A stretch of DNA of 64,000 nucleotides, taken from Oegoconia quadripuncta (lineage: Eukaryota; Arthropoda; Insecta; Lepidoptera; Autostichidae). Made by a program: the position numbers and the translations under genes. The notes beneath the pieces are model-generated. The model searched no databases. It saw nothing but the letters and a program-made list of their open reading frames with translations, and was not told where the DNA came from. Of this stretch, positions 1 to 64,000 are shown one piece after another. Within the stretch, counting starts at the first letter, position 1. Every line of letters starts with the position of its first letter. The DNA lies in NCBI GenBank assembly GCA_949316235.1, contig OX438742.1:11159315-11223314 (forward strand), read 5' to 3'.

Positions 1-285
1 AATAAAATATTTCACCTAGGTAAATAGAAAAGTAGTAAGTAAAAATGTATAAATCATTTTTTTAACATAATAGATTGCTTTACTTTTATTATTATAAAGA
101 AGTAAATATACTCAACGTTAAAAATATTTTTTTTACTAAAAAATAAGCTTCTATGTATACTGGCTAGACTAGAGAATTACTACAATATAACCACAAAATA
201 AATACAAAGTATTATTTATGATTATTTGTGATTATTTTAAGATTATCTATTTAGCCCACAAAGATTAGTTTAAGTTTCATCATCA
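1..285. other. AT-rich sequence without recognisable gene
   Basis: Very AT-rich, with homopolymer runs and no convincing frame. It ends in a short CAT/ATC run that adjoins the stop codon of the LINE fragment beginning at 286. Confidence 0.5.
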
Positions 286-452
286 TCATCTGATTGAAGA
301 GCCATGCTCTTGTTGGTGGAGATTTTTCCATATCTCTCTGCTCTCCGCCTTCCTCTTGACCTCCTGATACAACACGACGTTCAACTTCTCTTTTGTTTGC
401 TGCATGTAGCTTATTCTCGGTCTTCCTCTTTTTCTTTTCCCGTTTAAGTTTA
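286..452 (-). pseudogene. LINE ORF2 C-terminal fragment
   Basis: Read on the minus strand, this is an uninterrupted stretch of about 55 codons ending in TGA at 286-288. It contains KRGRPRISYMQQTKEKLN and ends EHGSSIR. I recognise this basic GRPR...HGSS ending as the C-terminal tail of the reverse-transcriptase ORF in insect non-LTR retrotransposons. No upstream RT domain is present, so this is a short 3' relic. Assignment to LINE origin is from the motif; the clade is not determined. Confidence 0.6.
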
Positions 453-1745
453 CATGACTTTTATTACCTACTTGATTTTTATAATTATTTAAAAATGTTA
501 TTTATGATTGTTCCAAGATTATATTTCTTAATTTGGTAATCAATCTTTGAAAAAGAAACTGGTAATAGTGTCCGTGATATGATAACAAACAACTTTCCCA
601 TACAAACATAGGTCGAAATGTGAAAAAAAATATAATATATTTGAATTATCTTTCGGTTTCGTATTCGTATCCTTAAATTGAGCATTTTTTTTTAAAGAAA
701 CAACTTTAAATTCAACTTTAAATTATTTGGAAAAATATACATACTTTCGTTTCTTACAAATGCTTAATTTTTAGCAATTGTTAATACATTTACAACACTT
801 TATTAAATGTTTCAAGGAAATCGCGGTTATACGCTTTTCCGAGGTCTAGACGTATTTTCCTTGGGCTACGACTTAACATCTACTAGCCTTGAATTATGAG
901 CAGACTGAAGAATTTCCAACGTGAACACTTGAGTAGGTAAAGTCAGTCTTCTTACTTTTTTATGTTGTAGTTACAAACGAATCACAGCTCACCTGGCGGA
1001 AAATGATTTTGATTACGATTTGCCCATAACACCGCCCAACACGATCGACTTAAAAGAATAATGACATGGATTACTTAGGAGTATATCTCTACTCTGTGAC
1101 CGTGTACGCGGCGAGGCTGATGAAACCTTCTGCAATTTCTTTCGCCCTGGTACCCAGTGACTGAATGTGTCTATTATATTTCGGTTCGCTGTGTTCCAAA
1201 AATGAATATACAACAAACAAACTTAACTTTTATTATAAAATACGTATTTTAATAACACGAGTGTTATTAACACCTGCTTATGTGCAGTTTTCACATATTA
1301 CTTTATCTAGGTAAGCATCAGTTTTATAATGTATGTAAATATTTATTTCATCTTTCTTGTCTCTTTAGTAGTATCGAATCTAGAATTTTATTCGTTATGG
1401 AATTCATATAGCATTTCCATCCACCGTGACGTTTCAATCTAACTAATATTGGTATTATGCGAAAGTTTGGATGGTGATGTTAATATGAAACCATGACACG
1501 CAGAAAATATAAGTTTAGTTACTTGGACGATCTAATGATGTTAGGTTACCGCAAATATTTGTTTCCTAATTATGTCGGTGTCCGTCCGGCTTTCCGTCTA
1601 TATCAGTCTAAATCAGAAACTATTTGATGCAAACGATTAAAATTTGATATACCTAGTTGTTGGCCCGAATAAAGACGTAATTAACGTATAGTATTAGATA
1701 ATATTAGATAAATATAAAAATATTAAAAAAAGCACTCCGAAGCAA
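453..1745. other. non-genic, AT-rich
   Basis: No gene is seen. Around 655-715 there is a short piece (TTAAATTGAGCATTTTT then AAAGAAACAA) that also occurs near 43.7 and 44.5 kb at the edge of repeat family D. The segment CTTCTGCAATTTCTTTCG near 1122 resembles short pieces near 23.39 and 56.45 kb, so degraded repeats are present. Confidence 0.4.
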
Positions 1746-1746
1746 A

Positions 1747-2402
1747 CTCGTCGCCTGGCAACGCGCTACGATCACATTTAAGTACCAGGATTTAATAAAC
1801 TGTGAAGAGGTTAGGGGTGGGCGTGACGGAATTGGGAGTGATCTTTGTGTCTGTGTGCAAAATAGTGAATTACACCACACTGTGACCACACTGACAACCA
1901 TTTTTATACGATCGTTCGAACTCTGAACAAAATTATAGTAGCGATGGCTTTGTGGCTCGTCCACACCACCAGAAGAGACTCAGGTGAAACATCACAGATT
2001 CGTCGGCAAGTGAACCGACCCATTCAAATAGTAATATTGCGAAAATTAAAACAGTAATTCTCTTATATAAAATAGGAGCGGGTTTTCGGTCCCTGATAAT
2101 TACTTAGACCAAAGAAAGATAAAATGCTAAGATAAAAAAAAAAATTAAAAAAAGTGTACCTATTCACACCTCTTTGATCACGCCTCACCTGTCGTTTGCC
2201 TCGAACACCGTTTAATGGGATATGTATATAATATATCACATAAAATGCCTAATCAGTTATCCGGACTTCATAAATCTAAGGATGTTGTTGATATTATTGA
2301 AATGTAGGACGTCAAAGTGGAGAAAGGGGTGGCGGTGACGGAATGAATATTCGATACACACACAAACAAATATCGCCCATTCCGAATCCATCGCGCCCAC
2401 CT
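1747..2402. repeat. motif copy plus imperfect palindrome
   Basis: Positions 1750-1815 carry one copy of the dispersed unit GTCGCCTGGCAACGCGCTAC followed by AGTACCAGGATTTAATAAAC, which recurs at 6.98, 7.19 and 38.28 kb. Around 1806-1850, GGGGTGGGCGTGACGGAAT is matched in both orientations around 2322-2402, where it forms an imperfect palindrome around a CACACACAAACAAATATCG centre. No coding potential; probably non-autonomous transposon remains. Confidence 0.45.
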
Positions 2403-2884
2403 TTATTATGTATAATGTATATATAGGTAAAATCAATTAGAGAGCTTGCGTAATCTTTTGAGGGTATGATTTTTGAACGACGTCAAAAATGGTTAGACTA
2501 GTGAATCGATACCAGTGCCTCTGTAGTCTAAGAAATATCCAACTAATATTATAAATGCGAAGATTTTGCCCAACTAACTTTAAAATTTATAACATCTCGT
2601 ATAAGCCGTCGTCAATTTTTTTCTTCCGTTTAGAAACGTTGTAGTCACTTCAAAAACTCTCGCCATTTCGTACCGCCCGCTGGATGGAGTGGTCCTAAAA
2701 AGTAGACAAAGATTTGAATAGATAAGGGTCTCCGCCATATAATGATATGGAGGTTTTAGGTGTAAGTGTTCGTCTGTAAAAGGAGAAAATAATAGAAGTA
2801 ACATGTCTTCTTCTTCTTAGCGAGTCGATGACAAAAACATCAGTAACTATATATGGCAAAAATATATACCTATATATGTATATA

Positions 2885-2932
2885 TTTTTTGAATAAGAGG
2901 GTTAGTATATACTAACCGTCTTATTCAAAAAA
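2885..2932. repeat. near-perfect hairpin
   Basis: TTTTTTGAATAAGAGGGTTAG and its reverse complement meet at a TATATA centre, with one mismatch across about 24 bp per arm. Part of the left arm (GAATAAGAGGGT) is echoed at about 3061-3072 (GAACAAGAGGGT). Confidence 0.7.
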
Positions 2933-2947
2933 AATCACAAACTTATA

Positions 2948-3043
2948 AGCCTGTTTTAGTTAAAGTATGTTTTGTCTCTGTCGTTCATAACGAAATGTCG
3001 TAATGAAAGAAAGTGACAAAACATACTTTAACTAAAACAGGCT
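2948..3043. repeat. 29-bp perfect inverted repeat, MITE-like
   Basis: The arms 2948-2976 and 3015-3043 are perfect reverse complements (AGCCTGTTTTAGTTAAAG...), separated by 38 bp. The whole 96-bp unit would fold into a strong hairpin. No clear target duplication is visible. Probably a tiny palindromic MITE; superfamily unknown. Confidence 0.65.
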
Positions 3044-3113
3044 CATTTGGAATTTTTTATGAACAAGAGGGTAAATATATTTGTTTCCATATACATACCT
3101 GTGTTTATTTCTT

Positions 3114-3357
3114 ACTAGCTTTCTGCCCGCGGCTTCGCCTGCGTGGAATAACTTTATCGCGGATATTTAGTTTGTTTATCCGAACTACTCACTTTATAGG
3201 GATAAAATAAAATATCCTATGTTAATCCAGGGTATGTGCTACCTACCTACGCACCTTCATCCAAATCCGTTCATTTGTTTCGCAGTGATGGAGCAACAAA
3301 CAAAGAAACAAATAAACATTCAAACTTTCATATTTATAATACTAGTTAGATTAACAC
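3114..3357 (+). repeat. lepidopteran dispersed repeat, CCCGCGGCTTCGC family
   Basis: Begins ACTAGCTTTCTGCCCGCGG, continues through GGAATAACTTTATCGCGG and ATCCTATGTTAATCCAGGG, and ends with CATCCAAATCCGTTCAT, AGCAACAAACAAAGAAACA and ATTTATAATACTAGTTAG. Other copies lie at about 24.8 kb (minus), 32.5, 34.5, 37.2 and 39.9 kb. It is non-coding and very common in butterfly and moth genomes. Confidence 0.75.
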
Positions 3358-5639
3358 TGTAACAAAATAAATCGGCTACCACATTTTCCAATTAATATTT
3401 ACTCTTACTTCTTGGTACAGTTGGCTGCACGACCACCATAACACTACCAGAATTCACACAGAATTCAGCTATTTTGACTACGTCAATAAACTATGCTATA
3501 TAATAGAGCCAAATAGTACCCAAAGAATAAAATTAGTGCCCAACAGAAAAAGTTATTGCATAGAATACTATACCTTCCATCCTCCCGAACAAAATTGTCC
3601 GATTAGAATTTTTGGTACGGCCTTCAAAAATTCCGCCATCTGCGCTACTCCTTTACATAAAAACATCTAAATAACTTCGTTGTTTTTGAAGTACATTTAT
3701 GCAGATTTTTTTGGGGTATAAATTATAATCATATGTAAAGCAGTATCTGCATATGAGAATGACGATTCCAGCAACACGTGACGCCAGAATGCTCATTTAA
3801 AATATTGATTAACTCTTAAATAACAGTGACATTATATTTTTCCTTTGGGCATTAGTTATCACTACCTCAACATAGATTTTTGACATTGTCAAAATAGCTG
3901 AATTCCTTGTGTATTCTAGTATCACGCACGTTGCATGTTGGCTGCGGGATGCTATCGACAGTGCAATGTGAACGCAGAGAAACCTCCTTGAAAGTGTTGC
4001 GGTCATCGTGCGGCCACTTACACTCGTTAAACATTTTTTTACTGAAAGGACGAATTATACAAGTTGAATATTAGTAGAATTCATGCGATGTTCTAATTTA
4101 TCGAAGGAAGGTTGTTATTATTACTTTATAGAGATTCTGCACTAGATACGCTCTAAGAGACTACCTCTTGTATATTATTAAGTCCTGGTACTAAAACTAT
4201 TAATAGCGCCTAGCGTTGCTGCTTCGAATGAGGCATACAACAGAACTTTCCTACGATGACGTCCCTTATAGCATGGCGTAAAGTTAACGAGTTTGTTTAC
4301 AGGGGTTTCTTAGTGCAGTTTACACACCCTCAGTTGCTTTCTCAAAGTTTGGCGCTCAGCCATGTGATATGAGTACTACATATGTACGAATTAAGAGGGC
4401 TGATAGGGGAGTGGGTGGCGGACAAACTCTTAACAAAAGACGACCAAGTACGACGCAGGACTCGTGCCCGGAAGGTATTATAAAATTTTTTAAGACCCTT
4501 TGTCTCAGAAACTGATTTTTAATTTTAACTTTTTCCTTGTTACACCGTATTTTATTTAAGTTACTCTTTTCCTTCATTAATAAGTACTAAAATACTTATC
4601 AAATCAATATTTTCAACGACACAAAGAAAACTCTCTACAAATTTTGAAGTTTCAAAGTAGTAATAGAGTAAACTTAAAATTAAAAAGAAATTAAGTCTAA
4701 ATCAACATTTGTTATTTGATTTATTTGAGAAAAAGAGAGTGAAGGGACTGGAAGCGATTTTCGTCAAGTTTTTATATGTACATGCAAGAAGAAAATTTGA
4801 ATGACATAAAAGCACTTGACGAGCAACGTTATCGTTCCTGACTCAATGAAGACACTTGCAGCCCTAGCGGCCAAGCTTACCTATGCAGAATCTCGCCGTC
4901 TTCCGGTGCAGTTTAGTACCTCAGACTCACTTATTGACAGAGAAAACATTATTTCTGTTATGACGTACATGCGGCCGCACGGCAACCAACACATCCAGTG
5001 TTTAATAGATCTCGCAACGGTGTCTTTTTCGATAGCATCGCGCGGCCAGCTTACCAATGTAAGCACCAACTAACACTCGTGCTGTCGACTGTACAATTAA
5101 AAATTGTTTCGCTGCAATCTCAATGGCTTTTCTCAGGAATATTTTGAAGATTTTGTCTTGAGACTACCGGGATATAACGGCACTAGTAATCTGTTGTTGA
5201 ATGGTAAAGTTATGATGCCATCTATGTGGCGCAAACTTTGTGCTTTGATGAAAAAGGACGGTATAGGATCGGACCGGATCGGTTATTTGACGCCACTTTG
5301 AGACGCAATGCCTCTAAATATTGAAAAAGCATCCTCCCTGAACTATCAGAAAAATTTTAAACTACTCAGGTCGAGTTTGGCTCCAAGGGAGGATGTGAAG
5401 CCGTAGTTTTTCATTCTCTTTATCAATAGTTTACCATCCTACCTCTATATGATAATCGTCCACTTACTTCACTCGTCCGTGTGGATCCACCTGCGTACGA
5501 AACGTTTGTTTGTTTTTAGTGTGGATCCACTCACTTGAATCGGCAATATTCAGTTTGGCTATCCAACCAATTATCTCCACATTAAAAACATATAAATAAA
5601 GAGGGAAATCGCAACATCCTAAATGTATCACACGAAGAA
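3358..5639. other. 2.3 kb without a supported gene
   Basis: Mostly AT-rich unique-looking DNA. A more GC-rich patch at 4810-5090 is open on both strands for 60-85 codons, but neither translation resembles a family I know, and no splice sites or start context decide between them. TAAGTCCTGGTACTAAAAC near 4180 resembles an inverted copy of the dispersed TACCAGG motif. GCGGCCAAGCTTACC (about 4869) and GCGGCCAGCTTACC (about 5043) are near-repeats. Confidence 0.4.
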
Positions 5640-5915
5640 AATATATGTATTATGCTTGTCCCTGTCTTTTTAACAGAGCAATATGTAAATGGTGAAAGAG
5701 AGCCTCATAATTTAATATATATTTTGAGAGATTATGATATATTTATCTCTTACTTTCATGAGAGCATATCGCTGCATATGAGCGAGAAAGCTAGTTTGCA
5801 TTGTTCAATGTGTGTATGTGTGGACTGCGAAGGTTTATGATCCCCGCATATTACATTCATCTGGAAATATTTACTAGGATATTATAAATCTAAGGAGCTT
5901 GGTGTACCCTTGTTA
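5640..5915 (+). repeat. dispersed repeat shared with 37.93-38.24 kb
   Basis: TATGCTTGTCCCTGTCTTT, the AT-rich half-palindrome with TTATCTCTTACTTTCATGAG, CGCTGCATATGAGCGA and the ending ATTATAAATCTAAGGAGC all have counterparts in the same order at 37.93-38.24 kb. The internal sequence can fold back on itself. Non-coding, unidentified non-autonomous element. Confidence 0.55.
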
Positions 5916-6718
5916 TACTATTTCCATTTCTTTATTTTCTCGATGACAGATCTAATTTGATAGTTGTAGTGTTGTGACAAAATAAGTAATGATATCGATA
6001 ATTATTATTTATTTCGTTTCATTGTCCTAGTAGTAGTACCTACCTAAACCTACTTATTTATATACAATATAATATATATATATACCTATATACAATATAA
6101 AATATAAACATAATCTATACATATTAATAAAATTGTAGTGTCTGTCTGTAATATTCGAATTTAATTTTTATTTTTAGTTTTTTGCGTTATTTATACGACA
6201 CCTAAACCGAATCTACTGAACCGATTGGGATGAGACATGTTTTTCTGTGTAATATAGGCTGTTTTATGATGTTACATTAAACAGGGGCTTAGCAATGGGA
6301 GAAAAACTTTGTCATGTCAGTGGCATCGGTAATCTAATCACTTTAAGAAAGAGGGACTGAGGAATATCTTTTATTTATATTATATGCAGCCTCAGTAACA
6401 CCAGGAACAGGTCAGCTAGTATAAAATATATATATACAATATCGATACAATATAGATATATAAATCATAACATCACTATTCATATTGCCATAGAAAGTAA
6501 CTTTATTAAAATGTTGGTTATTTATCGTACTTTAAAAAAAATACTGCATTTATGGACTCAATTTTGTCTTGGATAAATATTATATGGGATAAAGGAATAA
6601 AATTAGGCAGTTGTCGTATTTTTTATACCTCGCATTTAAAAGTTATATTTTGCGTAAAATGCGCGGTTACATTCTACAGGAGCTGTCATCGAGAAAATAA
6701 AGAAATGGAAATAGTATA
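5916..6718. repeat. region bounded by a perfect 36-bp inverted repeat
   Basis: TATACTATTTCCATTTCTTT...CTCGATGACAG at about 5916-5951 is repeated as its exact reverse complement at 6683-6718. About 730 bp lies between, including TA-rich tracts and a degraded dispersed repeat (CTACTGAACCGATTGGGATG near 6208). No ORF of note. It could be a non-autonomous DNA transposon or an inverted duplication; no target duplication is clear. Confidence 0.55.
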
Positions 6719-6782
6719 GTAGTCTGCATTACATAAAAAAAATAGCACACATTTCTCGCAGTCCGAATCATGATTTCCAACG

Positions 6783-7240
6783 GCGGCCATATTGTGGAAA
6801 ATAAAGACCAGAACTAAACTTACTACCAGAGTATCATAAATCCAAAGAGCTTCCTTGCTGCTACAGAATCGCAAAGCAGCGGCCATATTGTGTAAAATAA
6901 CGACCAGATTGGGAAGCACTACCAGCACATCATAAATGTAAAGAGGTTCGTTGCTGCGCTCACAGAGCTCGTTGCCCCGCAACGCGCTACGATCACATTT
7001 CAGTACCAGGGTATAATAAACCGTAAGGGGCTCCATACTGTGACTACGCTGTATAATGAGTAGATTTCGAAAACTGACTACCAGATCATCATAAATTTAA
7101 AGAGCCTCCTTTATCACAAGCGGGCGATGTGACTTGTTTACTAACAAACGGCCGTGGGACTGGGGTAGACAGTTCGCGGCCTGGCAACGTGCAAAGATCG
7201 CATTTCAGTACTAGGATATGATAACCTATAAGAGACTACA
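6783..7240 (+). repeat. cluster of TACCAGG/ATCATAAATC motif units, with a 96-bp tandem duplication
   Basis: GCGGCCATATTGTG starts at 6783 and again at 6879, defining a 96-bp tandem pair. Each unit holds a TACCAG...ATCATAAAT copy (6824 and 6920). Further related copies follow at 7004 (TACCAGGGTATAATAAAC), 7079 and 7209. The 7004 and 7209 copies are preceded by the CGCAACGCGCTACGATCACA-type block. Non-coding. Confidence 0.6.
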
Positions 7241-7244
7241 TGCT

Positions 7245-7655
7245 GGCAGTGATTTCCACAGAAGTGCAAACTAGCTAGACATGGCGTTTCTTTCCGAATT
7301 TTCTAACTATATTATTACCCAGCTCTGTTACTGGACTAAACAGTGCTTTAAAATAAGAATTAATTTTAGATTTCACACAAAGCACTTTAGCACTACTGGG
7401 TCTAAAAAGGAACCGAACTAACTAAAGTAGTATAGTGATAAGATATGAGGCGTTCAGAGAGGTCGTCGGTCATTTCAGTATCGCCTTGAAATGAAACAGT
7501 CAATCTTCTCATCATATTCTCTACGGTACCATCTTTATTTATTATTATTACGATACATTATCATTACAGTAGAAACCAATGCAATAATATACGAACCAAC
7601 CAAATAGTATAATAGTTAATATATAAAACAATAAAATTGTAATTTAGGCACACTA
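7245..7655. other. no recognisable feature
   Basis: AT-rich, no gene seen; ends just before the LINE ORF relic. Confidence 0.4.
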
Positions 7656-7659
7656 ATCA

Positions 7660-8160
7660 TTAGCTACTTATATAACATACAACATATAGCGCGACTTTTG
7701 TGAATTCACTCAGAGGACATGAGAACAAGTCTATTCTCTCCGCTACCTCGTTTAAAATTTGAATCGCTCGCGTCAAGGGAGCCTTACTCAACAAGTTGGT
7801 GCGCCCGCTCGGTACCGCCAGCAGTCGCGGCCGCCGTCGTCGCGTGACGTACTCATCAAGTACACACAGTTTTATATTTTCCAGGACACCTGGATTGCAA
7901 TCTACTCCCCTAATTAATTTAAGTATTATTAATGCCAATTGGAAGTCTCTTCGTGTCTCCAGTTTGTTGTAACCAACCATACCCAACACGAATAGGGTTG
8001 GATACATCAATGGGTAAAATGGGTAAATGCCGAATAATTTTAAATATAATTGACGGGCGAACTTGTTTTGAATCCAGTCCAGCATTATTTTGTATTTAGC
8101 CTTGCATCTTAACAATAACAACACAACATATTCAAAGTATAATTGGTTGCGGCACGAATG
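7660..8160 (-). pseudogene. LINE ORF2 C-terminal fragment, Jockey-like
   Basis: A 154-codon open frame (stop at 7660, first ATG at about 8124; open a little further upstream). It contains DWIQNKFARQLYLKLFGIYP, PTLFVLGMVGYNKLETRRDF, a basic RRRRPRLLAVPSGRTNLL segment and LTRAIQILNEVAERIDLFSC. I recognise this as the region downstream of the reverse-transcriptase domain in insect Jockey-type retrotransposons. The catalytic RT and endonuclease domains are absent, so this is a 5'-truncated, dead copy. The upstream sequence (8160-8340) is no longer alignable by eye. The open frame suggests the copy is not very old. Confidence 0.7.
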
Positions 8161-8164
8161 CGGA

Positions 8165-8535
8165 ACACCTTCCGTCCAATCGCAATAATCGTATATGGTG
8201 GTGAGTGCGCTGCACTTTACTTCGTTGACGATGAGCTGTACGCCTCACGAACGGGCGAATTGGTAAGCGGTACCTCAATTACCAGCGGTGCCGTAGCGGT
8301 ACAGTAGCGGAGCTGTACTAATATTGATGACCTTAGCCCGTTCCTGTACGCCCTTTGACGGTCTTGTACGTGTGATGGACCTTCTAAAAATTTTGATCAG
8401 TGGTGGCCTTGCGCTTAATCCCTAATCACAGTATTATATACTTTATGAACTATACTTTATACTGCCACAACACACTACACAATGATTCTACCTATGAGTA
8501 AATAGGTGTCTATTAGAAATTTATTGATCAATCAA
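8165..8535. other. no recognisable feature
   Basis: Moderately GC-rich in 8240-8350, with repeated AGCGGTAC/GCGGTACAGTAGCGG words. No ORF or RNA gene is recognised. Confidence 0.35.
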
Positions 8536-8539
8536 TCAA

Positions 8540-8740
8540 TCAATCAAATACTCTTTATTGCACAATTAACAAAAGCTACATGAAGAATACAACGTACATC
8601 ATTAATAGCACAAAAAGGCTGCCTTATCGCTAACAGCGATCTTTTCCATGCAAACCTTAGGGTAAAGATACAATCTACCAAAAGGTGAGGTTTGCACTAA
8701 TGGTAGCAATACGGGTGTATTTTATAGTTGGTAATTATTA
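8540..8740 (-). mobile_element. LINE 3' end (minus)
   Basis: ATACTCTTTATTGCACAATT, then GGCTGCCTTATCGCTAACAG. On the minus strand this reads CTGTTAGCGATAAGGCAGCC...CAATAAAG, the typical 3' UTR and polyadenylation end of a lepidopteran LINE. Related ends are at 13.55 and 17.34 kb. Confidence 0.6.
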
Positions 8741-8744
8741 TATA

Positions 8745-10375
8745 ACGTATGATTGATGTTAGATGATCTATGACAATGAGAAAAATTATAAATCACTAAA
8801 CACTCGTTCCTCACTCACTGCAATAGATTTCGCAATGCATTGACTTGCAACTTCCCATTTTCAATTCACAAAATATATACTCTGTGGAGTATGGGTGTGT
8901 TTCTTATATACGGAGTGTGGGAAAGAGACAGCACCGAGGCAGTTCTGTCTCAAACCCTAAATTGTCCGATGAATGAACGTATTTGGCACAGGCCACGCTC
9001 CAAACGCTTTGGCTAGGCTAAATGCATCTTTGCAGATGTGTGCCTGCACTGAACTATGAATCTCCTCTGATTTATGAGGTCCTGGTAGTTCGTTTTCCAC
9101 ATCAAACTACGTTATCCCAAATTCCCAAGGGGTTGTTGATATACCACTTTACCCCAACGGGTTGGTTTACCAACGGAACCCCCAAAGGGTAGGTCTACCA
9201 CGCAGGTTAGCGTGTACAACTTTTAACCCCTGACACGTTACAAGTACTATATTAAGTCTGTGCCCCTATGTTGTGTTTGATGCCGTTGCCGCTGTGTGTG
9301 TCCAGATAATGCATGGTCCGATTTGGGTGCGGCTTTTTAATTTTTAAGATAAAACCACAGGAAAGATGCTTAGCTGTTTGAAGAAAATTGGTTCAACCGT
9401 TTATCAGATTTTTAACTTTTAACACAGTTGCTTTGTACATACATCTTGATGATAATTATGTTTACTTCTACGAGGGTTTAAATATTTTCAATTTATGTTG
9501 TATAGAAATGATTCTAATTAATGGAGTAATTACAATGACGTGAATTAGTGAATAATGTGAATGGGCAAATATTATTTATTTTCTATTACCTACCTATATG
9601 TATAACATACGTAGTTTGAGTAAGTGAGTGAGACACAAGTAGTATGACTGTAGTGTAGATGATCTGCCATACCATAGCAACTTGTAACGTCAGACGTAAC
9701 ACTTCAACCTTTGGGCTGTCGCGTCGTCGTCCGCTCATTGTATGAGCGCGCTCCCGTACGAGAGCTCAGCTTTAACTGGCAATTACTCTTGACGTTCTAC
9801 GGTCAACTGTACATGTGTGGAATATGTGGACCCACGCAACTTCGCATAATTAATTTCCCAGGTACAGTATGCGTGGTCCAACCGATCGGACCACATCAAT
9901 AGATTTTAAAACATTGGTATTACCACGACATTATAAATCTAAAGAGTTGAGAGATATTAACAATCTGAAATTATAGATTTAAATACCCAAATCTTTACTA
10001 CAGCAACATTCAAAGATTAGATCAGAAAATTCGCGACATAAGTTTTAATAATTGTTTGAGTAAACTTAAACTTTTCAAAACGTTTTCATGTGTAATGAAT
10101 GTATTTATTTGAGAGGTAGAGAGAAAGTAATATTTGAAACAATTTCTTAGCCATCGTCGTCAAATTGTAATAGAATTAATAAACCAAATTAGTAATCTCA
10201 ATGTGACAATGCCAAAACATAGAAGTCAACTGTATCTGCCAGCAACACCGAGGATCACGCAACGAATAAAACGACATCGATGTGGTTGCTCCGGTGGTGG
10301 TGGAGTAGGTATCTCGCGGATAGTAAAGAAAATGTGTGTTCGCACACGTGTTTTTTTTTTACTGGAGTCAATCAT
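8745..10375. other. non-genic; inverted motif copy and SINE-body-like segment
   Basis: 9061-9092 holds an inverted motif copy (TCTCCTCTGATTTATGAGG then TCCTGGTAG). 9125-9310 has CCCCAACGGGTTGG and a tail (TTTGATGCCGTTGCC, GTGTGTGTGT) resembling the tail of the 5S-headed SINE at 12.66 kb. 9921-9946 is another motif copy (TACCACGACATTATAAATC). 10143-10165 (CCATCGTCGTCAAATTGTAA) is repeated at 28.33 kb. Confidence 0.4.
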
Positions 10376-10377
10376 AG

Positions 10378-10716
10378 GTACCGCCTTCGTGGCTCAATGT
10401 AACCAACGATACGATTAGGAGGTCGCGGGTTCGATCCCTAGCGGGGTACATGTTAGTACTCGGTTTGGTTGGTGGTAGGGCATTTTAAAATGCCCACCTG
10501 GCCAGCTACCACCATCTTATCTAAATCTGCCGCCAAGCAGCAATGTTAATAGCATTCTTGTGTTCCGGTTGTCAGAGATAAGATAGCCAGTCCCCCAAAT
10601 GTGTTGGGGTTTCCGGGTCAGTACGCTTTCACCTTCGACCTCATCTTCACTTGACATCAGGTGTGATTAAGGTCAAGTACGAACCCGTCGTGCATAAAAG
10701 AAAACAAAATAAAGGT
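10378..10716 (+). mobile_element. tRNA-headed SINE, family C (full)
   Basis: The head reads GTACCGCCTTCGTGGCTCA and contains a Pol III B-box (GGGTTCGATCC) before GTACATG. The body runs through TACCACCATCTTATCTA, GCCGCCAAGCAGCAATG, CCGGGTCAGTACGC and GACATCAGGTGTGATTAAGG, and ends CGTGCATAAA plus an A-rich tail. Other pieces are at 14.27, 15.58, 20.76, 33.65 and 34.14 kb. It is a retroposon, not a tRNA gene. Confidence 0.7.
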
Positions 10717-10719
10717 ACA

Positions 10720-11495
10720 TTCATAATTTATTGATTTACGTTATAGGTTATAATCATAGACAAGTGTGTTTATTGGTCTGTGGTTATAGTGTACGAGTTC
10801 CGAGGGCGGACCCGAAACACGATAAATTTTCTCTTGTACGCAAAATAAGTGCTTATTAAAAAAAAAGTTTCTAAAATAAGCTTTAAATCTGGGTGCGTTT
10901 AATGACTGCTCGGGGCAGCTTACCCATAAATGTGATGTATTCGTAGACGGTGAGGATGAGGACAAATATGTTCCATAAGAATGAAGGTAACCTAAGTAGG
11001 TTTACCTTAGTTACCTACCTACACGAATTATTACAAAGACAAATTCATGTGATGGCGGCGCGTTGTAGGACTAGTATGGAATTTATATACGTATTAGGCA
11101 CTCGGCGTATTTTCCAAGTAAGACATTTCTAATTTAATTAGTTGAAGAAATATCCATTCTCACGTTATTTCGGCACTAACTACTCACTATTACTTCTAAC
11201 TCGAAATTTTAAGGTACCTACTTCAACATACACCTACAGACTTTTTTCGTGTCGATATGGCCGGTACCTCATATGCCTACGGACTTGAAACGGGCGGACA
11301 TAATAAAATCTTTTTTCTAAATAAATGTATAAAAAAATTATGTGAGTAAGTAGTGTTTTTTAATCTGTGAGTATAAAAAAATATTTAAATATATTTATAA
11401 TTTCAATTCCACGTACCACAGTAGAGTTGTTATGACCTATCAGTGAAATTATTTGCCACACCATTTCTTGTACATACTCGTACATGTTTTCAATC
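10720..11495. other. no recognisable gene
   Basis: AT-rich. ORFs of 60-79 codons here have no family resemblance. Confidence 0.4.
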
Positions 11496-11499
11496 ACGC

Positions 11500-11625
11500 A
11501 ACTCCTCGGATTTATGATGTCCGCACAGTTGGATTCCCAGCAAAAATTTTTTTCGACGGACGACCAAATGCGGCCGAACATAAAGTACCAGAACATCATA
11601 AATCTAAAGAGGTTTTACAGGTATC
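11500..11625. repeat. inverted pair of the ATCATAAATC motif
   Basis: The left arm CTCCTCGGATTTATGATG-TCCGC (11502-11524) and the right arm AGAACATCATAAATC-TAAAGAGG (11590-11612) are imperfect reverse complements about 65 bp apart. The same arrangement recurs at 26.34, 35.97 and 36.17 kb. Confidence 0.6.
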
Positions 11626-12130
11626 ATATCGGGAGAGGGTTGATTCATACGCGTTTGAAATTTCAGGGTTGGTAGACGTAACCAATATTAGTATGTCTGT
11701 CACTTTCACACTTATGAATTATAATCTCGTGTGCGAGTAGATCAGGCCTTGGAGTAGTGCCACAGATTAAATAATAGTACAGTGCTATGACGGATAAGTG
11801 CTCAATATATGTTTTGGTAAGCTGTTGTACTGTCATGTAGAAAATGTTAGGATTCATAACAAAATCATCGGGGAAAAAGTTTGTTCGCATTTTATGTAAT
11901 TTTTTTAGAAGTTTTTTTTATCATATCATCGTACAGAGTGACCTATGGACACGGAGGATAAGAACTTGAAGATAGGAGAAATTACTCACACTCATTCGAG
12001 TGTGTTATTCGGGTGTGTTAGGGCCCCGTAGTGAGAAATAATTCTGCAGCCTGCTAACGTTTAAATCCAAACAATAACTTTATTTTTCTAAAACGGATAA
12101 TTTACCTAACAACAAAGAACTTTGTATTCT
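11626..12130. other. no recognisable feature
   Basis: AT-rich, no gene seen. ACTCACACTCATTCGAGTGTG near 11983-12003 forms a small palindrome. Confidence 0.35.
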
Positions 12131-12133
12131 TTA

Positions 12134-12405
12134 ACGACCTATTTAGTGTAGCGATAAGAAACTGAGACAGAGATTGCTATACCAAAAGGTCTCGTGTTCG
12201 AATCCCGCTAGGGGCATATTTTATGATGAATACAGACATATGTTCCCGAGTTATGTATGTTTTTCGTTTATATATGTATTTATTTACAAAAAAATGTATT
12301 TGTGCAGTTTATCAACCATTTGGTATCCATAATACAAGCCTAGTTGCTTAGTGTAGAACTAAATGGCACTGTGTGTACGAGTATGTCCAACATATTTATT
12401 TATTC
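12134..12405 (+). mobile_element. tRNA-headed SINE, family B
   Basis: Head CGACCTATTTAGTGTAGCG with A-box-like sequence, then the B-box GTTCGAATCCCGC and AGGGGCATATTTTATGATG. The body has CCGAGTTATGTATG and ends ATCCATAATACAAGCC and CACTGTGTGTACGAG. Other copies at 14.6, 23.8, 29.4, 34.75, 34.87 and 63.6 kb are mostly on the minus strand. Confidence 0.7.
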
Positions 12406-12524
12406 TTATTTACTCGAACCTATACTTACATAGACATATACGCGAAAAACAGAATTCTTTGCGGTCGTATAATTATATGATGTCGGGCAGTGCGAATCCT
12501 TTTTCTTCAGAGGACATGTTTACG

Positions 12525-12690
12525 ACCAGTGAAGTTAAGCAATAGCTGGAGTCAATCAGTCCCTGAATGAGTGACCACTCCTGGGCATTTCATGCAAGGT
12601 TTCCCTGCATATTAAGTCGTTATTAACCCCGGACGAAAAACGACGGTTGTCATGTGTTTGACGGCGTTGTGTGTGTGTGTGTGTGTATGT
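12525..12690 (+). mobile_element. 5S-rRNA-derived SINE (SINE3-like)
   Basis: GTGAAGTTAAGCAATAGCTG, CAGTCCCTGAATGAGTGACC and CTCCTGGGCA align by eye with the conserved 3' half of eukaryotic 5S rRNA (GAAGTTAAGCAAC..., GTACTTGGATGGGTGACC). A non-5S tail follows (GTTATTAACCCCGGACG) and ends in a GTGTGTGT run. It is too diverged and too short to be a functional 5S gene. Confidence 0.55.
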
Positions 12691-12899
12691 AACAAACACT
12701 TGATATAACGGATAGATGTAGTATTATATATATTTTCTCAAACATGTTTTTTGAATTTGGAACATTACAACGCTCCAGCAATTTTTACAGCGGATTTATT
12801 TTTCGCTGTCCGTAAATTAGATACTTCGCGTGTTCTTTTTTCGAAAGCAATGACAATATTTCCATACATGTTTGAGAAAAGGAATATAATACCTTACTT

Positions 12900-13130
12900 G
12901 ACGACCGGTTGGTGTAGTGGATAGTGACCCTGTCAGCGAAACCAACGATTGCGGGTTCGAATCCCGCGAGGGGTAAATGTTTGTGTGAGAATATGAACAT
13001 TTATTCGCGAGTCATGGATGTTTATATAAATATTTAAGTATGTTTAACCGTTATCTAGTATCCATAGCACAAGCTCTGCTTAGTTTGGGACTAGATAATT
13101 GGTGTAAGTGTCCGAAATATTTATTTATTA
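12900..13130 (+). mobile_element. tRNA-headed SINE, family A
   Basis: Head GACGACCGGTTGGTGTAGTG with B-box GGGTTCGAATCCCGCG, then GGGGTAAATG. The body has ATTCGCGAGTCATGGATG, TATCTAGTATCCATAGCAC and ends TAGTTTGGGACTAGA. Other copies are at 30.47, 39.49 and 63.7 kb, all on the plus strand. Confidence 0.7.
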
Positions 13131-13539
13131 TTATTTTTAATAAAGGCTTAACTATGGCAACTCTGTCAAATTAGTGAACGCATTGACCATACAATATTAC
13201 CAACTTATCCGTCAGTTGTGGAAGGCGTTGCATTGTTCTTTCTCTTTCTCTCACTCGTATCACAATTTGTATGGAGTGACTTACGGCCCACTTTAGTTTC
13301 GAACTCGAAAGTTCGCCTTCGCCACCAGAACAGATAAAAGTAACTACGTAAGTAAGCCTACTTGACCTTATCTGATAGTCTGTGTATAAGACCACAACTG
13401 ATAACAACAAAGCAAAGTCTGGTGCAATCAATCCAAGGATGTGTAACTAATAGTAATTTCATAACAGTGTTTCCGTACCTTCCGAAAAGGGTACGTTAAA
13501 TCGTCCATCCCGGTAGTTTTCAATTGAAAATAGTCAAAG

Positions 13540-13700
13540 GAAATACGCTTTATTGTTTAAATAAGGAAGGTACATTTAAATATCTTATAGAACTACGAAT
13601 TAGGCGGCCTTATCGCTAACAGCGATCTCTTCGGATGAACAGTCGTTAACTTTGTAATGAGAGGAGGTTGTGCGCCAAAGGCTTATTTGTAAAGTAGGTA
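13540..13700 (-). mobile_element. LINE 3' end (minus) nested in the dispersed repeat
   Basis: AATACGCTTTATTGTTTAA, then TTAGGCGGCCTTATCGCTAA and CAGCGATCTCTTCGGATG. On the minus strand this is the same 3' UTR type as at 8.54 kb. Confidence 0.6.
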
Positions 13701-13837
13701 ATGTTAACTAATCAGTTATAAAATATTATTGCAGTTATAAGGGATTTCCCAATATTTAGAAAATTTCACTCGGGGTTTTTGGAAATTTTCAAGCTTGTCC
13801 AGTTCCTTTGTTACAGAAAATAAGCTACCTCTATTAT

Positions 13838-13884
13838 TTATTATTATCATTAATTATTGTTTGAATAATTAATGATAATAATAA
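13838..13884. repeat. 21-bp perfect AT-rich hairpin
   Basis: TTATTATCATTAATTATT (13841-13858) is mirrored at 13864-13881 around the loop GTTTG, and the pairing extends 3 bp further outward. The paralogous repeat at 38.93 kb lacks this hairpin. Confidence 0.6.
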
Positions 13885-14270
13885 TAATAATAATAATTGT
13901 TTGAAAATACAAACTCAAAACTTTGGGTAAACTCCGACATATCGACAGAAGTTTGAAACTGACTACCAGGAGATCATAAATCTAAAGAGCCTCGTTTATG
14001 ATGCGCGCGCACAGTGCACGACGAGATGATAGCGGAGCGAACTACGAACGAATAAACTAGTGAAAGAGAGACGCGTTTGTTGTATAGGAGGGTTTGGTAT
14101 CGTGTCAAAGCGTAATAGTAACTAATACTTTTGTATGGAAACAGGCTAATTCGGGCTCGAGTAGTGCTTAAAGCTATACTTAGTAAAATAAAAAATTTTG
14201 AAACCCCACGACTGATGGGTAATAGAAAAAGGTATAAATACATTTTTGGAAAAACCCCCTACGAAAAGGA

Positions 14271-14385
14271 AGTACCGCCTCCGTGGCTCAATATAGGGTT
14301 TACGATTCGGATGTCGCGGGTTCGATCCCCAGCGAGGTACATGTTTAGTATTCGGTTTGGTTGGTGGTATATCGTCATCTTGTAA
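14271..14385 (+). mobile_element. SINE family C, head only
   Basis: GTACCGCCTCCGTGGCTCA, the B-box GGGTTCGATCCCC, GTACATGTTTAGTATTCGG and TTGGTTGGTGG, then homology stops. A 3'-truncated or rearranged copy of the SINE at 10.38 kb. Confidence 0.65.
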
Positions 14386-14608
14386 CGGTGTCGTTCATTT
14401 GAGCTGATACTCATTGATGGGTTTGGGTTATTGGAGTTCAAATTCCAAATTTTAAACCGACTGACTGACTGACGAACAGACGGATCCTTTTTTTGGCACA
14501 TTGATTTCCAGATTTGCACCGTTATTTTAATCTTTTTTTTTTACATCTCAATAGCAATTTTTTTAGTTTTAAGGCCCTTTCGATCCTCTGTAAGACCTGT
14601 TTCATGCA

Positions 14609-14871
14609 ATAAATAATAAATAAATATCTTTGCACATACACACAGCGCCATCAAGTTCCACACTAAGCCTAGTTAGGCTTGTATATACAGATACCAGATG
14701 GTTGATAAACTACACAAATACATTTTTTTGTAAATAAATAAATGAAAAACATCCATAACTCGGGAACACATGTCTGTATTCATCATACAAACATATGCCC
14801 CTAGCGGGATTCGACCCGTGACCTTTTGGTATAGCAGGAGAGTTTCTAACCACTACACCAAACAGGTCGTT
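14609..14871 (-). mobile_element. SINE family B (minus)
   Basis: From the left: AATAAATATCTTTGCACATAC, ACACAGCGCCATCAAGTTCC, the CATAACTCGGGAACACATG segment, then CCCTAGCGGGATTCGACCC (B-box reversed) and CACTACACCAAACAGGTCG (head). Confidence 0.7.
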
Positions 14872-14889
14872 AATAAATAAGTTGGTGTG

Positions 14890-15302
14890 GTGATCCGTGT
14901 TCTGTTTTGACCCTGGCCAGAGCTGGCCCGCCCCTTCTGTACATATACACCGCGTGACTCGACCCAGCTGGGTACAGGCGGGCTGGGAAGGTCACAATCT
15001 CAGCCGGTTAACATCCCACTGCAGGGATATAGGCCTTCCCTCGTATAATGATGAGAGTATGGGCCACAGTCCACCACGCCAATGCGGGTTGGCGACTTCA
15101 CATGTCTTAGAATTATTTCTCAGGCATGCAGGTTTCCTCACGAAGTTTTCCTTCACCGTTTAAGACCAGTTGGATAAATGCACATAAGTAATGAAATTAA
15201 TTTTAAAAACTCATTGGTACATGGCCTGCCTGGGAATCGATCCCTAACGACCCAAATTGGGAGACCGCGCGTCTTAACCGCTGAGCCTCCGACGCTCCGA
15301 TG
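14890..15302 (-). mobile_element. tRNA-like SINE with RTE-type tail (minus)
   Basis: GGGATATAGGCCTTCCCTCG, GGGCCACAGTCCACCACGC, CAGGCATGCAGGTTTCCTCA and CGAAGTTTTCCTTCACCG are hallmark words of a very common lepidopteran repeat associated with RTE LINE 3' ends. At 15.22-15.30 kb, GGGAATCGATCCC...CTTAACCGCTGAGCC is a tRNA-like head on the minus strand. Not a tRNA gene. Confidence 0.65.
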
Positions 15303-15581
15303 TGGTATATAGGTAGAAATTTAATTCGTGTAATTCCTTTTTACTGGCGACTCCACTCGTGATTACGAACAACTTTCCCCCAAGAACCAGAGCCGAATAA
15401 AATCAAAAAAATTTCGAATAGCCATACAAAGTAACCATTCTGAAACTACCTTTAGTACGGAAGTCGCAACAATTTTCGGCTGAATTGGTGCCTAGTGGAA
15501 AGTTGTTCGTAATCGAGAGTGGCGTCACTACTTAATGGCAATTACACGAATTCAAATTCACCAGTATAGAAAATTTTAAAT

Positions 15582-15770
15582 GTGCGCCTACCACCATCTT
15601 ATCTATATCTGCCGCCAAACAGCAATGTTAATAGCGTTGTGTTCCGGTCAACAGAGATGAGATAGCCAGTTCCCCAAATAAGATTGGTGTTCCGGGTCAG
15701 TCTTAGGCCTCATCTTAACTTAACATCAGGTGTGATGTCAAGTGCTAACCCGTTGTGCATAAAGGAAATA
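15582..15770 (+). mobile_element. SINE family C, 3' body
   Basis: CCTACCACCATCTTATCTA, TGCCGCCAAACAGCAATG, CCGGGTCAGTCTTAGGC, CATCAGGTGTGATGTC and GTTGTGCATAAAGGAAAT match the body of the copy at 10.38 kb. The head is absent. Confidence 0.65.
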
Positions 15771-15837
15771 TAAAAATCAAAAGCCTTTTAAAAGGGATTG
15801 TCAAATTAAATCAAATCTGTCGCAAGGTCTGTTATAC

Positions 15838-16200
15838 AAACAACTCAAAAAATCAAAATAAAAAAATGCTTTATTTTGTAGGTACATACACAGGGTACAC
15901 TTAAAATAGTCAAATTTTACATTGTTTTAAGCTACTGCTTGTTCAAAAGCCACTTTTCCCCTGAGAAGAACAAGCAAGAAACTCGAGAGTTGCTTTTTTT
16001 TAAAAAAGGTTTTTATGTTACAAAATTATTAATTATTATTTTATATTATAATATTTCATTATTAATTGTGAAATAGCCTGGTTACGCGACCGGGCTGTTC
16101 ATGTCCATGAATGTTTATCATCTAAATAATCTGATATTTTATAATATGCTTTCTGTTTTATAGTATCTTTAAATTTATTTGAACTACTAGATTGTCGTAG
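15838..16200 (-). mobile_element. LINE 3' end with ORF2 C-terminal remnant (minus)
   Basis: AAAATGCTTTATTTTGTAGG, TTTAAGCTACTGCTTGTTC, CCCCTGAGAAGAACAAGCAA and the distal ATTTATTTGAAC read, on the minus strand, like the plus-strand LINE 3' end at 24.37-24.63 kb (CAAGCAGTAGCTTAAA, ATAAAGCATTTTTGAC). Both end the same CR1-like LINE type. Confidence 0.55.
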
Positions 16201-17203
16201 AGATAGATACAGCAACAACATCAAATATCAGCCCCCGATGGATTTTCTTGGGTTTGTAATAATGTATGAGCAGCACTAATGTATAAATAGCTGAGGATAC
16301 CGCAAAATTGAGAGGGTTATGATGCTGGGCCCATATAGGCAGAAAGACAGTGTCTGCCCTAGAAAATTGACCTACATACAAGTATCACAAGATGAACAAG
16401 TCAATGTGTTTTTGTAATTATTTATTTATCTAAAAAGTTACAATGATATAATTTCGGACTTTACTATCAATGCTTTATAACAAAATTTAATCACCTCCGC
16501 TTCGAATATTCTGTCAGAACTGTGAGTATTCAATTTGTCTATACATTTTCCCAAGATAATCACAGTTCGCATATACCCTAGGTGCGTGTGTGCGTATGGA
16601 ATGGCGTGTCCATACGCGTCCGAACTCACACACTGGCAACATCGATTGCATAGAAAAATCGCAACCAGGTCAGGCCGCCTGACTTGGTTTTCAATAAATA
16701 CGCTTTTATATTGGCTTCACGAGTAAATAACGAATCTCGGAAGTAAATTTTAACCTACTTCTAATTGTCGCATCGAAATTAAACTTTGTATGTACTAGTA
16801 TGTAGTTCGGATGACAATACAATACTATAATTTGGTATATTGGAGCTAATCTGATAATGGCGCCAAGAGGTGAATGGAATTCTTCAGTGGATACCAGTAA
16901 ACCCCTCGAGTTTGGGCGCGTATGAGCCGTTTTGACGAGTCCAATATATTGCAGGTCGTGTCGAGGGTCCGATGGATTCAGGAGGTGACTGAGGCGGCAT
17001 CTGGAAGAAAGAGTTCAACGCAATTAAGTAATTGATTTTATTGAAATTAGTATCGCATACGCTATTATGTGCCTAATGCTTCCTAACCCAAAACTAATAT
17101 TAAATTGCCACTAGTGGTCACCCATCCAAAGCCTGAACGCGCCAGACGCGCCCGGCTGTTTTCAATTGTATAGGCAGTCGTTACGCCAAGTCGATGGCCT
17201 ATG
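16201..17203. other. non-genic
   Basis: No gene recognised. A small perfect stem, CGTATGGA/TCCATACG, sits near 16594. 16860-17010 is less AT-rich but has stops in every frame. Confidence 0.4.
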
Positions 17204-17211
17204 GGGACGGC

Positions 17212-17604
17212 CAGGGCCGGTTCTACAGAAAGGCCACACCGGGCGCCAAGTGCCAGAGGGCGCCTCAGTGGTCAAAAAAAAGTTAATTAATAGAATTAAT
17301 ATATCTTAATTCCGGCATAATTTAGAAACAAGAAAGAAAGAAAAAATTCTTTATTGTACACAGCTTAAAAATATACACAGTGATATTATTTTAACAGGTG
17401 TACAAAGGCGGTCTTATCGCTTAGTTTAGAACAGTTGATGTAGTCAACTGTTCTGTTAGGTGTTCTATGCCACGAGCATAGCTGTTTTCAATGGATGTTG
17501 TCGAGATCTTTTCAGTTCCATGCCGACACGTGCACGCACAAATGGTATTATTAGGTGCAAACAAGGGGGGCGCCATTATTGGAACTAGCCTCGAACCGGC
17601 ACTG
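17212..17604. mobile_element. hAT-type MITE with 8-bp target duplication
   Basis: The left terminus CAGGGCCGGTTCTACAG and the right terminus (reverse complement CAGTGCCGGTTCGAGG) form terminal inverted repeats starting CAG, as in hAT elements. Immediately outside, GGGACGGC at 17204-17211 and again at 17605-17612 is a perfect 8-bp target-site duplication, the hAT length. There is no transposase; the element is 393 bp and contains a nested LINE 3' end. Confidence 0.8.
17337..17550 (-). mobile_element. LINE 3' end (minus) inside the hAT MITE
   Basis: AAAAAATTCTTTATTGTACA, then AAAGGCGGTCTTATCGCT; the same 3' end type as at 8.54 and 13.55 kb. It also holds the local palindrome AACAGTTGATG...CAACTGTTC (about 17430-17452). 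Confidence 0.55.
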
Positions 17605-17636
17605 GGGACGGCTTAAAAACAACTAACTGGCAAGTG

Positions 17637-17752
17637 GGATATTAAGTATGACACAAACCCCACTCGGCCCGCGTGGTGGATTATAGCCCATACCCTAGGC
17701 TGTGCCCCAACAGTGGGGAAGTGTAAAGCTGTTGATGATGAAGGAGAATTTT
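17637..17752 (+). mobile_element. RTE-type LINE/SINE 3' tail
   Basis: GCGTGGTGGATTATAGCCCA, TACCCTAGGCTGTGCCCC, AACAGTGGGGAAGTGTAAAG and TGTTGATGATGAAGG follow the usual end of lepidopteran RTE retrotransposons. Confidence 0.55.
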
Positions 17753-17974
17753 TGAACATTATCAAAATAGCTGAATTCAGCTATTATGTATTCTAGCACC
17801 AAGTAAATATGTCAAATTGGTCCCATTTTAACTTGATTGCAATCGGTTCAGTAGTTTCACAAGCTTCTATTTAACTTGTAATGTTCGTATGTATGTAAGT
17901 TGTCTATTTGATTTGATTGAGCTGAAATGTGGCATAATTATGAAAGCTTGGTGACAATGCTATTTCATGGCACC

Positions 17975-18340
17975 AGACTGGCACTCCCTGATGGCAAATG
18001 GCAAGATAGTCCAAATTGGGCTAGTTTGTTTTGTTGCCATAAGCACTTTCCATTGCAAATGAGGACGACTGACGATGGCCATGGCCACTGGAACTCGAAA
18101 TCTGCTAAGTAGGTAGTCGAATTTGCTGTCGTTTATTTTGTTCTCGAGGGGACTTTCCAATACACATGATAACGAGGGTTTGAAGATGGAACTGGTAGAT
18201 TGTTACTGGAACTCCCTAATAGAAACTGCTAAGATAGTCGAGTTTGGTGTCGTATGTTTTGTTCTCATGAGTACTATCCTATACTGATTTCGACGAAGGT
18301 CTGAAGATGGAGTCGGAAAAGTGACATTGGAACTCCTATG
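17975..18340 (+). repeat. three degenerate tandem units of about 110-120 bp
   Basis: Unit starts: CTGGCACTCCCTGATGG (17978), CTGGAACTCGAAATCTGC (18087), CTGGAACTCCCTAATAG (18206), with a fourth beginning near 18327. Each unit contains AAGATAGTC or TAGGTAGTCG, TTGTTTTGTT, GTACTTTCC-like and GAAGGTCTGAAGATGG-like words. Open frames here are by-products. Confidence 0.55.
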
Positions 18341-18344
18341 CTAA

Positions 18345-18962
18345 CACCCCGTTTCTACCTCGAATGAGCGCTGCGTCGTCCAGCGGCGCCCACATGAGAC
18401 ACGAGAGACGAACCTACCTATGCATTGCCTCCACGTGACTGACTAGCACAGCCCAGTTACAATAGACGCCTCGCCGCAGTTCCCGCTCTCAACCCATTCG
18501 TAGTATCCTGTTCTGTATTCTCAAAATAAAAATAGCATGATTTCAAAAAGTAATCTTCTATCTCGTGTTACACTATGTGCACCGACGTAGGCAAGAGCAG
18601 GTAACAACTATTTTCTCATATTGTGTACAACGCGATTTCATTCATTCGCCTCCACGTGCACAGAGTACAGTTAGAGCTCCTTCGATTTAGGTCGAGGTCG
18701 GAATTTCACTTTCAGTAACCAAAATGTGTACGACGACTGAGGTTTCGATATAAGCGGAATGCGATATCATATTATATTCCGTGTTCTGAAATGTTATATG
18801 GGGACCGCCTTAATATACTAGTAAAAAAATAATTATAAAATCGGTTGGCAAAACAGGCATGTTAAAAATAGTTTCAAAATTTTGATATCGGTTAAAATTT
18901 TATTTTAAAACAAATGTCTGAATTAAGAATTCGTTATGCAATCCTATTCGCTATTAGTTTCC
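18345..18962. other. non-genic; locally GC-richer
   Basis: 18350-18500 is GC-richer (CTGCGTCGTCCAGCGGCGCC) with two CCTCCACGTG words (about 18428 and 18650). No frame, splice pair or RNA gene is recognised. Confidence 0.35.
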
Positions 18963-18964
18963 GA

Positions 18965-19090
18965 TTAGCAACGTTAAGCAACGTCTGACTTGGTCAGTCC
19001 TTGGATTGGTGACCTGACGACTAGCAGAAGAGTCGTCGGAGGGCAAGTTAAGACCCGGTTTCAATTAAATATAAGGCATTTTAAACCAAT
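18965..19090 (+). mobile_element. 5S-rRNA-derived SINE head
   Basis: AGCAACGTTAAGCAACGTC, TTGGTCAGTCCTTGGATTGG and TGACCTG match the conserved 3' half of 5S rRNA better than the copy at 12.53 kb does. Non-5S sequence follows. The 5S 5' half is missing, so it is not a functional gene. Confidence 0.55.
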
Positions 19091-19370
19091 TCGGTGGCTC
19101 ATAAAGGCTTGAAAACATGGTATGTCAGGTGCTCAGACGTGTCCGATAAGTGTCTGTGGTTAGGTAAAGGTCTCTATTCTCACACAATTCCACTAATCCG
19201 CATTAAATTAGGTCCACGCAGACCCAGTGGTACTTTAAAACCCCTATCATCAATAGTGAAAGGAGACTGTGCTTCAGCAGTGCGGACTGGCTGTTGCTGT
19301 GCGTGCTGAGTTGCTGTGGTTTACGTTTTGTGACGTAACATATCGTATTGATGATGATGATGCTTCCGAC
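19091..19370 (+). repeat. probable retroposon tail
   Basis: AAAGGAGACTGTGCTTCAGCA, GTGCGGACTGGC and TTGATGATGATGATGC resemble the 3' end words of RTE-related repeats. 19094-19309 is open in one frame but has no family resemblance. Confidence 0.35.
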
Positions 19371-19589
19371 TGATTCCGGCCATGGCGACCACTTCGTCTC
19401 CTAATCGGTTTGGCGCTGGTGCGCTCGAAGATGGCGTATTACACTTGGACCGTCACGACAAATCAAACGTTACCTCATTAATTGAAATCCATCTAGCCGT
19501 TAGTGTGCTACGACGGAATAAATAACCCCACATACATACACGCGAAAAACATAACCCTTTCTTTAGTCGGGTAATGGATATTAAAACAA

Positions 19590-20755
19590 TTTTAAGCTCG
19601 TTCGTTTTATGCATGGGTATGCATATCTACTTTGCTGTTTTATTTATGTTTAAAGTGCACCGAAGCTCTTTTCATTTTATGATGTCCCCATATTCCGCGC
19701 GCAAATCCGACCCAATGAATCAATACTTCTAGGAATGAAAGAGAACACTAACTTATATCTAGCACACTCGCTCGTACCCACAGACTTACAACATTCGAAT
19801 ATAAATCACGTAACCAATTTTTATATAAAAGAATAAGCTGCATTTAAGCCTTGACGTACCAGGAAATTTGTTAATATTGTCTGGCTTACGAATTTGTTTA
19901 ATACCTCGTAAGCATTTCGTTTCGGTACAAGCAATATTTATATTAAATAATTAGCAAAATAATCGACTTCCGTAATCTTCTACTCTCCGCAGTGCATCAT
20001 CAGATCTAAAGCAATGCATAAAACAATCATGAAAATCGGTCAACAATTAAAGAAAATGTGAATTCACTCATATTTTTCTCTACATAAAAAATATGCAGAC
20101 GTATGAACGACAACAATTTAAAGCTCGTATGTTTTATTCATAGTATGCATACCTACTATGCTATTACATTTACTCGTATGTTTAAAGAGCATCGAATCTC
20201 CTATCATTTTATGATATCCCCATATTCCGAGCGCAATTCCGAGCAAACGAATCAATACTTCTAGGAATGAAAGAGAACACTAATTAGTATCTATCACGCT
20301 CCCTCATATTGGTACTACTATTTTTAAGCTCGTTCGTTTTATGCATGCATACCTACTATATGGTTTTATATTTATCTTTAAAGTGCACCGAACCTCCTAT
20401 CATTTTATGAAGTTCCCATAGTCCGCGCGCAATTCCGAACCAACGAATCAATATTTCTAAAAATGAAAGAGAACACTAACTTATATCTATCACACTCCCT
20501 CGTATTGATACTACTAATTGGCAGTCATATAATTACGAGACAACCTACTAAGTTATAAAAATAATCTCCAAAATAAATAACAAGGAGGAAGCAGGGTCAC
20601 ACGTTATTATTAGGTACTATATCATTTATACGCGTAATATATCAACAATATTTAAATATATATCTTCGGGTACCATGACAGCTAAGGCAGACGATGTCAA
20701 AACCACAAATATCATATAGCTTCCTTATAAGATATCGTGCCCTTTTATTATATAC
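19590..20755 (+). repeat. repeat family D, three consecutive copies
   Basis: Three copies (about 19.59-19.80, 20.11-20.31 and 20.33-20.52 kb) share AAGCTCGTTCGTTTTATGCA, GTGCACCGAA, CTATCATTTTATGATG, CATATTCCGCGCGCAA, CGAATCAATACTTCTAGG and AATGAAAGAGAACACTAAC. 20.52-20.75 kb matches the flank of another copy at 43.96-44.11 kb (TTTCGTGCCCTT-like end). No ORF. Unknown non-autonomous element; related copies lie at 43.75 and at 58.87/63.36 kb. Confidence 0.6.
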
Positions 20756-20760
20756 AACAG

Positions 20761-20958
20761 GTTAGAGTTTGACCTGAAGCACACCTGACATTAAATGAAG
20801 ATGAGGCCGAAGGTGGAAACGCGCTCATCCAACTTAATTTGGGGGACTGCCCTTATCTACCATAATCCTATCTTATCTCAAGCAGACAGAACACAGCCAT
20901 AATGCTATCAACATTGTTTCTTGGATGAGTTGGTCGTAGCTGGCCAGGCGGACATATC
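20761..20958 (-). mobile_element. SINE family C (minus)
   Basis: CACACCTGACATTAAATGAA, GATGAGGCCGAAGGTGGAAA, GGGGGACTGCCC and AGACAGAACACAGCCATAAT are the reverse of the family C body. Confidence 0.6.
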
Positions 20959-20959
20959 A

Positions 20960-22400
20960 CGCTGGTTCCATTATTTATACTTAGTAGTACTTCTTAACAA
21001 AGAAGCATAATATTGACAAATTAACTTTTTAAAAACCAAAAACCACGATAGCATATTTTGTATTTTGCGGGCGCCATGCTGGATTCATCCTAAGACACTC
21101 TAGGGGTCGAGATGAATCGAATGACACCTTGCACTTCAAAATCGGTCGAGACGTTTATAATAATAAATAATTTATTTTACAGACAATAAGGTCCATCTTT
21201 GTTAGTACAGTCACCTATAACTATGTTAGTAAACAGTAGTAGACATTGAAAATTTAAAATAACAATTATAAATTCAAATGTCAATCGAAAAATGAAAACA
21301 TAATAAAATCTAAATTATATTAATTTGAAGGCTACAGGAGGTAGCTAGAAGCGGGCGTGCATGGCTAAATCCATAACTAAGAGGAATAGCTAAAAACTTC
21401 ACAAAGGAGTATCAGGCGCGATTTTGATGAAAAGTGAAACTGCATCATTGGATTTTTTAAAAATCAATATGCCTTGCCAGACATCGAACCCGTTGATTTT
21501 GAAAAAAAAAACATACTGTATAAGTACATCATTCGATAGTGTCGCTAATAAGGAGCAAATTCTGGAAAGTAATGTCATATGGCAAACGTAAGCAAAGAGC
21601 GCATTTTTAACAAAATACTTATTTATGTTTCTTACGTTACCACATATTACTTAACTGATCAATTGTTCAAAATGATGGCCATGTGTGAATTACAAATAAT
21701 AACAGACACAAACTCATTATACAAAAGCGCGGGAAAGCCTACTCAGGTAGGTCATTACTTCCCAGAATTCGTTAATTATTAGTGACACTATCGATTAGTG
21801 TGTAATAGAATAGCGTTTTTTTTCAAAATCACGGGGTTCGATTCGTGGCTAGGAATATTGATTTTTCAAAAATCCAACGATGCAGTGTTAGTATTCATCA
21901 AAATCGGGCCAGTGACTCCTTTGAGTACTTTTCGCTGTTCCTCATAGTTTCGGATTTGGCCGTGCACTTGAAAAATTCACCCAGTATACTCGACAACAGT
22001 ATCCTCTAATTTTTGGGGCTGTCGGGTAAATATGTAGTCAGTTACGTTGTGATTTCGGATGTTTGCTTTAGTTGAGGAGTAAAACCTTCCCTTAAAAGTA
22101 TTTAAGATTCTTGGTCAAAGGGGAAATACCTTATATAGGTTTTAGTAGTTTAGTATGGGAATATGTGTTTGAAAAGCCATATCTTACAATAGGAGTGAAT
22201 TAGAAACTTAAATTTATTACAGGCCGTATTTGATATTAATTTCAGCTAAAAAGCACAAAGCCGTTCCGAAGAAAAAGGGTCGTAACATAAAAGCTCCCAT
22301 TTTACTTTTTGATATACGGAACCCTAAAAAATCTTCACTTTCTCGTAGCACACGTTCACCGTAATTTACTCAGTAGCTAGTTCGTAGGGGCGGGACTAAC
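20960..22400. other. non-genic, possible LINE tail
   Basis: 21165-21260 (AATTTATTTTACAGACAATA and GGTCCATC) could be another minus-strand LINE 3' end. The rest is AT-rich. GATTTTGATGAAAAGTGAAA (about 21421) and a related segment near 21890 on the opposite strand suggest a decayed inverted repeat around 21.42-21.92 kb. No gene. Confidence 0.35.
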
Positions 22401-22401
22401 G

Positions 22402-22458
22402 GTTACCTAGCAACGGGATGCCATATTTGATACCAGGGAAGCAGAAGCTGTAACATGA
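22402..22458 (+). repeat. CCTAGCAACG...TACCAGGG unit
   Basis: GGTTACCTAGCAACGGGATG, CCATATTTGATACCAGGG and AAGCAGAAGCTG. An inverted copy lies at 57.18-57.24 kb. Also related to the CCTGGCAACGCGCTACG...TACCAGGG units at 1.76, 7.0 and 38.3 kb. Confidence 0.5.
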
Positions 22459-22654
22459 ATTCGTATTCAGAGTAAACCCGTCATTGAGCGGTCCAACTCT
22501 GTTCCGATTTCTGTGATACATTACGATGACGACGGGTTAACGAAAAGTTATTAATTATATATATTTCGCGAATAATTTTTTGAAGTTCCCAAGCTTGTAA
22601 ATAAATACAGGTAGGTAAATGTATAAAGATTGTTGTAAAGACAGGGCATATACC

Positions 22655-22845
22655 GTCTGAACCTTGGTGAGGATTTTGATCCTCTGCGAAGCCTCCGACG
22701 CGATGGAGTACATCGTTCAGAAAGATGGTGTTCCCAACAACCCACGAAGCGCGCCGGTCTGTTGCTCGAAGACCAGATGTTCCTGGACACGTCTTGACGG
22801 CTGCCTTCACTTCACACTAGTCGAAGGTTTCCTTAAGTCTGAAAT
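22655..22845 (-). pseudogene. unidentified coding-like repeat remnant, copy 1
   Basis: GC-richer than its surroundings. The minus strand is open for about 109 codons (22481-22810, GTG start), containing KAAVKTCPGTSGLRATDRR and VVGNTIFLNDVLHRVGGFAE. A consensus-like acceptor (TAAATTTCAG) lies just upstream at about 22844, but all three frames have stops between it and this frame. A diverged relative occurs at 31.50-31.66 kb. I do not recognise the family. It could be a transposon ORF fragment or a non-coding exon. Confidence 0.35.
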
Positions 22846-22849
22846 TTAA

Positions 22850-23560
22850 TGAGAATAGTGAAATTAATGAGAAGAATGCCCAACACATGTTTTTGATTAC
22901 CTTAAAGGTATTTGTGAACTAGGAAATGTTTGAACATAATCGCGCTCCCTGTTGTTATTACATTTCTTGTTGGGACAGTGTGCAAAAACTTCTTTCATTA
23001 CTCTAGAAATTGCCAAAAAAGCAATCCCACCAAAAACATTTCATGTAAAATGTTGCCAAGACGACCACATAAGGTTTGCCCTGTGAAAAAGATATCAGAT
23101 CTCATGTACAGCCAAGCTTCTGAATCTACACGGCCTAACTCTACCGACCCCAACTTCAAGAAATTCTACATTATCAGTAAACATGTATGGCTTGGCTGTT
23201 TCGTTACTTACTTCAGAAACTAAATATTCGCATCGCACCGTGCCCCCAGATTTAAGAGGGGTGTATATTTGCATTCCACACATAGACTGTGTAATAAATG
23301 TGAAATGAAGCTGTAGTAGCAGTATAACCGCCAATAAATACTCTGTGACTCTGGGCACGGGGCGGCCGACGCGACGACGAAATCTTCTGCCAGTTCTGCC
23401 ACCCTAGTACAAATTGCGGGAACACGTGGCAATATATTACATCCGTATAAGTTTATGGGTATCTATGAAGTTTATTCTATAAACTAATAAGTACCTAGAC
23501 GATCTATGAAATTAGTCGCAACTATTAACGATTTTCTGATTTATTATTTAATCACATACG
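22850..23560. other. no supported gene
   Basis: 23030-23220 and 23220-23430 have open frames on both strands without recognisable motifs. CTTCTGCCAGTTCTGCCACC near 23389 resembles a short word at 1.12 kb. Confidence 0.35.
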
Positions 23561-23564
23561 CCAA

Positions 23565-23755
23565 CACAGCTCTGCAGCGTACGCAGTCAAAAAAAATCGA
23601 CAAATAGAAGACGTAAATACTGCTAGATTAGTATATTTTAGTCTCACGGTATCTTGCTGTGGGGAAATGCGGCGGATATAAATATAATCTTTGTTTTACA
23701 AAAACTAGCCGTTCGCGCAATTTATCAATTGAGACCTGCAGTTTCACTTAGAGAT
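23565..23755 (+). pseudogene. CR1-like LINE ORF2 fragment, upstream part
   Basis: The translation gives SAAYAVKK, DVNTARLVYFS, SCCGEM and QKLAVRAIYQLR, with frameshifts. This lines up with SSAAYAVKKIRN, ETARLVYFS and LLQKRAIRAIYKLRS of the intact LINE-B ORF2. The next 50 or so residues are lost, replaced by an (AAAT)n tract and a SINE. The same LINE resumes at 24.19 kb. Confidence 0.65.
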
Positions 23756-23756
23756 A

Positions 23757-23818
23757 ATAAATAAATAAATAAATAAAAATAAATAAATAATAATAAATAA
23801 ATAATAATAAATAAATAT
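23757..23818. repeat. (AAAT)n / (AAATAA)n microsatellite
   Basis: Uninterrupted TAAATAAATAAATAAA-type tract of about 60 bp, probably the A-rich tail of the adjoining SINE. Confidence 0.8.
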
Positions 23819-24069
23819 CCTTAGACATACACACAGCGCCATCTAGTTCCACAGTAAGCAACTATAGGCTTGTGTTGTGGATACCAGATGGTTGATATAC
23901 TACATAAATAATTATTTGTTTTTGTAAATAAATACTAAATGAAAACGTCCATAACTCGGGTACACATGTCCGTATTCTTCACACAAACATATGCCCCTAG
24001 CGGGATTCGAACCCGAAACCTTATGGTATAGTGGTCAGCGTTGCTAATCACTACACAAAACAGGTCGTC
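23810..24069 (-). mobile_element. SINE family B (minus), inserted in a LINE remnant
   Basis: AATATCCTTAGACATACACA, GCGCCATCTAGTTCCACAG, the CATAACTCGGGTACACATG segment, CCCTAGCGGGATTCGAACCC and CACTACACAAAACAGGTCGTC. It sits between the two halves of the LINE fragment at 23.57-23.75 and 24.19-24.64 kb. Confidence 0.7.
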
Positions 24070-24189
24070 AATAGATTCTAAACTTTTCGTCACAGTACAT
24101 TTTTGAAAATCTAATGTATAGTATGTGAAAAAAAATATAGCATCATTTACCAGAAATAGTGATAAACATGATGTCAATACAAGAAATAA

Positions 24190-24640
24190 AGATTAACTTG
24201 CAGGTCACATAAGTCGCCTCCGCAAAGTCAGTAATTCATTCAAAGAGTTATGTATACGCTTTTTCAATAAGGTTCCAGTTGATATACAAAATCTTCCTCT
24301 CAATAAATTTAAAAATACTATATAACAGAAACTTATTAAGAAAGCATATTATAAAATATCAAACTATTTAGATGATCAGAGATGATCCCTGGACATAATC
24401 AGATCTTTCACATGCCAAGCTATTTCACAATTAATAATGAAATATAAAAACATTTTGTAATATAAAAACCCTTATGTAAAATCAATGCCCGTTTATAAAA
24501 GCGCAAACCTTCGAGTTTCTTGCATGTTCTTCTCAGGGGAAAATTGCATTTTGAACAAGCAGTAGCTTAAAAAAATGTAAAATTGACTAAGAGTGTACTC
24601 TGTGTACCTACAAAATAAAGCATTTTTGACTTTGAGATTG
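24190..24640 (+). pseudogene. CR1-like LINE ORF2 C-terminus and 3' UTR
   Basis: GHISRLRKVSNSFKELCIRF and FNKVPVDIQNLPLNKFKNTI translate in frame, then a premature TAA. A terminal DPWT-like end follows, matching the C-terminus of LINE-B ORF2 (NKVPMDIRNLPLNKFK, SNPWD). The 3' UTR contains CAAGCAGTAGCTTAAAA and ends ATAAAGCATTTTTGACTTTG. A dead 3' end of the same LINE type. Confidence 0.7.
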
Positions 24641-24774
24641 ACAGGACTTAACCTATGGAACGAAAGCCTCCCCCTTAGATTACAACACCGACCGTTTGGA
24701 ATCGGCCTGTGTTCAGCGACTTTGCGCGTCCTTTATAAGACGTTTCACGCTAAGCTTGCCAATGAGATCACTAC

Positions 24775-24985
24775 ACTCTATAACTTCTTTGCATTCAGTT
24801 ACGGTGAAACAGATAAACGGATTTGGATAAAATTTGGTATACAGGTAGAACATATCCTGGATTCATACATAGGATATATTGTATCCCGATAAAGTGAGTA
24901 GTCCGTGGGATAAATAGATTAAACATATTCGCGATGCAGTTATTCCAAGCAGGCGAAGCCGCGGGCAAAAAACTGGTGATTAATA
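24775..24985 (-). repeat. CCCGCGGCTTCGC-family repeat (minus)
   Basis: AACAGATAAACGGATTTGGA, TATCCCGATAAAGTGAGTAG and AGGCGAAGCCGCGGGCA are the reverse of the element at 3.11 kb. Confidence 0.7.
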
Positions 24986-24989
24986 TAAA

Positions 24990-26130
24990 TATACAAATTC
25001 TTGGGATTTAATAGGGATATGTCTGACCACCCCATTTGGGATAATGGTCGTGACATTATGTATGTATGTAGATACAAATTGTTTGTTTCATTTTCATAGG
25101 TGATCCGTTTTAACAAAACATTATACCCCCCGCTGGGGCACTCGGGTTAGAATGGAAAATCTTTGGTGTTAACACATGCAACAAGTGAGAAATGTCTTAG
25201 ATAGCGTCATGTAGGAGGCAGTTGCAGTGAATTGAGGAGAGAGCATTCCAGTAGTCAGACCACCTAATTTAATTGATTTGAGACTTGTAATCGTTTATGA
25301 TTTCAGTGCACTGTTCATCCTTATCATACCGTAACACAATGACAAGGACTGACAGTACATTTGTGTCGCTATCGTCCAGATTGGGGGGTTGAGCCCCAGG
25401 GCACCCCTTCCATGAAGTTGATCATGCGAGCACAGCAATTCATTTTGAACATTTCATGATGTCCTGTTAGTTCTCCAGATCCACGTGCTTTTAGCCCACC
25501 TGTTGATTGAAACAAGAATATTGGAAGAGGTCGTTTTTAGTGATAAGGCCGCCTGATTATGTTTCATCAAAAATAATAAATATTTGAATTGTGTTGAATA
25601 ATGAATCCGTTCGTGGTTCGACAATTATTGTATACGAACATTAGAACAAAATTACAATTTAGAAATTTAATTAAAATATGTCAATATTATTACCCATTAA
25701 AATAATGTAGTTAAGATATGTCCAATAATTGGATGTAAAATAATATGTCAATTAATAAAATTATCCATAAAAACCAAGTATGCCAAAATGTATTATTTAA
25801 ATAAAATGTCATAAACAACTTTCCTATAACAATGCCCTCAATTTTTCTCTAAACGAACTTAAGTGTTTTATGGACTTCAATTCCATGGATATTCTTTTAA
25901 ACAGTCTTACAACTTGATACCTTGCCAGTGCTCTTACAAGTATCAATCGTGGTATGATTATTTTCTGAAGGTGCTGGTACACTCTCGTAACCTCATATCA
26001 TCCTCTGATTCGAAGACATCTCGTTTTTTCAATAAGTCGGTTAAGAGAACGAGGGTATAGAAACTAGGCACAGTCATGGAATACATACTAGTTATAGGTA
26101 GAATTATCTATATTAAATAGATCGAGAATA
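24990..26130. other. non-genic
   Basis: No gene. AT-rich, with AATAATTGGATGTAAAATAA-like degraded repeats at 25.6-25.8 kb. Confidence 0.4.
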
Positions 26131-26440
26131 ACTATCAGGACCACATAAATATAAAGAGTTTCGTTTAACAGATATCACGGATCAGGAACAAGACAGGTTC
26201 TCCATAACAATTTTTGGCGTATACATACACTATTTATCTCTAACTTACTTATGGAGAACATTGCTTTGTAGAAGCGAGCAAGCAATATGTTAATTTGCGC
26301 TGTATGTGATGCGCTGTAACAAAAGTTTGCTGCAAAGCTCCTCGGATTTATTCAATCCGCATAGTTGGTTTTACAGAATAGTCCGTCAGAGGTCACGTTT
26401 TACAAAATTTCTGCCAGAACATCATAAATCTAAAGATCTA
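26131..26440. repeat. ATCATAAATC motif copies, including an inverted pair
   Basis: A single copy lies at 26.13 kb (CTATCAGGACCACATAAAT). An inverted pair has its left arm at 26337-26361 (GCTCCTCGGATTTATTCAAT) and its right arm at 26412-26436 (GCCAGAACATCATAAATC). Same arrangement as at 11.5 and 36 kb. Confidence 0.5.
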
Positions 26441-27375
26441 CCACGAGCGCTAACTTTCATGTGTCTTCCTTTAATTGAAAACCAGCGTGACCGACTTTTT
26501 AACTTGACCTCTGAAGCACGGAAACACTTTTATGTAAATGGTACTATGGTCAGTGATGGTTCGCTAATCGAAAATGAATAGCGACTATAATATACAGATA
26601 TTATAGTTCTACCTTATGAATCCGTGAATACAAATTCTTTTCTAATATATTTATATGTTTTATCTGGGGGCACGGCCGTGCCCCCACCAAGTCGAGCAAA
26701 AAAGCGTCACGGCCGTACCATCCTTTTCTCGAAGCAATTCAGACCATTTTCGACCCCCTGTAACTTCGTTGTGGATAAAAATAGAAGACTGAAATTTTCA
26801 GTAACTATGCAGGCATTGTAAAGACACGTATATTTAAAATTTCATTCAATTTGAACCAGTATTTTTAAGAATTATAACGGGTCAAATTTCTTAATTTTGT
26901 CACTCACTGACTCACCGATCATCAAAATTCTAAGGCACTTCTAGCAGACCTAGAAGCTTCAAATTTGGAATATAAGTAGTGTTTGGTGTATGAATCAAGG
27001 AAAAACTAAAAAATCTAGAAAAGACAGCAAAGAAAATTAAGCCCATACAGCCAAGTCTTCAGTTAATTAAATTTTTCAATATTGGCTTTATTCGCAACGA
27101 TGTTTTATTATTTTACGGCAAAAATTGTAACATCAAAGCCTCCCAGAAAAACCCATAGAGACAGGGAGTGGGCTCTTAGAAAAACTGTAGCTGAAGCTCA
27201 AGAAGTAACGGAAAAGAGAAAACGGAAGGCTACTTACAAAAATAAGAAAAGTTCATAAGTCAGAGAGAGGGCTTTAAGAAAATTCGTTGCTGGTAGATAT
27301 ACATATATACAATAAGTAGAAGGTACCGAAAAGGAAAAAAGTGGAACTGTCTACAAAATACAAAAAGAAATGGGA
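26441..27375. other. non-genic, with a lysine/arginine-rich coding-like patch
   Basis: 27150-27250 translates on the plus strand as RDREWALRKTVAEAQEVTEK and further basic residues before a stop. I do not recognise the family. GCACGGCCGTGCCC near 26670 is a GC-rich palindrome. Confidence 0.3.
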
Positions 27376-27807
27376 TCCCATCAAAAACAATACTTGTCAA
27401 AAAAACCAAGTCTCGCAACTCAGTTGTTCTGCGGTAAAAAGTTGTGAGATCCATGTAATACCAAGTCGGTTGTTAATTTATTCAGTCTCTACTTAAGCGA
27501 CTCTCTGTCTTAATACGTCCAGTCTCTAAGACCACGATCGTGGTCCATAACAATTGAAAATCAATTGTGTCTGGAATCTCCGTACTCGAAGCATTAAGTT
27601 GTTACGTAATAATTAACAGCATCTTATAGTGACGCATATCAATATTAAAATTCTTTAATGTTTTATATAAATATATCGAGACTTGGCCATCGCACTAAAT
27701 AATTGAATTTACATGTGTTTTCAGGCGATTGAATTTACACGTCTTTTCAGGCAGAACAACTGAGTTGCGAGACTTGGTTTTTTTGACAAGTATTGTTTTT
27801 GATGGGA
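27376..27807. repeat. 57-bp perfect inverted repeat pair
   Basis: TCCCATCAAAAACAATACTT...TTGTTCTGC at 27376-27432 is repeated as its perfect reverse complement at 27751-27807, with 318 bp between. The interval also contains the small palindromes CCACGATCGTGG and ACAATTGAAAATCAATTGT. Confidence 0.7.
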
Positions 27808-28785
27808 TTTGTTTATCCCGCGAGAACTCATTTTATAGCGATAAAAAGTAAAGTAGGTATGTCTTATTTCAGGGTCTTTCGACGGATAAGGAATGATTGT
27901 CACCGACGGATTTTCTTGTGTTTGTAATTATATTAATTGGTAGGTGTATAATGTGCAGTATATGCGTAGCTCCCAGCCAGCGTCAGTGGAATAACTTCGT
28001 CGCGGAGTTGTTTAGGATGAACAGTATTGTTTATTTATAAGAACAACATTCTAAACTTACTAATTAATGTGGATATACTAATGTAAGTATAAATGCGAAA
28101 AGTAATCTTTAAATCTAAATTACTAAAGATTTAAATCTTAAATTAGTTTTAATAATAAATTCTTTAGTAATCTAAGTTTGTCGATTTGTTTTTAAAATTT
28201 TTCTAATTTTTCGTCAGTTGTTTCCAATTCAAAGTTCTGTTGTATTTTAACTAATTAAGTGTAACCGACATAGAGGATTATGTGATTTATCCGACGAGAT
28301 CTCAGGTATTTTTTTAATCATTTCCTTTGGCCATCGTCGTCAAATTGTAATATAAATAATAAACACATTATAACTATCGTGTCTTGATGGACTAGCTATT
28401 TCAACTTGACAAGCTCAAAAGCAGAGAAGTAAAGCCCTGCCAACACCTATCTGCCATTTAACACAAGACTGTTTTTTGTTCAGATGTACTAGGGCGACAG
28501 AAATGGAAGGATAAGGAACTACGGCATCGACGCGGTTGCTCGGTGAGCGATGTGGTACAGCCCTTCTAACGAATAGCTAAAAAAAGGTTGGGTTCGCACC
28601 CATTGTTATGTATTCTAAAAATAACATCGTATACAAATAATGAAATATGAATGAAACAAAGATAAAAATGCAACAAATTAGTATTATGTACAGAAAGTTA
28701 GTGGAAGTCTGTGGTTTCTGCCTACCCCTACGGGAAAGAGGCGTGACTTTATGTATGTATGCAATATATAATTGGGAAAGTAGCT
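27808..28785. other. non-genic with repeat scraps
   Basis: 27810-27880 and 27985-28015 carry pieces of the CCCGCGGCTTCGC family (GAGAACTCATTTTATAGCG; GTGGAATAACTTCGTCGCGG). 28325-28350 repeats CCATCGTCGTCAAATTGTAA from 10.15 kb. No gene. Confidence 0.4.
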
Positions 28786-28885
28786 TTGTTTGCTTGTTGA
28801 CCCCATGGAAAGTATTCACTTTATCGGGATAAGAAGTATCCTATACCGTATTCTAGGTCATATTCTACCTGTGACTACGAAGTAT
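28786..28885 (+). repeat. CCCGCGGCTTCGC-family internal fragment
   Basis: TTCACTTTATCGGGATAAGA, AGTATCCTATACCG and TAGGTCATATTCTACCTGTG match the middle of the family. Confidence 0.45.
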
Positions 28886-29160
28886 CTCTGCAAACAATAT
28901 ATTTTCCACATCAATACTAATATAACAACAAACATCAAAACTGTTGCATTTATACAATTAGCACAGAATTAATATACTCTCTTAGATTATTGCGTGTTTA
29001 TCTCTATGACAAATAAAATAGTTACGCAAAGGTAGGCAGGACTGAGGCACGTCATGATTAATTGCTTATATGACAGACACAGACCTCGCGATAAATTAAC
29101 CTTATTAAAACGCGTTATATTTTTATCTTTCTTTGTTCTCTTTTCGATTAAAACGTTAAC

Positions 29161-29362
29161 ATCCGCCATTGGGTTTGTTCAAAATTTATTTTTTTATTTT
29201 GTTTTGAAAAATCAGCACTCTTGACCCAACGATTTTACCTACACGACTATAGTCATGTATTATCCGCCATTGGGTTTGTTCAAAATTTATTTTTTTATTT
29301 TGTTTTGAAAAATCAGCACTCTTGACCCAACGATTTTACCTACACGACTATAGTCATGTATT
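29161..29362 (+). repeat. 101-bp tandem duplication
   Basis: ATCCGCCATTGGGTTTGTTC begins at 29161 and again at 29262. The two 101-bp units look identical, through CTTGACCCAACG and GACTATAGTCATGTATT. Each contains a loose palindrome with TGGGT/ACCCA ends. Confidence 0.75.
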
Positions 29363-29389
29363 TTCTTTGTATAATACTTAGATATATTG

Positions 29390-29528
29390 TGAATGTGATG
29401 TAAACATCCATAACTTGGGTACACACATGTGTGCGGACATCCGCATTCATCCAACATATGCCCCTAGCGGGATTCGAACCTCTAAACATAGCGACCACGG
29501 TCTTTAACCGCTACACCAAATAGTAGTG
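29390..29528 (-). mobile_element. SINE family B head (minus)
   Basis: CATAACTTGGGTACACACATG, CCCCTAGCGGGATTCGAACC and CGCTACACCAAATAGTAGTG. The tail is missing. Confidence 0.6.
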
Positions 29529-29529
29529 C

Positions 29530-30120
29530 GACCACGAAATGCAATCATAGTCGTTTTGAGATACGATTTTAATAATAGTAAATTTAAAAATCGACAGCGC
29601 TACGCTGAATATAACATTTTGTTCGTTTTAATTGAGTTCGCTAAAAAGAGCGAAAGGAAAGAATAGATGTATTATGGCTATTTCTTTACTAGTTCGCTAA
29701 ATGTTTTGAATATGAGCGTGAATGCGTTAGCGATAGTCGTTAAAATCGGTGACAATAAGCATTGAGCAACATTTATCATTAACCACACTTCTACTTTTCA
29801 TCTTATGACATTATGGTAATAGAGATTACAATGCATTGGCGTACAATTTCGCAGAGTGCGGGAAAGGCTAGGCGCCCGCTGTTGTCAGGCAACAACGTCT
29901 GTACCCAGTTTCGACACCAGGATATCATAAGCGCTTAAGAAGTTCTCTGACAAAGTGGATTATTCTCGTCGCGCGTCTGCTTAAAGTTCAATTTCGACGT
30001 AATATAAGGTACAATATGTTGGAAATAATAAGAGGGACTTGAAATAATAATTAATAGCTGGTAGAATTTAAATTCGTTTCTTAGACTAGTGATAATCTCA
30101 GGTATAAGGTTATAAAAGCG
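29530..30120. other. non-genic
   Basis: 29890-29940 has a diverged copy of the CAGGCAACAACGTCTG...CACCAGGATATCATAA motif. Nothing else is recognised. Confidence 0.35.
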
Positions 30121-30475
30121 TACACGTGTATCATAAGGGATATCTTTGTTTAATAATATCTTTGCTTAGTCAAAACAGGGTAATGATTGAATACACGTGT
30201 TTCATAAGTGATATATTTGTTTAATAATATCTTTGCTTAGTCAGAACAAGGTAATGTCTGAATACACGTGTTTCATAAGTGATATATTTGTTTAATAATA
30301 TCTTTGCTTAGTCAGAACAAGGTAATGTCTGAATACACGTGTTTCATAAGTGATATATTTGTTTAATAATATCTTTGCTTAGTCAGAACAAGGTAATGAC
30401 TGAATACACGTGTTTGATAAGTGATATATTTGTTTAATAATATCTTTGCATAGTCAGAACAAGGTAATGACGACC
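30121..30475 (+). repeat. minisatellite, five units of exactly 71 bp
   Basis: TACACGTG occurs at 30121, 30192, 30263, 30334 and 30405. Each unit runs ACACGTGTTTCATAAGTGAT, ATATTTGTTTAATAATATC, TTTGCTTAGTCAGAACAAGG. Units 2-5 differ by a few bases; unit 1 is the most diverged. Each carries the palindromic E-box CACGTG. A SINE begins inside the end of unit 5. Confidence 0.85.
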
Positions 30476-30620
30476 GATTGGTGTAGTGAGCAGCGACCCA
30501 GTCTACGAAAGCAAGCGGTTGCGGGTACGAATCCCACCAGGAGCAAATGTTTCGTGCGATGAATACGAACATTTCTTCCAGAGTCATGTTAAAATATATA
30601 CTTATCCGTTTTCTATTATC
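30469..30620 (+). mobile_element. SINE family A, 3'-shortened, inserted at the minisatellite edge
   Basis: GACGACCGATTGGTGTAGTG, the B-box-like GCGGGTACGAATCCCACC, AGCAAATGTTTCGTGCGATG and CCAGAGTCATGTTAAAATAT. It abuts the fifth 71-bp unit. Confidence 0.65.
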
Positions 30621-31495
30621 TCAAAATGAAGTTATGCTTGACACTATTTTCCGGAAATGCAGAAATATTTTTCATCTGGTCAATGGGACTCCGCTTTAGT
30701 AGTGAATTTTGAAATGAGTATGACTTAACGATAGGCTTTGATGCAGTTCTAATTCAAATTCGATACAGGAAAAAGACTGTTTCCTCCATTAGGCACATTT
30801 ATTTTTTACTTACGACTTAAATTATATAATAAGTCACGCAAAAGTGAACTCGTTACAAACTTAGCATATGCCGCAGTACCTACTAATAGTAACTAATACC
30901 TAATTATTGAATAATAAGCTATATACAGTGTTGAAATAATATCTTGAAGAATTTATGTATACCAATGAAATTCGTTAATTCGTTTAAAAACCGGCGACTT
31001 ACGAGTCGGGAGGGATTCGAACAATGGGAGTTCCGCACTAGGAATAAAACGTACGTCGTTACACCAAATTAAAAAACTCTTCAACATAAGTAATGTAGAA
31101 TATATGATAATGAAGAGTTTAACTTGCTCGAATGAAGATCTTGGACGAAGTTTGTTTGAGGAAGCTTAAAAAGGGAGTTTAAAAAGTAAGTTTAAGAAAC
31201 TCTGAACGTCCTGTAGCTAATATAATGATGATGGTAAGTAATGTAAAACTGATAAATTTCATTCCAACTACACCGCATATACACCTCATATTCATAGTAT
31301 TTATGAATTTTCTAAGCGATGATGTCTACTTTTAGAGTGAAGGACAGCAAGTTTAAAGCGATTTTTTGAAAATGTGTTAAATACATCATACAAAGCCAAT
31401 TAAGAGACTCCGTTCGAGCGACTCCCATCGCTGAAAACTTTTTGTCGGACACCGACATATACGAGTACATTACAGAAAAGAGGCAGATGTGCAAA
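30621..31495. other. no supported gene
   Basis: AT-rich. At 31000-31070, GGGAGGGATTCGAACAATGG...CGTTACACCAAATT may be a decayed minus-strand tRNA-like SINE head. Confidence 0.35.
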
Positions 31496-31499
31496 GACA

Positions 31500-31660
31500 A
31501 TACCTGAGTGAGGAACTTGCGGCGTATCCCTTACGCTGGATTAGATTGACAGTGTTCTCTGCGGCAAAGGCCGTCGTCTGTTTGGTCCTTCAATGCCCGG
31601 TAGTCCTTGACACATCACAACGGCTTTCTTCGCTTAGTCGAACTGTCGATGTCTATCTTC
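31500..31660 (-). pseudogene. unidentified coding-like repeat remnant, copy 2
   Basis: On the minus strand, KKAVVMCQGLPGIEGPNRRR lines up with VKAAVKTCPGTSGLRATDRR from 22.7 kb. At the DNA level, CCTTGACACATCACAACGGC and CGCTTAGTCGAAC echo CCTGGACACGTCTTGACGGC and ACTAGTCGAAG. Frames are broken. Family not recognised. Confidence 0.3.
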
Positions 31661-31699
31661 TGAGCGTAACTCTGGAACTATATATATATATTTAAATCA

Positions 31700-32500
31700 A
31701 TTGACATCATCTGCGCTTATATTCTCACTTTCCATACAATCTCAGTCACGCTCCCGACGTCCTTGATACTGTCCTTTTCAAGGACATCAACCCTCAGGTT
31801 GCATAACATACAAGTAACAAACCGATATAAAAAATCTACGCCAAAAGTCGCGGGCAAAAAGTCCTCATCGTACGAAAGCTGAAAACTAAAATAGTTTCAG
31901 TACCAGGACTTTATAGGTTGCAAGAGACTGTACTGCTACGACGCAGAATTTTAATAGAGGTGCCGTTAAATGTCGTTAGAATAGGTATGGTATTATGAAA
32001 GATGGACCTCGTTGGCCAAAAGATTATAAGGACTTTACTTTACTTACTTTACATTTCATTATTTGTAATAATGAAGTAAAATAATAACTAGTCACAAAAT
32101 TTTAACTGCACCTTTACCCGATAAATTACGATGATATATTAGATAGATATGATGATATCCGCACTTCACAATAATTAACTATCCAACTCTTCAGTGGGCT
32201 TAGCAGAAACCTCCGAGAGAAGCGACACCTATAGTAAAAAGGCTATATAAAAATATTTTACGCCAACAGTATCGTTACCGTAGCACTAATCTTCATTCGA
32301 GCGAGCACGTTGTGGGAAACTAAAATAGTTTCAGTACCAGGAAATAATAACTTACAAGAGACTGCTCTACTGGCGGTTCAGTTTCTATATAGAGGGTAGC
32401 TACAGGTAGGCCCCTTGACTCGATAAATTAGAAGATCGCATTCCTATCATCTGCAATTGTGCTAATATTAATTTTTGTATTTTGATTTTATTTGTTACAT
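31700..32500. repeat. two further motif units in otherwise non-genic DNA
   Basis: 31886-31935 and 32318-32372 both read AAACTAAAATAGTTTCAGTACCAGG, split here as CTAAAATAGTTTCAG-TACCAGG, followed by CTTTATAGGTTGCAAGAGACTG or AAATAATAACTTACAAGAGACTG in matching positions. The context upstream is also similar (CGCCAACAGTATCG versus CGCCAAAAGTCGCG). No gene. Confidence 0.45.
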
Positions 32501-32502
32501 AC

Positions 32503-32735
32503 TAGTTATCCGTTCGCAGCTTGGCCTGCCTTGAATAACTTTATCGCGGAAAGTTTGTTCATCCCGCGGGAACTATTCTCTTTATCGGGATGAAATGTAT
32601 CCTATATTTAATTTTAATCCAGGCTATGTTCCACCTTTATACCAAATTTCATCCAAATCAGTTTCGCTGTGATTGAGCAACAAACAAAGAAACATCACAA
32701 CTTTCCCATTTATAATATTAGTAAGATTTATCATT
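32503..32735 (+). repeat. CCCGCGGCTTCGC-family repeat
   Basis: TCGCAGCTTGGCCTGCCTTG, AATAACTTTATCGCGGAAAG, TTTATCGGGATGAAATGTAT, GAGCAACAAACAAAGAAACA and ATTTATAATATTAGTAAGAT. Confidence 0.7.
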
Positions 32736-32739
32736 TATT

Positions 32740-33650
32740 TTTAATTGCTTTTAAAACTTTACAATTCACGGCCTAATAAGAATGTAAGTAATTAATATTG
32801 TGATGTGTGGTGAAGATATGGTGGAAAAAAATAAAGTAAAATAACATAATTTGACAATTTAGAAGGCCTCCGAGAAACTATGAACACAATAAAATGCCAT
32901 CCAGGTAAACGAAAGAACAAATGACTGTACCGATTTCCATAAAAACCATTTTACATACAGATAAGTGTTATTCGGTGGAAAGTCCCTTAGTCGCCTATTT
33001 ACGGGACCCACAGGAAAAGACGAAATGGTCCTATTCTATTTGAGTGCCAAACCCATTTTCATATTCATTTCAAATCTGTTTAACCGTTTTGCCGCTGCGA
33101 TGCTACAGACAGACATATTGGCGTAAAACTATAACACCCCTCTTTTTTCGTGGGCGTTTAGCAATGATGGTAGTGCAACCGCTCCCGGCTTGCTACCACA
33201 ATCTAAAGACCGCCGCCAAACAACTGTATTTATAATATTTTTATAGGATCCATTATATAAGCTAAGTACTACTAAGTGGTACATCATCCTCTCATGGTTG
33301 CAAAAAAACGCAAGATCTATATATATATATATACACAATTTGACTGTACTGTACTCCATACATGCCTACTCGTTTTAAAAAGAAACCCAAAAGCGCCGGG
33401 GAAGAAACGAAAGCTTTTCACAAAAATCCTGGAAAGGCTGTCCTGAATTTTAGTAATTGTAGTTGTAACAATAATTGTTACTTTATATAATAATCTCACA
33501 CTATGCACTCGCATTGTACGAGTAAATTATACAAGGCTTGGTCCGACACGCTACGATGGCTTCAAGCTTAGCATAGTTACGCTCTCAGCATTCAAGCTTA
33601 GTCAACATTACAGCCCTTGATGGACAAGCTGGAGCAAAGGACGAGACCGA
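32740..33650. other. non-genic
   Basis: A short (TA)n tract lies near 33318-33333. 33000-33235 is open on both strands for 63-76 codons without recognisable motifs. Confidence 0.4.
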
Positions 33651-33815
33651 ATGTTTTTTTATGCACACAAGGTTAGCACTTGACCTCAGTCAGACCCGAT
33701 GTTAAGTGAAAATGAAGGCAAAGGTGGAAGCGTACTGACCCGGAATCCCCATCTTATTTGGGGGACTACTGTCTATCTTATCTCTGACACCCGAAACACA
33801 ACAATGCTATTAACC
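33651..33815 (-). mobile_element. SINE family C, 3' body (minus)
   Basis: TTTATGCACACAAGGTTAGC, ACTTGACCTCAG, ATGTTAAGTGAAAATGAAGG, ACTGACCCGGAATCCCC and CCCGAAACACAACAATGC. Confidence 0.65.
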
Positions 33816-33955
33816 CGAGACCTCGGATTTGTAAATCCATATTGTTTACATTGAGACACAGATGCGGTTAAATATGCAGGAGGAAGGTCTTTACTCCAGC
33901 TTGTGCATCAAAGGCTGCAGCGATGACCGCGCTGTGATAGCATGGAACTGTTCTA

Positions 33956-34023
33956 TGCTACGCTGCTCTACGCAGCGCTACGCTACTCTACGCAGCGCTA
34001 CGCAGCGCTACGCCGTACTACGC
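33956..34023 (+). repeat. TACGCAGCGC minisatellite
   Basis: About six imperfect 10-bp units (CTACGCAGCGCTACGCTACT...). The open frames reported here are translations of this low-complexity tract. Confidence 0.75.
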
Positions 34024-34142
34024 TTTCGGCCATTATCAGCGCTGCCAGCAACGCAGTCATTACAGATCGCGGCAGTATAATTACTTTTATTTTACTACAT
34101 TATGCATCGCTAATTAATTCTGATGTAATGATGGTTTTGTTT

Positions 34143-34285
34143 TTTTTTATGCACAACGGTTTAGCAATTGACCTCAATCACACCTGATGTTAAGTGAAGA
34201 TGAGGCCGAAGGCCGTACTGATTCGGAAACCCAAATATTTGGAGAACTGGCTATCTTATCTCTGACAAACGGAACACAACAATAT
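34143..34285 (-). mobile_element. SINE family C, 3' body (minus)
   Basis: TTTTATGCACAACGGTTTAG, ACCTGATGTTAAGTGAAGAT, GAGGCCGAAGG and ATCTTATCTCTGACAAACG. Truncated. Confidence 0.6.
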
Positions 34286-34507
34286 AATTTCAATCGATAC
34301 GATTTGATTTCAAATATTGAATTTGCTGCAAGGAAAAACATGTAGGACTTAACCCTAAAAAAACATCTGCATGTAGCTAAACATAATTTGGTTTTCCCAA
34401 ATAAATCATCTTTATCTTAAAAAAAAACCGTTGTTTTGTCATTTACGTATAATTTTTTAACGGTAGTTAGATGGAAATAATAACTGTAATAATAACAAAT
34501 ATACCAG

Positions 34508-34747
34508 TAGCTTTTCGCCCGCGGCTTTACCTGTGTCGAAGAACTTTATCGCGGATATGTTCAATTTGTTTATACCGCGGAAACTACTTACTTTATCGGG
34601 TTAAAAAATATCCTATCATAATCCAGGGTATGTTCCACTTATGTAACAAATGTCATCCAAATCCGTTCATCCGTTTCCCCGTGAATGAGCAACAACAAAC
34701 AAATAAACAAACAAACAAACTTTCACATTTATAATATTAGTAAGATT
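34508..34747 (+). repeat. CCCGCGGCTTCGC-family repeat
   Basis: TAGCTTTTCGCCCGCGGCTT, GAACTTTATCGCGGATATG, CATCCAAATCCGTTCATCCG and ATTTATAATATTAGTAAGAT. Confidence 0.7.
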
Positions 34748-34855
34748 AGAAATGCAAACAACCACTTGGGTACATATGTCCGTATTTATCATACTGACTT
34801 CTGACCCTAGCGGGAATCGAACCCACAGTTGGTTTCGAGGGCAGGGTATCCTTTT
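34748..34855 (-). mobile_element. SINE family B head fragment (minus)
   Basis: AAACAACCACTTGGGTACAT, TGACCCTAGCGGGAATCGAA and CCCACAG. Truncated just before a second family B copy. Confidence 0.55.
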
Positions 34856-34861
34856 TAATTT

Positions 34862-35127
34862 TTTTTAATATCTTTGCACATACACATAGCGCCATCTAGG
34901 TCCACAGTAAGCATCTAGGCTTGTGTTATGGATACCAGATGGTTAATAAACTACACAAATACATTTTCTTTTTTGTAAATAAATACATGTATGAATGAAA
35001 AACATCCATAACTCGGGAACACATGTCTGTATTCATCATACAAATATATGCCCCTAGTGGGATTCGAACCCGCAACCTTTTGGTATAGTAACAGAGTTTC
35101 TAACCACTACACCAAACAGGTCGTCAA
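34862..35127 (-). mobile_element. SINE family B (minus), complete
   Basis: AATATCTTTGCACATACACA, GCGCCATCTAGGTCCACAG, AACTCGGGAACACATGTCTG, CCCCTAGTGGGATTCGAACC and CACTACACCAAACAGGTCGTC. Confidence 0.7.
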
Positions 35128-35129
35128 AT

Positions 35130-35734
35130 CCTTTACATTTAATTATGTTAAAGAATGTTAATATTGTAATTTGAAAACTTGTACACATGGTGCACCCTTA
35201 ACCCATAAAAAATAGGTGTGTATAATTCAGCATAATTTAATAGTAATGATATCATACTAGCACAGGTACGTTGGTACTATATTAATTCTGTGACATAGGT
35301 TAAGTCCTAACACATGGATCTGTTTATCTGAAATAAATAAAGAATTGAATAACTCCTCAGATTTGTGGTGTTCGCAGTTCAATATGTAATACGCTTCGGT
35401 CTAACAACGTGGTTGAATAGGACATTGTTGTACGACGACCAATTGTTTTTATCTCCGGTTCCAATTTCACTGTGTTCATTGGTTATTTTCACTTTTATTA
35501 AGTGTGTGTCGCTAAATATGATGATTACTATTCTTATCGTAGATCCTATTAAATCTTATCTAAAATTTACAAGAATGACAAGTTTTAAGAAGCTTAACAG
35601 GATACTCTCACAATAATTGTGTACAAGATTGTTATGCTTGAATGAAAATAAATATTTTGAATTTGAATATATAGATAATATCCAACCGCGGCGGTAGAAT
35701 GAGAACATGACTACAATATTAATTTTATTAAAAA
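35130..35734. other. no supported gene; lone left-arm motif
   Basis: 35353-35378 is a left arm of the inverted motif (AACTCCTCAGATTTGTGGTG) without a matching right arm. AT-rich otherwise. Confidence 0.4.
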
Positions 35735-35878
35735 GCGATTTGTTTTGCCGGTAATCAGGGGTCAGACAGAGGCCGACAACGCATCTGTGACCCTTTTGGT
35801 GTTGCGGGTGTCCATGGGCAGCGGTGATCGCTTTCCATCAGGTGACCCTCCGCCCTCTCATATAAAAAAAAAAAAAAG
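35735..35878 (-). repeat. GAGAGGGCGG / CACCTGATGGAAAG repeat (minus)
   Basis: TTTGCCGGTAATCAGGGG, ACGCATCTGTGACCCTTTTG, GCGGGTGTCCATGGGCAGCG and CATCAGGTGACCCTCCGCCC, then CTCATATAAAAAAA. A plus-strand copy lies at 36.86 kb; a diverged piece is at 48.42 kb. Common dispersed lepidopteran repeat. Confidence 0.65.
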
Positions 35879-35880
35879 TA

Positions 35881-36345
35881 ATTCTCACACGTGCGCATGC
35901 AATGTCGATAGTTCACCACGATAGAAGGTATGCCACACCATTACAACATGTACGTACGCGTGTACTCATAACTCCTCATATTTATATGATGTCCGCATAG
36001 CAGTAGGATCAGTAGTCCAATCTCGGCCGTAGAATGAGAGCAACACTACCGGGACAATATAAGTCTAAAGAGGTTTGTTCTTCGGGTTTCACGAATCCGG
36101 GGGGGAAATTCTCACGCGTGTGCAATGGCGATAAAAGGCATGCTACACACATCATTTCAACTTGTACACTTGTGCTCCTCAGATTTACATTGATGGTCGC
36201 AAGCTAGTTGGTTTCCCAACTGTCCGTGGTCCATTCTCGGCCGTAGAATGAGAACATGACTACCAGGACAACATAAAATCTAAAGAGGTTTGTTTTACCG
36301 GTATCAGGAATCGGAGGGTTAATTCTCACGCTTGCGCAGTGTCGA
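35881..36345 (+). repeat. tandem pair of about 230-bp units with inverted motif arms
   Basis: Unit-edge words ATTCTCACACGTGCGCATGC (about 35881), AATTCTCACGCGTGTGCAAT (36110) and AATTCTCACGCTTGCGCAGT (36320) set the period. Each unit holds a left arm (ACTCCTCATATTTATATGAT; GCTCCTCAGATTTACATTGA), CTCGGCCGTAGAATGAGA and a right arm (CTACCGGGACAATATAAG; CTACCAGGACAACATAAAA) followed by TCTAAAGAGGTTTGTT. Confidence 0.6.
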
Positions 36346-36349
36346 TAGA

Positions 36350-36855
36350 AGTTTAGTAATATGTTTGTCACTTTCGCACTTATGGGAAAATACCTCAGCA
36401 ACGTTTTAACCACTGGTGTCGGATCTTTCACGATAAAATTTCCTCACTGAAAATTCTGGAACCAACTTTGTGCTACCCTTAATAGCATTGCATTCAAATC
36501 CATAAATAGCACAAGTTTTTTTACCGTTCTTCCCCAATTTTTAACTTTTTACATTAAAAGTTTTTATTTTGGTGCTTAATAAAATTTATCTGAAATTTGG
36601 CATACATAAGTACTAACTCGAACTAATTCGAATGACAAATCAATACTATTAGTTAATCTGTGGCATTATCATGAACGCAAATTATAAATTAAATCTACCC
36701 TAAATCCCATACTATAAACTACACAAATCCCACATTATATTAAAAATGAGAACGTTTGGTTTTCTTTGTTTGTTGCTCATTCGCGACAAAACGGATAAAC
36801 GGATTCAGATGACATTTGGTACATATTTAGATTACGCCCTGTATTAACACATTTT
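36350..36855. other. non-genic; CCCGCGG-family scrap on minus
   Basis: 36755-36850 (TTCTTTGTTTGTTGCTCATT, CGGATAAACGGATTCAGATG) is the minus-strand end of the CCCGCGGCTTCGC family. The rest shows nothing. Confidence 0.45.
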
Positions 36856-36857
36856 TT

Positions 36858-36965
36858 TTTTATATGAGAGGGCGGCAAACGAGTGCGGGTCACCTGATGG
36901 AAAGCAATCACCGCCGCCCATGGACACCCGCAACACCAAAAGTGTCACAGATGCGTTGCCGGATC
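36858..36965 (+). repeat. GAGAGGGCGG / CACCTGATGGAAAG repeat (plus)
   Basis: TATATGAGAGGGCGGCAAAC, GTCACCTGATGGAAAGCAAT, CCGCCCATGGACACCCGCAA and CAGATGCGTTGCCGG. Confidence 0.65.
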
Positions 36966-37184
36966 CCTATAAAATTCCAACAGATTATCAAAATAAATAT
37001 TAATGCTCAATCCGAAGCAAAGGAGTTAGGAAACTTGGTAAATAAGATTAATAAAATAGATAAATAAATTAGTAGAATAAACTTTGGAATGACATAATAC
37101 ACTTTTTGCCTTGATAAAGTGGACAGTTTCTACAGGATAAACAAATTGTATAAAACGATATTTATTTTAGGTATATCTACACCT

Positions 37185-37390
37185 ATGGCTTCCCTCCCGC
37201 GGCTTCGCATGCCGAGAATTATTATATCGCGGATTGCAGCATCTTGATCAAAAGTAGCCTATAACCTTCACCCGGTCCTAGGCTACGTCTTTACCAAATT
37301 TCAATACGATTGGTTATCGGTTCAGAGGTTTAGTCGTAAATAGTCAGTAAACAGACAGACACAATTACTTCCGCATTTATATACAAAAAA
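37185..37390 (+). repeat. CCCGCGGCTTCGC-related repeat, diverged
   Basis: CTTCCCTCCCGCGGCTTCGC, ATTATTATATCGCGGATTG, AAAGTAGCCTATAACCTTCA, CGATTGGTTATCGGTTCAGA and CAGTAAACAGACAGACA. A different subfamily from the 3.1-kb copy. Confidence 0.6.
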
Positions 37391-37929
37391 TACAAAATGG
37401 TTTCTTTTGCAGACCAGATTAAAAATAATAATTGTTTTTTGGGTTCTCCGAGTAAGCAAAAGCAAATTTCATAATTGGGGTCAGTGAAAGCACTTTTATT
37501 TATCTTATCTTACACAAAACTGGTACCTACATCAGTTCCGAAACAACAAATGGAAAAAAATTATAATATTGATTTCGAGACTTAGTGTACACTTAGTAAC
37601 CCAACCAAAACAAAAGCCCTTTTTATACATACACGGTTTACGCATAAACAGTACCGTGGCTGTTTTGTAATATAGACGACATTAATATTGTAAGCTGTAA
37701 TGAACCACACATTACCGGACGGTGGTGCCGTGATCCATACGGACACATGATATTGCGATGTATTCAACAGATTCAACATTTCACACCTCGATACCCACAC
37801 ACGCGTGAAAGCTCTACAGCCGTGTGACTGAAAACCTATAAACGGAAACTGTGTATAAAAAAGGGTCAATCAAAGGGCGAAATAGCAACACACGCCGAAG
37901 ATAATAGCACAGTATTACAAAACTGTGAT
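37391..37929. other. no supported gene
   Basis: A minus-strand frame of 95 codons (37582-37869) has no recognisable motif or splice context. Confidence 0.4.
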
Positions 37930-38335
37930 AGGTTACTTTATGCTTGTCCCTGTCTTTGCACAGAGTGATATGAAAATGATAATGAGATAGCTTCTCATTT
38001 TAGATATATTTAGACATCACGATAATCACGATAATTGTATTTGACGTATATTTCGTATGGTTATCTCTCACTTTCATAAGGAAAGTATCGCTTCGTATGA
38101 GCGAACAAACAATAACCTGCTCTGTGTCATCCATCGTGCACTGCGAGGTTCTTCTGGTTACAACAATATCCGTATTTACAGATTCGTCGTATGGAAATTT
38201 ACTAGAAATGGAAACAGGCTACCAGGAAATCATAAATTTAAAGAGCTTTGGTACTGATATAACGGAGATCGTCGCCTGGCAACGCGCGTCGGTCACATCT
38301 CAGTACCAGGGTATAATAAACTGTTAACAGTCTTA
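37930..38335 (+). repeat. dispersed repeat (pair with 5.64 kb) ending in two motif units
   Basis: ATGCTTGTCCCTGTCTTTGC, GATAATGAGATAGC against TTATCTCTCACTTTCATAAG (fold-back), and GCTTCGTATGAGCGA. Then CTACCAGGAAATCATAAAT (38219) and, about 90 bp on, GTCGCCTGGCAACGCGCGTC with CAGTACCAGGGTATAATAAA. Confidence 0.55.
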
Positions 38336-38559
38336 TTATTTATTAGAAGTTTTCTATTTCGTATTTACTCTAACGTAAAGCTTGGAATTTTAGTATTGGG
38401 ATAGTTTATCTGCTATAACCAAGTAGTAGTTCAGTCAGCTTTAAAAATCCTATTAAGTAACTGACGATGTAGCCGCAGGTGAAGCACTCGATTCCGTAAA
38501 GGGATGAAATATCTTACTTATACGACAGAACACATTATACCGTCTAGAATAAGGAGCTA

Positions 38560-39112
38560 TAGCAACTCTGTCAAATGATTGAAAGAATCAGTGAACGAAA
38601 CTGCATTGATAATAATGCACAGTCGAAAGTGCTAAACATTACAATACAATATTACCAATTTATACATCCGTCAGTTGAGGTAGGCGTTACTTTGTTCTTT
38701 CTTTCTCTCATTTAGTTTCGAATTAAAAGTTCGCCGTCGCCAAGAGAAGAGATAAAAATATGAGCCTACTCTACCTGTTTCTAATGGCACATTTGACAAT
38801 CTGTTGTTGGTAGAAATATCACAATTGATAACAAAAAATCACAATTGTGGCCCGTCTGGTATGGATGACAACTGATGGCATTTTCATAGGAGTATTTCCG
38901 TACCTACAAACTAGTTCCAAAAAATAAGCTACCTTCCATAATTATTTATTATTCGAAAATTACAAACTTCAAACCTTGTTTTTAAACGAACGCTTTATTG
39001 TACAAAACTTTCGGTAAACTCCGACATAACATCGACAGAAGTTGGAAACTAGCTACCAGGACATCATAAATCTGAAGAGCCTCGTTGTCGATATCACAAG
39101 GGCGCGACGGCA
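38560..39112 (+). repeat. long dispersed repeat, copy 2
   Basis: Collinear with 13.14-14.01 kb but without the nested LINE tail and the AT hairpin. It ends CTACCAGGACATCATAAATC then TGAAGAGCCTCGTT at 39053-39087. Confidence 0.6.
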
Positions 39113-39493
39113 TGATAGCGGGAGGAATGTTGGATTTTTACCTTTAATTTTGTTACTAAGGCATCTCACCGCATTTAAGTTATTCTACGCATATACAGTC
39201 GGGGAAACGTTAATAAACGTGGTGCTGGCGGGAAGTGGGGGGCATAAAGTTTAATAAAAATCTATATGTTTCCCAGTGGCATTGGCAACTATGGCATATT
39301 TAGTGTCATTTTCGTTTATATTAAGGACGTAGAATTTGTTACTGGTGTTAATTTTTATCATTTTAATACTAATTTTCTGAAAAATCTTATACAGGTGAAA
39401 ATTACATGTACGTGATGTTAGAATGTCAAAAAATTGTGCTCAAACAGTGGCAAAAGAAAAAATTTGTGTTGCTGTAGTAAGAATTATTCAATT
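39113..39493. other. no recognisable feature
   Basis: AT-rich, no gene seen. Confidence 0.4.
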
Positions 39494-39705
39494 GACGACC
39501 GATTGGTGTAGTTGATAGTAACCCAACCCACCGTTGAAACCAACTATTGCGGGTTCGATTCCCGTGAGGGTAAGGAGTTTGTGTGATGAATACGAACATT
39601 TATTTCCGAGTTATGGATGTTTATATAAATATTTATGTATGTTTATCCGTTATCTAGTATCCATAGTACAAGCTTTGCTTAGTTTGGGACTAATTTATTT
39701 AATAA
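39494..39705 (+). mobile_element. SINE family A, near complete
   Basis: GACGACCGATTGGTGTAGTT, the B-box GGGTTCGATTCCCG, CCGAGTTATGGATG, TATCTAGTATCCATAGTACA and AGCTTTGCTTAGTTTGGGAC. Confidence 0.7.
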
Positions 39706-39924
39706 TATTTTAAATGACCATTTTGGCTCGTGATGCTTGAGTCCTCATTTCTCAAACACACTGTTTTACCTATGATTGTCATACGTCCATAAATAGTTCT
39801 CCAAAAACAATGAGGTTATTTAGATTTCTTTGTGCAAAGGCGCAGCGCAGATCATACAATTTTGTCCAGCCGGTAGGAATATAGGCATTCCATGCAATAA
39901 CACACATGGAGAACAATAATCTGT

Positions 39925-40112
39925 TGCCCGCGACTTCGATCGCGTGGAACATTTCATCAAACTCAGTTCAGCAAGAAAATTATCCTATATGTTAATCCAG
40001 GTCTTAACCTGTCGACCAATCAAATTACATCCAAATGAATTCAGCTTGTAGAGGCTTGTAGAGGTAACGAACGCATAATACCGACACACAAACTTTTCAT
40101 TTTATAGTATTA
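39925..40112 (+). repeat. CCCGCGGCTTCGC-related repeat, diverged
   Basis: TGTTGCCCGCGACTTCGATC, GCGTGGAACATTTCATC, TATCCTATATGTTAATCCAG and ACATCCAAATGAATTCAGC, ending TTTATAGTATTAGTTG. Confidence 0.55.
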
Positions 40113-40328
40113 GTTGTTATAATCTTTCTTGTATTTCTAGCAAGGCACATAGCTTTTAAATTAATATATCTTGCGTTAAAAATTATTAGCCCGAATTTAA
40201 TAAATTTTAATAAACATTATATTTTGTGTTGCAATAATCGATCGGTTTTCTTAAAATTATCACGATGATTGGCTATATCTTGGACTGTCTATCATACACT
40301 TTTCTGACGTAAGTGTATCTGATATAAT

Positions 40329-40329
40329 G

Positions 40330-40385
<56 letters not shown>
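40329..40385. repeat. (TA)n microsatellite
   Basis: Pure alternating TA, about 28 repeats, followed by GGCGGGGAATCACGGGCG. Confidence 0.95.
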
Positions 40386-40388
<3 letters not shown>

Positions 40389-40389
40389 G

Positions 40390-40985
40390 GGGAATCACGG
40401 GCGTTGCTAGCAACTGGGAAATCATTAAACCTTAGAAAAATAATAGTTATTTTGTTCGCCAAAACCTATTCCTTCGTTAAGACGATGTAACAGTATTACA
40501 TCTCATCTTGGCACGGCTACCATCACCAACTGGCAATCTGACTTTATAGATAATTAGTCGAAATTTGTCACAAGATATCAGAATTTGTCGGTCCGCCCTT
40601 TGGAAGATATAGAGGTGAATTGGAGGTCGTGTCAAAATGAGCGTTCATTCTGGCACAGCCTCGTATCTCCCAATACGCAGCACCTAGCCAAGATCTGATA
40701 AAACCAATAATTACCTAGTTGATAAGTTGTCGAACGTGTCACAAAAAAGCAGCAGCTGAAGGATCTCCAAAACCACAGGTCCTAGCGAAAATCTGATTAC
40801 ACCAGGGGCCGATCGCGCTAAGTTTGAACGTTATTACCAAAGCTAAACCATAATCAAAAACGTTATGTTAGCATAATTCGCATCGCGCTAATCATAATCG
40901 CTTTGTTGACGTCCAGAAAACACCAGGACTTGTCGTTGCTTAAATGACGAGAAATATCAACTTCCTTTTTCGTATCGAACTAGTC
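40390..40985. other. no recognisable feature
   Basis: Mostly non-repetitive by eye. GGGCGTTGCTAGCAACTGGG near 40398 is a short palindromic word. No ORF or RNA gene. Confidence 0.4.
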
Positions 40986-40989
40986 GATG

Positions 40990-41353
40990 TACATACGTAT
41001 AGTCGCGCACTATGAATTGAATGAACAATTCCTTTGTTGAAACAAACAAGAACAACAACAACAACAACTTTTCGGTTGTAGAGAATTTACGGTTCCGTTC
41101 TTTACAGCGAACTTAGTTACTTATTTACACACTGTCGGTGTGATATTTGTGCCGTGTATTTACGAAAAAAATACTAGGCTAGCAGAAGTTACTAAGCGGT
41201 TGGTTGGATGTCCCCCGGCGTCACTTATTATTCGAACGCCCTGCGCCGCGACGCGGCGCCACCGTTCCATCACGATGACTCGGACACACTTTTTACGCCA
41301 TTTTCAACCTTAATCCTTTGAAATAACCAGTTATCCTGAAAGAATCTTCACAG
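40990..41353 (+). other. candidate non-coding first exon / promoter-proximal region
   Basis: Unlike its surroundings, this stretch has no repeat-family words and a GC-rich core (CTGCGCCGCGACGCGGCGCC, 41241-41260). A 37-codon ORF starts at ATG 41208 (MSPGVTYYSNALRRD...) and stops at 41319. A strong 5' splice-site match, CACAG^GTAACC, follows at 41353/41354. This could be a 5' UTR exon with a short upstream ORF. The ORF is unlike any family I know. No transcript evidence is available from sequence alone. Confidence 0.35.
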
Positions 41354-41359
41354 GTAACC

Positions 41360-42080
41360 ATTTATCGAATATCGGAACATTTGTGTTTTAATTTTCATTT
41401 GAAATTAAGTAATGTTAGATCGTAGAAAAAAAATATAAAAGCTAAGGCTATTTTATTTACCACGTACATACTATTATTATATTCAAATAATTTTAATAGC
41501 GCACATTTGTGATCAATGTTGATTAATCAGTAGCCTTTCTATATTTGTACAGTAGGTAATATCAATTTCTATATATGTATAAGTAGGTAATAATACTACT
41601 AAGATAACACGTTCTACACTCATAATTTACGATACGCAATGTACTATATCATCACATCAGAAATCTAAGGTTCCTTTTCTAGAATATTTTACTCCCAAGA
41701 TAATAGGGAATTATTATTGGAACATCCGCGGACAAGTGTAAGTGCTTCCATCTACCCGTGTGAAGGTGAAATATGGTGAGTTGTAAACAGCTAATGGTTC
41801 AAAGCGCCTGTCGTGTCATAGAAGTACGGAGTTTGTCCACCTAGTAACAACACAACATAAATTATGATCCACAATATAAAAAAGGGATTAGTCAGCTTTT
41901 AATTTGTGAATTTGATTCATTTAAAATATTTAATATGATATTGTATTTGGTATGTATTTATTTCTATCCAACGTGAAAAATAAATATCAACCACACCATG
42001 TTGGTGTTTTCCTGTGACAAAGAAAGACGAAACCGCGGTACGGAACTTAACGGATGACGAAAGAAAGCAAAAAAATAAAA
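41360..42080. other. no recognisable feature
   Basis: AT-rich, with TATATATGTATAAGTAGGTA near-repeats at 41.55-41.59 kb. No gene is seen before the tRNA. Confidence 0.4.
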
Positions 42081-42081
42081 C

Positions 42082-42088
42082 AAAAAAA
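42082..42088 (-). terminator. Pol III T-run terminator of the tRNA gene
   Basis: Seven A on the plus strand, i.e. TTTTTTT on the transcribed minus strand, six bases beyond the tRNA 3' end. Meets the usual requirement of four or more T for RNA polymerase III termination. Confidence 0.8.
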
Positions 42089-42094
42089 GGTCAT

Positions 42095-42167
42095 GGCCCA
42101 TGAGGGGATCGAACCCGCGACCTTCGCGTTATTAGCACGACGCTCTAACCAACTGAGCTAATGGGCC
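42095..42167 (-). tRNA. tRNA-Ile (anticodon AAT)
   Basis: The 73-nt minus-strand sequence folds as a canonical tRNA. The acceptor pair is GGCCCAT/ATGGGCC. The D-arm region TAGCTCAGTTGGTTAGAG is an A-box. The anticodon stem is TCGTG/CGCGA around loop CTAATAA (anticodon AAT). The T-arm GTCGCGGGTTCGATCCCC holds a B-box GGGTTCGATCC. No mismatch breaks a stem, and the T-run terminator follows directly. There is no intron, and CCA is not encoded, as expected for a eukaryotic gene. It decodes AUU/AUC, with the first anticodon base normally modified to inosine. Unlike the SINE heads elsewhere in the window, both halves of the cloverleaf pair well and no SINE body follows, so I take it as a functional gene. 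Confidence 0.95.
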
Positions 42168-42457
42168 GATGTTATAGCTACTGGAAATACGAGTAGTCTT
42201 TCGTCGTTTCAGGGACCATCAACCAATAGCAGAATTTAGCGATGAAAGATCATCTTTTAACTACGCGGCTGCACAGACGTAATATTAAAAAATGATGACT
42301 GTTATCGAAGACATTGAACGCATTTTTACAGGCTATTCTACCAATGATACATTAAACCGTCTTTAGTAGGTACCTACTGTGGGACCCACTCTGAAATCGT
42401 AAAAAATCACTAGGTTCAAAAAACATTGTTGGTACATATAGCGCCGTCTCTATTTAG

Positions 42458-42671
42458 GGTGCATCGGGCGCCAGGATCTGGGGGGGGCTCACCGGGCCAC
42501 ACACAGGGCCCGTACGGGTCGGCCGCGGCGGGCGCGGTCGACACGAGCCGCATCGCCTTACACCATGCGGCGTCAGCATCGGCGCCGCCTCCGCCCGGGG
42601 CATACGGACGAAATATTCAACTTACTATAAAGTATTACACCTACAATGCTGTCGATCCTACTGGCCTCTAA
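42458..42671 (+). CDS. candidate protein-coding exon, unidentified gene
   Basis: An isolated GC-rich block (over 70% GC by eye in 42460-42605) in AT-rich DNA. A pyrimidine-containing acceptor, TCTCTATTTAG, ends at 42457. The following frame is open for about 70 codons: VHRAPGSGGGSPGHTQGPYG, then AAAGAVDTSRIALHHAASAS and APPPPGAYGRN, before TAA at 42669-42671. Gly/Pro/Ala/His low-complexity sequence of this sort is common in insect transcription factors, but I do not recognise the gene. No good donor is visible (AAA|GTATTA at about 42629 is weak). The minus strand is also partly open. Codons upstream of 42458 lie in the presumed intron. Confidence 0.35.
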
Positions 42672-42674
42672 AAC

Positions 42675-43400
42675 TTAAATTTGAATTTAGAGTGCTCTAA
42701 ACCAATTTCCTATTCTACGTCGCATCTCTAAAACTTTGACGTTTCTAAAATTGAAGTTTACTCATCAATTCAATTTAGAGTTTAGAGATCAAAACCTATT
42801 CCAGAAAGCCATCTAAGACATATTATTAGCGAAATTTTAGTCGCCATCTAAAAACATCACGTTTAAAATTAGAGAGTAGGTTTTTCCAGGTTCATTGGAC
42901 TATCTACAGCCCAAAAAGTATGAACTTTCTATAAAAGTCTTTGTAGGGGTACAAAAGATTTTCCTAATATGTTTTATTTTGAATTTAAGGCCGCGGTGAA
43001 AGATAATGCATAAACCTAATTTTCTAAAATTATTTTTTTTCAAGCTTAGACTTAATTCTAGAAACTTCAAGTATCAATGGTATCAAACAATTATTCTTTG
43101 ATTGTAATATAAAAGAAGTTAGTTGTCGAACGCGAAGAATTATTTTGATAGAAGATATCTTTTTTAAAAGAATGTTGCCATTTTCCCAGTATCAATAAAT
43201 AAACGTAATTAACCAAAGTCTATTAGGCGAATGTGCAGTCAAAAACGAAAGCCAACTTAAATAATAAAATACGGTAAAGGAATTTCATATATTAAATCAT
43301 TGATTAACATACATTTAGAAAACCTGTTCTGAAGAAAGATATCTGATTTTGACTATGGCAAATTTAATTTAGGCGTCCGTAAACCATTTAGTGATATATA
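42675..43400. other. non-genic; clustered CTCTAAA words
   Basis: 42660-42870 contains repeated CTCTAAAAC / TTTAGAG words in both orientations (ACTTAAATTTGAATTTAGAG, CAATTTAGAGTTTAGAG), suggesting a degraded palindromic element. The rest is AT-rich. Confidence 0.35.
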
Positions 43401-43404
43401 TAAT

Positions 43405-44540
43405 TGCTATCTTATAGAGGTAGGTATATTAGAGATGTAATTTTTAAAAATTAAGCCTAAAAAAAACGAGCGCTTAGTTTAGATTTTTTTTGAAAACCCA
43501 GTTTTTAATTCGTATCCTAATAACAATAAATACTAACTGATATTTAATTAGGTAGACTTTTGTTAAACACAGTTGATAGATAAAAACAAAGCATGTTACA
43601 GTTAGGCATGCATATGTTTTTGCTGAAAATGTCGAATGCATTGCTTAAGAAATAAAAATGAGAACTAATATTTTGTAACGTAAATAAAGTTAAATACCCA
43701 TAAATTGAGCGGTTTTTTTAAAGAAACAAGTTTTTCAACTAACCTAAAGTACGTTTGTTGCCTAGGCATACCTACTACGCCATGATATTTATGTTTTAAA
43801 GTGCAACTGAACCTCCTATCATTTTATGATGCCCGCATATTCTGTTCGTAAAACCTAACCAGCGAATCAATACTTCTGGGGGTGAAAGAGAACGTACTAA
43901 CTCAGACCTACTCACTCATGCCAATAATAGATTATAAGTACCACTACGGCACAGAATTATATAGTACTAACGTATACGATACAAAGTTAAGAAATAAATA
44001 GCTCCACAACGATATATCAAATATATTTAAATGTAATATCCTCAATCTCGAGAAGGCGCTTGAAACCGTAACTACCTTACCCATACAATTTCGTGCCCTT
44101 CACGGTCAAGAATATGGCACATTCTTTATTTAAAAGCTTACCTCAGCGGCATTTTCACTAGCCCAGGGAAAATGAGGTCAAATAAGAACCCGTCACGGCA
44201 AAAAATTAGTTTATTCATAATTCTGAACCGACTTATATGTATACTTGCTATCTTTGGAGATGTAATTTTGAATTACTAAGCCTAAAAAGAATGATAGCTT
44301 AGTCTAGATTTTTTTTAGTAACACCCTATTATTAATTTGTATCTTAATAACAATAAATACTAACTGACATTTAATTAGGTAGACTTTTGTTAAACACAGT
44401 TAACTTATTGATGGATAAAAAACTAAGCATGTATTTAGGCATGCATGTGTTTTAGCTGAAAATGTCGTTGAGCTGCATTGCATAAGAAATAAAAATGAGA
44501 ACTAATATACTCATAAATTGAGCATTTCTTTTAAAATAGA
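43405..44540 (+). repeat. repeat family D with a 290-bp direct repeat
   Basis: 43405-43730 and 44245-44540 are direct repeats (AACAATAAATACTAACTGA, ATTTAATTAGGTAGACTTTT, GTTAAACACAGTT, AGGCATGCAT, AAATAAAAATGAGAACTAAT). Between them, 43745-43930 is a family D copy (CTATCATTTTATGATGCCCG, AGCGAATCAATACTTCTGGG, GTGAAAGAGAACG) and 43960-44110 matches the flank at 20.5-20.75 kb. The layout looks like an element body flanked by long terminal direct repeats of about 300 bp, with no ORF inside. Confidence 0.5.
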
Positions 44541-44851
44541 TAGGTACTGATATGTTGTTGTATACCTACGTGAAACCTACCTTGTAAAAAAATAAGTTTG
44601 CCTATTCACGCCACACACTCGAGGTCTAATTGATTTGAAATAGAAAAATATTTTATTGTTATACAATAAGACTGTTTACTACAAAACCTGAAAAGCATTT
44701 AAGAGGGTTTATCCCGTCCGATATTCCATACTACTTTCACATTACTATCTTACTACATATATAACTTTCGAGATCAAATTTTTCGAAACGAATAAACCAA
44801 CTAATGCCTTTTTATATGCATAATAGTACATTATGATACAAGTGTGCTATG

Positions 44852-45880
44852 GTGATCATTACATACGAGGCGATATTGTGCGCGCGAGCTGCAAGCGAGC
44901 GCGCAATAAGATAGCCGAGTTGGTAATGATCAGGCACACGCGTTTCATACGACGTTTTTCAACACACTTGAGAGGAAAAAAACTAAAGTCATGTAGGTAT
45001 TAACACAATTTTAATTATTAAAACAATTAGTAAAAGTACAATTTTCAAAACGGTAATTAACAGTTTTTGTTGGTATTTGAACAGTTTATGTTATAGTATT
45101 GGTATTATTAATTATTTCAGTATCTTGGGTGAAAGTTGGCGATGAACTAATATTTTCGGAGAAAGAGTGTGCGTTCTTGCTGCTTTTCCATTGTACAAAA
45201 GTTTCATATGCCGCTAAGTACTTCTCACTTGATTTTGATGGTAAAAGGCTATCACTCGCATTTCTTGCCTCGTTAAGTATATCCGGCGGCGTCAAATTTT
45301 GGTTAGGTTCATTTTCTTCACTTGAAGTAAACATTTTCGACAATATTCTAGCTCAAAGTAACTAAAACTTCGTCGTAACCAACAAATATTTACGAAAAAC
45401 GTTGCATTTTTTTTCTTGGCGCGCGATATCTATGCGCGCGCATGGAAAATGGCGCGAACTACATCGACCAACAGCCAATATTATAAGTGAAAAAAAGTAG
45501 TAGTTTGTTTTTGTAACTTATTTAAGTGAATTAAGGCTAGGTATATCAGTAAATTTCAATATTCATTTAACATCACAATTTAGAAAAAGCATTTTCTGTT
45601 TCCTTCATTATGTAGAATACATTTTGCCACATGAAAACCGAAAAAAATAATTAATACCCGACTAAATACGAAAGGCTTTGTCTTCATACACCTAACTTGC
45701 AATGAGAGACATGTTTAACTTAGTCAGGTTGTTATTATAGCACTTGTGCTGTAATATAATGAAAAAGCACGCGTGTTTAATATCATAGATTATGAGCCTA
45801 AAGGCGGTGTAATAAGAACAACCTTACGAGCAAGTGTGTTGAAAAATACGTAACATCACGTACGCGTGCATCTAAAAGTA
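44852..45880. mobile_element. palindrome-bounded element with integrase-like ORF fragment
   Basis: The left end has GGTGATCATTAC mirrored by GTAATGATCAGG around a GCGCGCGAGC...GAGCGCGC core (44852-44934). Further in, GTTTTTCAACACACTTG (about 44956) is matched in inverted orientation by CAAGTGTGTTGAAAAAT (about 45833). The minus-strand ORF at 45086-45343 lies between. Probably a deletion derivative of a larger DNA element; family uncertain. Confidence 0.4.
45086..45343 (-). pseudogene. tyrosine-recombinase/integrase-like N-terminal fragment
   Basis: An 85-codon frame with ATG start: MSKMFTSSEENEPNQN..., then SLLPSKSSEKYLAAYETFVQ and WKSSKNAHSFSEN. The LLP-KS--KY---Y--F--WK----SFSEN pattern resembles the SAM-like core-binding N-terminus of integrase-like (tyrosine recombinase, Crypton-type) proteins that I associate with arthropod mobile elements. 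After SFSEN the sequence becomes Ser/Thr/Asn-rich and stops, so the catalytic half is missing or lies in a lost exon. The opposite strand is open too (45099-45365), but its translation has no such pattern. Assignment is tentative. Confidence 0.4.
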
Positions 45881-45938
45881 TTGAAACTGAATTAGAGCGA
45901 TTAAAATTTTTCCATCGTAATAGAAAAATGCAATAAGT

Positions 45939-46487
45939 ACACTTTTTAAATTAGATATTTTGAAAATGTTTTCTATTAACTTTTTATATCTATGTATCAC
46001 GTTTAAGGAATTACTCAACGGCATCGATAAAAAACTCCAAAAATTTACACTTAATGACTATTGCATCATCATGATCGGAGAATCTAACTTTCACACCTCT
46101 GAAAACTACGCCGAATTAGTTAATTTGATCAGGCAAAAGTTACAAATAATAAATAACACAAACATAATAATAGCTACGCCTGTTTATATATGTGGGGCAA
46201 GTCTATATAATTACAGGGTTGAACTTTTCAACACATTGCTGCATCAAGACATCCTTACATATAAATATGCCTATTGCTATGACACAAACCAACATTTAGC
46301 ACTTGAAATGTTCTCCCCCCAATCCGGAAAAATAAAAAATAGTGGGATGAGATATGTACTTAAAGAACTAAAGGATGTGATTTTGGCAATTCAAAGTAGC
46401 TACGTGTCATATGAGAAAACGAATGTCGAATCTGCAACACCATCACAACATCTTGAAGACACTAAATCCCAGTTTTTTCGTTTATAA
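45939..46487 (+). pseudogene. LINE-A ORF1 C-terminal part, SGNH-esterase-like
   Basis: An open frame from the presumed 5' truncation point to a stop at 46485-46487, about 182 codons. Motifs: KELLNGIDKKLQKFTLNDYC, CIIMIGESNFHTSENY (resembling SGNH block III, G-x-S-D/N-F) and IIIATPVYICGASLYN. Near the end, MFSPQSGKIKNSGMRYVLKE. Comparable ORF1 proteins of CR1-type LINEs carry an esterase-like domain that helps form ribonucleoprotein particles. The catalytic GDS block and any coiled coil would lie upstream and are missing. The reading continues directly into the ORF2 region with overlap (ORF2 frame open from 46411). Confidence 0.6.
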
Positions 46488-47216
46488 ATATATATATGTT
46501 CTACATCAAAACATTTCAGGACTTATCTCTAAATCGGACCATTTAACTATTTGTTTACAAGAATTGCAGGAACTGGGCACACCTGTAGACGTATTATGTA
46601 TGACCGAGCATAATATGACACCGGAACGTGAGACATATCTAACAATACCGAATTATAAACTACCCACCAGTTTTTCGACAAAGCGCGAGGAGGAGCTTGT
46701 ATTATTGTTAGAGTGGGTACAGAATATAGAGTGTTAAATGATATCTTTAAGTACGCCGTAAAAAATGTTTTCGAATGTTGTGCCATAGAACTTATAAAAC
46801 ATTGTATTGTTATTGCATGTGTATATAGAGTTCCGATGAACAGACGGCAATGTATAGACATTTTTCAAGAACAGTTTGAATTAATGTTAACTAAAATTTC
46901 CAATTTTAGTAATAAAAAAGTAATTATAGGTGGGGATTTTAACATTAATATTTTAGAAGCTAACGCTCTTTCCAAAGATTTCAAACGGCTTATTTTATGT
47001 CATAATCAGACACTGCAATTTAATCAACCTACTAGATTAGAAAGTGGAACTTGTCTTGATAACTTTGTACATAATATAAAGGGATGTAATGGTGAAGTAC
47101 TTGACTTCAATTTATCGGACCATACTGCGCAAATAATCAAATGTCCTGTAAAGAAAACATGTGCGCTTAAGTACTGGCGAGTCAACCAACGTGACTACTG
47201 CTCTCATAATTTGAAT

Positions 47217-48385
47217 GGAGGTTGCGACAAGTCGTCCCCACCAGACCAATAACGACGCGACATAGCTCATTAGAAAGCTCTTTTCATTGCCGTCATTTGT
47301 TACTATGGCGGCCAGTCTCAAAGCTGTGTGTGAAAAAAGTTATAGCTAAAATAAGAACAACTTAATTGTAGTTAAGAAATGTATTGAATCAGACCCCCAC
47401 TAAAACCAATAACGACAAGACATACGTCATTAGAAAGCTCTTTTCATTGCCGTCATTTGTTACTATGGCGGCCAGTCTCAAAGCTGTGTGTGAAAAAAGT
47501 TATAGCTAAAATAAGAACAACTTAATTGTAGTTAAGAAATGCATGGGATCAGACCCCACCGAAATCAATAGCGACGAGACATAGGTCACATTATTATGAA
47601 AGCTCTTTTCATCGCTGTAGCTACTTACTATGGCAGTCAGTAATAAGTCCCTTAGTGACTATTACATCAAGCACGGGAAAAATTTCTTTTTACGTGCCTT
47701 AAACCACACCGCACACTTATAAAATATTTTAAGAGAGATTTATATTGAGAGAGTTTTTACAATAGTATAGTAGTAGTCAAATAAACCCTCGTTATTATAT
47801 TTTACAAAATAGAAGAAATAAACATGTAGTTTGAATATAGAACATAGACTAATATACTTGACGTAATTTGTCATTTTAAATTATATTACTCATTAATAAA
47901 AATCGCGTATAGTAGTATTGGAGATTTTATTATGGAGCGACCTAACAACAATTGCGTTATGTGCCGACGAGGACTGCATAATAGAAGATACCAAAGACAC
48001 CTTTTGACCGAGACTATCCCACACCATCAACCTGCCTTTGCATCTTATGTGCAAGAAAATGCACTATTGGAGGTTTGCTTTAGCTTATACTCTTTGGCTT
48101 CTTTATTTGAACTAGAAACATAACTTTTGTTATGTGACTGCATTTTTCAATAAAAAGCAATTTTATCTTATTTCTGTCAGGTCGCATTCAATAACACCCG
48201 TTACCTCTGTCACCGTTGCTGGCAAAGTGTTGAAATTGCAGTTCGATTGCCGCCGGTGCAACCACCAGAGGAGAACGCGGTGCAACCTCCAGACGAAATC
48301 GCTGTGCAACCCCCCGAAGAATACATTGTTCATGAAGAAAATACAGCATTTCTTCAAGTGCCAAATTATATACGGGCACCGAACA
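47217..48385 (+). repeat. left inverted arm of the transposon
   Basis: Reverse complement of 50044-51383. From 47.55 kb to 48385 I see no difference from the other arm. The first 40 bases are diverged, and it has two rather than three 160-bp units. Homology ends abruptly at ...GCACCGAACA, codon 68 of exon 2. Confidence 0.85.
47233..47552 (+). repeat. two 160-bp subterminal tandem units, left arm
   Basis: AAGCTCTTTTCATTGCCGTC recurs at a 160-bp spacing (47274, 47434). Each unit runs CCAATAACGAC, GGCGGCCAGTCTCAAAGCTG, GTTATAGCTAAAATAAGAAC, CTTAATTGTAGTTAAGAAAT. Part of a third, diverged unit follows to about 47.64 kb. Likely subterminal repeats of the transposon. Confidence 0.8.
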
Positions 48386-48462
48386 TACATCTCGTGAACA
48401 CAATTTTTTTTTTATTAAAAACTGGTTTCGCGTTGGCTACAATCTCACCTGATGGAAAGTGA
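47932..48462 (+). pseudogene. truncated transposase gene in the left arm (exon 1, intron, start of exon 2)
   Basis: A mirror copy of the transposase 5' end. Exon 1 spans 47932-48072, donor GAG^GTTTGC. A 108-bp intron follows, with acceptor TTTCTGTCAG^GTC. Exon 2 codons run from 48181 to 48385. Beyond the arm the frame reads on for about 25 more codons into unrelated repeat DNA and stops at 48460-48462. If spliced, the product would be about 140 residues with the N-terminal Cys cluster (CVMC...YLCHRC) and the three VQPPEE/VQPPDE repeats, but no catalytic domain. It points toward the transposase gene (convergent). Whether it is expressed is unknown; a dominant-negative or DNA-binding regulator is a possibility only. 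Confidence 0.6.
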
Positions 48463-48511
48463 CGATGTAGCCGAAGATGTATCACGCGCACCCAGGAAAT
48501 GCCTATTCACT
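48386..48511. repeat. foreign repeat fragment between arm and transposase stop
   Basis: Poly-T, then GGTTTCGCGTTGGCTACAAT, CTCACCTGATGGAAAGTGAC and GATGTAGCCGAAGATGTATC. This is a diverged piece of the CACCTGATGGAAAG-type repeat seen at 35.74 and 36.86 kb. It marks the junction where the element's own 3' end is missing. Confidence 0.5.
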
Positions 48512-50497
48512 CTAGACTGGACCTATTCTCTGTTGTCGTGACTGGATGCGTCCTCTTAACAACCAACTATTTTGAGGTAAATTGTATAGATGCATGTTAC
48601 CGCGTCCAACATCTCTAAATACTTCTATTATATAAACTCCATTTTGCAAATGTTCACCGCAGTACGATTTTGAAAGTTTTACTTGATAGGAGCCCAACGC
48701 AAACATTATAACATCGTTTTCTGTAAGTGATGGAAAGTCATGCAAGTCAAGTTCGTTAGCATCTATTCTCGTGAATGGAACCCTTTGTCTGTTAAGATTG
48801 TTGTCATTGACATAATCATATAAACGATTAGGCATATTATTTTTTTGGTTAATAGTGTTTACTATAACTTCGGCGTTAATATTGTCTACAATTGGTTCAC
48901 GAAAAGCATTTATTAGGGCACCCGCTATTTTAAAGTCTGTAAATAAGTTGTGTAATGTAGTGTTGAAGTAATCTTGGCGCAATAACTTGAAATCGCGTTT
49001 GAATCTCCCGTTGATTACTTCAACTACCCAGCGACATATAGTTACTAGTCTCGATTTATTGGATTGATCAGTAGTCAACTGTGTTTCAAACCTATCCTTT
49101 GTGGGTGGTAAATGTACTTCATATCCACATGTTTCTAGACTCGCAACAGAATCACGAAAACCTCTGTCAAGAATAAATACATCGTTTTCTTGCAAAAACC
49201 AATTAATCGCGCCGTTTTCATTATTAACCAAATCTGACATAATCGTTGCATCTGACTTTGTAGCAGCAAAAGGGCCTAATATGTCGATAATATATCCATC
49301 GGAACATACAATGAGAAATGGTTTTAATAGGTTAAGATACTTATGTAAGCTATACGACAAACGTTGGAAAGAAAAATTGGAACTACTTTGAATGTACGCA
49401 TAAGTCCCATCGCAAATAACGATAGCTTTTGAGTTTTCGTCATTGCCAAATAGAGCTTTAGGTATCGACAAGTTTCTATCTAGAACATTATCCCTAGTTA
49501 AATGATTAAAACCCATGTGACGAGAAACGAACTCTGTTATTAAACAATTTCTCACTATTTTTAATATTCTTTCAATACTTCGGCGGGACATCTTAAATAA
49601 GCTAGCTAGTCTGAGATTTGTCTCTCCGGTTCGCAGTTTTGTTAAATAAATTCCTAATGCCAACCGTGGTTTACGGTGGCTTTCGATCAACGAAGGAGTT
49701 TCATGAACTATTGTGTTAAACTGTAAGTTATTAAAACCGGTCCAAAAATGCATGTCTACATCTGTTACAGCACCTATTGTTTCAAAGTCTAAATGTCTAC
49801 TGTATTGAACAGCTTTCGTCAAGATTTCACAAATGTCCGCAAATTGATCACTGTTAAAGTCATGTGTCACAGAACAAAATCTTACTAACTCATTCCATGC
49901 ATTTCCTTCAAGGTGTTCTATACATGTGCGAGCATTTTGGGGAACATATAATTTATGTTCCGTTAGTAAATACACCTTTATAGTCTCAGGTATACGTCTA
50001 TTCGGATTATTCTGACAGTTTTGAAAGATGCAGTGTCTAGACGTGTTCGGTGCCCGTATATAATTTGGCACTTGAAGAAATGCTGTATTTTCTTCATGAA
50101 CAATGTATTCTTCGGGGGGTTGCACAGCGATTTCGTCTGGAGGTTGCACCGCGTTCTCCTCTGGTGGTTGCACCGGCGGCAATCGAACTGCAATTTCAAC
50201 ACTTTGCCAGCAACGGTGACAGAGGTAACGGGTGTTATTGAATGCGACCTGACAGAAATAAGATAAAATTGCTTTTTATTGAAAAATGCAGTCACATAAC
50301 AAAAGTTATGTTTCTAGTTCAAATAAAGAAGCCAAAGAGTATAAGCTAAAGCAAACCTCCAATAGTGCATTTTCTTGCACATAAGATGCAAAGGCAGGTT
50401 GATGGTGTGGGATAGTCTCGGTCAAAAGGTGTCTTTGGTATCTTCTATTATGCAGTCCTCGTCGGCACATAACGCAATTGTTGTTAGGTCGCTCCAT
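48512..50497 (-). CDS. DDE transposase (PIF/Harbinger-ISL2EU-Spy group), two exons
   Basis: Model: exon 1 50357-50497 (47 codons, ATG context TTATTATGG), donor GAG^GTTTGC, 108-nt intron, acceptor TTTCTGTCAG^GTC, exon 2 50248-48512. The phase is 0 and the product about 625 residues. The long exon-2 frame from 50182 begins with a non-ATG codon, which is why I extend it through the splice. Residue numbers below count from 50182. N-terminus: CVMC (exon 1), YLCHRC, VQPPEE repeats, then a Cys/His cluster C51/C56...C87/H90. HTH-like segment 180-210 (TNLRLASLFKMSRRSIERIL). DDE_Tnp_4-type catalytic core: D258 (VICDGTYAYI), D339 (FILDRGFRD), E388 (RWVVEVINGRFKR). All three acidic residues are present and no stop or frameshift is seen, so it may be functional. 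It would cut and paste the element from its ends. Confidence 0.8.
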
Positions 50498-51383
50498 AAT
50501 AAAATCTCCAATACTACTATACGCGATTTTTATTAATGAGTAATATAATTTAAAATGACAAATTACGTCAAGTATATTAGTCTATGTTCTATATTCAAAC
50601 TACATGTTTATTTCTTCTATTTTGTAAAATATAATAACGAGGGTTTATTTGACTACTACTATACTATTGTAAAAACTCTCTCAATATAAATCTCTCTTAA
50701 AATATTTTATAAGTGTGCGGTGTGGTTTAAGGCACGTAAAAAGAAATTTTTCCCGTGCTTGATGTAATAGTCACTAAGGGACTTATTACTGACTGCCATA
50801 GTAAGTAGCTACAGCGATGAAAAGAGCTTTCATAATAATGTGACCTATGTCTCGTCGCTATTGATTTCGGTGGGGTCTGATCCCATGCATTTCTTAACTA
50901 CAATTAAGTTGTTCTTATTTTAGCTATAACTTTTTTCACACACAGCTTTGAGACTGGCCGCCATAGCAACAAATGACGGCAATGAAAAGAGCTTTCTAAT
51001 GACGTATGTCTTGTCGTTATTGGTTTTAGTGGGGGTCTGATTCAATACATTTCTTAACTACAATTAAGTTGTTCTTATTTTAGCTATAACTTTTTTCACA
51101 CACAGCTTTGAGACTGGCCGCCATAGTAACAAATGACGGCAATGAAAAGAGCTTTCTAATGACGTATGTCTTGTCGTTATTGGTTTTAGTGGGGGTCTGA
51201 TTCAATACATTTCTTAACTACAATTAAGTTGTTCTTATTTTAGCTATAACTTTTTTCACACACAGCTTTGAGACTGGCCGCCATAGTAACAAATGAAGGC
51301 AATGAAAAGAGCTTTCCAATGAGCTATGTCTCGTCGTTATTGGTCTTGGTGGGGACTGGTCCTATACATTTCGCCCCTTCTCC
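50044..51383 (-). repeat. right inverted arm of the transposon (promoter side)
   Basis: Contains the right terminus, three 160-bp units, the presumed promoter, exon 1, intron and first 68 codons of transposase exon 2. It is about 170 bp longer than the left arm, mostly one extra 160-bp unit. Confidence 0.85.
50891..51345 (-). repeat. three 160-bp subterminal tandem units, right arm
   Basis: TTCTTAACTACAATTAAGTT begins at 50891, 51051 and 51211. The units are near identical (one has ATAGCAACAAATG for ATAGTAACAAATG). Reverse complement of the units at 47.23-47.55 kb. Confidence 0.85.
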
Positions 51384-53504
51384 TTTAAAGAATGCCTTAA
51401 TACGTTATCATTCACGGATGTATATAATACTGACGATCCAAATAAAGCTTATAACCTCTTTATGGACACCTTTCTACTTTTTTATGACCTATGCTTTCCT
51501 TATGTAACGAAAAAAAGGTACTGCATTATGAGACCTAAGTGGCTTTCAAAGGGTATTAGACAATGTAGTAAACAAAAACGTAAAATGCTCTGGCGTTATC
51601 GAATACAACGTAATGATTATAATAAAAACGCACTAAAAACTTATTCACATAGATTAAGAAAGATTATAAAATTGACACAATATTCCCAAAACAACCACTA
51701 CATATATACATCTAATAATAAATCCAAAGCTACTTGGCACGTAATAAATAAAACAAAAACTAATTACCCAAGAGAACCTATAACAAGAATTTTAAACAAT
51801 GGTCAGTATATCTCTAACCCCACAATAATAGCTGAAGCATTTAACGATCATTTTGTTAACCAAACGGAAACTGTAAATACAGGCTTTAATCAGAGTCACC
51901 TAAGTACACACAGTAATCCTCACTCCATTTTCGTTGGTCCTACTGCTCCACAAGATATTAGGAAGACAATTACGTCCCTAAAGAATACAAATAGTGTGGG
52001 TTATGACGATGTCTGTACAAAGGTTCTAAAACATATTTCTGAATGCATAATGAATCCACTTAGTTATATAGTCAATCTCAGTATATGTAAAGGCTTGTAT
52101 CCCGATAAATTGAAACCCGTAATAGTGACTCCACTTTTTAAAAAAGGTGACCGCGAAAAAATGAATAACTATAGACCAATTGCGCTTATTTCAATTTTTT
52201 CCAAAATATTCGAAAAAGTTATATATTCGTCGCTGTATTCATTTCTGGATAAACATAATATTCTAGTCGAGGAACAGAAAGGTTTCCGAAAACAAAAAAC
52301 AATTAATATGGCAATATACGACTTAGTACATAGGGTAATGTTACATATGGACAAAAGAAAACATGTATGCGCACTGTACATAGATTTGTCTAAGGCATTT
52401 GATTATGTAGACCATAACATTCTACTTAATAAACTCAATCATTACGGAATTCGGGGTAATATCATTGAACTTTTAAAATCTTATTTAGTTAAAAGAGAAC
52501 AAGTAACTGAACTTAAACAAATTTGCCTAACCACAAGCCGAGAAAAAAAATATCAGTCTAAACCTACCCAAATAATGCGTGGTGTACCGCAGGGTAGCGT
52601 TCTGGGACCCCTGCTATTCCTGCTGTATATAAATGATCTCCCTAAACATATTAAACATCCCATGGTCCTATTTGCGGACGATGGTACTGTAATTATTGAG
52701 TGCGATGACATAAATAACTACGAAGATGAAATAAATGGAACAATAGCAACAACTGTTGATTGGCTAAATCGAAACAAGCTGCATATTAATTTAGACAAAA
52801 CCAAAATTATGCATTTCTCTCAAAGAATACCTAAAATGACTCTCAAAATAAACTATCTAGGTAAAGATATCGAACCCGTCGATGTTACTAAGTTCCTAGG
52901 TATGAATATAAATAGAGACATGTCTTGGACAGCACATTCGGAAACTGTAATAAACAAACTGTCACAATATTCATTTGCGCTAAGTAAATTAAGAAAATTG
53001 GCTAACCGTGAAGTAGTCCTCACAGCATACCACGGCTTTGTTGCTTCGACTTTGCGATATGGTATAATTTTTTGGGGAAATTGCACTTTAAAAGAAACAA
53101 TATTTAAAGCCCAGAAAAGGTGTATCAGAGCAATATGCGGTTTAAAATCTACTGAAAGCTGCGTAGAACACTTTAAAAATCTAAATCTTTTATCATTGCC
53201 TAGTTTATATATTTATGAAATTTCAGTATTTGTTAAAACAAATATTCACCTTTATCAAGTATATTCACAGATTCACGACAAAAACTTACGACATAAAAGA
53301 AACCTCTGTGTGGTACCAAGTAACACTGCGCTACTACACAAGAGTCTGATCTGCTTAGCTCCGAAAATTTATAACAAACTGCCAATCGACATTAAGAATT
53401 GTGATTTGCTTAAATTTAAACGAGTGTTGTATGCTTTTTTGGTGAATAAGACGTATTACAAATTAGAAGATTATTTAGATGATAAGGACATTGCAATGAC
53501 CTGA

Positions 53505-54439
53505 CATAAACCTTTAATTTGTTCATATTTTTAATTTTATCGAATTCAATCCAATATCCTATTTTTGACATTAATTTAATTTGACATTTATATTCAATTT
53601 AACATTTAATTTGAAATGACATATTTCTATATTTGATTTGGCAAATTAAGGTTTATTTGGACGATGCAATACATAAACATTTAATTTATTATTATATTTG
53701 GTTTTGAATGTGTGTAACTAGTTTGTAGTATTTATGGCCGAGTGGAGTCTGAAATTTTTTTTTTTTTTTTTACTTTTGACTTTTATATTTAATTTGTTTT
53801 AATTTCATTATTTAATTTAATCTAAATTTTCTAAATTTTAACAATTATTGCACGCCATAAAGGCAAATCATGGTTGATCATTATTTATAATAATTTACAT
53901 CTTTTCTCTGTACCTATGATTAAGCAAATAAATGAATTATGATTATGATTATGATTATGATTAATAAGTTGCATTAGAATCGGTCTATTCATTTCGAAAA
54001 ATTTGGACTTATACGGAATGCCGTGTATGATAAACCCTCTTAACAAGTATTAAGATTATGATCCCATAATCCCCTATCCTGAATCCGTTGTTGCCTCATA
54101 CAGCGCAGATCGGGTCTTCACCTAACCCTACTATATTTGTATAGTTGTATTATATGTATATGTATCTACATATACATATGTGTATATTTGTTGTCGGCGC
54201 GTAACCTTGACGAACTGAAATATTCTGTCCTATAGGTAGGTTCTTCTCTATGCTGATGTCTAATGTGTAGTTTCGAGATATGAACTTTTTTCTGACCGAA
54301 ATCGGGCAAAAAAGAACATTTTTCAAATTTTTTCGAGTATCAAAAAAGTTTTGTGTTTTTTGAAAATTTGGTAGACCTCGTCGTTACGCGTCTTTTGACA
54401 CCCCAATCATCCACGTAGACCCAAAACCCACGACACCAG
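53505..54439. other. LINE-A 3' UTR and tail, then non-genic DNA
   Basis: 53505-53937 is AT-rich 3' UTR (CATTTAATTTGAAATGACAT, T-run at 53758). The tail ATGATTATGATTATGATT ends at 53962. 53970-54439 has no recognisable feature apart from a TATATGTATATGTATC tract near 54.15 kb. Confidence 0.55.
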
Positions 54440-54520
54440 CCCCCGCAGTCTCGACATAGATAGCGATCGCTATACCACCGATTTCGAACGTTAAGTCCTA
54501 ACAATGTTATTTTAATTGGA

Positions 54521-55866
54521 AATGAAATGAAATGAAATGAAATGAAATGAAAATCATTTATTCATGTAGGCAATACAATATGCACTTATGAACGTCATTT
54601 GTTTTTTAAACTACCACTAGCTCGGAACGCGACCACTACTGAGAAGAGCTAGCGAGAAACTCAGAGGGTTTGTCTCTTTTCAATAAATCATGTACAATCA
54701 AGAAAGGTTACAACAATTTTATATATCGTGTAGAGGAGCCGTTTAATCCCATGGATTACTTTCATTAATATAGTCTGAAATTTTGTAATATCCCTTTTTA
54801 CATAATTTTTGTTTTATAATAAGTTTAAATTTATTAAGCGGAAGATTCCGTATATCCATGGGAACCTTGTTGTAGAAGCGCACACATTGACCTCTGAATG
54901 ACTTATTAACTTTACTAAGTCTACTAAAAGGTACAGCTAATTGATTTTTGCTCCTTGTATTGACATTATGTCGGTCACAATGTTTCTCGAATGAATATAT
55001 ATTTCTCTTAACATATACAAGATTTTCATATATATATTGTGACGAAAATGTTAAAATATTAATTTCTTTAAATATTTGTCTTAATGTATCTCTTGACCTT
55101 AATTTATAAATTGCACGAATAGCTCGTTTCTGTAAGAGAAATATGCTATCTGTATCAGCAGCGTTTCCCCACAGCAAGATACCATATGACATCAAGCTGT
55201 GAAAGTAGCTGAAGTAGACTAAGCGCGCTGTTTCAATATCACAGATATTTCGAATTTTCTTAACAGCATATGCGGCAGAACTGAGTCTTTTCATTAGTTT
55301 TTTAATATGGGGTCCCCACTGTAACCGAGAATCTAAAGTCATACCAAGGAATACAGTTGTGTCCACAAGTTCCAACTGTTCATGTTTAATTCTTATTTTG
55401 GTGGCAACCTGTTCAACATTAGGTAATGAAAATCTAAGACATTTCGTTTTGTTCTCATTAAGGAGCAAGTTATTGACTGTGAACCATTCGACTATTTTTG
55501 AGACAGCATTATTCACTTCGTCATATGCTAATTGATATCTGTCAACTTTAAATATTAAAGAAGTGTCATCAGCAAACAATACGATCTCGTGTCTTTCCTT
55601 AGCGAGGTGAGGTAAATCGTTGATATAAACTAAAAATAGGAATGGTCCCAGTATTGAACCCTGCGGTACGCCCATGCTAACTGCAGATCCTGATGATCTC
55701 TCTCCATTGATATCAACCCTCTGAATTCGATCACGTAGATATGATTTCATTAGGCTGAGTGCTTGGCCCTGGACGCCATAATGGTGTAGTTTCATAATTA
55801 AGATGTCATGGTGGACGCAATCGAAAGCCTTGGACAGATCACAAAAGATGTCAATGGCGTCCTGTG
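54521..55866 (-). mobile_element. LINE-B, 5'-truncated copy
   Basis: A 1.35-kb 3' portion of LINE-B with the same 3' UTR and (TTTCA)n tail (GAAATGAAATGAAATG on plus, 54519-54550). AATTGGA at 54514-54520 and 55867-55873 is a 7-bp target duplication. I counted only about four base differences from 58.95-60.26 kb. Truncation lies inside the RT domain, just upstream of the IFCDLSKAFD box. Confidence 0.9.
54743..55866 (-). pseudogene. LINE-B ORF2 C-terminal part
   Basis: Open from the truncation point to TAA/TGA at 54743-54745. The last 350 codons (from MKLHHYGVQG) read the same as residues 614-963 of the intact ORF2, including GVPQGSILGPFLFLVYINDL and FADDTSLIF. It lacks the endonuclease and half of the RT, so it cannot act alone. 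The open frame reflects youth, not function. Confidence 0.85.
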
Positions 55867-56039
55867 AATTGGAGAATTAGAGTCTTGAATATCAAAATAT
55901 CGGTTTCCATTGAAACTACGATTCAGGCTTCCAACAAAAACCGATATGATTATAAACACTATAACATTTAGAATAAGATCGTTAGGAGTTAACGACCGAA
56001 ATCGGTTGATATCTATGTCGAGACTGCGGGCCCATGCAG

Positions 56040-57180
56040 GGCGATGTCGTACTTTCGCTAAAAATCGGTCCTACACCGACGCGACCATAAAACATTTCCA
56101 TGTTATAAACAGCCGATTTCAAACAATCTCTTGCTTAAGCAACTACTACTTAAATAAAACATAATTTTACTGAAACGCCCATATCTCTTAATCAGTATTT
56201 TTTTATGTTCACTATCATAATTATTTGTAAAGAGTTTGAGCATAGATAATAATTCAAATTTCGTATAATATCACAGGCGACAGAGTTTCATTGTAGATAT
56301 ATCTCATGTATGTATAGGAGCCGCTAAAACCCTTGTAAATTGTATCCTATTGTGAATGTTTACAGTATGAAATTGTAAAGCACGTGGGGAGGGCACGTGG
56401 GGAGGGCACGTGGTTCGATCACGAATCTTCTATCTCTACTGTAGTTCTTTCGCCCTGGTACACGTGCGGGTTTTGCCGTCCAAGATTCTAAGCCATAAAA
56501 CCGTTCGTTGTTTCCGGCTCAGCGTCCGGGTGCTATCTAGGAACCACGTCGCAACAAAAAACTTAGTAAACTTATATTCTCTTTGCTTGCCCCATTAATT
56601 GCTATTTAGTTGATTTACGAAATTACTTGACTTTATTTTGCATATAATACCTAGTTGTTTTTATTGATATTTTCTATTTTGTATGGATGGAAGAATATAT
56701 GGGGCAGAGCAGTTGTAGGAGTAGATAGAGGTAGACACAGAACAGCTGACATTTTAATTGTGTTAGCCGATTCCATTTATTATTTAAAATCATTTTCTCA
56801 AATAATGAATAATAATCTGGAAATTAAAACACTTATTCAGTATACTCATATCGGACACTATCCACGAGGTAAGTAAAACAGTATTTCACAAATTATAAGT
56901 TTACATAGTTATCGAATAATACAACGAATACCGCTATCACCCTGTTAAGGCTCGCCGAAATTTGGAAACAACTTATTGTGATAGGCCCCGCAGTTTTACA
57001 AAGTTCTCCCCGTGTATACCTAGACATTAATTACCCAGCGTAGTCTTTAATTTAACTTCAATAATATTCACCCCATTCCCGATAATAATCTTTTTAAAGA
57101 ATCTAAAGTACTTATCACAGTAACCGGAATAGAACTGGGCAACTCAGTTAAGAATTACTCGGTCTGGATACTAAATCACC
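56040..57180. other. non-genic
   Basis: 56386-56420 has 2.6 copies of a 13-bp unit, GCACGTGGGGAGG. 56430-56540 shares TCGCCCTGGTAC words with 1.14 kb. No supported ORF. Confidence 0.4.
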
Positions 57181-57182
57181 TT

Positions 57183-57236
57183 GCAGCTTCTGACTCCCTG
57201 GTATCAAATCTGGCACCCCTTTGCTAGGAACCGCTG
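57183..57236 (-). repeat. CCTAGCAA...TACCAGGG unit (minus)
   Basis: CAGCTTCTGACTCCCTGGTA, TCAAATCTGGCACCCC and TTTGCTAGGAACCGCTGG form the reverse complement of the unit at 22.40 kb. Confidence 0.5.
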
Positions 57237-57429
57237 GCCACGCCTTCTTGCAAACTGCACTCGATGCAACGTGCCAATGCACCGCAACAGTTTTACACTC
57301 TATTTCAACGCAATAAGATTAAAAGTACGGAAATTGTAGGATGTTAAAAAAATTAAAGTAGTGTACCTTAATTGATTAAAAAAAACGTATTTAATATTGT
57401 GATTTACACGATACAGATATACAATTTAA

Positions 57430-58335
57430 ATCCACGGCATTTGCCTATAACAGGGAGCCATAAATCATGCTATGAAAATATCTGAAGTAAACCAGTCTCG
57501 CGGTATCCACGTCTCGCTTACCTAACGGATTTTTTAATAGCGAACACTGCAGAAGTGAAAAGTTTCGACAACCTTTCGATATATGAACTCCATTGTAGTC
57601 CTATATAATACCAAGGAATAGAGTAGTGTCCACAAGCTCCAACTCTCATTTTTTACTAATACACTACTAGCTATCTGCTTGTCAAAGTCAAAGTTAAAAA
57701 ATATTTATTTCGTAGGATAAAGATCATCACTTGAAAATAACACATTTTTTATCTTAATATTAAAATTATTGACGTTATTGCTCATTCGCAAAGCAGATTC
57801 CCCAGAGAAGAACGAGCAAGAAACTCAAGGGTTGCTTGACATTAGGTAGTGAAAATTGTATGCATTTGGTTCTTTTTCAATGACGTAAACCATACGTCAT
57901 CAAGAGTTTTCTGTCGTCTCCTAACTTTGAAGAACAAGGATGTGGCATTAGCAAATATTGTTATCTCACGATTTCCGTCTATACAATTACGTAAATCAAT
58001 GCTATAGACAAGAAATAGACTGGCTCAAGAATTGAGCCCTGTGGAACACCAATACAAACTGGACTTGATGACCTATTACCATTGATATCATCTCTTTGAA
58101 CTCGATTACGATTCCAGAACGGCCCAAAATGCCATAATAGCGTAATTTCCTGACCAGGGGTGATCGGTCTGTGCCAGACCATCATGATGTACGCAATCAT
58201 GGCTTCAAATATATATTCAATAAGCACAACAGCAGCAGCAGTTCTTGAGCGACCCTTTGTGAATGCAAATTAATTGGATATCTTTTCCTTGTGAATGTGA
58301 ACAAATCACATTATAAAAATTTTAAAATAGGTTAT
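57430..58335 (-). pseudogene. decayed CR1-like LINE ORF2 remnant
   Basis: Minus-strand translation, with several frameshifts, gives VCIGVPQGSILEP, EITIFANATSLFFKV, LELVDTTLFLGII and DVDTARLVYFRYFHSM. These parallel MGVPQGSILGP, EIVLFADDTSLIFKV, LELVDTTVFLGMT and ETARLVYFSYFHSL of LINE-B. The catalytic FADD box has become FANA. The piece is interrupted at about 57.69-57.84 kb by another LINE tail. Same broad family as LINE-B but much older. Confidence 0.65.
57690..57840 (-). mobile_element. LINE 3' end (minus) nested in the LINE remnant
   Basis: GTCAAAGTCAAAGTTAAAAA, ATATTTATTTCGTAGG, CCCCAGAGAAGAACGAGCAA and GAAACTCAAGGGTTGC. The same 3' UTR type as at 15.84 kb. Confidence 0.55.
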
Positions 58336-58870
58336 TGATATTACAGAAACTTTCGAATCTTTCTAAATCACTTTTCAAAAACTCAGTCTTTAGGGTCACG
58401 TATGATTGCATATTTTTTTTTATCCTCGGCAAATATTAACAATTTTGAATTTTAAATATTAAAGTAATAATCGAAAAACAAACTGATCAGATCTGAATCT
58501 CAAACGCGAGTCGCCGCAGCCATCCAGCCCTCACGTCAAAATCCTCATTTATCTTTACTATCTATGAGACTATCAAATAGGCTACTTAGGTATCATTAAT
58601 ACTTATACACTATGATACTGTCGCCTACTTGAAATAAGGTTAGTGCTATCTGCCTTAACTCATAATTCTTTATTCCCATAAGCATCATTGGTGCACTTGG
58701 GCACGTTAAAATTTTGGTAAATGGGAGAACAGGTTACAATTACAACATGTAGACAAATTAATTATGTAGAATAAGAAATAGTAGCTGCTGTAAAGGGGGC
58801 AATTAAACTAGTACCACATAATATGAACTATTATTTAAAGGAAGGTTAAACTCTTCCGTTATGCTTGCGT
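58336..58870. other. no recognisable feature
   Basis: AT-rich, no gene seen. Confidence 0.4.
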
Positions 58871-58872
58871 TC

Positions 58873-58908
58873 TATACGACGATATTTCAACCTCCTATCA
58901 CTTTATGA
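58873..58908 (+). repeat. repeat family D, 5' part, interrupted by LINE-B
   Basis: TTTCAACCTCCTATCACTTT then ATGA matches CCGAACCTCCTATCATTTTATGA of the 20-kb copies. The remainder of this copy resumes at 63361. CTTTATGA (58901-58908) is the left target duplication. Confidence 0.65.
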
Positions 58909-59131
58909 AATGAAATGAAATGAAATGAAAATGAAATGAAAATCATTTATTCATGTAGGCAATACAATATGCACTTATGAACGTCATTTGTTTTTTAAAC
59001 TACCACTAGCTCGGAACGCGACCACTACTGAGAAGAGCTAGCGAGAAACTCAGAGGGTTTGTCTCTTTTCAATAAATCATGTACAATCAAGAAAGGTTAC
59101 AACAATTTTATATATCGAGTAGAGGAGCCGT

Positions 59132-62023
59132 TTAATCCCATGGATTACTTTCATTAATATAGTCTGAAATTTTGTAATATCCCTTTTTACATAATTTTTG
59201 TTTTATAATAAGTTTAAATTTATTAAGCGGAAGATTCCGTATATCCATGGGAACCTTGTTGTAGAAGCGCACACATTGACCTCTGAATGACTTATTAACT
59301 TTACTAAGTCTACTAAAAGGTACAGCTAATTGATTTTTGCTCCTTGTATTGACATTATGTCGGTCACAATGTTTCTCGAATGAATATATATTTCTCTTAA
59401 CATATACAAGATTTTCATATATATATTGTGACGAAAATGTTAAAATATTAATTTCTTTAAATATTTGTCTTAATGTATCTCTTGACCTTAATTTATAAAT
59501 TGCACGAATAGCTCGTTTCTGTAAGAGAAATATGCTATCTGTATCAGCAGCGTTTCCCCACAGCAAGATACCATATGACATCAAGCTGTGAAAGTAGCTG
59601 AAGTAGACTAAGCGCGCTGTTTCAATATCACAGATATTGCGAATTTTCTTAACAGCATATGCGGCAGAACTGAGTCTTTTCATTAGTTTTTTAATATGGG
59701 GTCCCCACTGTAACCGAGAATCTAAAGTCATACCAAGGAATACAGTTGTGTCCACAAGTTCCAACTGTTCATGTTTAATTCTTATTTTGGTGGCAACCTG
59801 TTCAACATTAGGTAATGAAAATCTAAGACATTTCGTTTTGTTCTCATTAAGGAGCAAGTTATTGACTGTGAACCATTCGACTATTTTTGAGACAGCATTA
59901 TTCACTTCGTCATATGCTAATTGATATCTGTCAACTTTAAATATTAAAGAAGTGTCATCAGCAAACAATACGATCTCGTGTCTTTCCTTAGCGAGGTGAG
60001 GTAAATCGTTGATATAAACTAAAAATAGGAATGGTCCCAGTATTGAACCCTGCGGTACGCCCATGCTAACTGCAGATCCTGATGATCTCTCTCCATTGAT
60101 ATCAACCCTCTGAATTCGATCACGTAGATATGATTTCATTAGGCTGAGTGCTTGGCCCTGGACGCCATAATGGTGTAGTTTCATAATTAAGATGTCATGG
60201 TGGACGCAATCGAAAGCCTTGGACAGATCACAAAAGATGCCAAGGGCGTCCTGTGAACCCTCCCAGGCATCAAAAATATGTTGTAACAACTCAATACCGG
60301 CATCTGTTGTCGAACGTCCCTTAGTGAAACCAAATTGTTTGGTTGTAATCAAATTATTCAAATTGAAATGTGAGAGCAATTGATTTAAAATTAAGCTTTC
60401 AAATATTTTACTTAAAGTCGGTAAAATTGAGATCGGTCGGAAGTTTGTACGAACTTGAGTATCACCAGACTTAAATAACGGAATTACTTTACTATGCTTC
60501 ATCATATCAGGAAACACACCATTATTAGTACACTGGTTGAAGATAATAGCTAAATGAGGAGCAATATCCTCTATAATAAAACTAATTATTTTAACTGATA
60601 GACCATGAAGATCCGCTGTCCTTTTCATATTTAAAGATTTAAATGTCTTAATAATACATAATGGTGTAACGTGATGAAATTTAAATACATCGGTACATTC
60701 GGTTACATTTTGTTTTAGTAATAATTCAGCGAGAGTGGGGGAAGAATTAAGAGACCTAGTTATCGATACTGGAATGTTAGTGAAAAAACTTTCAAACGCG
60801 TCCGCGATTTCAGGAGCATTAGTTAATGTTTGACCTTCTACGTTAATTTGGTAATCGAAACTACGAGTTTTGACTTTCCCAGTTTCAGAGTTGATTACTT
60901 GCCAGGTCGTCTTAATCAGGTTTGAGCTACTTATAATCTTGTTACGAACGAACATAGATTTGGCTATCGTACATACTTGCTTAAATAGCTTTGAGTAGTT
61001 CCTGACATAGTTTACAAAAAGCTCATTCTGATTTATTGTTTTTTCTTCATATAGCTCGTAAAGTTTTTCTCTACTTCGATGTATGCCCACTGTGGCCCAG
61101 TCACTAAACTTCAAGCCATCATTAATTTTTATTAATTTTGTTTTAAAAACAGAGTCGAATTCATTCTTCGTTAAATTAAATAAAGTATTATATAGTTTAT
61201 TCGGATCCTTACAGTAGGATAAGGTGGGTAATTTAACTTTAACATTATTACTAAAGGTTTTTAGCCGACCTTCATTTATAGGATTACATATTATAAGTCT
61301 TGTGTTATATTTTCCATTAAATGCAAAAGTAGCCAACTGACCACTATGATCCGATTTTAATTTATTAATTATGTTCTTGTAAGTTGGTTCAACATTTGTG
61401 AATATATTGTCGATACAAGTTGCTGTCGAAGAAGTAATTCTAGTAGGCTCTAGAAATAAGTTTTTGAGGTTATGACAATTGAATAACGATAATAACAAAT
61501 TACTAAATGGAGATGAACTATCTAAGAGATCTATATTAAAGTCGCCACAGACAATGACACATTTATTATTATTACAGATTTTATTTAAAACTTCATCCAT
61601 AACTTTTTCAAAAGTAGTAAATAATGACTTCCCACGTCTGTATACGCTTACTACAACAAGCTGCTCCAATTCTACACAAGCGAGTTCGATAGTTTTTTCA
61701 ACAGACAAATTGACGATGTCGGTACGTTCTTTGTATTTTAAATTGTTACGAACAATTATCAAAGAACCCCCATGATTCGCTGTTTGTCTGTTAAATGAAC
61801 TACCAACCTGGTGATTTTTGAAACTAAACATGAACTGTTCTGACGTAATCCAGTGCTCAGTGATACATAGTATATCAATTTCGTTGGAGATCAAAAACAG
61901 TTCAAGTTCAAACTCTTTGTTATACATGCCGCCCTGAATATTTTGGTGCACCAGGTTTATTTTACAGATATCTTTTTCGCGTGAATTTTTATTTTTATTG
62001 GTACTTTTTAAATTATTTGACAT
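59132..62023 (-). CDS. LINE-B ORF2: endonuclease and reverse transcriptase, intact
   Basis: A 963-codon ORF, typical of full-length CR1-type ORF2. Endonuclease (residues about 20-235): N28 in VHQNIQGG, E56 in CITEHW, VYRRG 127-131, D161/N163 in GDFNIDLLD, and SDH 224-226; all usual catalytic residues of the exonuclease-endonuclease-phosphatase fold are there. RT (about 510-780): PLFKSGDTQVRTNFRPISIL, GFTKGRSTTDAGIELL, D599 in FCDLSKAFD, GVPQGSILGPFLFLVYINDL and the catalytic FADD 687-690. A C-terminal region follows with LLQKRAIRAIYKLRS and NKVPMDIRNLPLNKFK. The protein nicks target DNA and copies the LINE RNA onto it. ORF1 ends 71 bp upstream. No stop or frameshift is seen, so this copy could encode an active enzyme. 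Confidence 0.95.
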   Translation of the reverse strand: MSNNLKSTNKNKNSREKDICKINLVHQNIQGGMYNKEFELELFLISNEIDILCITEHWITSEQFMFSFKNHQVGSSFNRQTANHGGSLIIVRNNLKYKERTDIVNLSVEKTIELACVELEQLVVVSVYRRGKSLFTTFEKVMDEVLNKICNNNKCVIVCGDFNIDLLDSSSPFSNLLLSLFNCHNLKNLFLEPTRITSSTATCIDNIFTNVEPTYKNIINKLKSDHSGQLATFAFNGKYNTRLIICNPINEGRLKTFSNNVKVKLPTLSYCKDPNKLYNTLFNLTKNEFDSVFKTKLIKINDGLKFSDWATVGIHRSREKLYELYEEKTINQNELFVNYVRNYSKLFKQVCTIAKSMFVRNKIISSSNLIKTTWQVINSETGKVKTRSFDYQINVEGQTLTNAPEIADAFESFFTNIPVSITRSLNSSPTLAELLLKQNVTECTDVFKFHHVTPLCIIKTFKSLNMKRTADLHGLSVKIISFIIEDIAPHLAIIFNQCTNNGVFPDMMKHSKVIPLFKSGDTQVRTNFRPISILPTLSKIFESLILNQLLSHFNLNNLITTKQFGFTKGRSTTDAGIELLQHIFDAWEGSQDALGIFCDLSKAFDCVHHDILIMKLHHYGVQGQALSLMKSYLRDRIQRVDINGERSSGSAVSMGVPQGSILGPFLFLVYINDLPHLAKERHEIVLFADDTSLIFKVDRYQLAYDEVNNAVSKIVEWFTVNNLLLNENKTKCLRFSLPNVEQVATKIRIKHEQLELVDTTVFLGMTLDSRLQWGPHIKKLMKRLSSAAYAVKKIRNICDIETARLVYFSYFHSLMSYGILLWGNAADTDSIFLLQKRAIRAIYKLRSRDTLRQIFKEINILTFSSQYIYENLVYVKRNIYSFEKHCDRHNVNTRSKNQLAVPFSRLSKVNKSFRGQCVRFYNKVPMDIRNLPLNKFKLIIKQKLCKKGYYKISDYINESNPWD

Positions 62024-62094
62024 ATTATTTCCAATTAAAATATTATTACTTGTAACCTTAACTTGGCCAGAGGAGGTCTCTGTTGTCTTATTAT

Positions 62095-63360
62095 CTAATT
62101 TAAATTATTGGAAACATATTCCAATACGTTAATATTACAAGTTGTCTGCTCAATAGGAGCTGATTTTGCCTGTTCAATAGAAACAGGTTTTTCTTTAGCC
62201 AACGTATTGTTGGCTGAGTTATACAAATAATAATATAAAATGTTGCAAATGCTATGTTTGCTATATCTATTGAGATAATACATATCTCTAGTCTGATGAA
62301 ACTTTGAACTAATTATACTATTAGTGTCTATCATGTGAAATTTAGAAAATCTACACGTTAAAGTATGTAACGTCAAATTTAATTGGTGTCTGATATTGTT
62401 TTCATAGTCCGAACTATGACTGAAGGGAAAGGCAAAAAGTACAATTTTATTTACATTTTTTAGGTCATTCAATTGACCAAAATAATTTATAATTTGTCTT
62501 TTATTAGTATTTCCCCTCCTGCCTACACATATTATTAATGTAGTATTCCTGGGGTATTCGGAAGCTAATATACATTTTAAAATGTCACAGTATGAAGCCC
62601 CAGGCATACAATGATTAATAATCGCTGGGCCCATACGACGACTAAGTTGTAAACCGAGTTGTTTACCAATCTCATCACAATAGATACGTATGTTCGAGAG
62701 GGAGGCACTTTTACATACCGAAGCGACTGTGACACACGGTTCCACCGCCTGGCTTGGGGAAATACTCGCAGGCCGGGTCGAGCCGGGCGAAGTCGCGTCA
62801 GAATCACAAAGGTGATTATTTATCAAAGAATTAAATCTATCATTATTATAATTACCTAACTCCACCAACTCATCGAAGGCCAGTTCGCACTCCCGCAATT
62901 CTTTTTGCGAGGTTTGGTATTTATCATTGATAAGCCTTAACGACTCGGTTAGCCTATCAATTTCGGACCGAAGGTTCCGTGTGTCACGTTCAAAACCTAA
63001 CCTTGAATTATCTAGATTTAATTGACAGGTTTGTAGGTCCTGCACTAATTTACAATTGTCTCTCTTTAAATTGGCATATAAAGTATTTACATTATTTTTC
63101 TTAAGTGATCGTTGAGTGGTTTTGATAATTTTTTTGGTTTTAGCATATTTTTTCAACTTGTTTCTGCTCAAGGTTACATTTATGGATCGAGGGCTCATTG
63201 TGTCGTTTACAGTTAGATCTATGATTCCCGAATGATTAAGAACCGGTTTAGTTTGTGATTTATCGGACGAGGTGTCGGACGCGCCGCTGGTACTTCCCAT
63301 CAACTCATTGTATAATGACTGAGTTCGCGATGACTTGATAGAATCTATTTCGAATTGTGT
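62095..63360 (-). CDS. LINE-B ORF1: coiled-coil and SGNH-esterase-like protein, 5' end possibly truncated
   Basis: Open from the element boundary at 63360 to a stop at 62095-62097. The open frame continues 10 codons further (to 63390), but those codons lie in flanking repeat DNA and are not part of the gene. The first ATG inside the element is at 63300-63298 (MGSTSGASDTSS). Counting residues from 63390: a Lys-rich segment 78-100 (RNKLKKYAKTKKIIK); a heptad-like coiled coil about 105-180; a Ser/Pro linker; then 233-390, an SGNH-like fold with CMPGASYCDILKC, ICVGRRGN (block III, N294) and LNRYSKHSIC (block V, H379). The canonical GDS block appears as YCDEIG, so hydrolase activity is doubtful. 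Such ORF1 proteins bind the LINE RNA and ORF2 protein. Probably nearly complete. Confidence 0.8.
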   Translation of the reverse strand, partial: TQFEIDSIKSSRTQSLYNELMGSTSGASDTSSDKSQTKPVLNHSGIIDLTVNDTMSPRSINVTLSRNKLKKYAKTKKIIKTTQRSLKKNNVNTLYANLKRDNCKLVQDLQTCQLNLDNSRLGFERDTRNLRSEIDRLTESLRLINDKYQTSQKELRECELAFDELVELGNYNNDRFNSLINNHLCDSDATSPGSTRPASISPSQAVEPCVTVASVCKSASLSNIRIYCDEIGKQLGLQLSRRMGPAIINHCMPGASYCDILKCILASEYPRNTTLIICVGRRGNTNKRQIINYFGQLNDLKNVNKIVLFAFPFSHSSDYENNIRHQLNLTLHTLTCRFSKFHMIDTNSIISSKFHQTRDMYYLNRYSKHSICNILYYYLYNSANNTLAKEKPVSIEQAKSAPIEQTTCNINVLEYVSNNLN

Positions 63361-63480
63361 CTTTATGATGTCCGGATATAACGCTCGCAATACGAAGCCA
63401 GCGAATCAATACTTCTTGGAGTGAAAGAGAATACCTTCGATTTAGCACACTCTCTCATCCCAATAATAGCGAATAGGTAA
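63361..63480 (+). repeat. repeat family D, 3' part, continued after LINE-B
   Basis: CTTTATGATGTCCGGATATA, CCAGCGAATCAATACTTCTT and GGAGTGAAAGAGAATACC, then CACACTCTCTCATCCC. This completes the copy begun at 58873. Confidence 0.7.
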
Positions 63481-63584
63481 CAGCGACAGTCTTATAAACT
63501 TAGTAAGTAACATCTTTAAAAAAAATAAGAACTATTTATACGGCTGCTGCATTCTTGCAGGGTTGCACGATATTTTTTATAAAT

Positions 63585-63695
63585 ATAAATATCTTTGGAC
63601 ATACACACAGCGTCATTTAGTTCCACACTAAGCAACTAGGCTTGTATTATGGATACTTGTTGGTTGATATACTACACAAATATGTATATATGTAT
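63585..63695 (-). mobile_element. SINE family B tail (minus)
   Basis: AATATCTTTGGACATACACA, GCGTCATTTAGTTCCACAC and TAGGCTTGTATTATGGATAC. The head is missing. Confidence 0.6.
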
Positions 63696-63698
63696 TTG

Positions 63699-63820
63699 AT
63701 GACCGAATGGTTTTATATAAGTATTTATGTATGTTTAACCGTTATCTAGTATCCATAGTACAAGCTTTGCTTAGTTTGGGACTAGATGATCGGTTTAAGT
63801 GTCCCAAATATTTATTATTA
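63699..63820 (+). mobile_element. SINE family A, internally deleted
   Basis: The head remnant GATGACCGAATGG is joined directly to TTTATATAAGTATTTATGTA, TATCTAGTATCCATAGTACA, AGCTTTGCTTAGTTTGGGAC. Confidence 0.55.
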
Positions 63821-63849
63821 TTTTTATTAATATTATTATTATATTGGAC

Positions 63850-63910
63850 ACAGACATATGGCAAATAAAAGGGGAGGTCTTTACCCAGCAGTGTGACACC
63901 ACAAGCATGG
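63850..63910 (+). repeat. RTE-like LINE 3' tail scrap
   Basis: AAAAGGGGAGGTCTTTACCC and AGCAGTGTGACACC match the GGAGGCCTTTGCCCAGCAGTG-type ending common at lepidopteran LINE 3' ends. Confidence 0.45.
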
Positions 63911-64000
63911 GAAAAAAAAATATTATGATTTACCCAACTGTCCAAGGAAGGAGGGTAATGTTTGTACGTAGATTGTACCTAGTATTTTTTTTTATTAATA

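Follow-up and report, generated by a model that had tools for sequence, protein, structure and literature searches.

How does a DDE transposon come to end on both sides in kilobase inverted arms that include the start of its own transposase gene? The element considered here lies in a 64-kb window (the whole stretch of DNA analysed, to which all positions refer). It is probably a Spy-like transposon of the PHIS superfamily in which a repair event took away the end of the gene and the 3' flank and left an inverted copy of the 5' end in their place.

Element boundaries and inverted arms

The edges of the element (Table 1) are set by a host LINE, whose reading frame breaks off at 47216 and picks up at 51384. 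All 120 LINE relatives among the matches listed (of 136) have exactly one extra residue at the element site, a K in 98 of the 120 listed. The LINE here is one codon short of them all, which shows at the protein level that the element lies in it without target duplication. The flanks, AAT and TTT, have no 2-3 bp repeat in common. The organisms named among the transposase and LINE relatives are ones that we take to be Lepidoptera, and an Rfam scan of 46500-52000 gave no matches at gathering scores.

Table 1. Features of the element and its surroundings (positions in the window).
Feature	Position	Strand	Remarks
Whole element, 4167 bp	47217..51383	- (transposase gene strand)	sits in LINE, without target-site duplication
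Host LINE left flank, endonuclease region	46713..47216	+	ends AATTTGAAT; Exo_endo_phos_2 E 0.0015, under curated cut-off
Left outer end, taken as original 3' end, not copied from right	47217..47266	+	45 identities in 61 columns against right end
Left 160-bp tandem array, 2.2 copies	47236..47588	+	
Left arm, inverted copy of element 5' end	47267..48385	+	1118/1119 identical to inverse of 50044-51162
Exon 1 again, in inverse orientation	47932..48072	+	
Exon 2 start again, in inverse orientation, up to 48385, then into insert	48181..48462	+	with exon 1, a 140-codon frame
GATGTA, then junction to inverted arm	48386..48391	-	putative last gene remnant, compare SR-H-V in many relatives
TCACGA, second duplication copy	48392..48397	-	
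138-bp retroelement fragment with A-run	48398..48535	-	provides stop codon and AATAAA at 48416
TCACGA, gene-side copy of 6-bp duplication	48536..48541	-	
Exon 2 to premature stop	48512..50248	-	joined product 625 aa
Right arm, copy continuous with rest of gene	50044..51162	-	repeat finding and base count
Predicted intron, 108 nt, GT...AG	50249..50356	-	
Exon 1, 47 codons	50357..50497	-	encoded N-terminus like relatives P0014 and P0016
Right 160-bp tandem array, 3.3 copies	50841..51372	-	
Right (5') outer end, with the terminus and one further 160-bp unit	51163..51383	-	
Host LINE right flank, reverse transcriptase	51384..53504	+	begins TTTAAAGAA; RVT_1 E 3.3e-34

Arms of 1141 nt (47245-48385 and 50044-51184) were printed as 100% identical by the repeat finder; a base-by-base count over this length gave five mismatches, four of them (47257, 47258, 47265 and 47266) where the left end has its own sequence and the fifth at 47462/50967. 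The copied part agrees in inverse orientation at 1118 of 1119 positions, which excludes chance as the source of the likeness, and no age is drawn from its single difference, since conversion between the arms would wipe out differences. Within the arms lie tandem units, the 5' flank, exon 1 with the intron, and the first 205 nt of exon 2 (68.3 codons). This identity and the exon map agree with an earlier note on this DNA, which had described inverted arms holding the promoter side, exon 1, the intron and 68 codons of exon 2. The same note had extended the arms to the edges of the element (47217-48385 and 50044-51383); inverted copies are indeed present, but the copied part stops short of both edges, at 47267 and 51162.

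The two ends differ in their outermost bases, as had been noticed before: the alignment of the 50 nt on the left with the 61 nt on the right has 45 identities in 61 columns, and for the outermost 19 nt (left) and 28 nt (right) the alignment score is no better than 7.3% of 2000 shuffles. GGAG opens both ends, and both retain terminal-unit sequence. In the tandem arrays, left unit 1 (47267-47404) equals right unit 2 at every base; over its 138 positions it has 2 differences from right unit 1 and 7 from unit 3, which suggests that the array was copied one unit out of register. Template switching or gene conversion would produce such an offset together with the sharp step from a divergent outer 50 bp to near-complete identity. 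These features uphold the earlier proposal of a left end that retains its original terminus and to which the 5' end of the gene was added in inverse orientation.

Transposase gene and the insert at its end

The transposase matches DDE_Tnp_4 above the Pfam cut-off (E 5.9e-10) and HTH_Tnp_4 below it (E 1.3e-4), with further matches to DDE_Tnp_1 and, weakly, SIX1_SD. THAP domains have a C2CH pattern, and four invariant alignment positions (C51, C56, C87, H90) are spaced somewhat like such a module, for which Pfam reports no THAP. The predicted structure has a mean pLDDT of 79.7. Its comparison with the PDB (E up to 0.001) gave one match, to a Mos1 transposase (TM-scores 0.14 and 0.21), which at best would fit a DDE core and is uninformative on the family, and a sequence search of solved structures (E up to 0.1) found no match.

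The DDE domain is kept, the product departs from the family sequence at IQSR, and a C-terminal SWIM-like finger is missing along with the last ~75 residues (75 in relative P0001). The motif CxC..CxH near the C-terminus, presumably that of SWIM, occurs in 112 of the 120 transposase relatives listed (of 332 matches) and is absent here, which points to a loss of the gene end. Pfam reports SWIM below its cut-off in P0014 (E 0.078) and does not list it for P0001, P0016 and P0077; "SWIM-type" is the source name given to P0016 and P0023. Eight of the 120 listed likewise have no such motif (in P0018 the usual C-terminal end is present but does not fit the pattern, and seven have an early or a different end). 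The IQSR-H pattern is matched by 89 of the 120 listed and not by 31, and is continued as HV in 44 of the 89, HI in 22, HT in 11 and otherwise in 12; these eight relatives, the 31 that do not fit IQSR-H and the limited share of HV count against our preferred explanation.

Into this last part of the gene falls the fragment that the earlier note had held to be a 126-bp foreign repeat in place of the 3' region. The fragment measures 138 bp and lies within the gene between two copies of TCACGA, and it is the inverted arm that took the place of the 3' end. The stretch reads better as a retroelement fragment that probably inserted with duplication of TCACGA. Its A-run side has a relative elsewhere in the window, near 34.1-34.2 kb, which supports a retroelement source; the match covers 73 columns and leaves the other half unmatched, a shortness that counts against the explanation we prefer. 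Beyond the second TCACGA follows GATGTA, which resembles the SR-H-V of relatives and so would be a remnant of the gene at the junction. Only 12 bp separate the insert from the arm junction, a coincidence that our explanation leaves unexplained.

With its shortened gene, this copy is most likely non-autonomous and might still be mobilised in trans, as both ends retain terminal-unit sequence.

Origin of the arms

The events probably ran as follows. The element sits in the LINE without target duplication, and a 138-bp retroelement fragment would have inserted into the last part of the gene and duplicated TCACGA, before or after the repair. A break, perhaps from excision, would have cost the element the stretch from the gene end to the 3' terminal repeat. 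What survived of the 3' terminus would then have paired, with a shift of one unit, with the homologous tandem units at the 5' end, and primed synthesis would have copied about 1.1 kb inward, through the 5' flank, exon 1 and the intron to 205 nt of exon 2, after which the copied strand would have been joined to the broken gene end. The outcome would be two inward-facing gene starts, long near-perfect arms and a C-terminally shortened transposase. We favour such an origin because identity of the arms drops abruptly outside 47267-48385 and because the left array is shifted by one unit; for Galileo, passages of PMC4168063 and PMC3573991 propose both a switch of template during gap repair and an extension of TIRs by internal sequence, which would provide a parallel. 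If so, the element plainly displays a way in which long TIRs can arise, with a kept terminus, a register slip by one unit and an end point within the gene.

The short distance between insert and arm junction could instead mean that everything happened in a single complex repair, the fragment being filler DNA from the same template switching and TCACGA a microhomology. We consider this unlikely, since TCACGA stands on both sides of the fragment and its A-run is common to a dispersed copy, both as for retroelement insertion, and since apparent gene sequence continues past the second TCACGA. A fusion of two neighbouring elements in opposite orientation, in which a deletion joined a 5' piece of the first to the second, itself truncated at its 3' end, would likewise yield two outward 5' ends and a shortened gene. 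However, a separate copy should diverge evenly and share the 5' terminus, whereas the outer ends are unlike and the inner arms nearly identical, for which we rank this reading low; the LINE flanks, in one frame and one codon short, also suggest a single insertion, and overall a fusion is very improbable. Inverted chimeras and hairpin reads are known to yield near-perfect kilobase palindromes, and the left arm might be such an assembly or library artefact. This we hold to be the least probable explanation, because the arm has a base difference, an outer 50 bp of its own and one tandem unit fewer, and because a fitting LINE flank lies beyond it, where a simple foldback should instead have shown the right flank once more.

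A different matter is the later history of the element, which may have kept moving with the help of a transposase supplied elsewhere; many copies would then have the same junctions, and long arms would be ordinary for a subfamily. This is compatible with a repair origin and not exclusive of it. It would fit the common GGAG and terminal units of the ends, a transposase frame open over 625 codons and the clean boundaries within the LINE; among Galileo copies of D. willistoni, target duplications differ between two whose arms are similarly extended, according to passages of PMC4168063. The 64-kb window contains no further copy, the repeat near 34 kb aside, and we regard continued movement as rather unlikely. 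In a viral collection a protein search gave no further copy, an alignment search 77 stretches that fit the pattern with none confirmed, and the 24-base unit pattern no match, while an alignment search of a genome contig collection gave 87 stretches with none confirmed; the sequences searched are viral or prokaryotic, so that a lack of matches there means little.

Possible silencing of the family

If transcribed, the mirrored arms could do in an animal what Mu killer does in maize: convergent transcripts, or ones that fold back into a stem of 1.1 kb, might trigger small-RNA silencing of the element's own family, to which a 140-aa N-terminal piece encoded in the left arm may add as a repressor. 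We give this possibility very little credence. The transposase transcript may stop short of the left arm, at the AATAAA of the retroelement fragment, and one search for relatives of the 140-aa product, restricted to lengths of about 77-245 aa and with 7 candidates, found none; both observations stand against silencing.

Affiliation and comparison with known elements

The name Spy is a weak label for this element, the more so as the four positions spaced somewhat like a THAP module recall ISL2EU, for which PMC4482050 gives a THAP domain. Spy elements have a DDE transposase of >500 aa with a DNA-binding domain, comparable to the 625 aa with a sub-threshold HTH_Tnp_4 match here, and have in common with it, in the available text of PMC11304231 and PMC4482050, the lack of a target duplication, a TTT flank and occurrence in Lepidoptera. 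Spy flanks are given there as AAA (5') and TTT (3'), and in human HepG2 cells about 60% of cgSpy insertions were at AAWTT (PMC11304231, in part). The pair AAT and TTT is close to that of Spy, yet the left flank is AAT and not AAA and the LINE is one codon short of its 120 listed relatives, which counts against our explanation. ISL2EU is described in passages of PMC4482050 with an AT target duplication and a THAP-domain transposase, and PIF/Harbinger in the abstract of PMC2213677 with a 3-bp target duplication; the flanks AAT and TTT show neither duplication. Overlapping frames aside, what remains of the element holds no second long ORF, neither one with a YqaJ domain as in ISL2EU nor one with Myb/SANT as in PIF/Harbinger, but its 3' region is lost.

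The view in the earlier note that TIRs of such elements are short and non-coding was overstated as regards length. The available text of PMC4482050 reports TIRs of 5-1042 bp in PIF/Harbinger, some 93% of them shorter than 60 bp; for Spy, that of PMC11304231 reports 5-691 bp, compared with arms of >1.1 kb with coding sequence here. Among the papers listed in searches of an open-access library, none concerns a PHIS element with its own gene start inside the TIRs. Strand-annealing repair of excision sites is discussed, in passages of PMC10288884, for yeast carrying a PIF/Harbinger-type element.

Clear precedents for termini that recruited transposase sequence nevertheless exist in Mu killer and Galileo, so that by analogy the element would not be a new kind. 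Mu killer, according to passages of PMC3440606, is a derivative of maize MuDR in which both terminal repeats come from the transposase-side end and both halves of the inverted duplication reach 1.298 kb into the transposase gene. The element resembles it in the source of its ends, the left outer 50 bp excepted, and in its inverted 5' transposase sequence. It differs in superfamily and in keeping most of the transposase gene between the arms, whereas Mu killer is without the central part of MuDR (PMC3440606, in part), and while Mu killer silences MuDR in the same account, silencing by the element is hypothetical. Galileo of Drosophila, in the available text of PMC4168063 and PMC3573991, likewise has long TIRs with tandem repeats in some copies: those of D. 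willistoni copy 112 measure about 140 bp, copy 147 recruited >500 bp of its ORF, extended arms are 99-99.9% identical, and faulty gap repair with template switching is discussed. It is a member of the P superfamily and makes duplications of 7-8 bp in D. willistoni, in contrast to the element, which has no target duplication and no P-element family among its Pfam matches; a nearly complete D. willistoni copy there recruited the final 69 bp of the ORF, the element its 5' gene start with the intron. Tandem arrays near the ends would serve as the places where an element can pair with itself and so acquire a mirror copy of its 5' end, and this would fit the extension of TIRs in Galileo as well.

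Structure of the inverted arms

The earlier note held that the DDE transposon at 47217-51383 ends in kilobase inverted arms which include the start of its own gene, and these arms are real. A repeat search pairs 47245-48385 with 50044-51184 as inverted copies, gapped alignment recovers the same arms, and a base-by-base count over their copied parts finds 1118 identities in 1119 positions. Four further mismatches lie directly beyond the copied part, within 47257-47266. The arms contain most of two 160-bp tandem units and a portion of a third and, on the gene side, the 5' flank, exon 1 (47 codons), the intron (108 nt) and the first 205 nt of exon 2.

Coordinates of the element, its parts and other repeats in the window
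Feature	Position	Strand	Description
DDE transposon	47217-51383		transposase gene on minus strand
Left arm	47267-48385		counted against 51162-50044
Right arm	50044-51162		continuous with rest of gene
138-bp fragment	48398-48535
Fragment and inversion junction	48386-48541		12 bp apart
Diverged repeat copy	about 34120-34260 (near 34.1-34.2 kb)
LINE with long open frames	59135-63405	minus	frame of 990 codons between stops, containing endonuclease and RVT_1
Another LINE reverse transcriptase	54746-55876	minus	377-codon frame, RVT_1 E 3.3e-21

In the LINE with long open frames, an upstream 436-codon frame without a convincing Pfam match overlaps the 990-codon frame by 7 bases.

Transposase gene and inserted fragment

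The minus-strand gene, with a predicted splice, starts in exon 1 and stays open for 625 codons before a stop at 48512; DDE_Tnp_4 scores above the Pfam cut-off and HTH_Tnp_4 below it. A CxC..CxH motif occurs in 112 of the 120 transposase relatives listed (of 332 above threshold), always within the last 30% of the length. Among the other eight, the relative P0018 has the usual C-terminal end outside the search pattern; the remaining seven terminate early or in a different way. In the alignment the element's transposase departs from the family at LLRGRIQSR, beyond which the minus strand runs through the 138-bp fragment, a second TCACGA and GATGTA into the inverted arm. TCACGA-GATGTA appears to read as the gene continuing with H changed to D, because 89 of the 120 listed relatives match IQSR-H and 44 of these then have V (I 22, T 11, others 12).

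We read the fragment as a probable retroelement insertion with a 6-bp duplication, TCACGA, after which the gene would resume, rather than as a replacement of the element's 3' region, as had been proposed. Its A-run side matches, over 73 columns, the diverged copy near 34 kb, which shares the A-run and belongs to the repeat that contributed part of the fragment; the other half has no match within the window. The nearness of fragment and inversion junction is explained by none of the accounts.

The truncated product, devoid of the C-terminal finger, is probably not a working transposase. The left gene copy gives a 140-codon frame, for whose product one search, with only 7 candidates compared, returned no relative. 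A fold-back RNA is possible because two gene starts now face one another, but an AATAAA at 48416, inside the fragment, could end the transcript before it forms.

Origin of the mirrored structure

Beyond 47267 the left end is distinct from the right (50 versus 61 nt, 45 of 61 columns identical), and 7.3% of 2000 shuffles score at least as well as its outermost 19 nt, while inward of this point identity leaps to 99.9%. Numbered from outside, left unit 1 matches right unit 2 exactly, with 2/138 differences from right unit 1 and 7/138 from right unit 3. These steps in the sequence are directly observed. Following a presumed break, the left terminus would have kept its own outer part and paired with the array of the other end, one unit out of register; copying would then have proceeded inward for 1.1 kb and stopped in exon 2, and the end of the copy would have been joined to the gene 12 bp past the retroelement fragment.

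Retained terminus, out-of-register pairing and inward copying would together explain both the identity and the unit pattern, for which a fusion of two separate copies accounts less well. We keep as a rival a single complex repair event that would have produced fragment and inversion together, in favour of which speaks their proximity.

Target site and family assignment

Both flanks belong to one LINE, with the endonuclease side to 47216 and the reverse transcriptase from 51384. At the insertion point (47216/47217 and 51383/51384) this LINE is one codon short relative to 120 of 120 relatives among the matches listed (of 136 above threshold), whose extra residue is mostly K (98), otherwise I (9), L, T or R (4 each) or N (1). 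Since all 120 carry exactly one more residue, the element entered without target duplication. The LINE and transposase relatives with an organism named in their source are those of moths and butterflies, and the host is probably one as well.

The target duplications typical of PIF/Harbinger and ISL2EU are absent. Spy elements are described as preferring AAA / TTT without duplication (PMC11304231); here the right flank TTT agrees, whereas the left flank is AAT, owing either to a LINE copy already one codon short or to loss of three bases. Judged by target and flanks, Spy appears the best fit, though not a proved one. C51, C56, C87 and H90 (transposase residues 51-90, frame 50182-48512) are invariant across 29 aligned sequences. 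Their spacing is somewhat like that of THAP, a module assigned to the ISL2EU transposase (PMC4482050), but no THAP is among the Pfam matches. The inverted arm stops immediately ahead of this region.

Comparison with known elements

In the open-access literature searched we found no report of a Spy-like lepidopteran element that carries a mirrored copy of its 5' gene start. The kind of structure is nevertheless already known, as Mu killer, Galileo and the long TIRs of PHIS elements (PMC4482050, PMC11304231) are precedents. Maize Mu killer is described as an inverted duplication, each half reaching 1.298 kb into the transposase gene, with both ends derived from the transposase side of MuDR (PMC3440606). 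Galileo TIRs are lengthened by tandem repeats and internal sequence (PMC4168063, PMC3573991), one D. willistoni copy carrying >500 bp of the transposase ORF in its TIRs (PMC4168063). One source of defective copies, according to these papers, is gap repair involving template switching (PMC4168063; PMC3573991).
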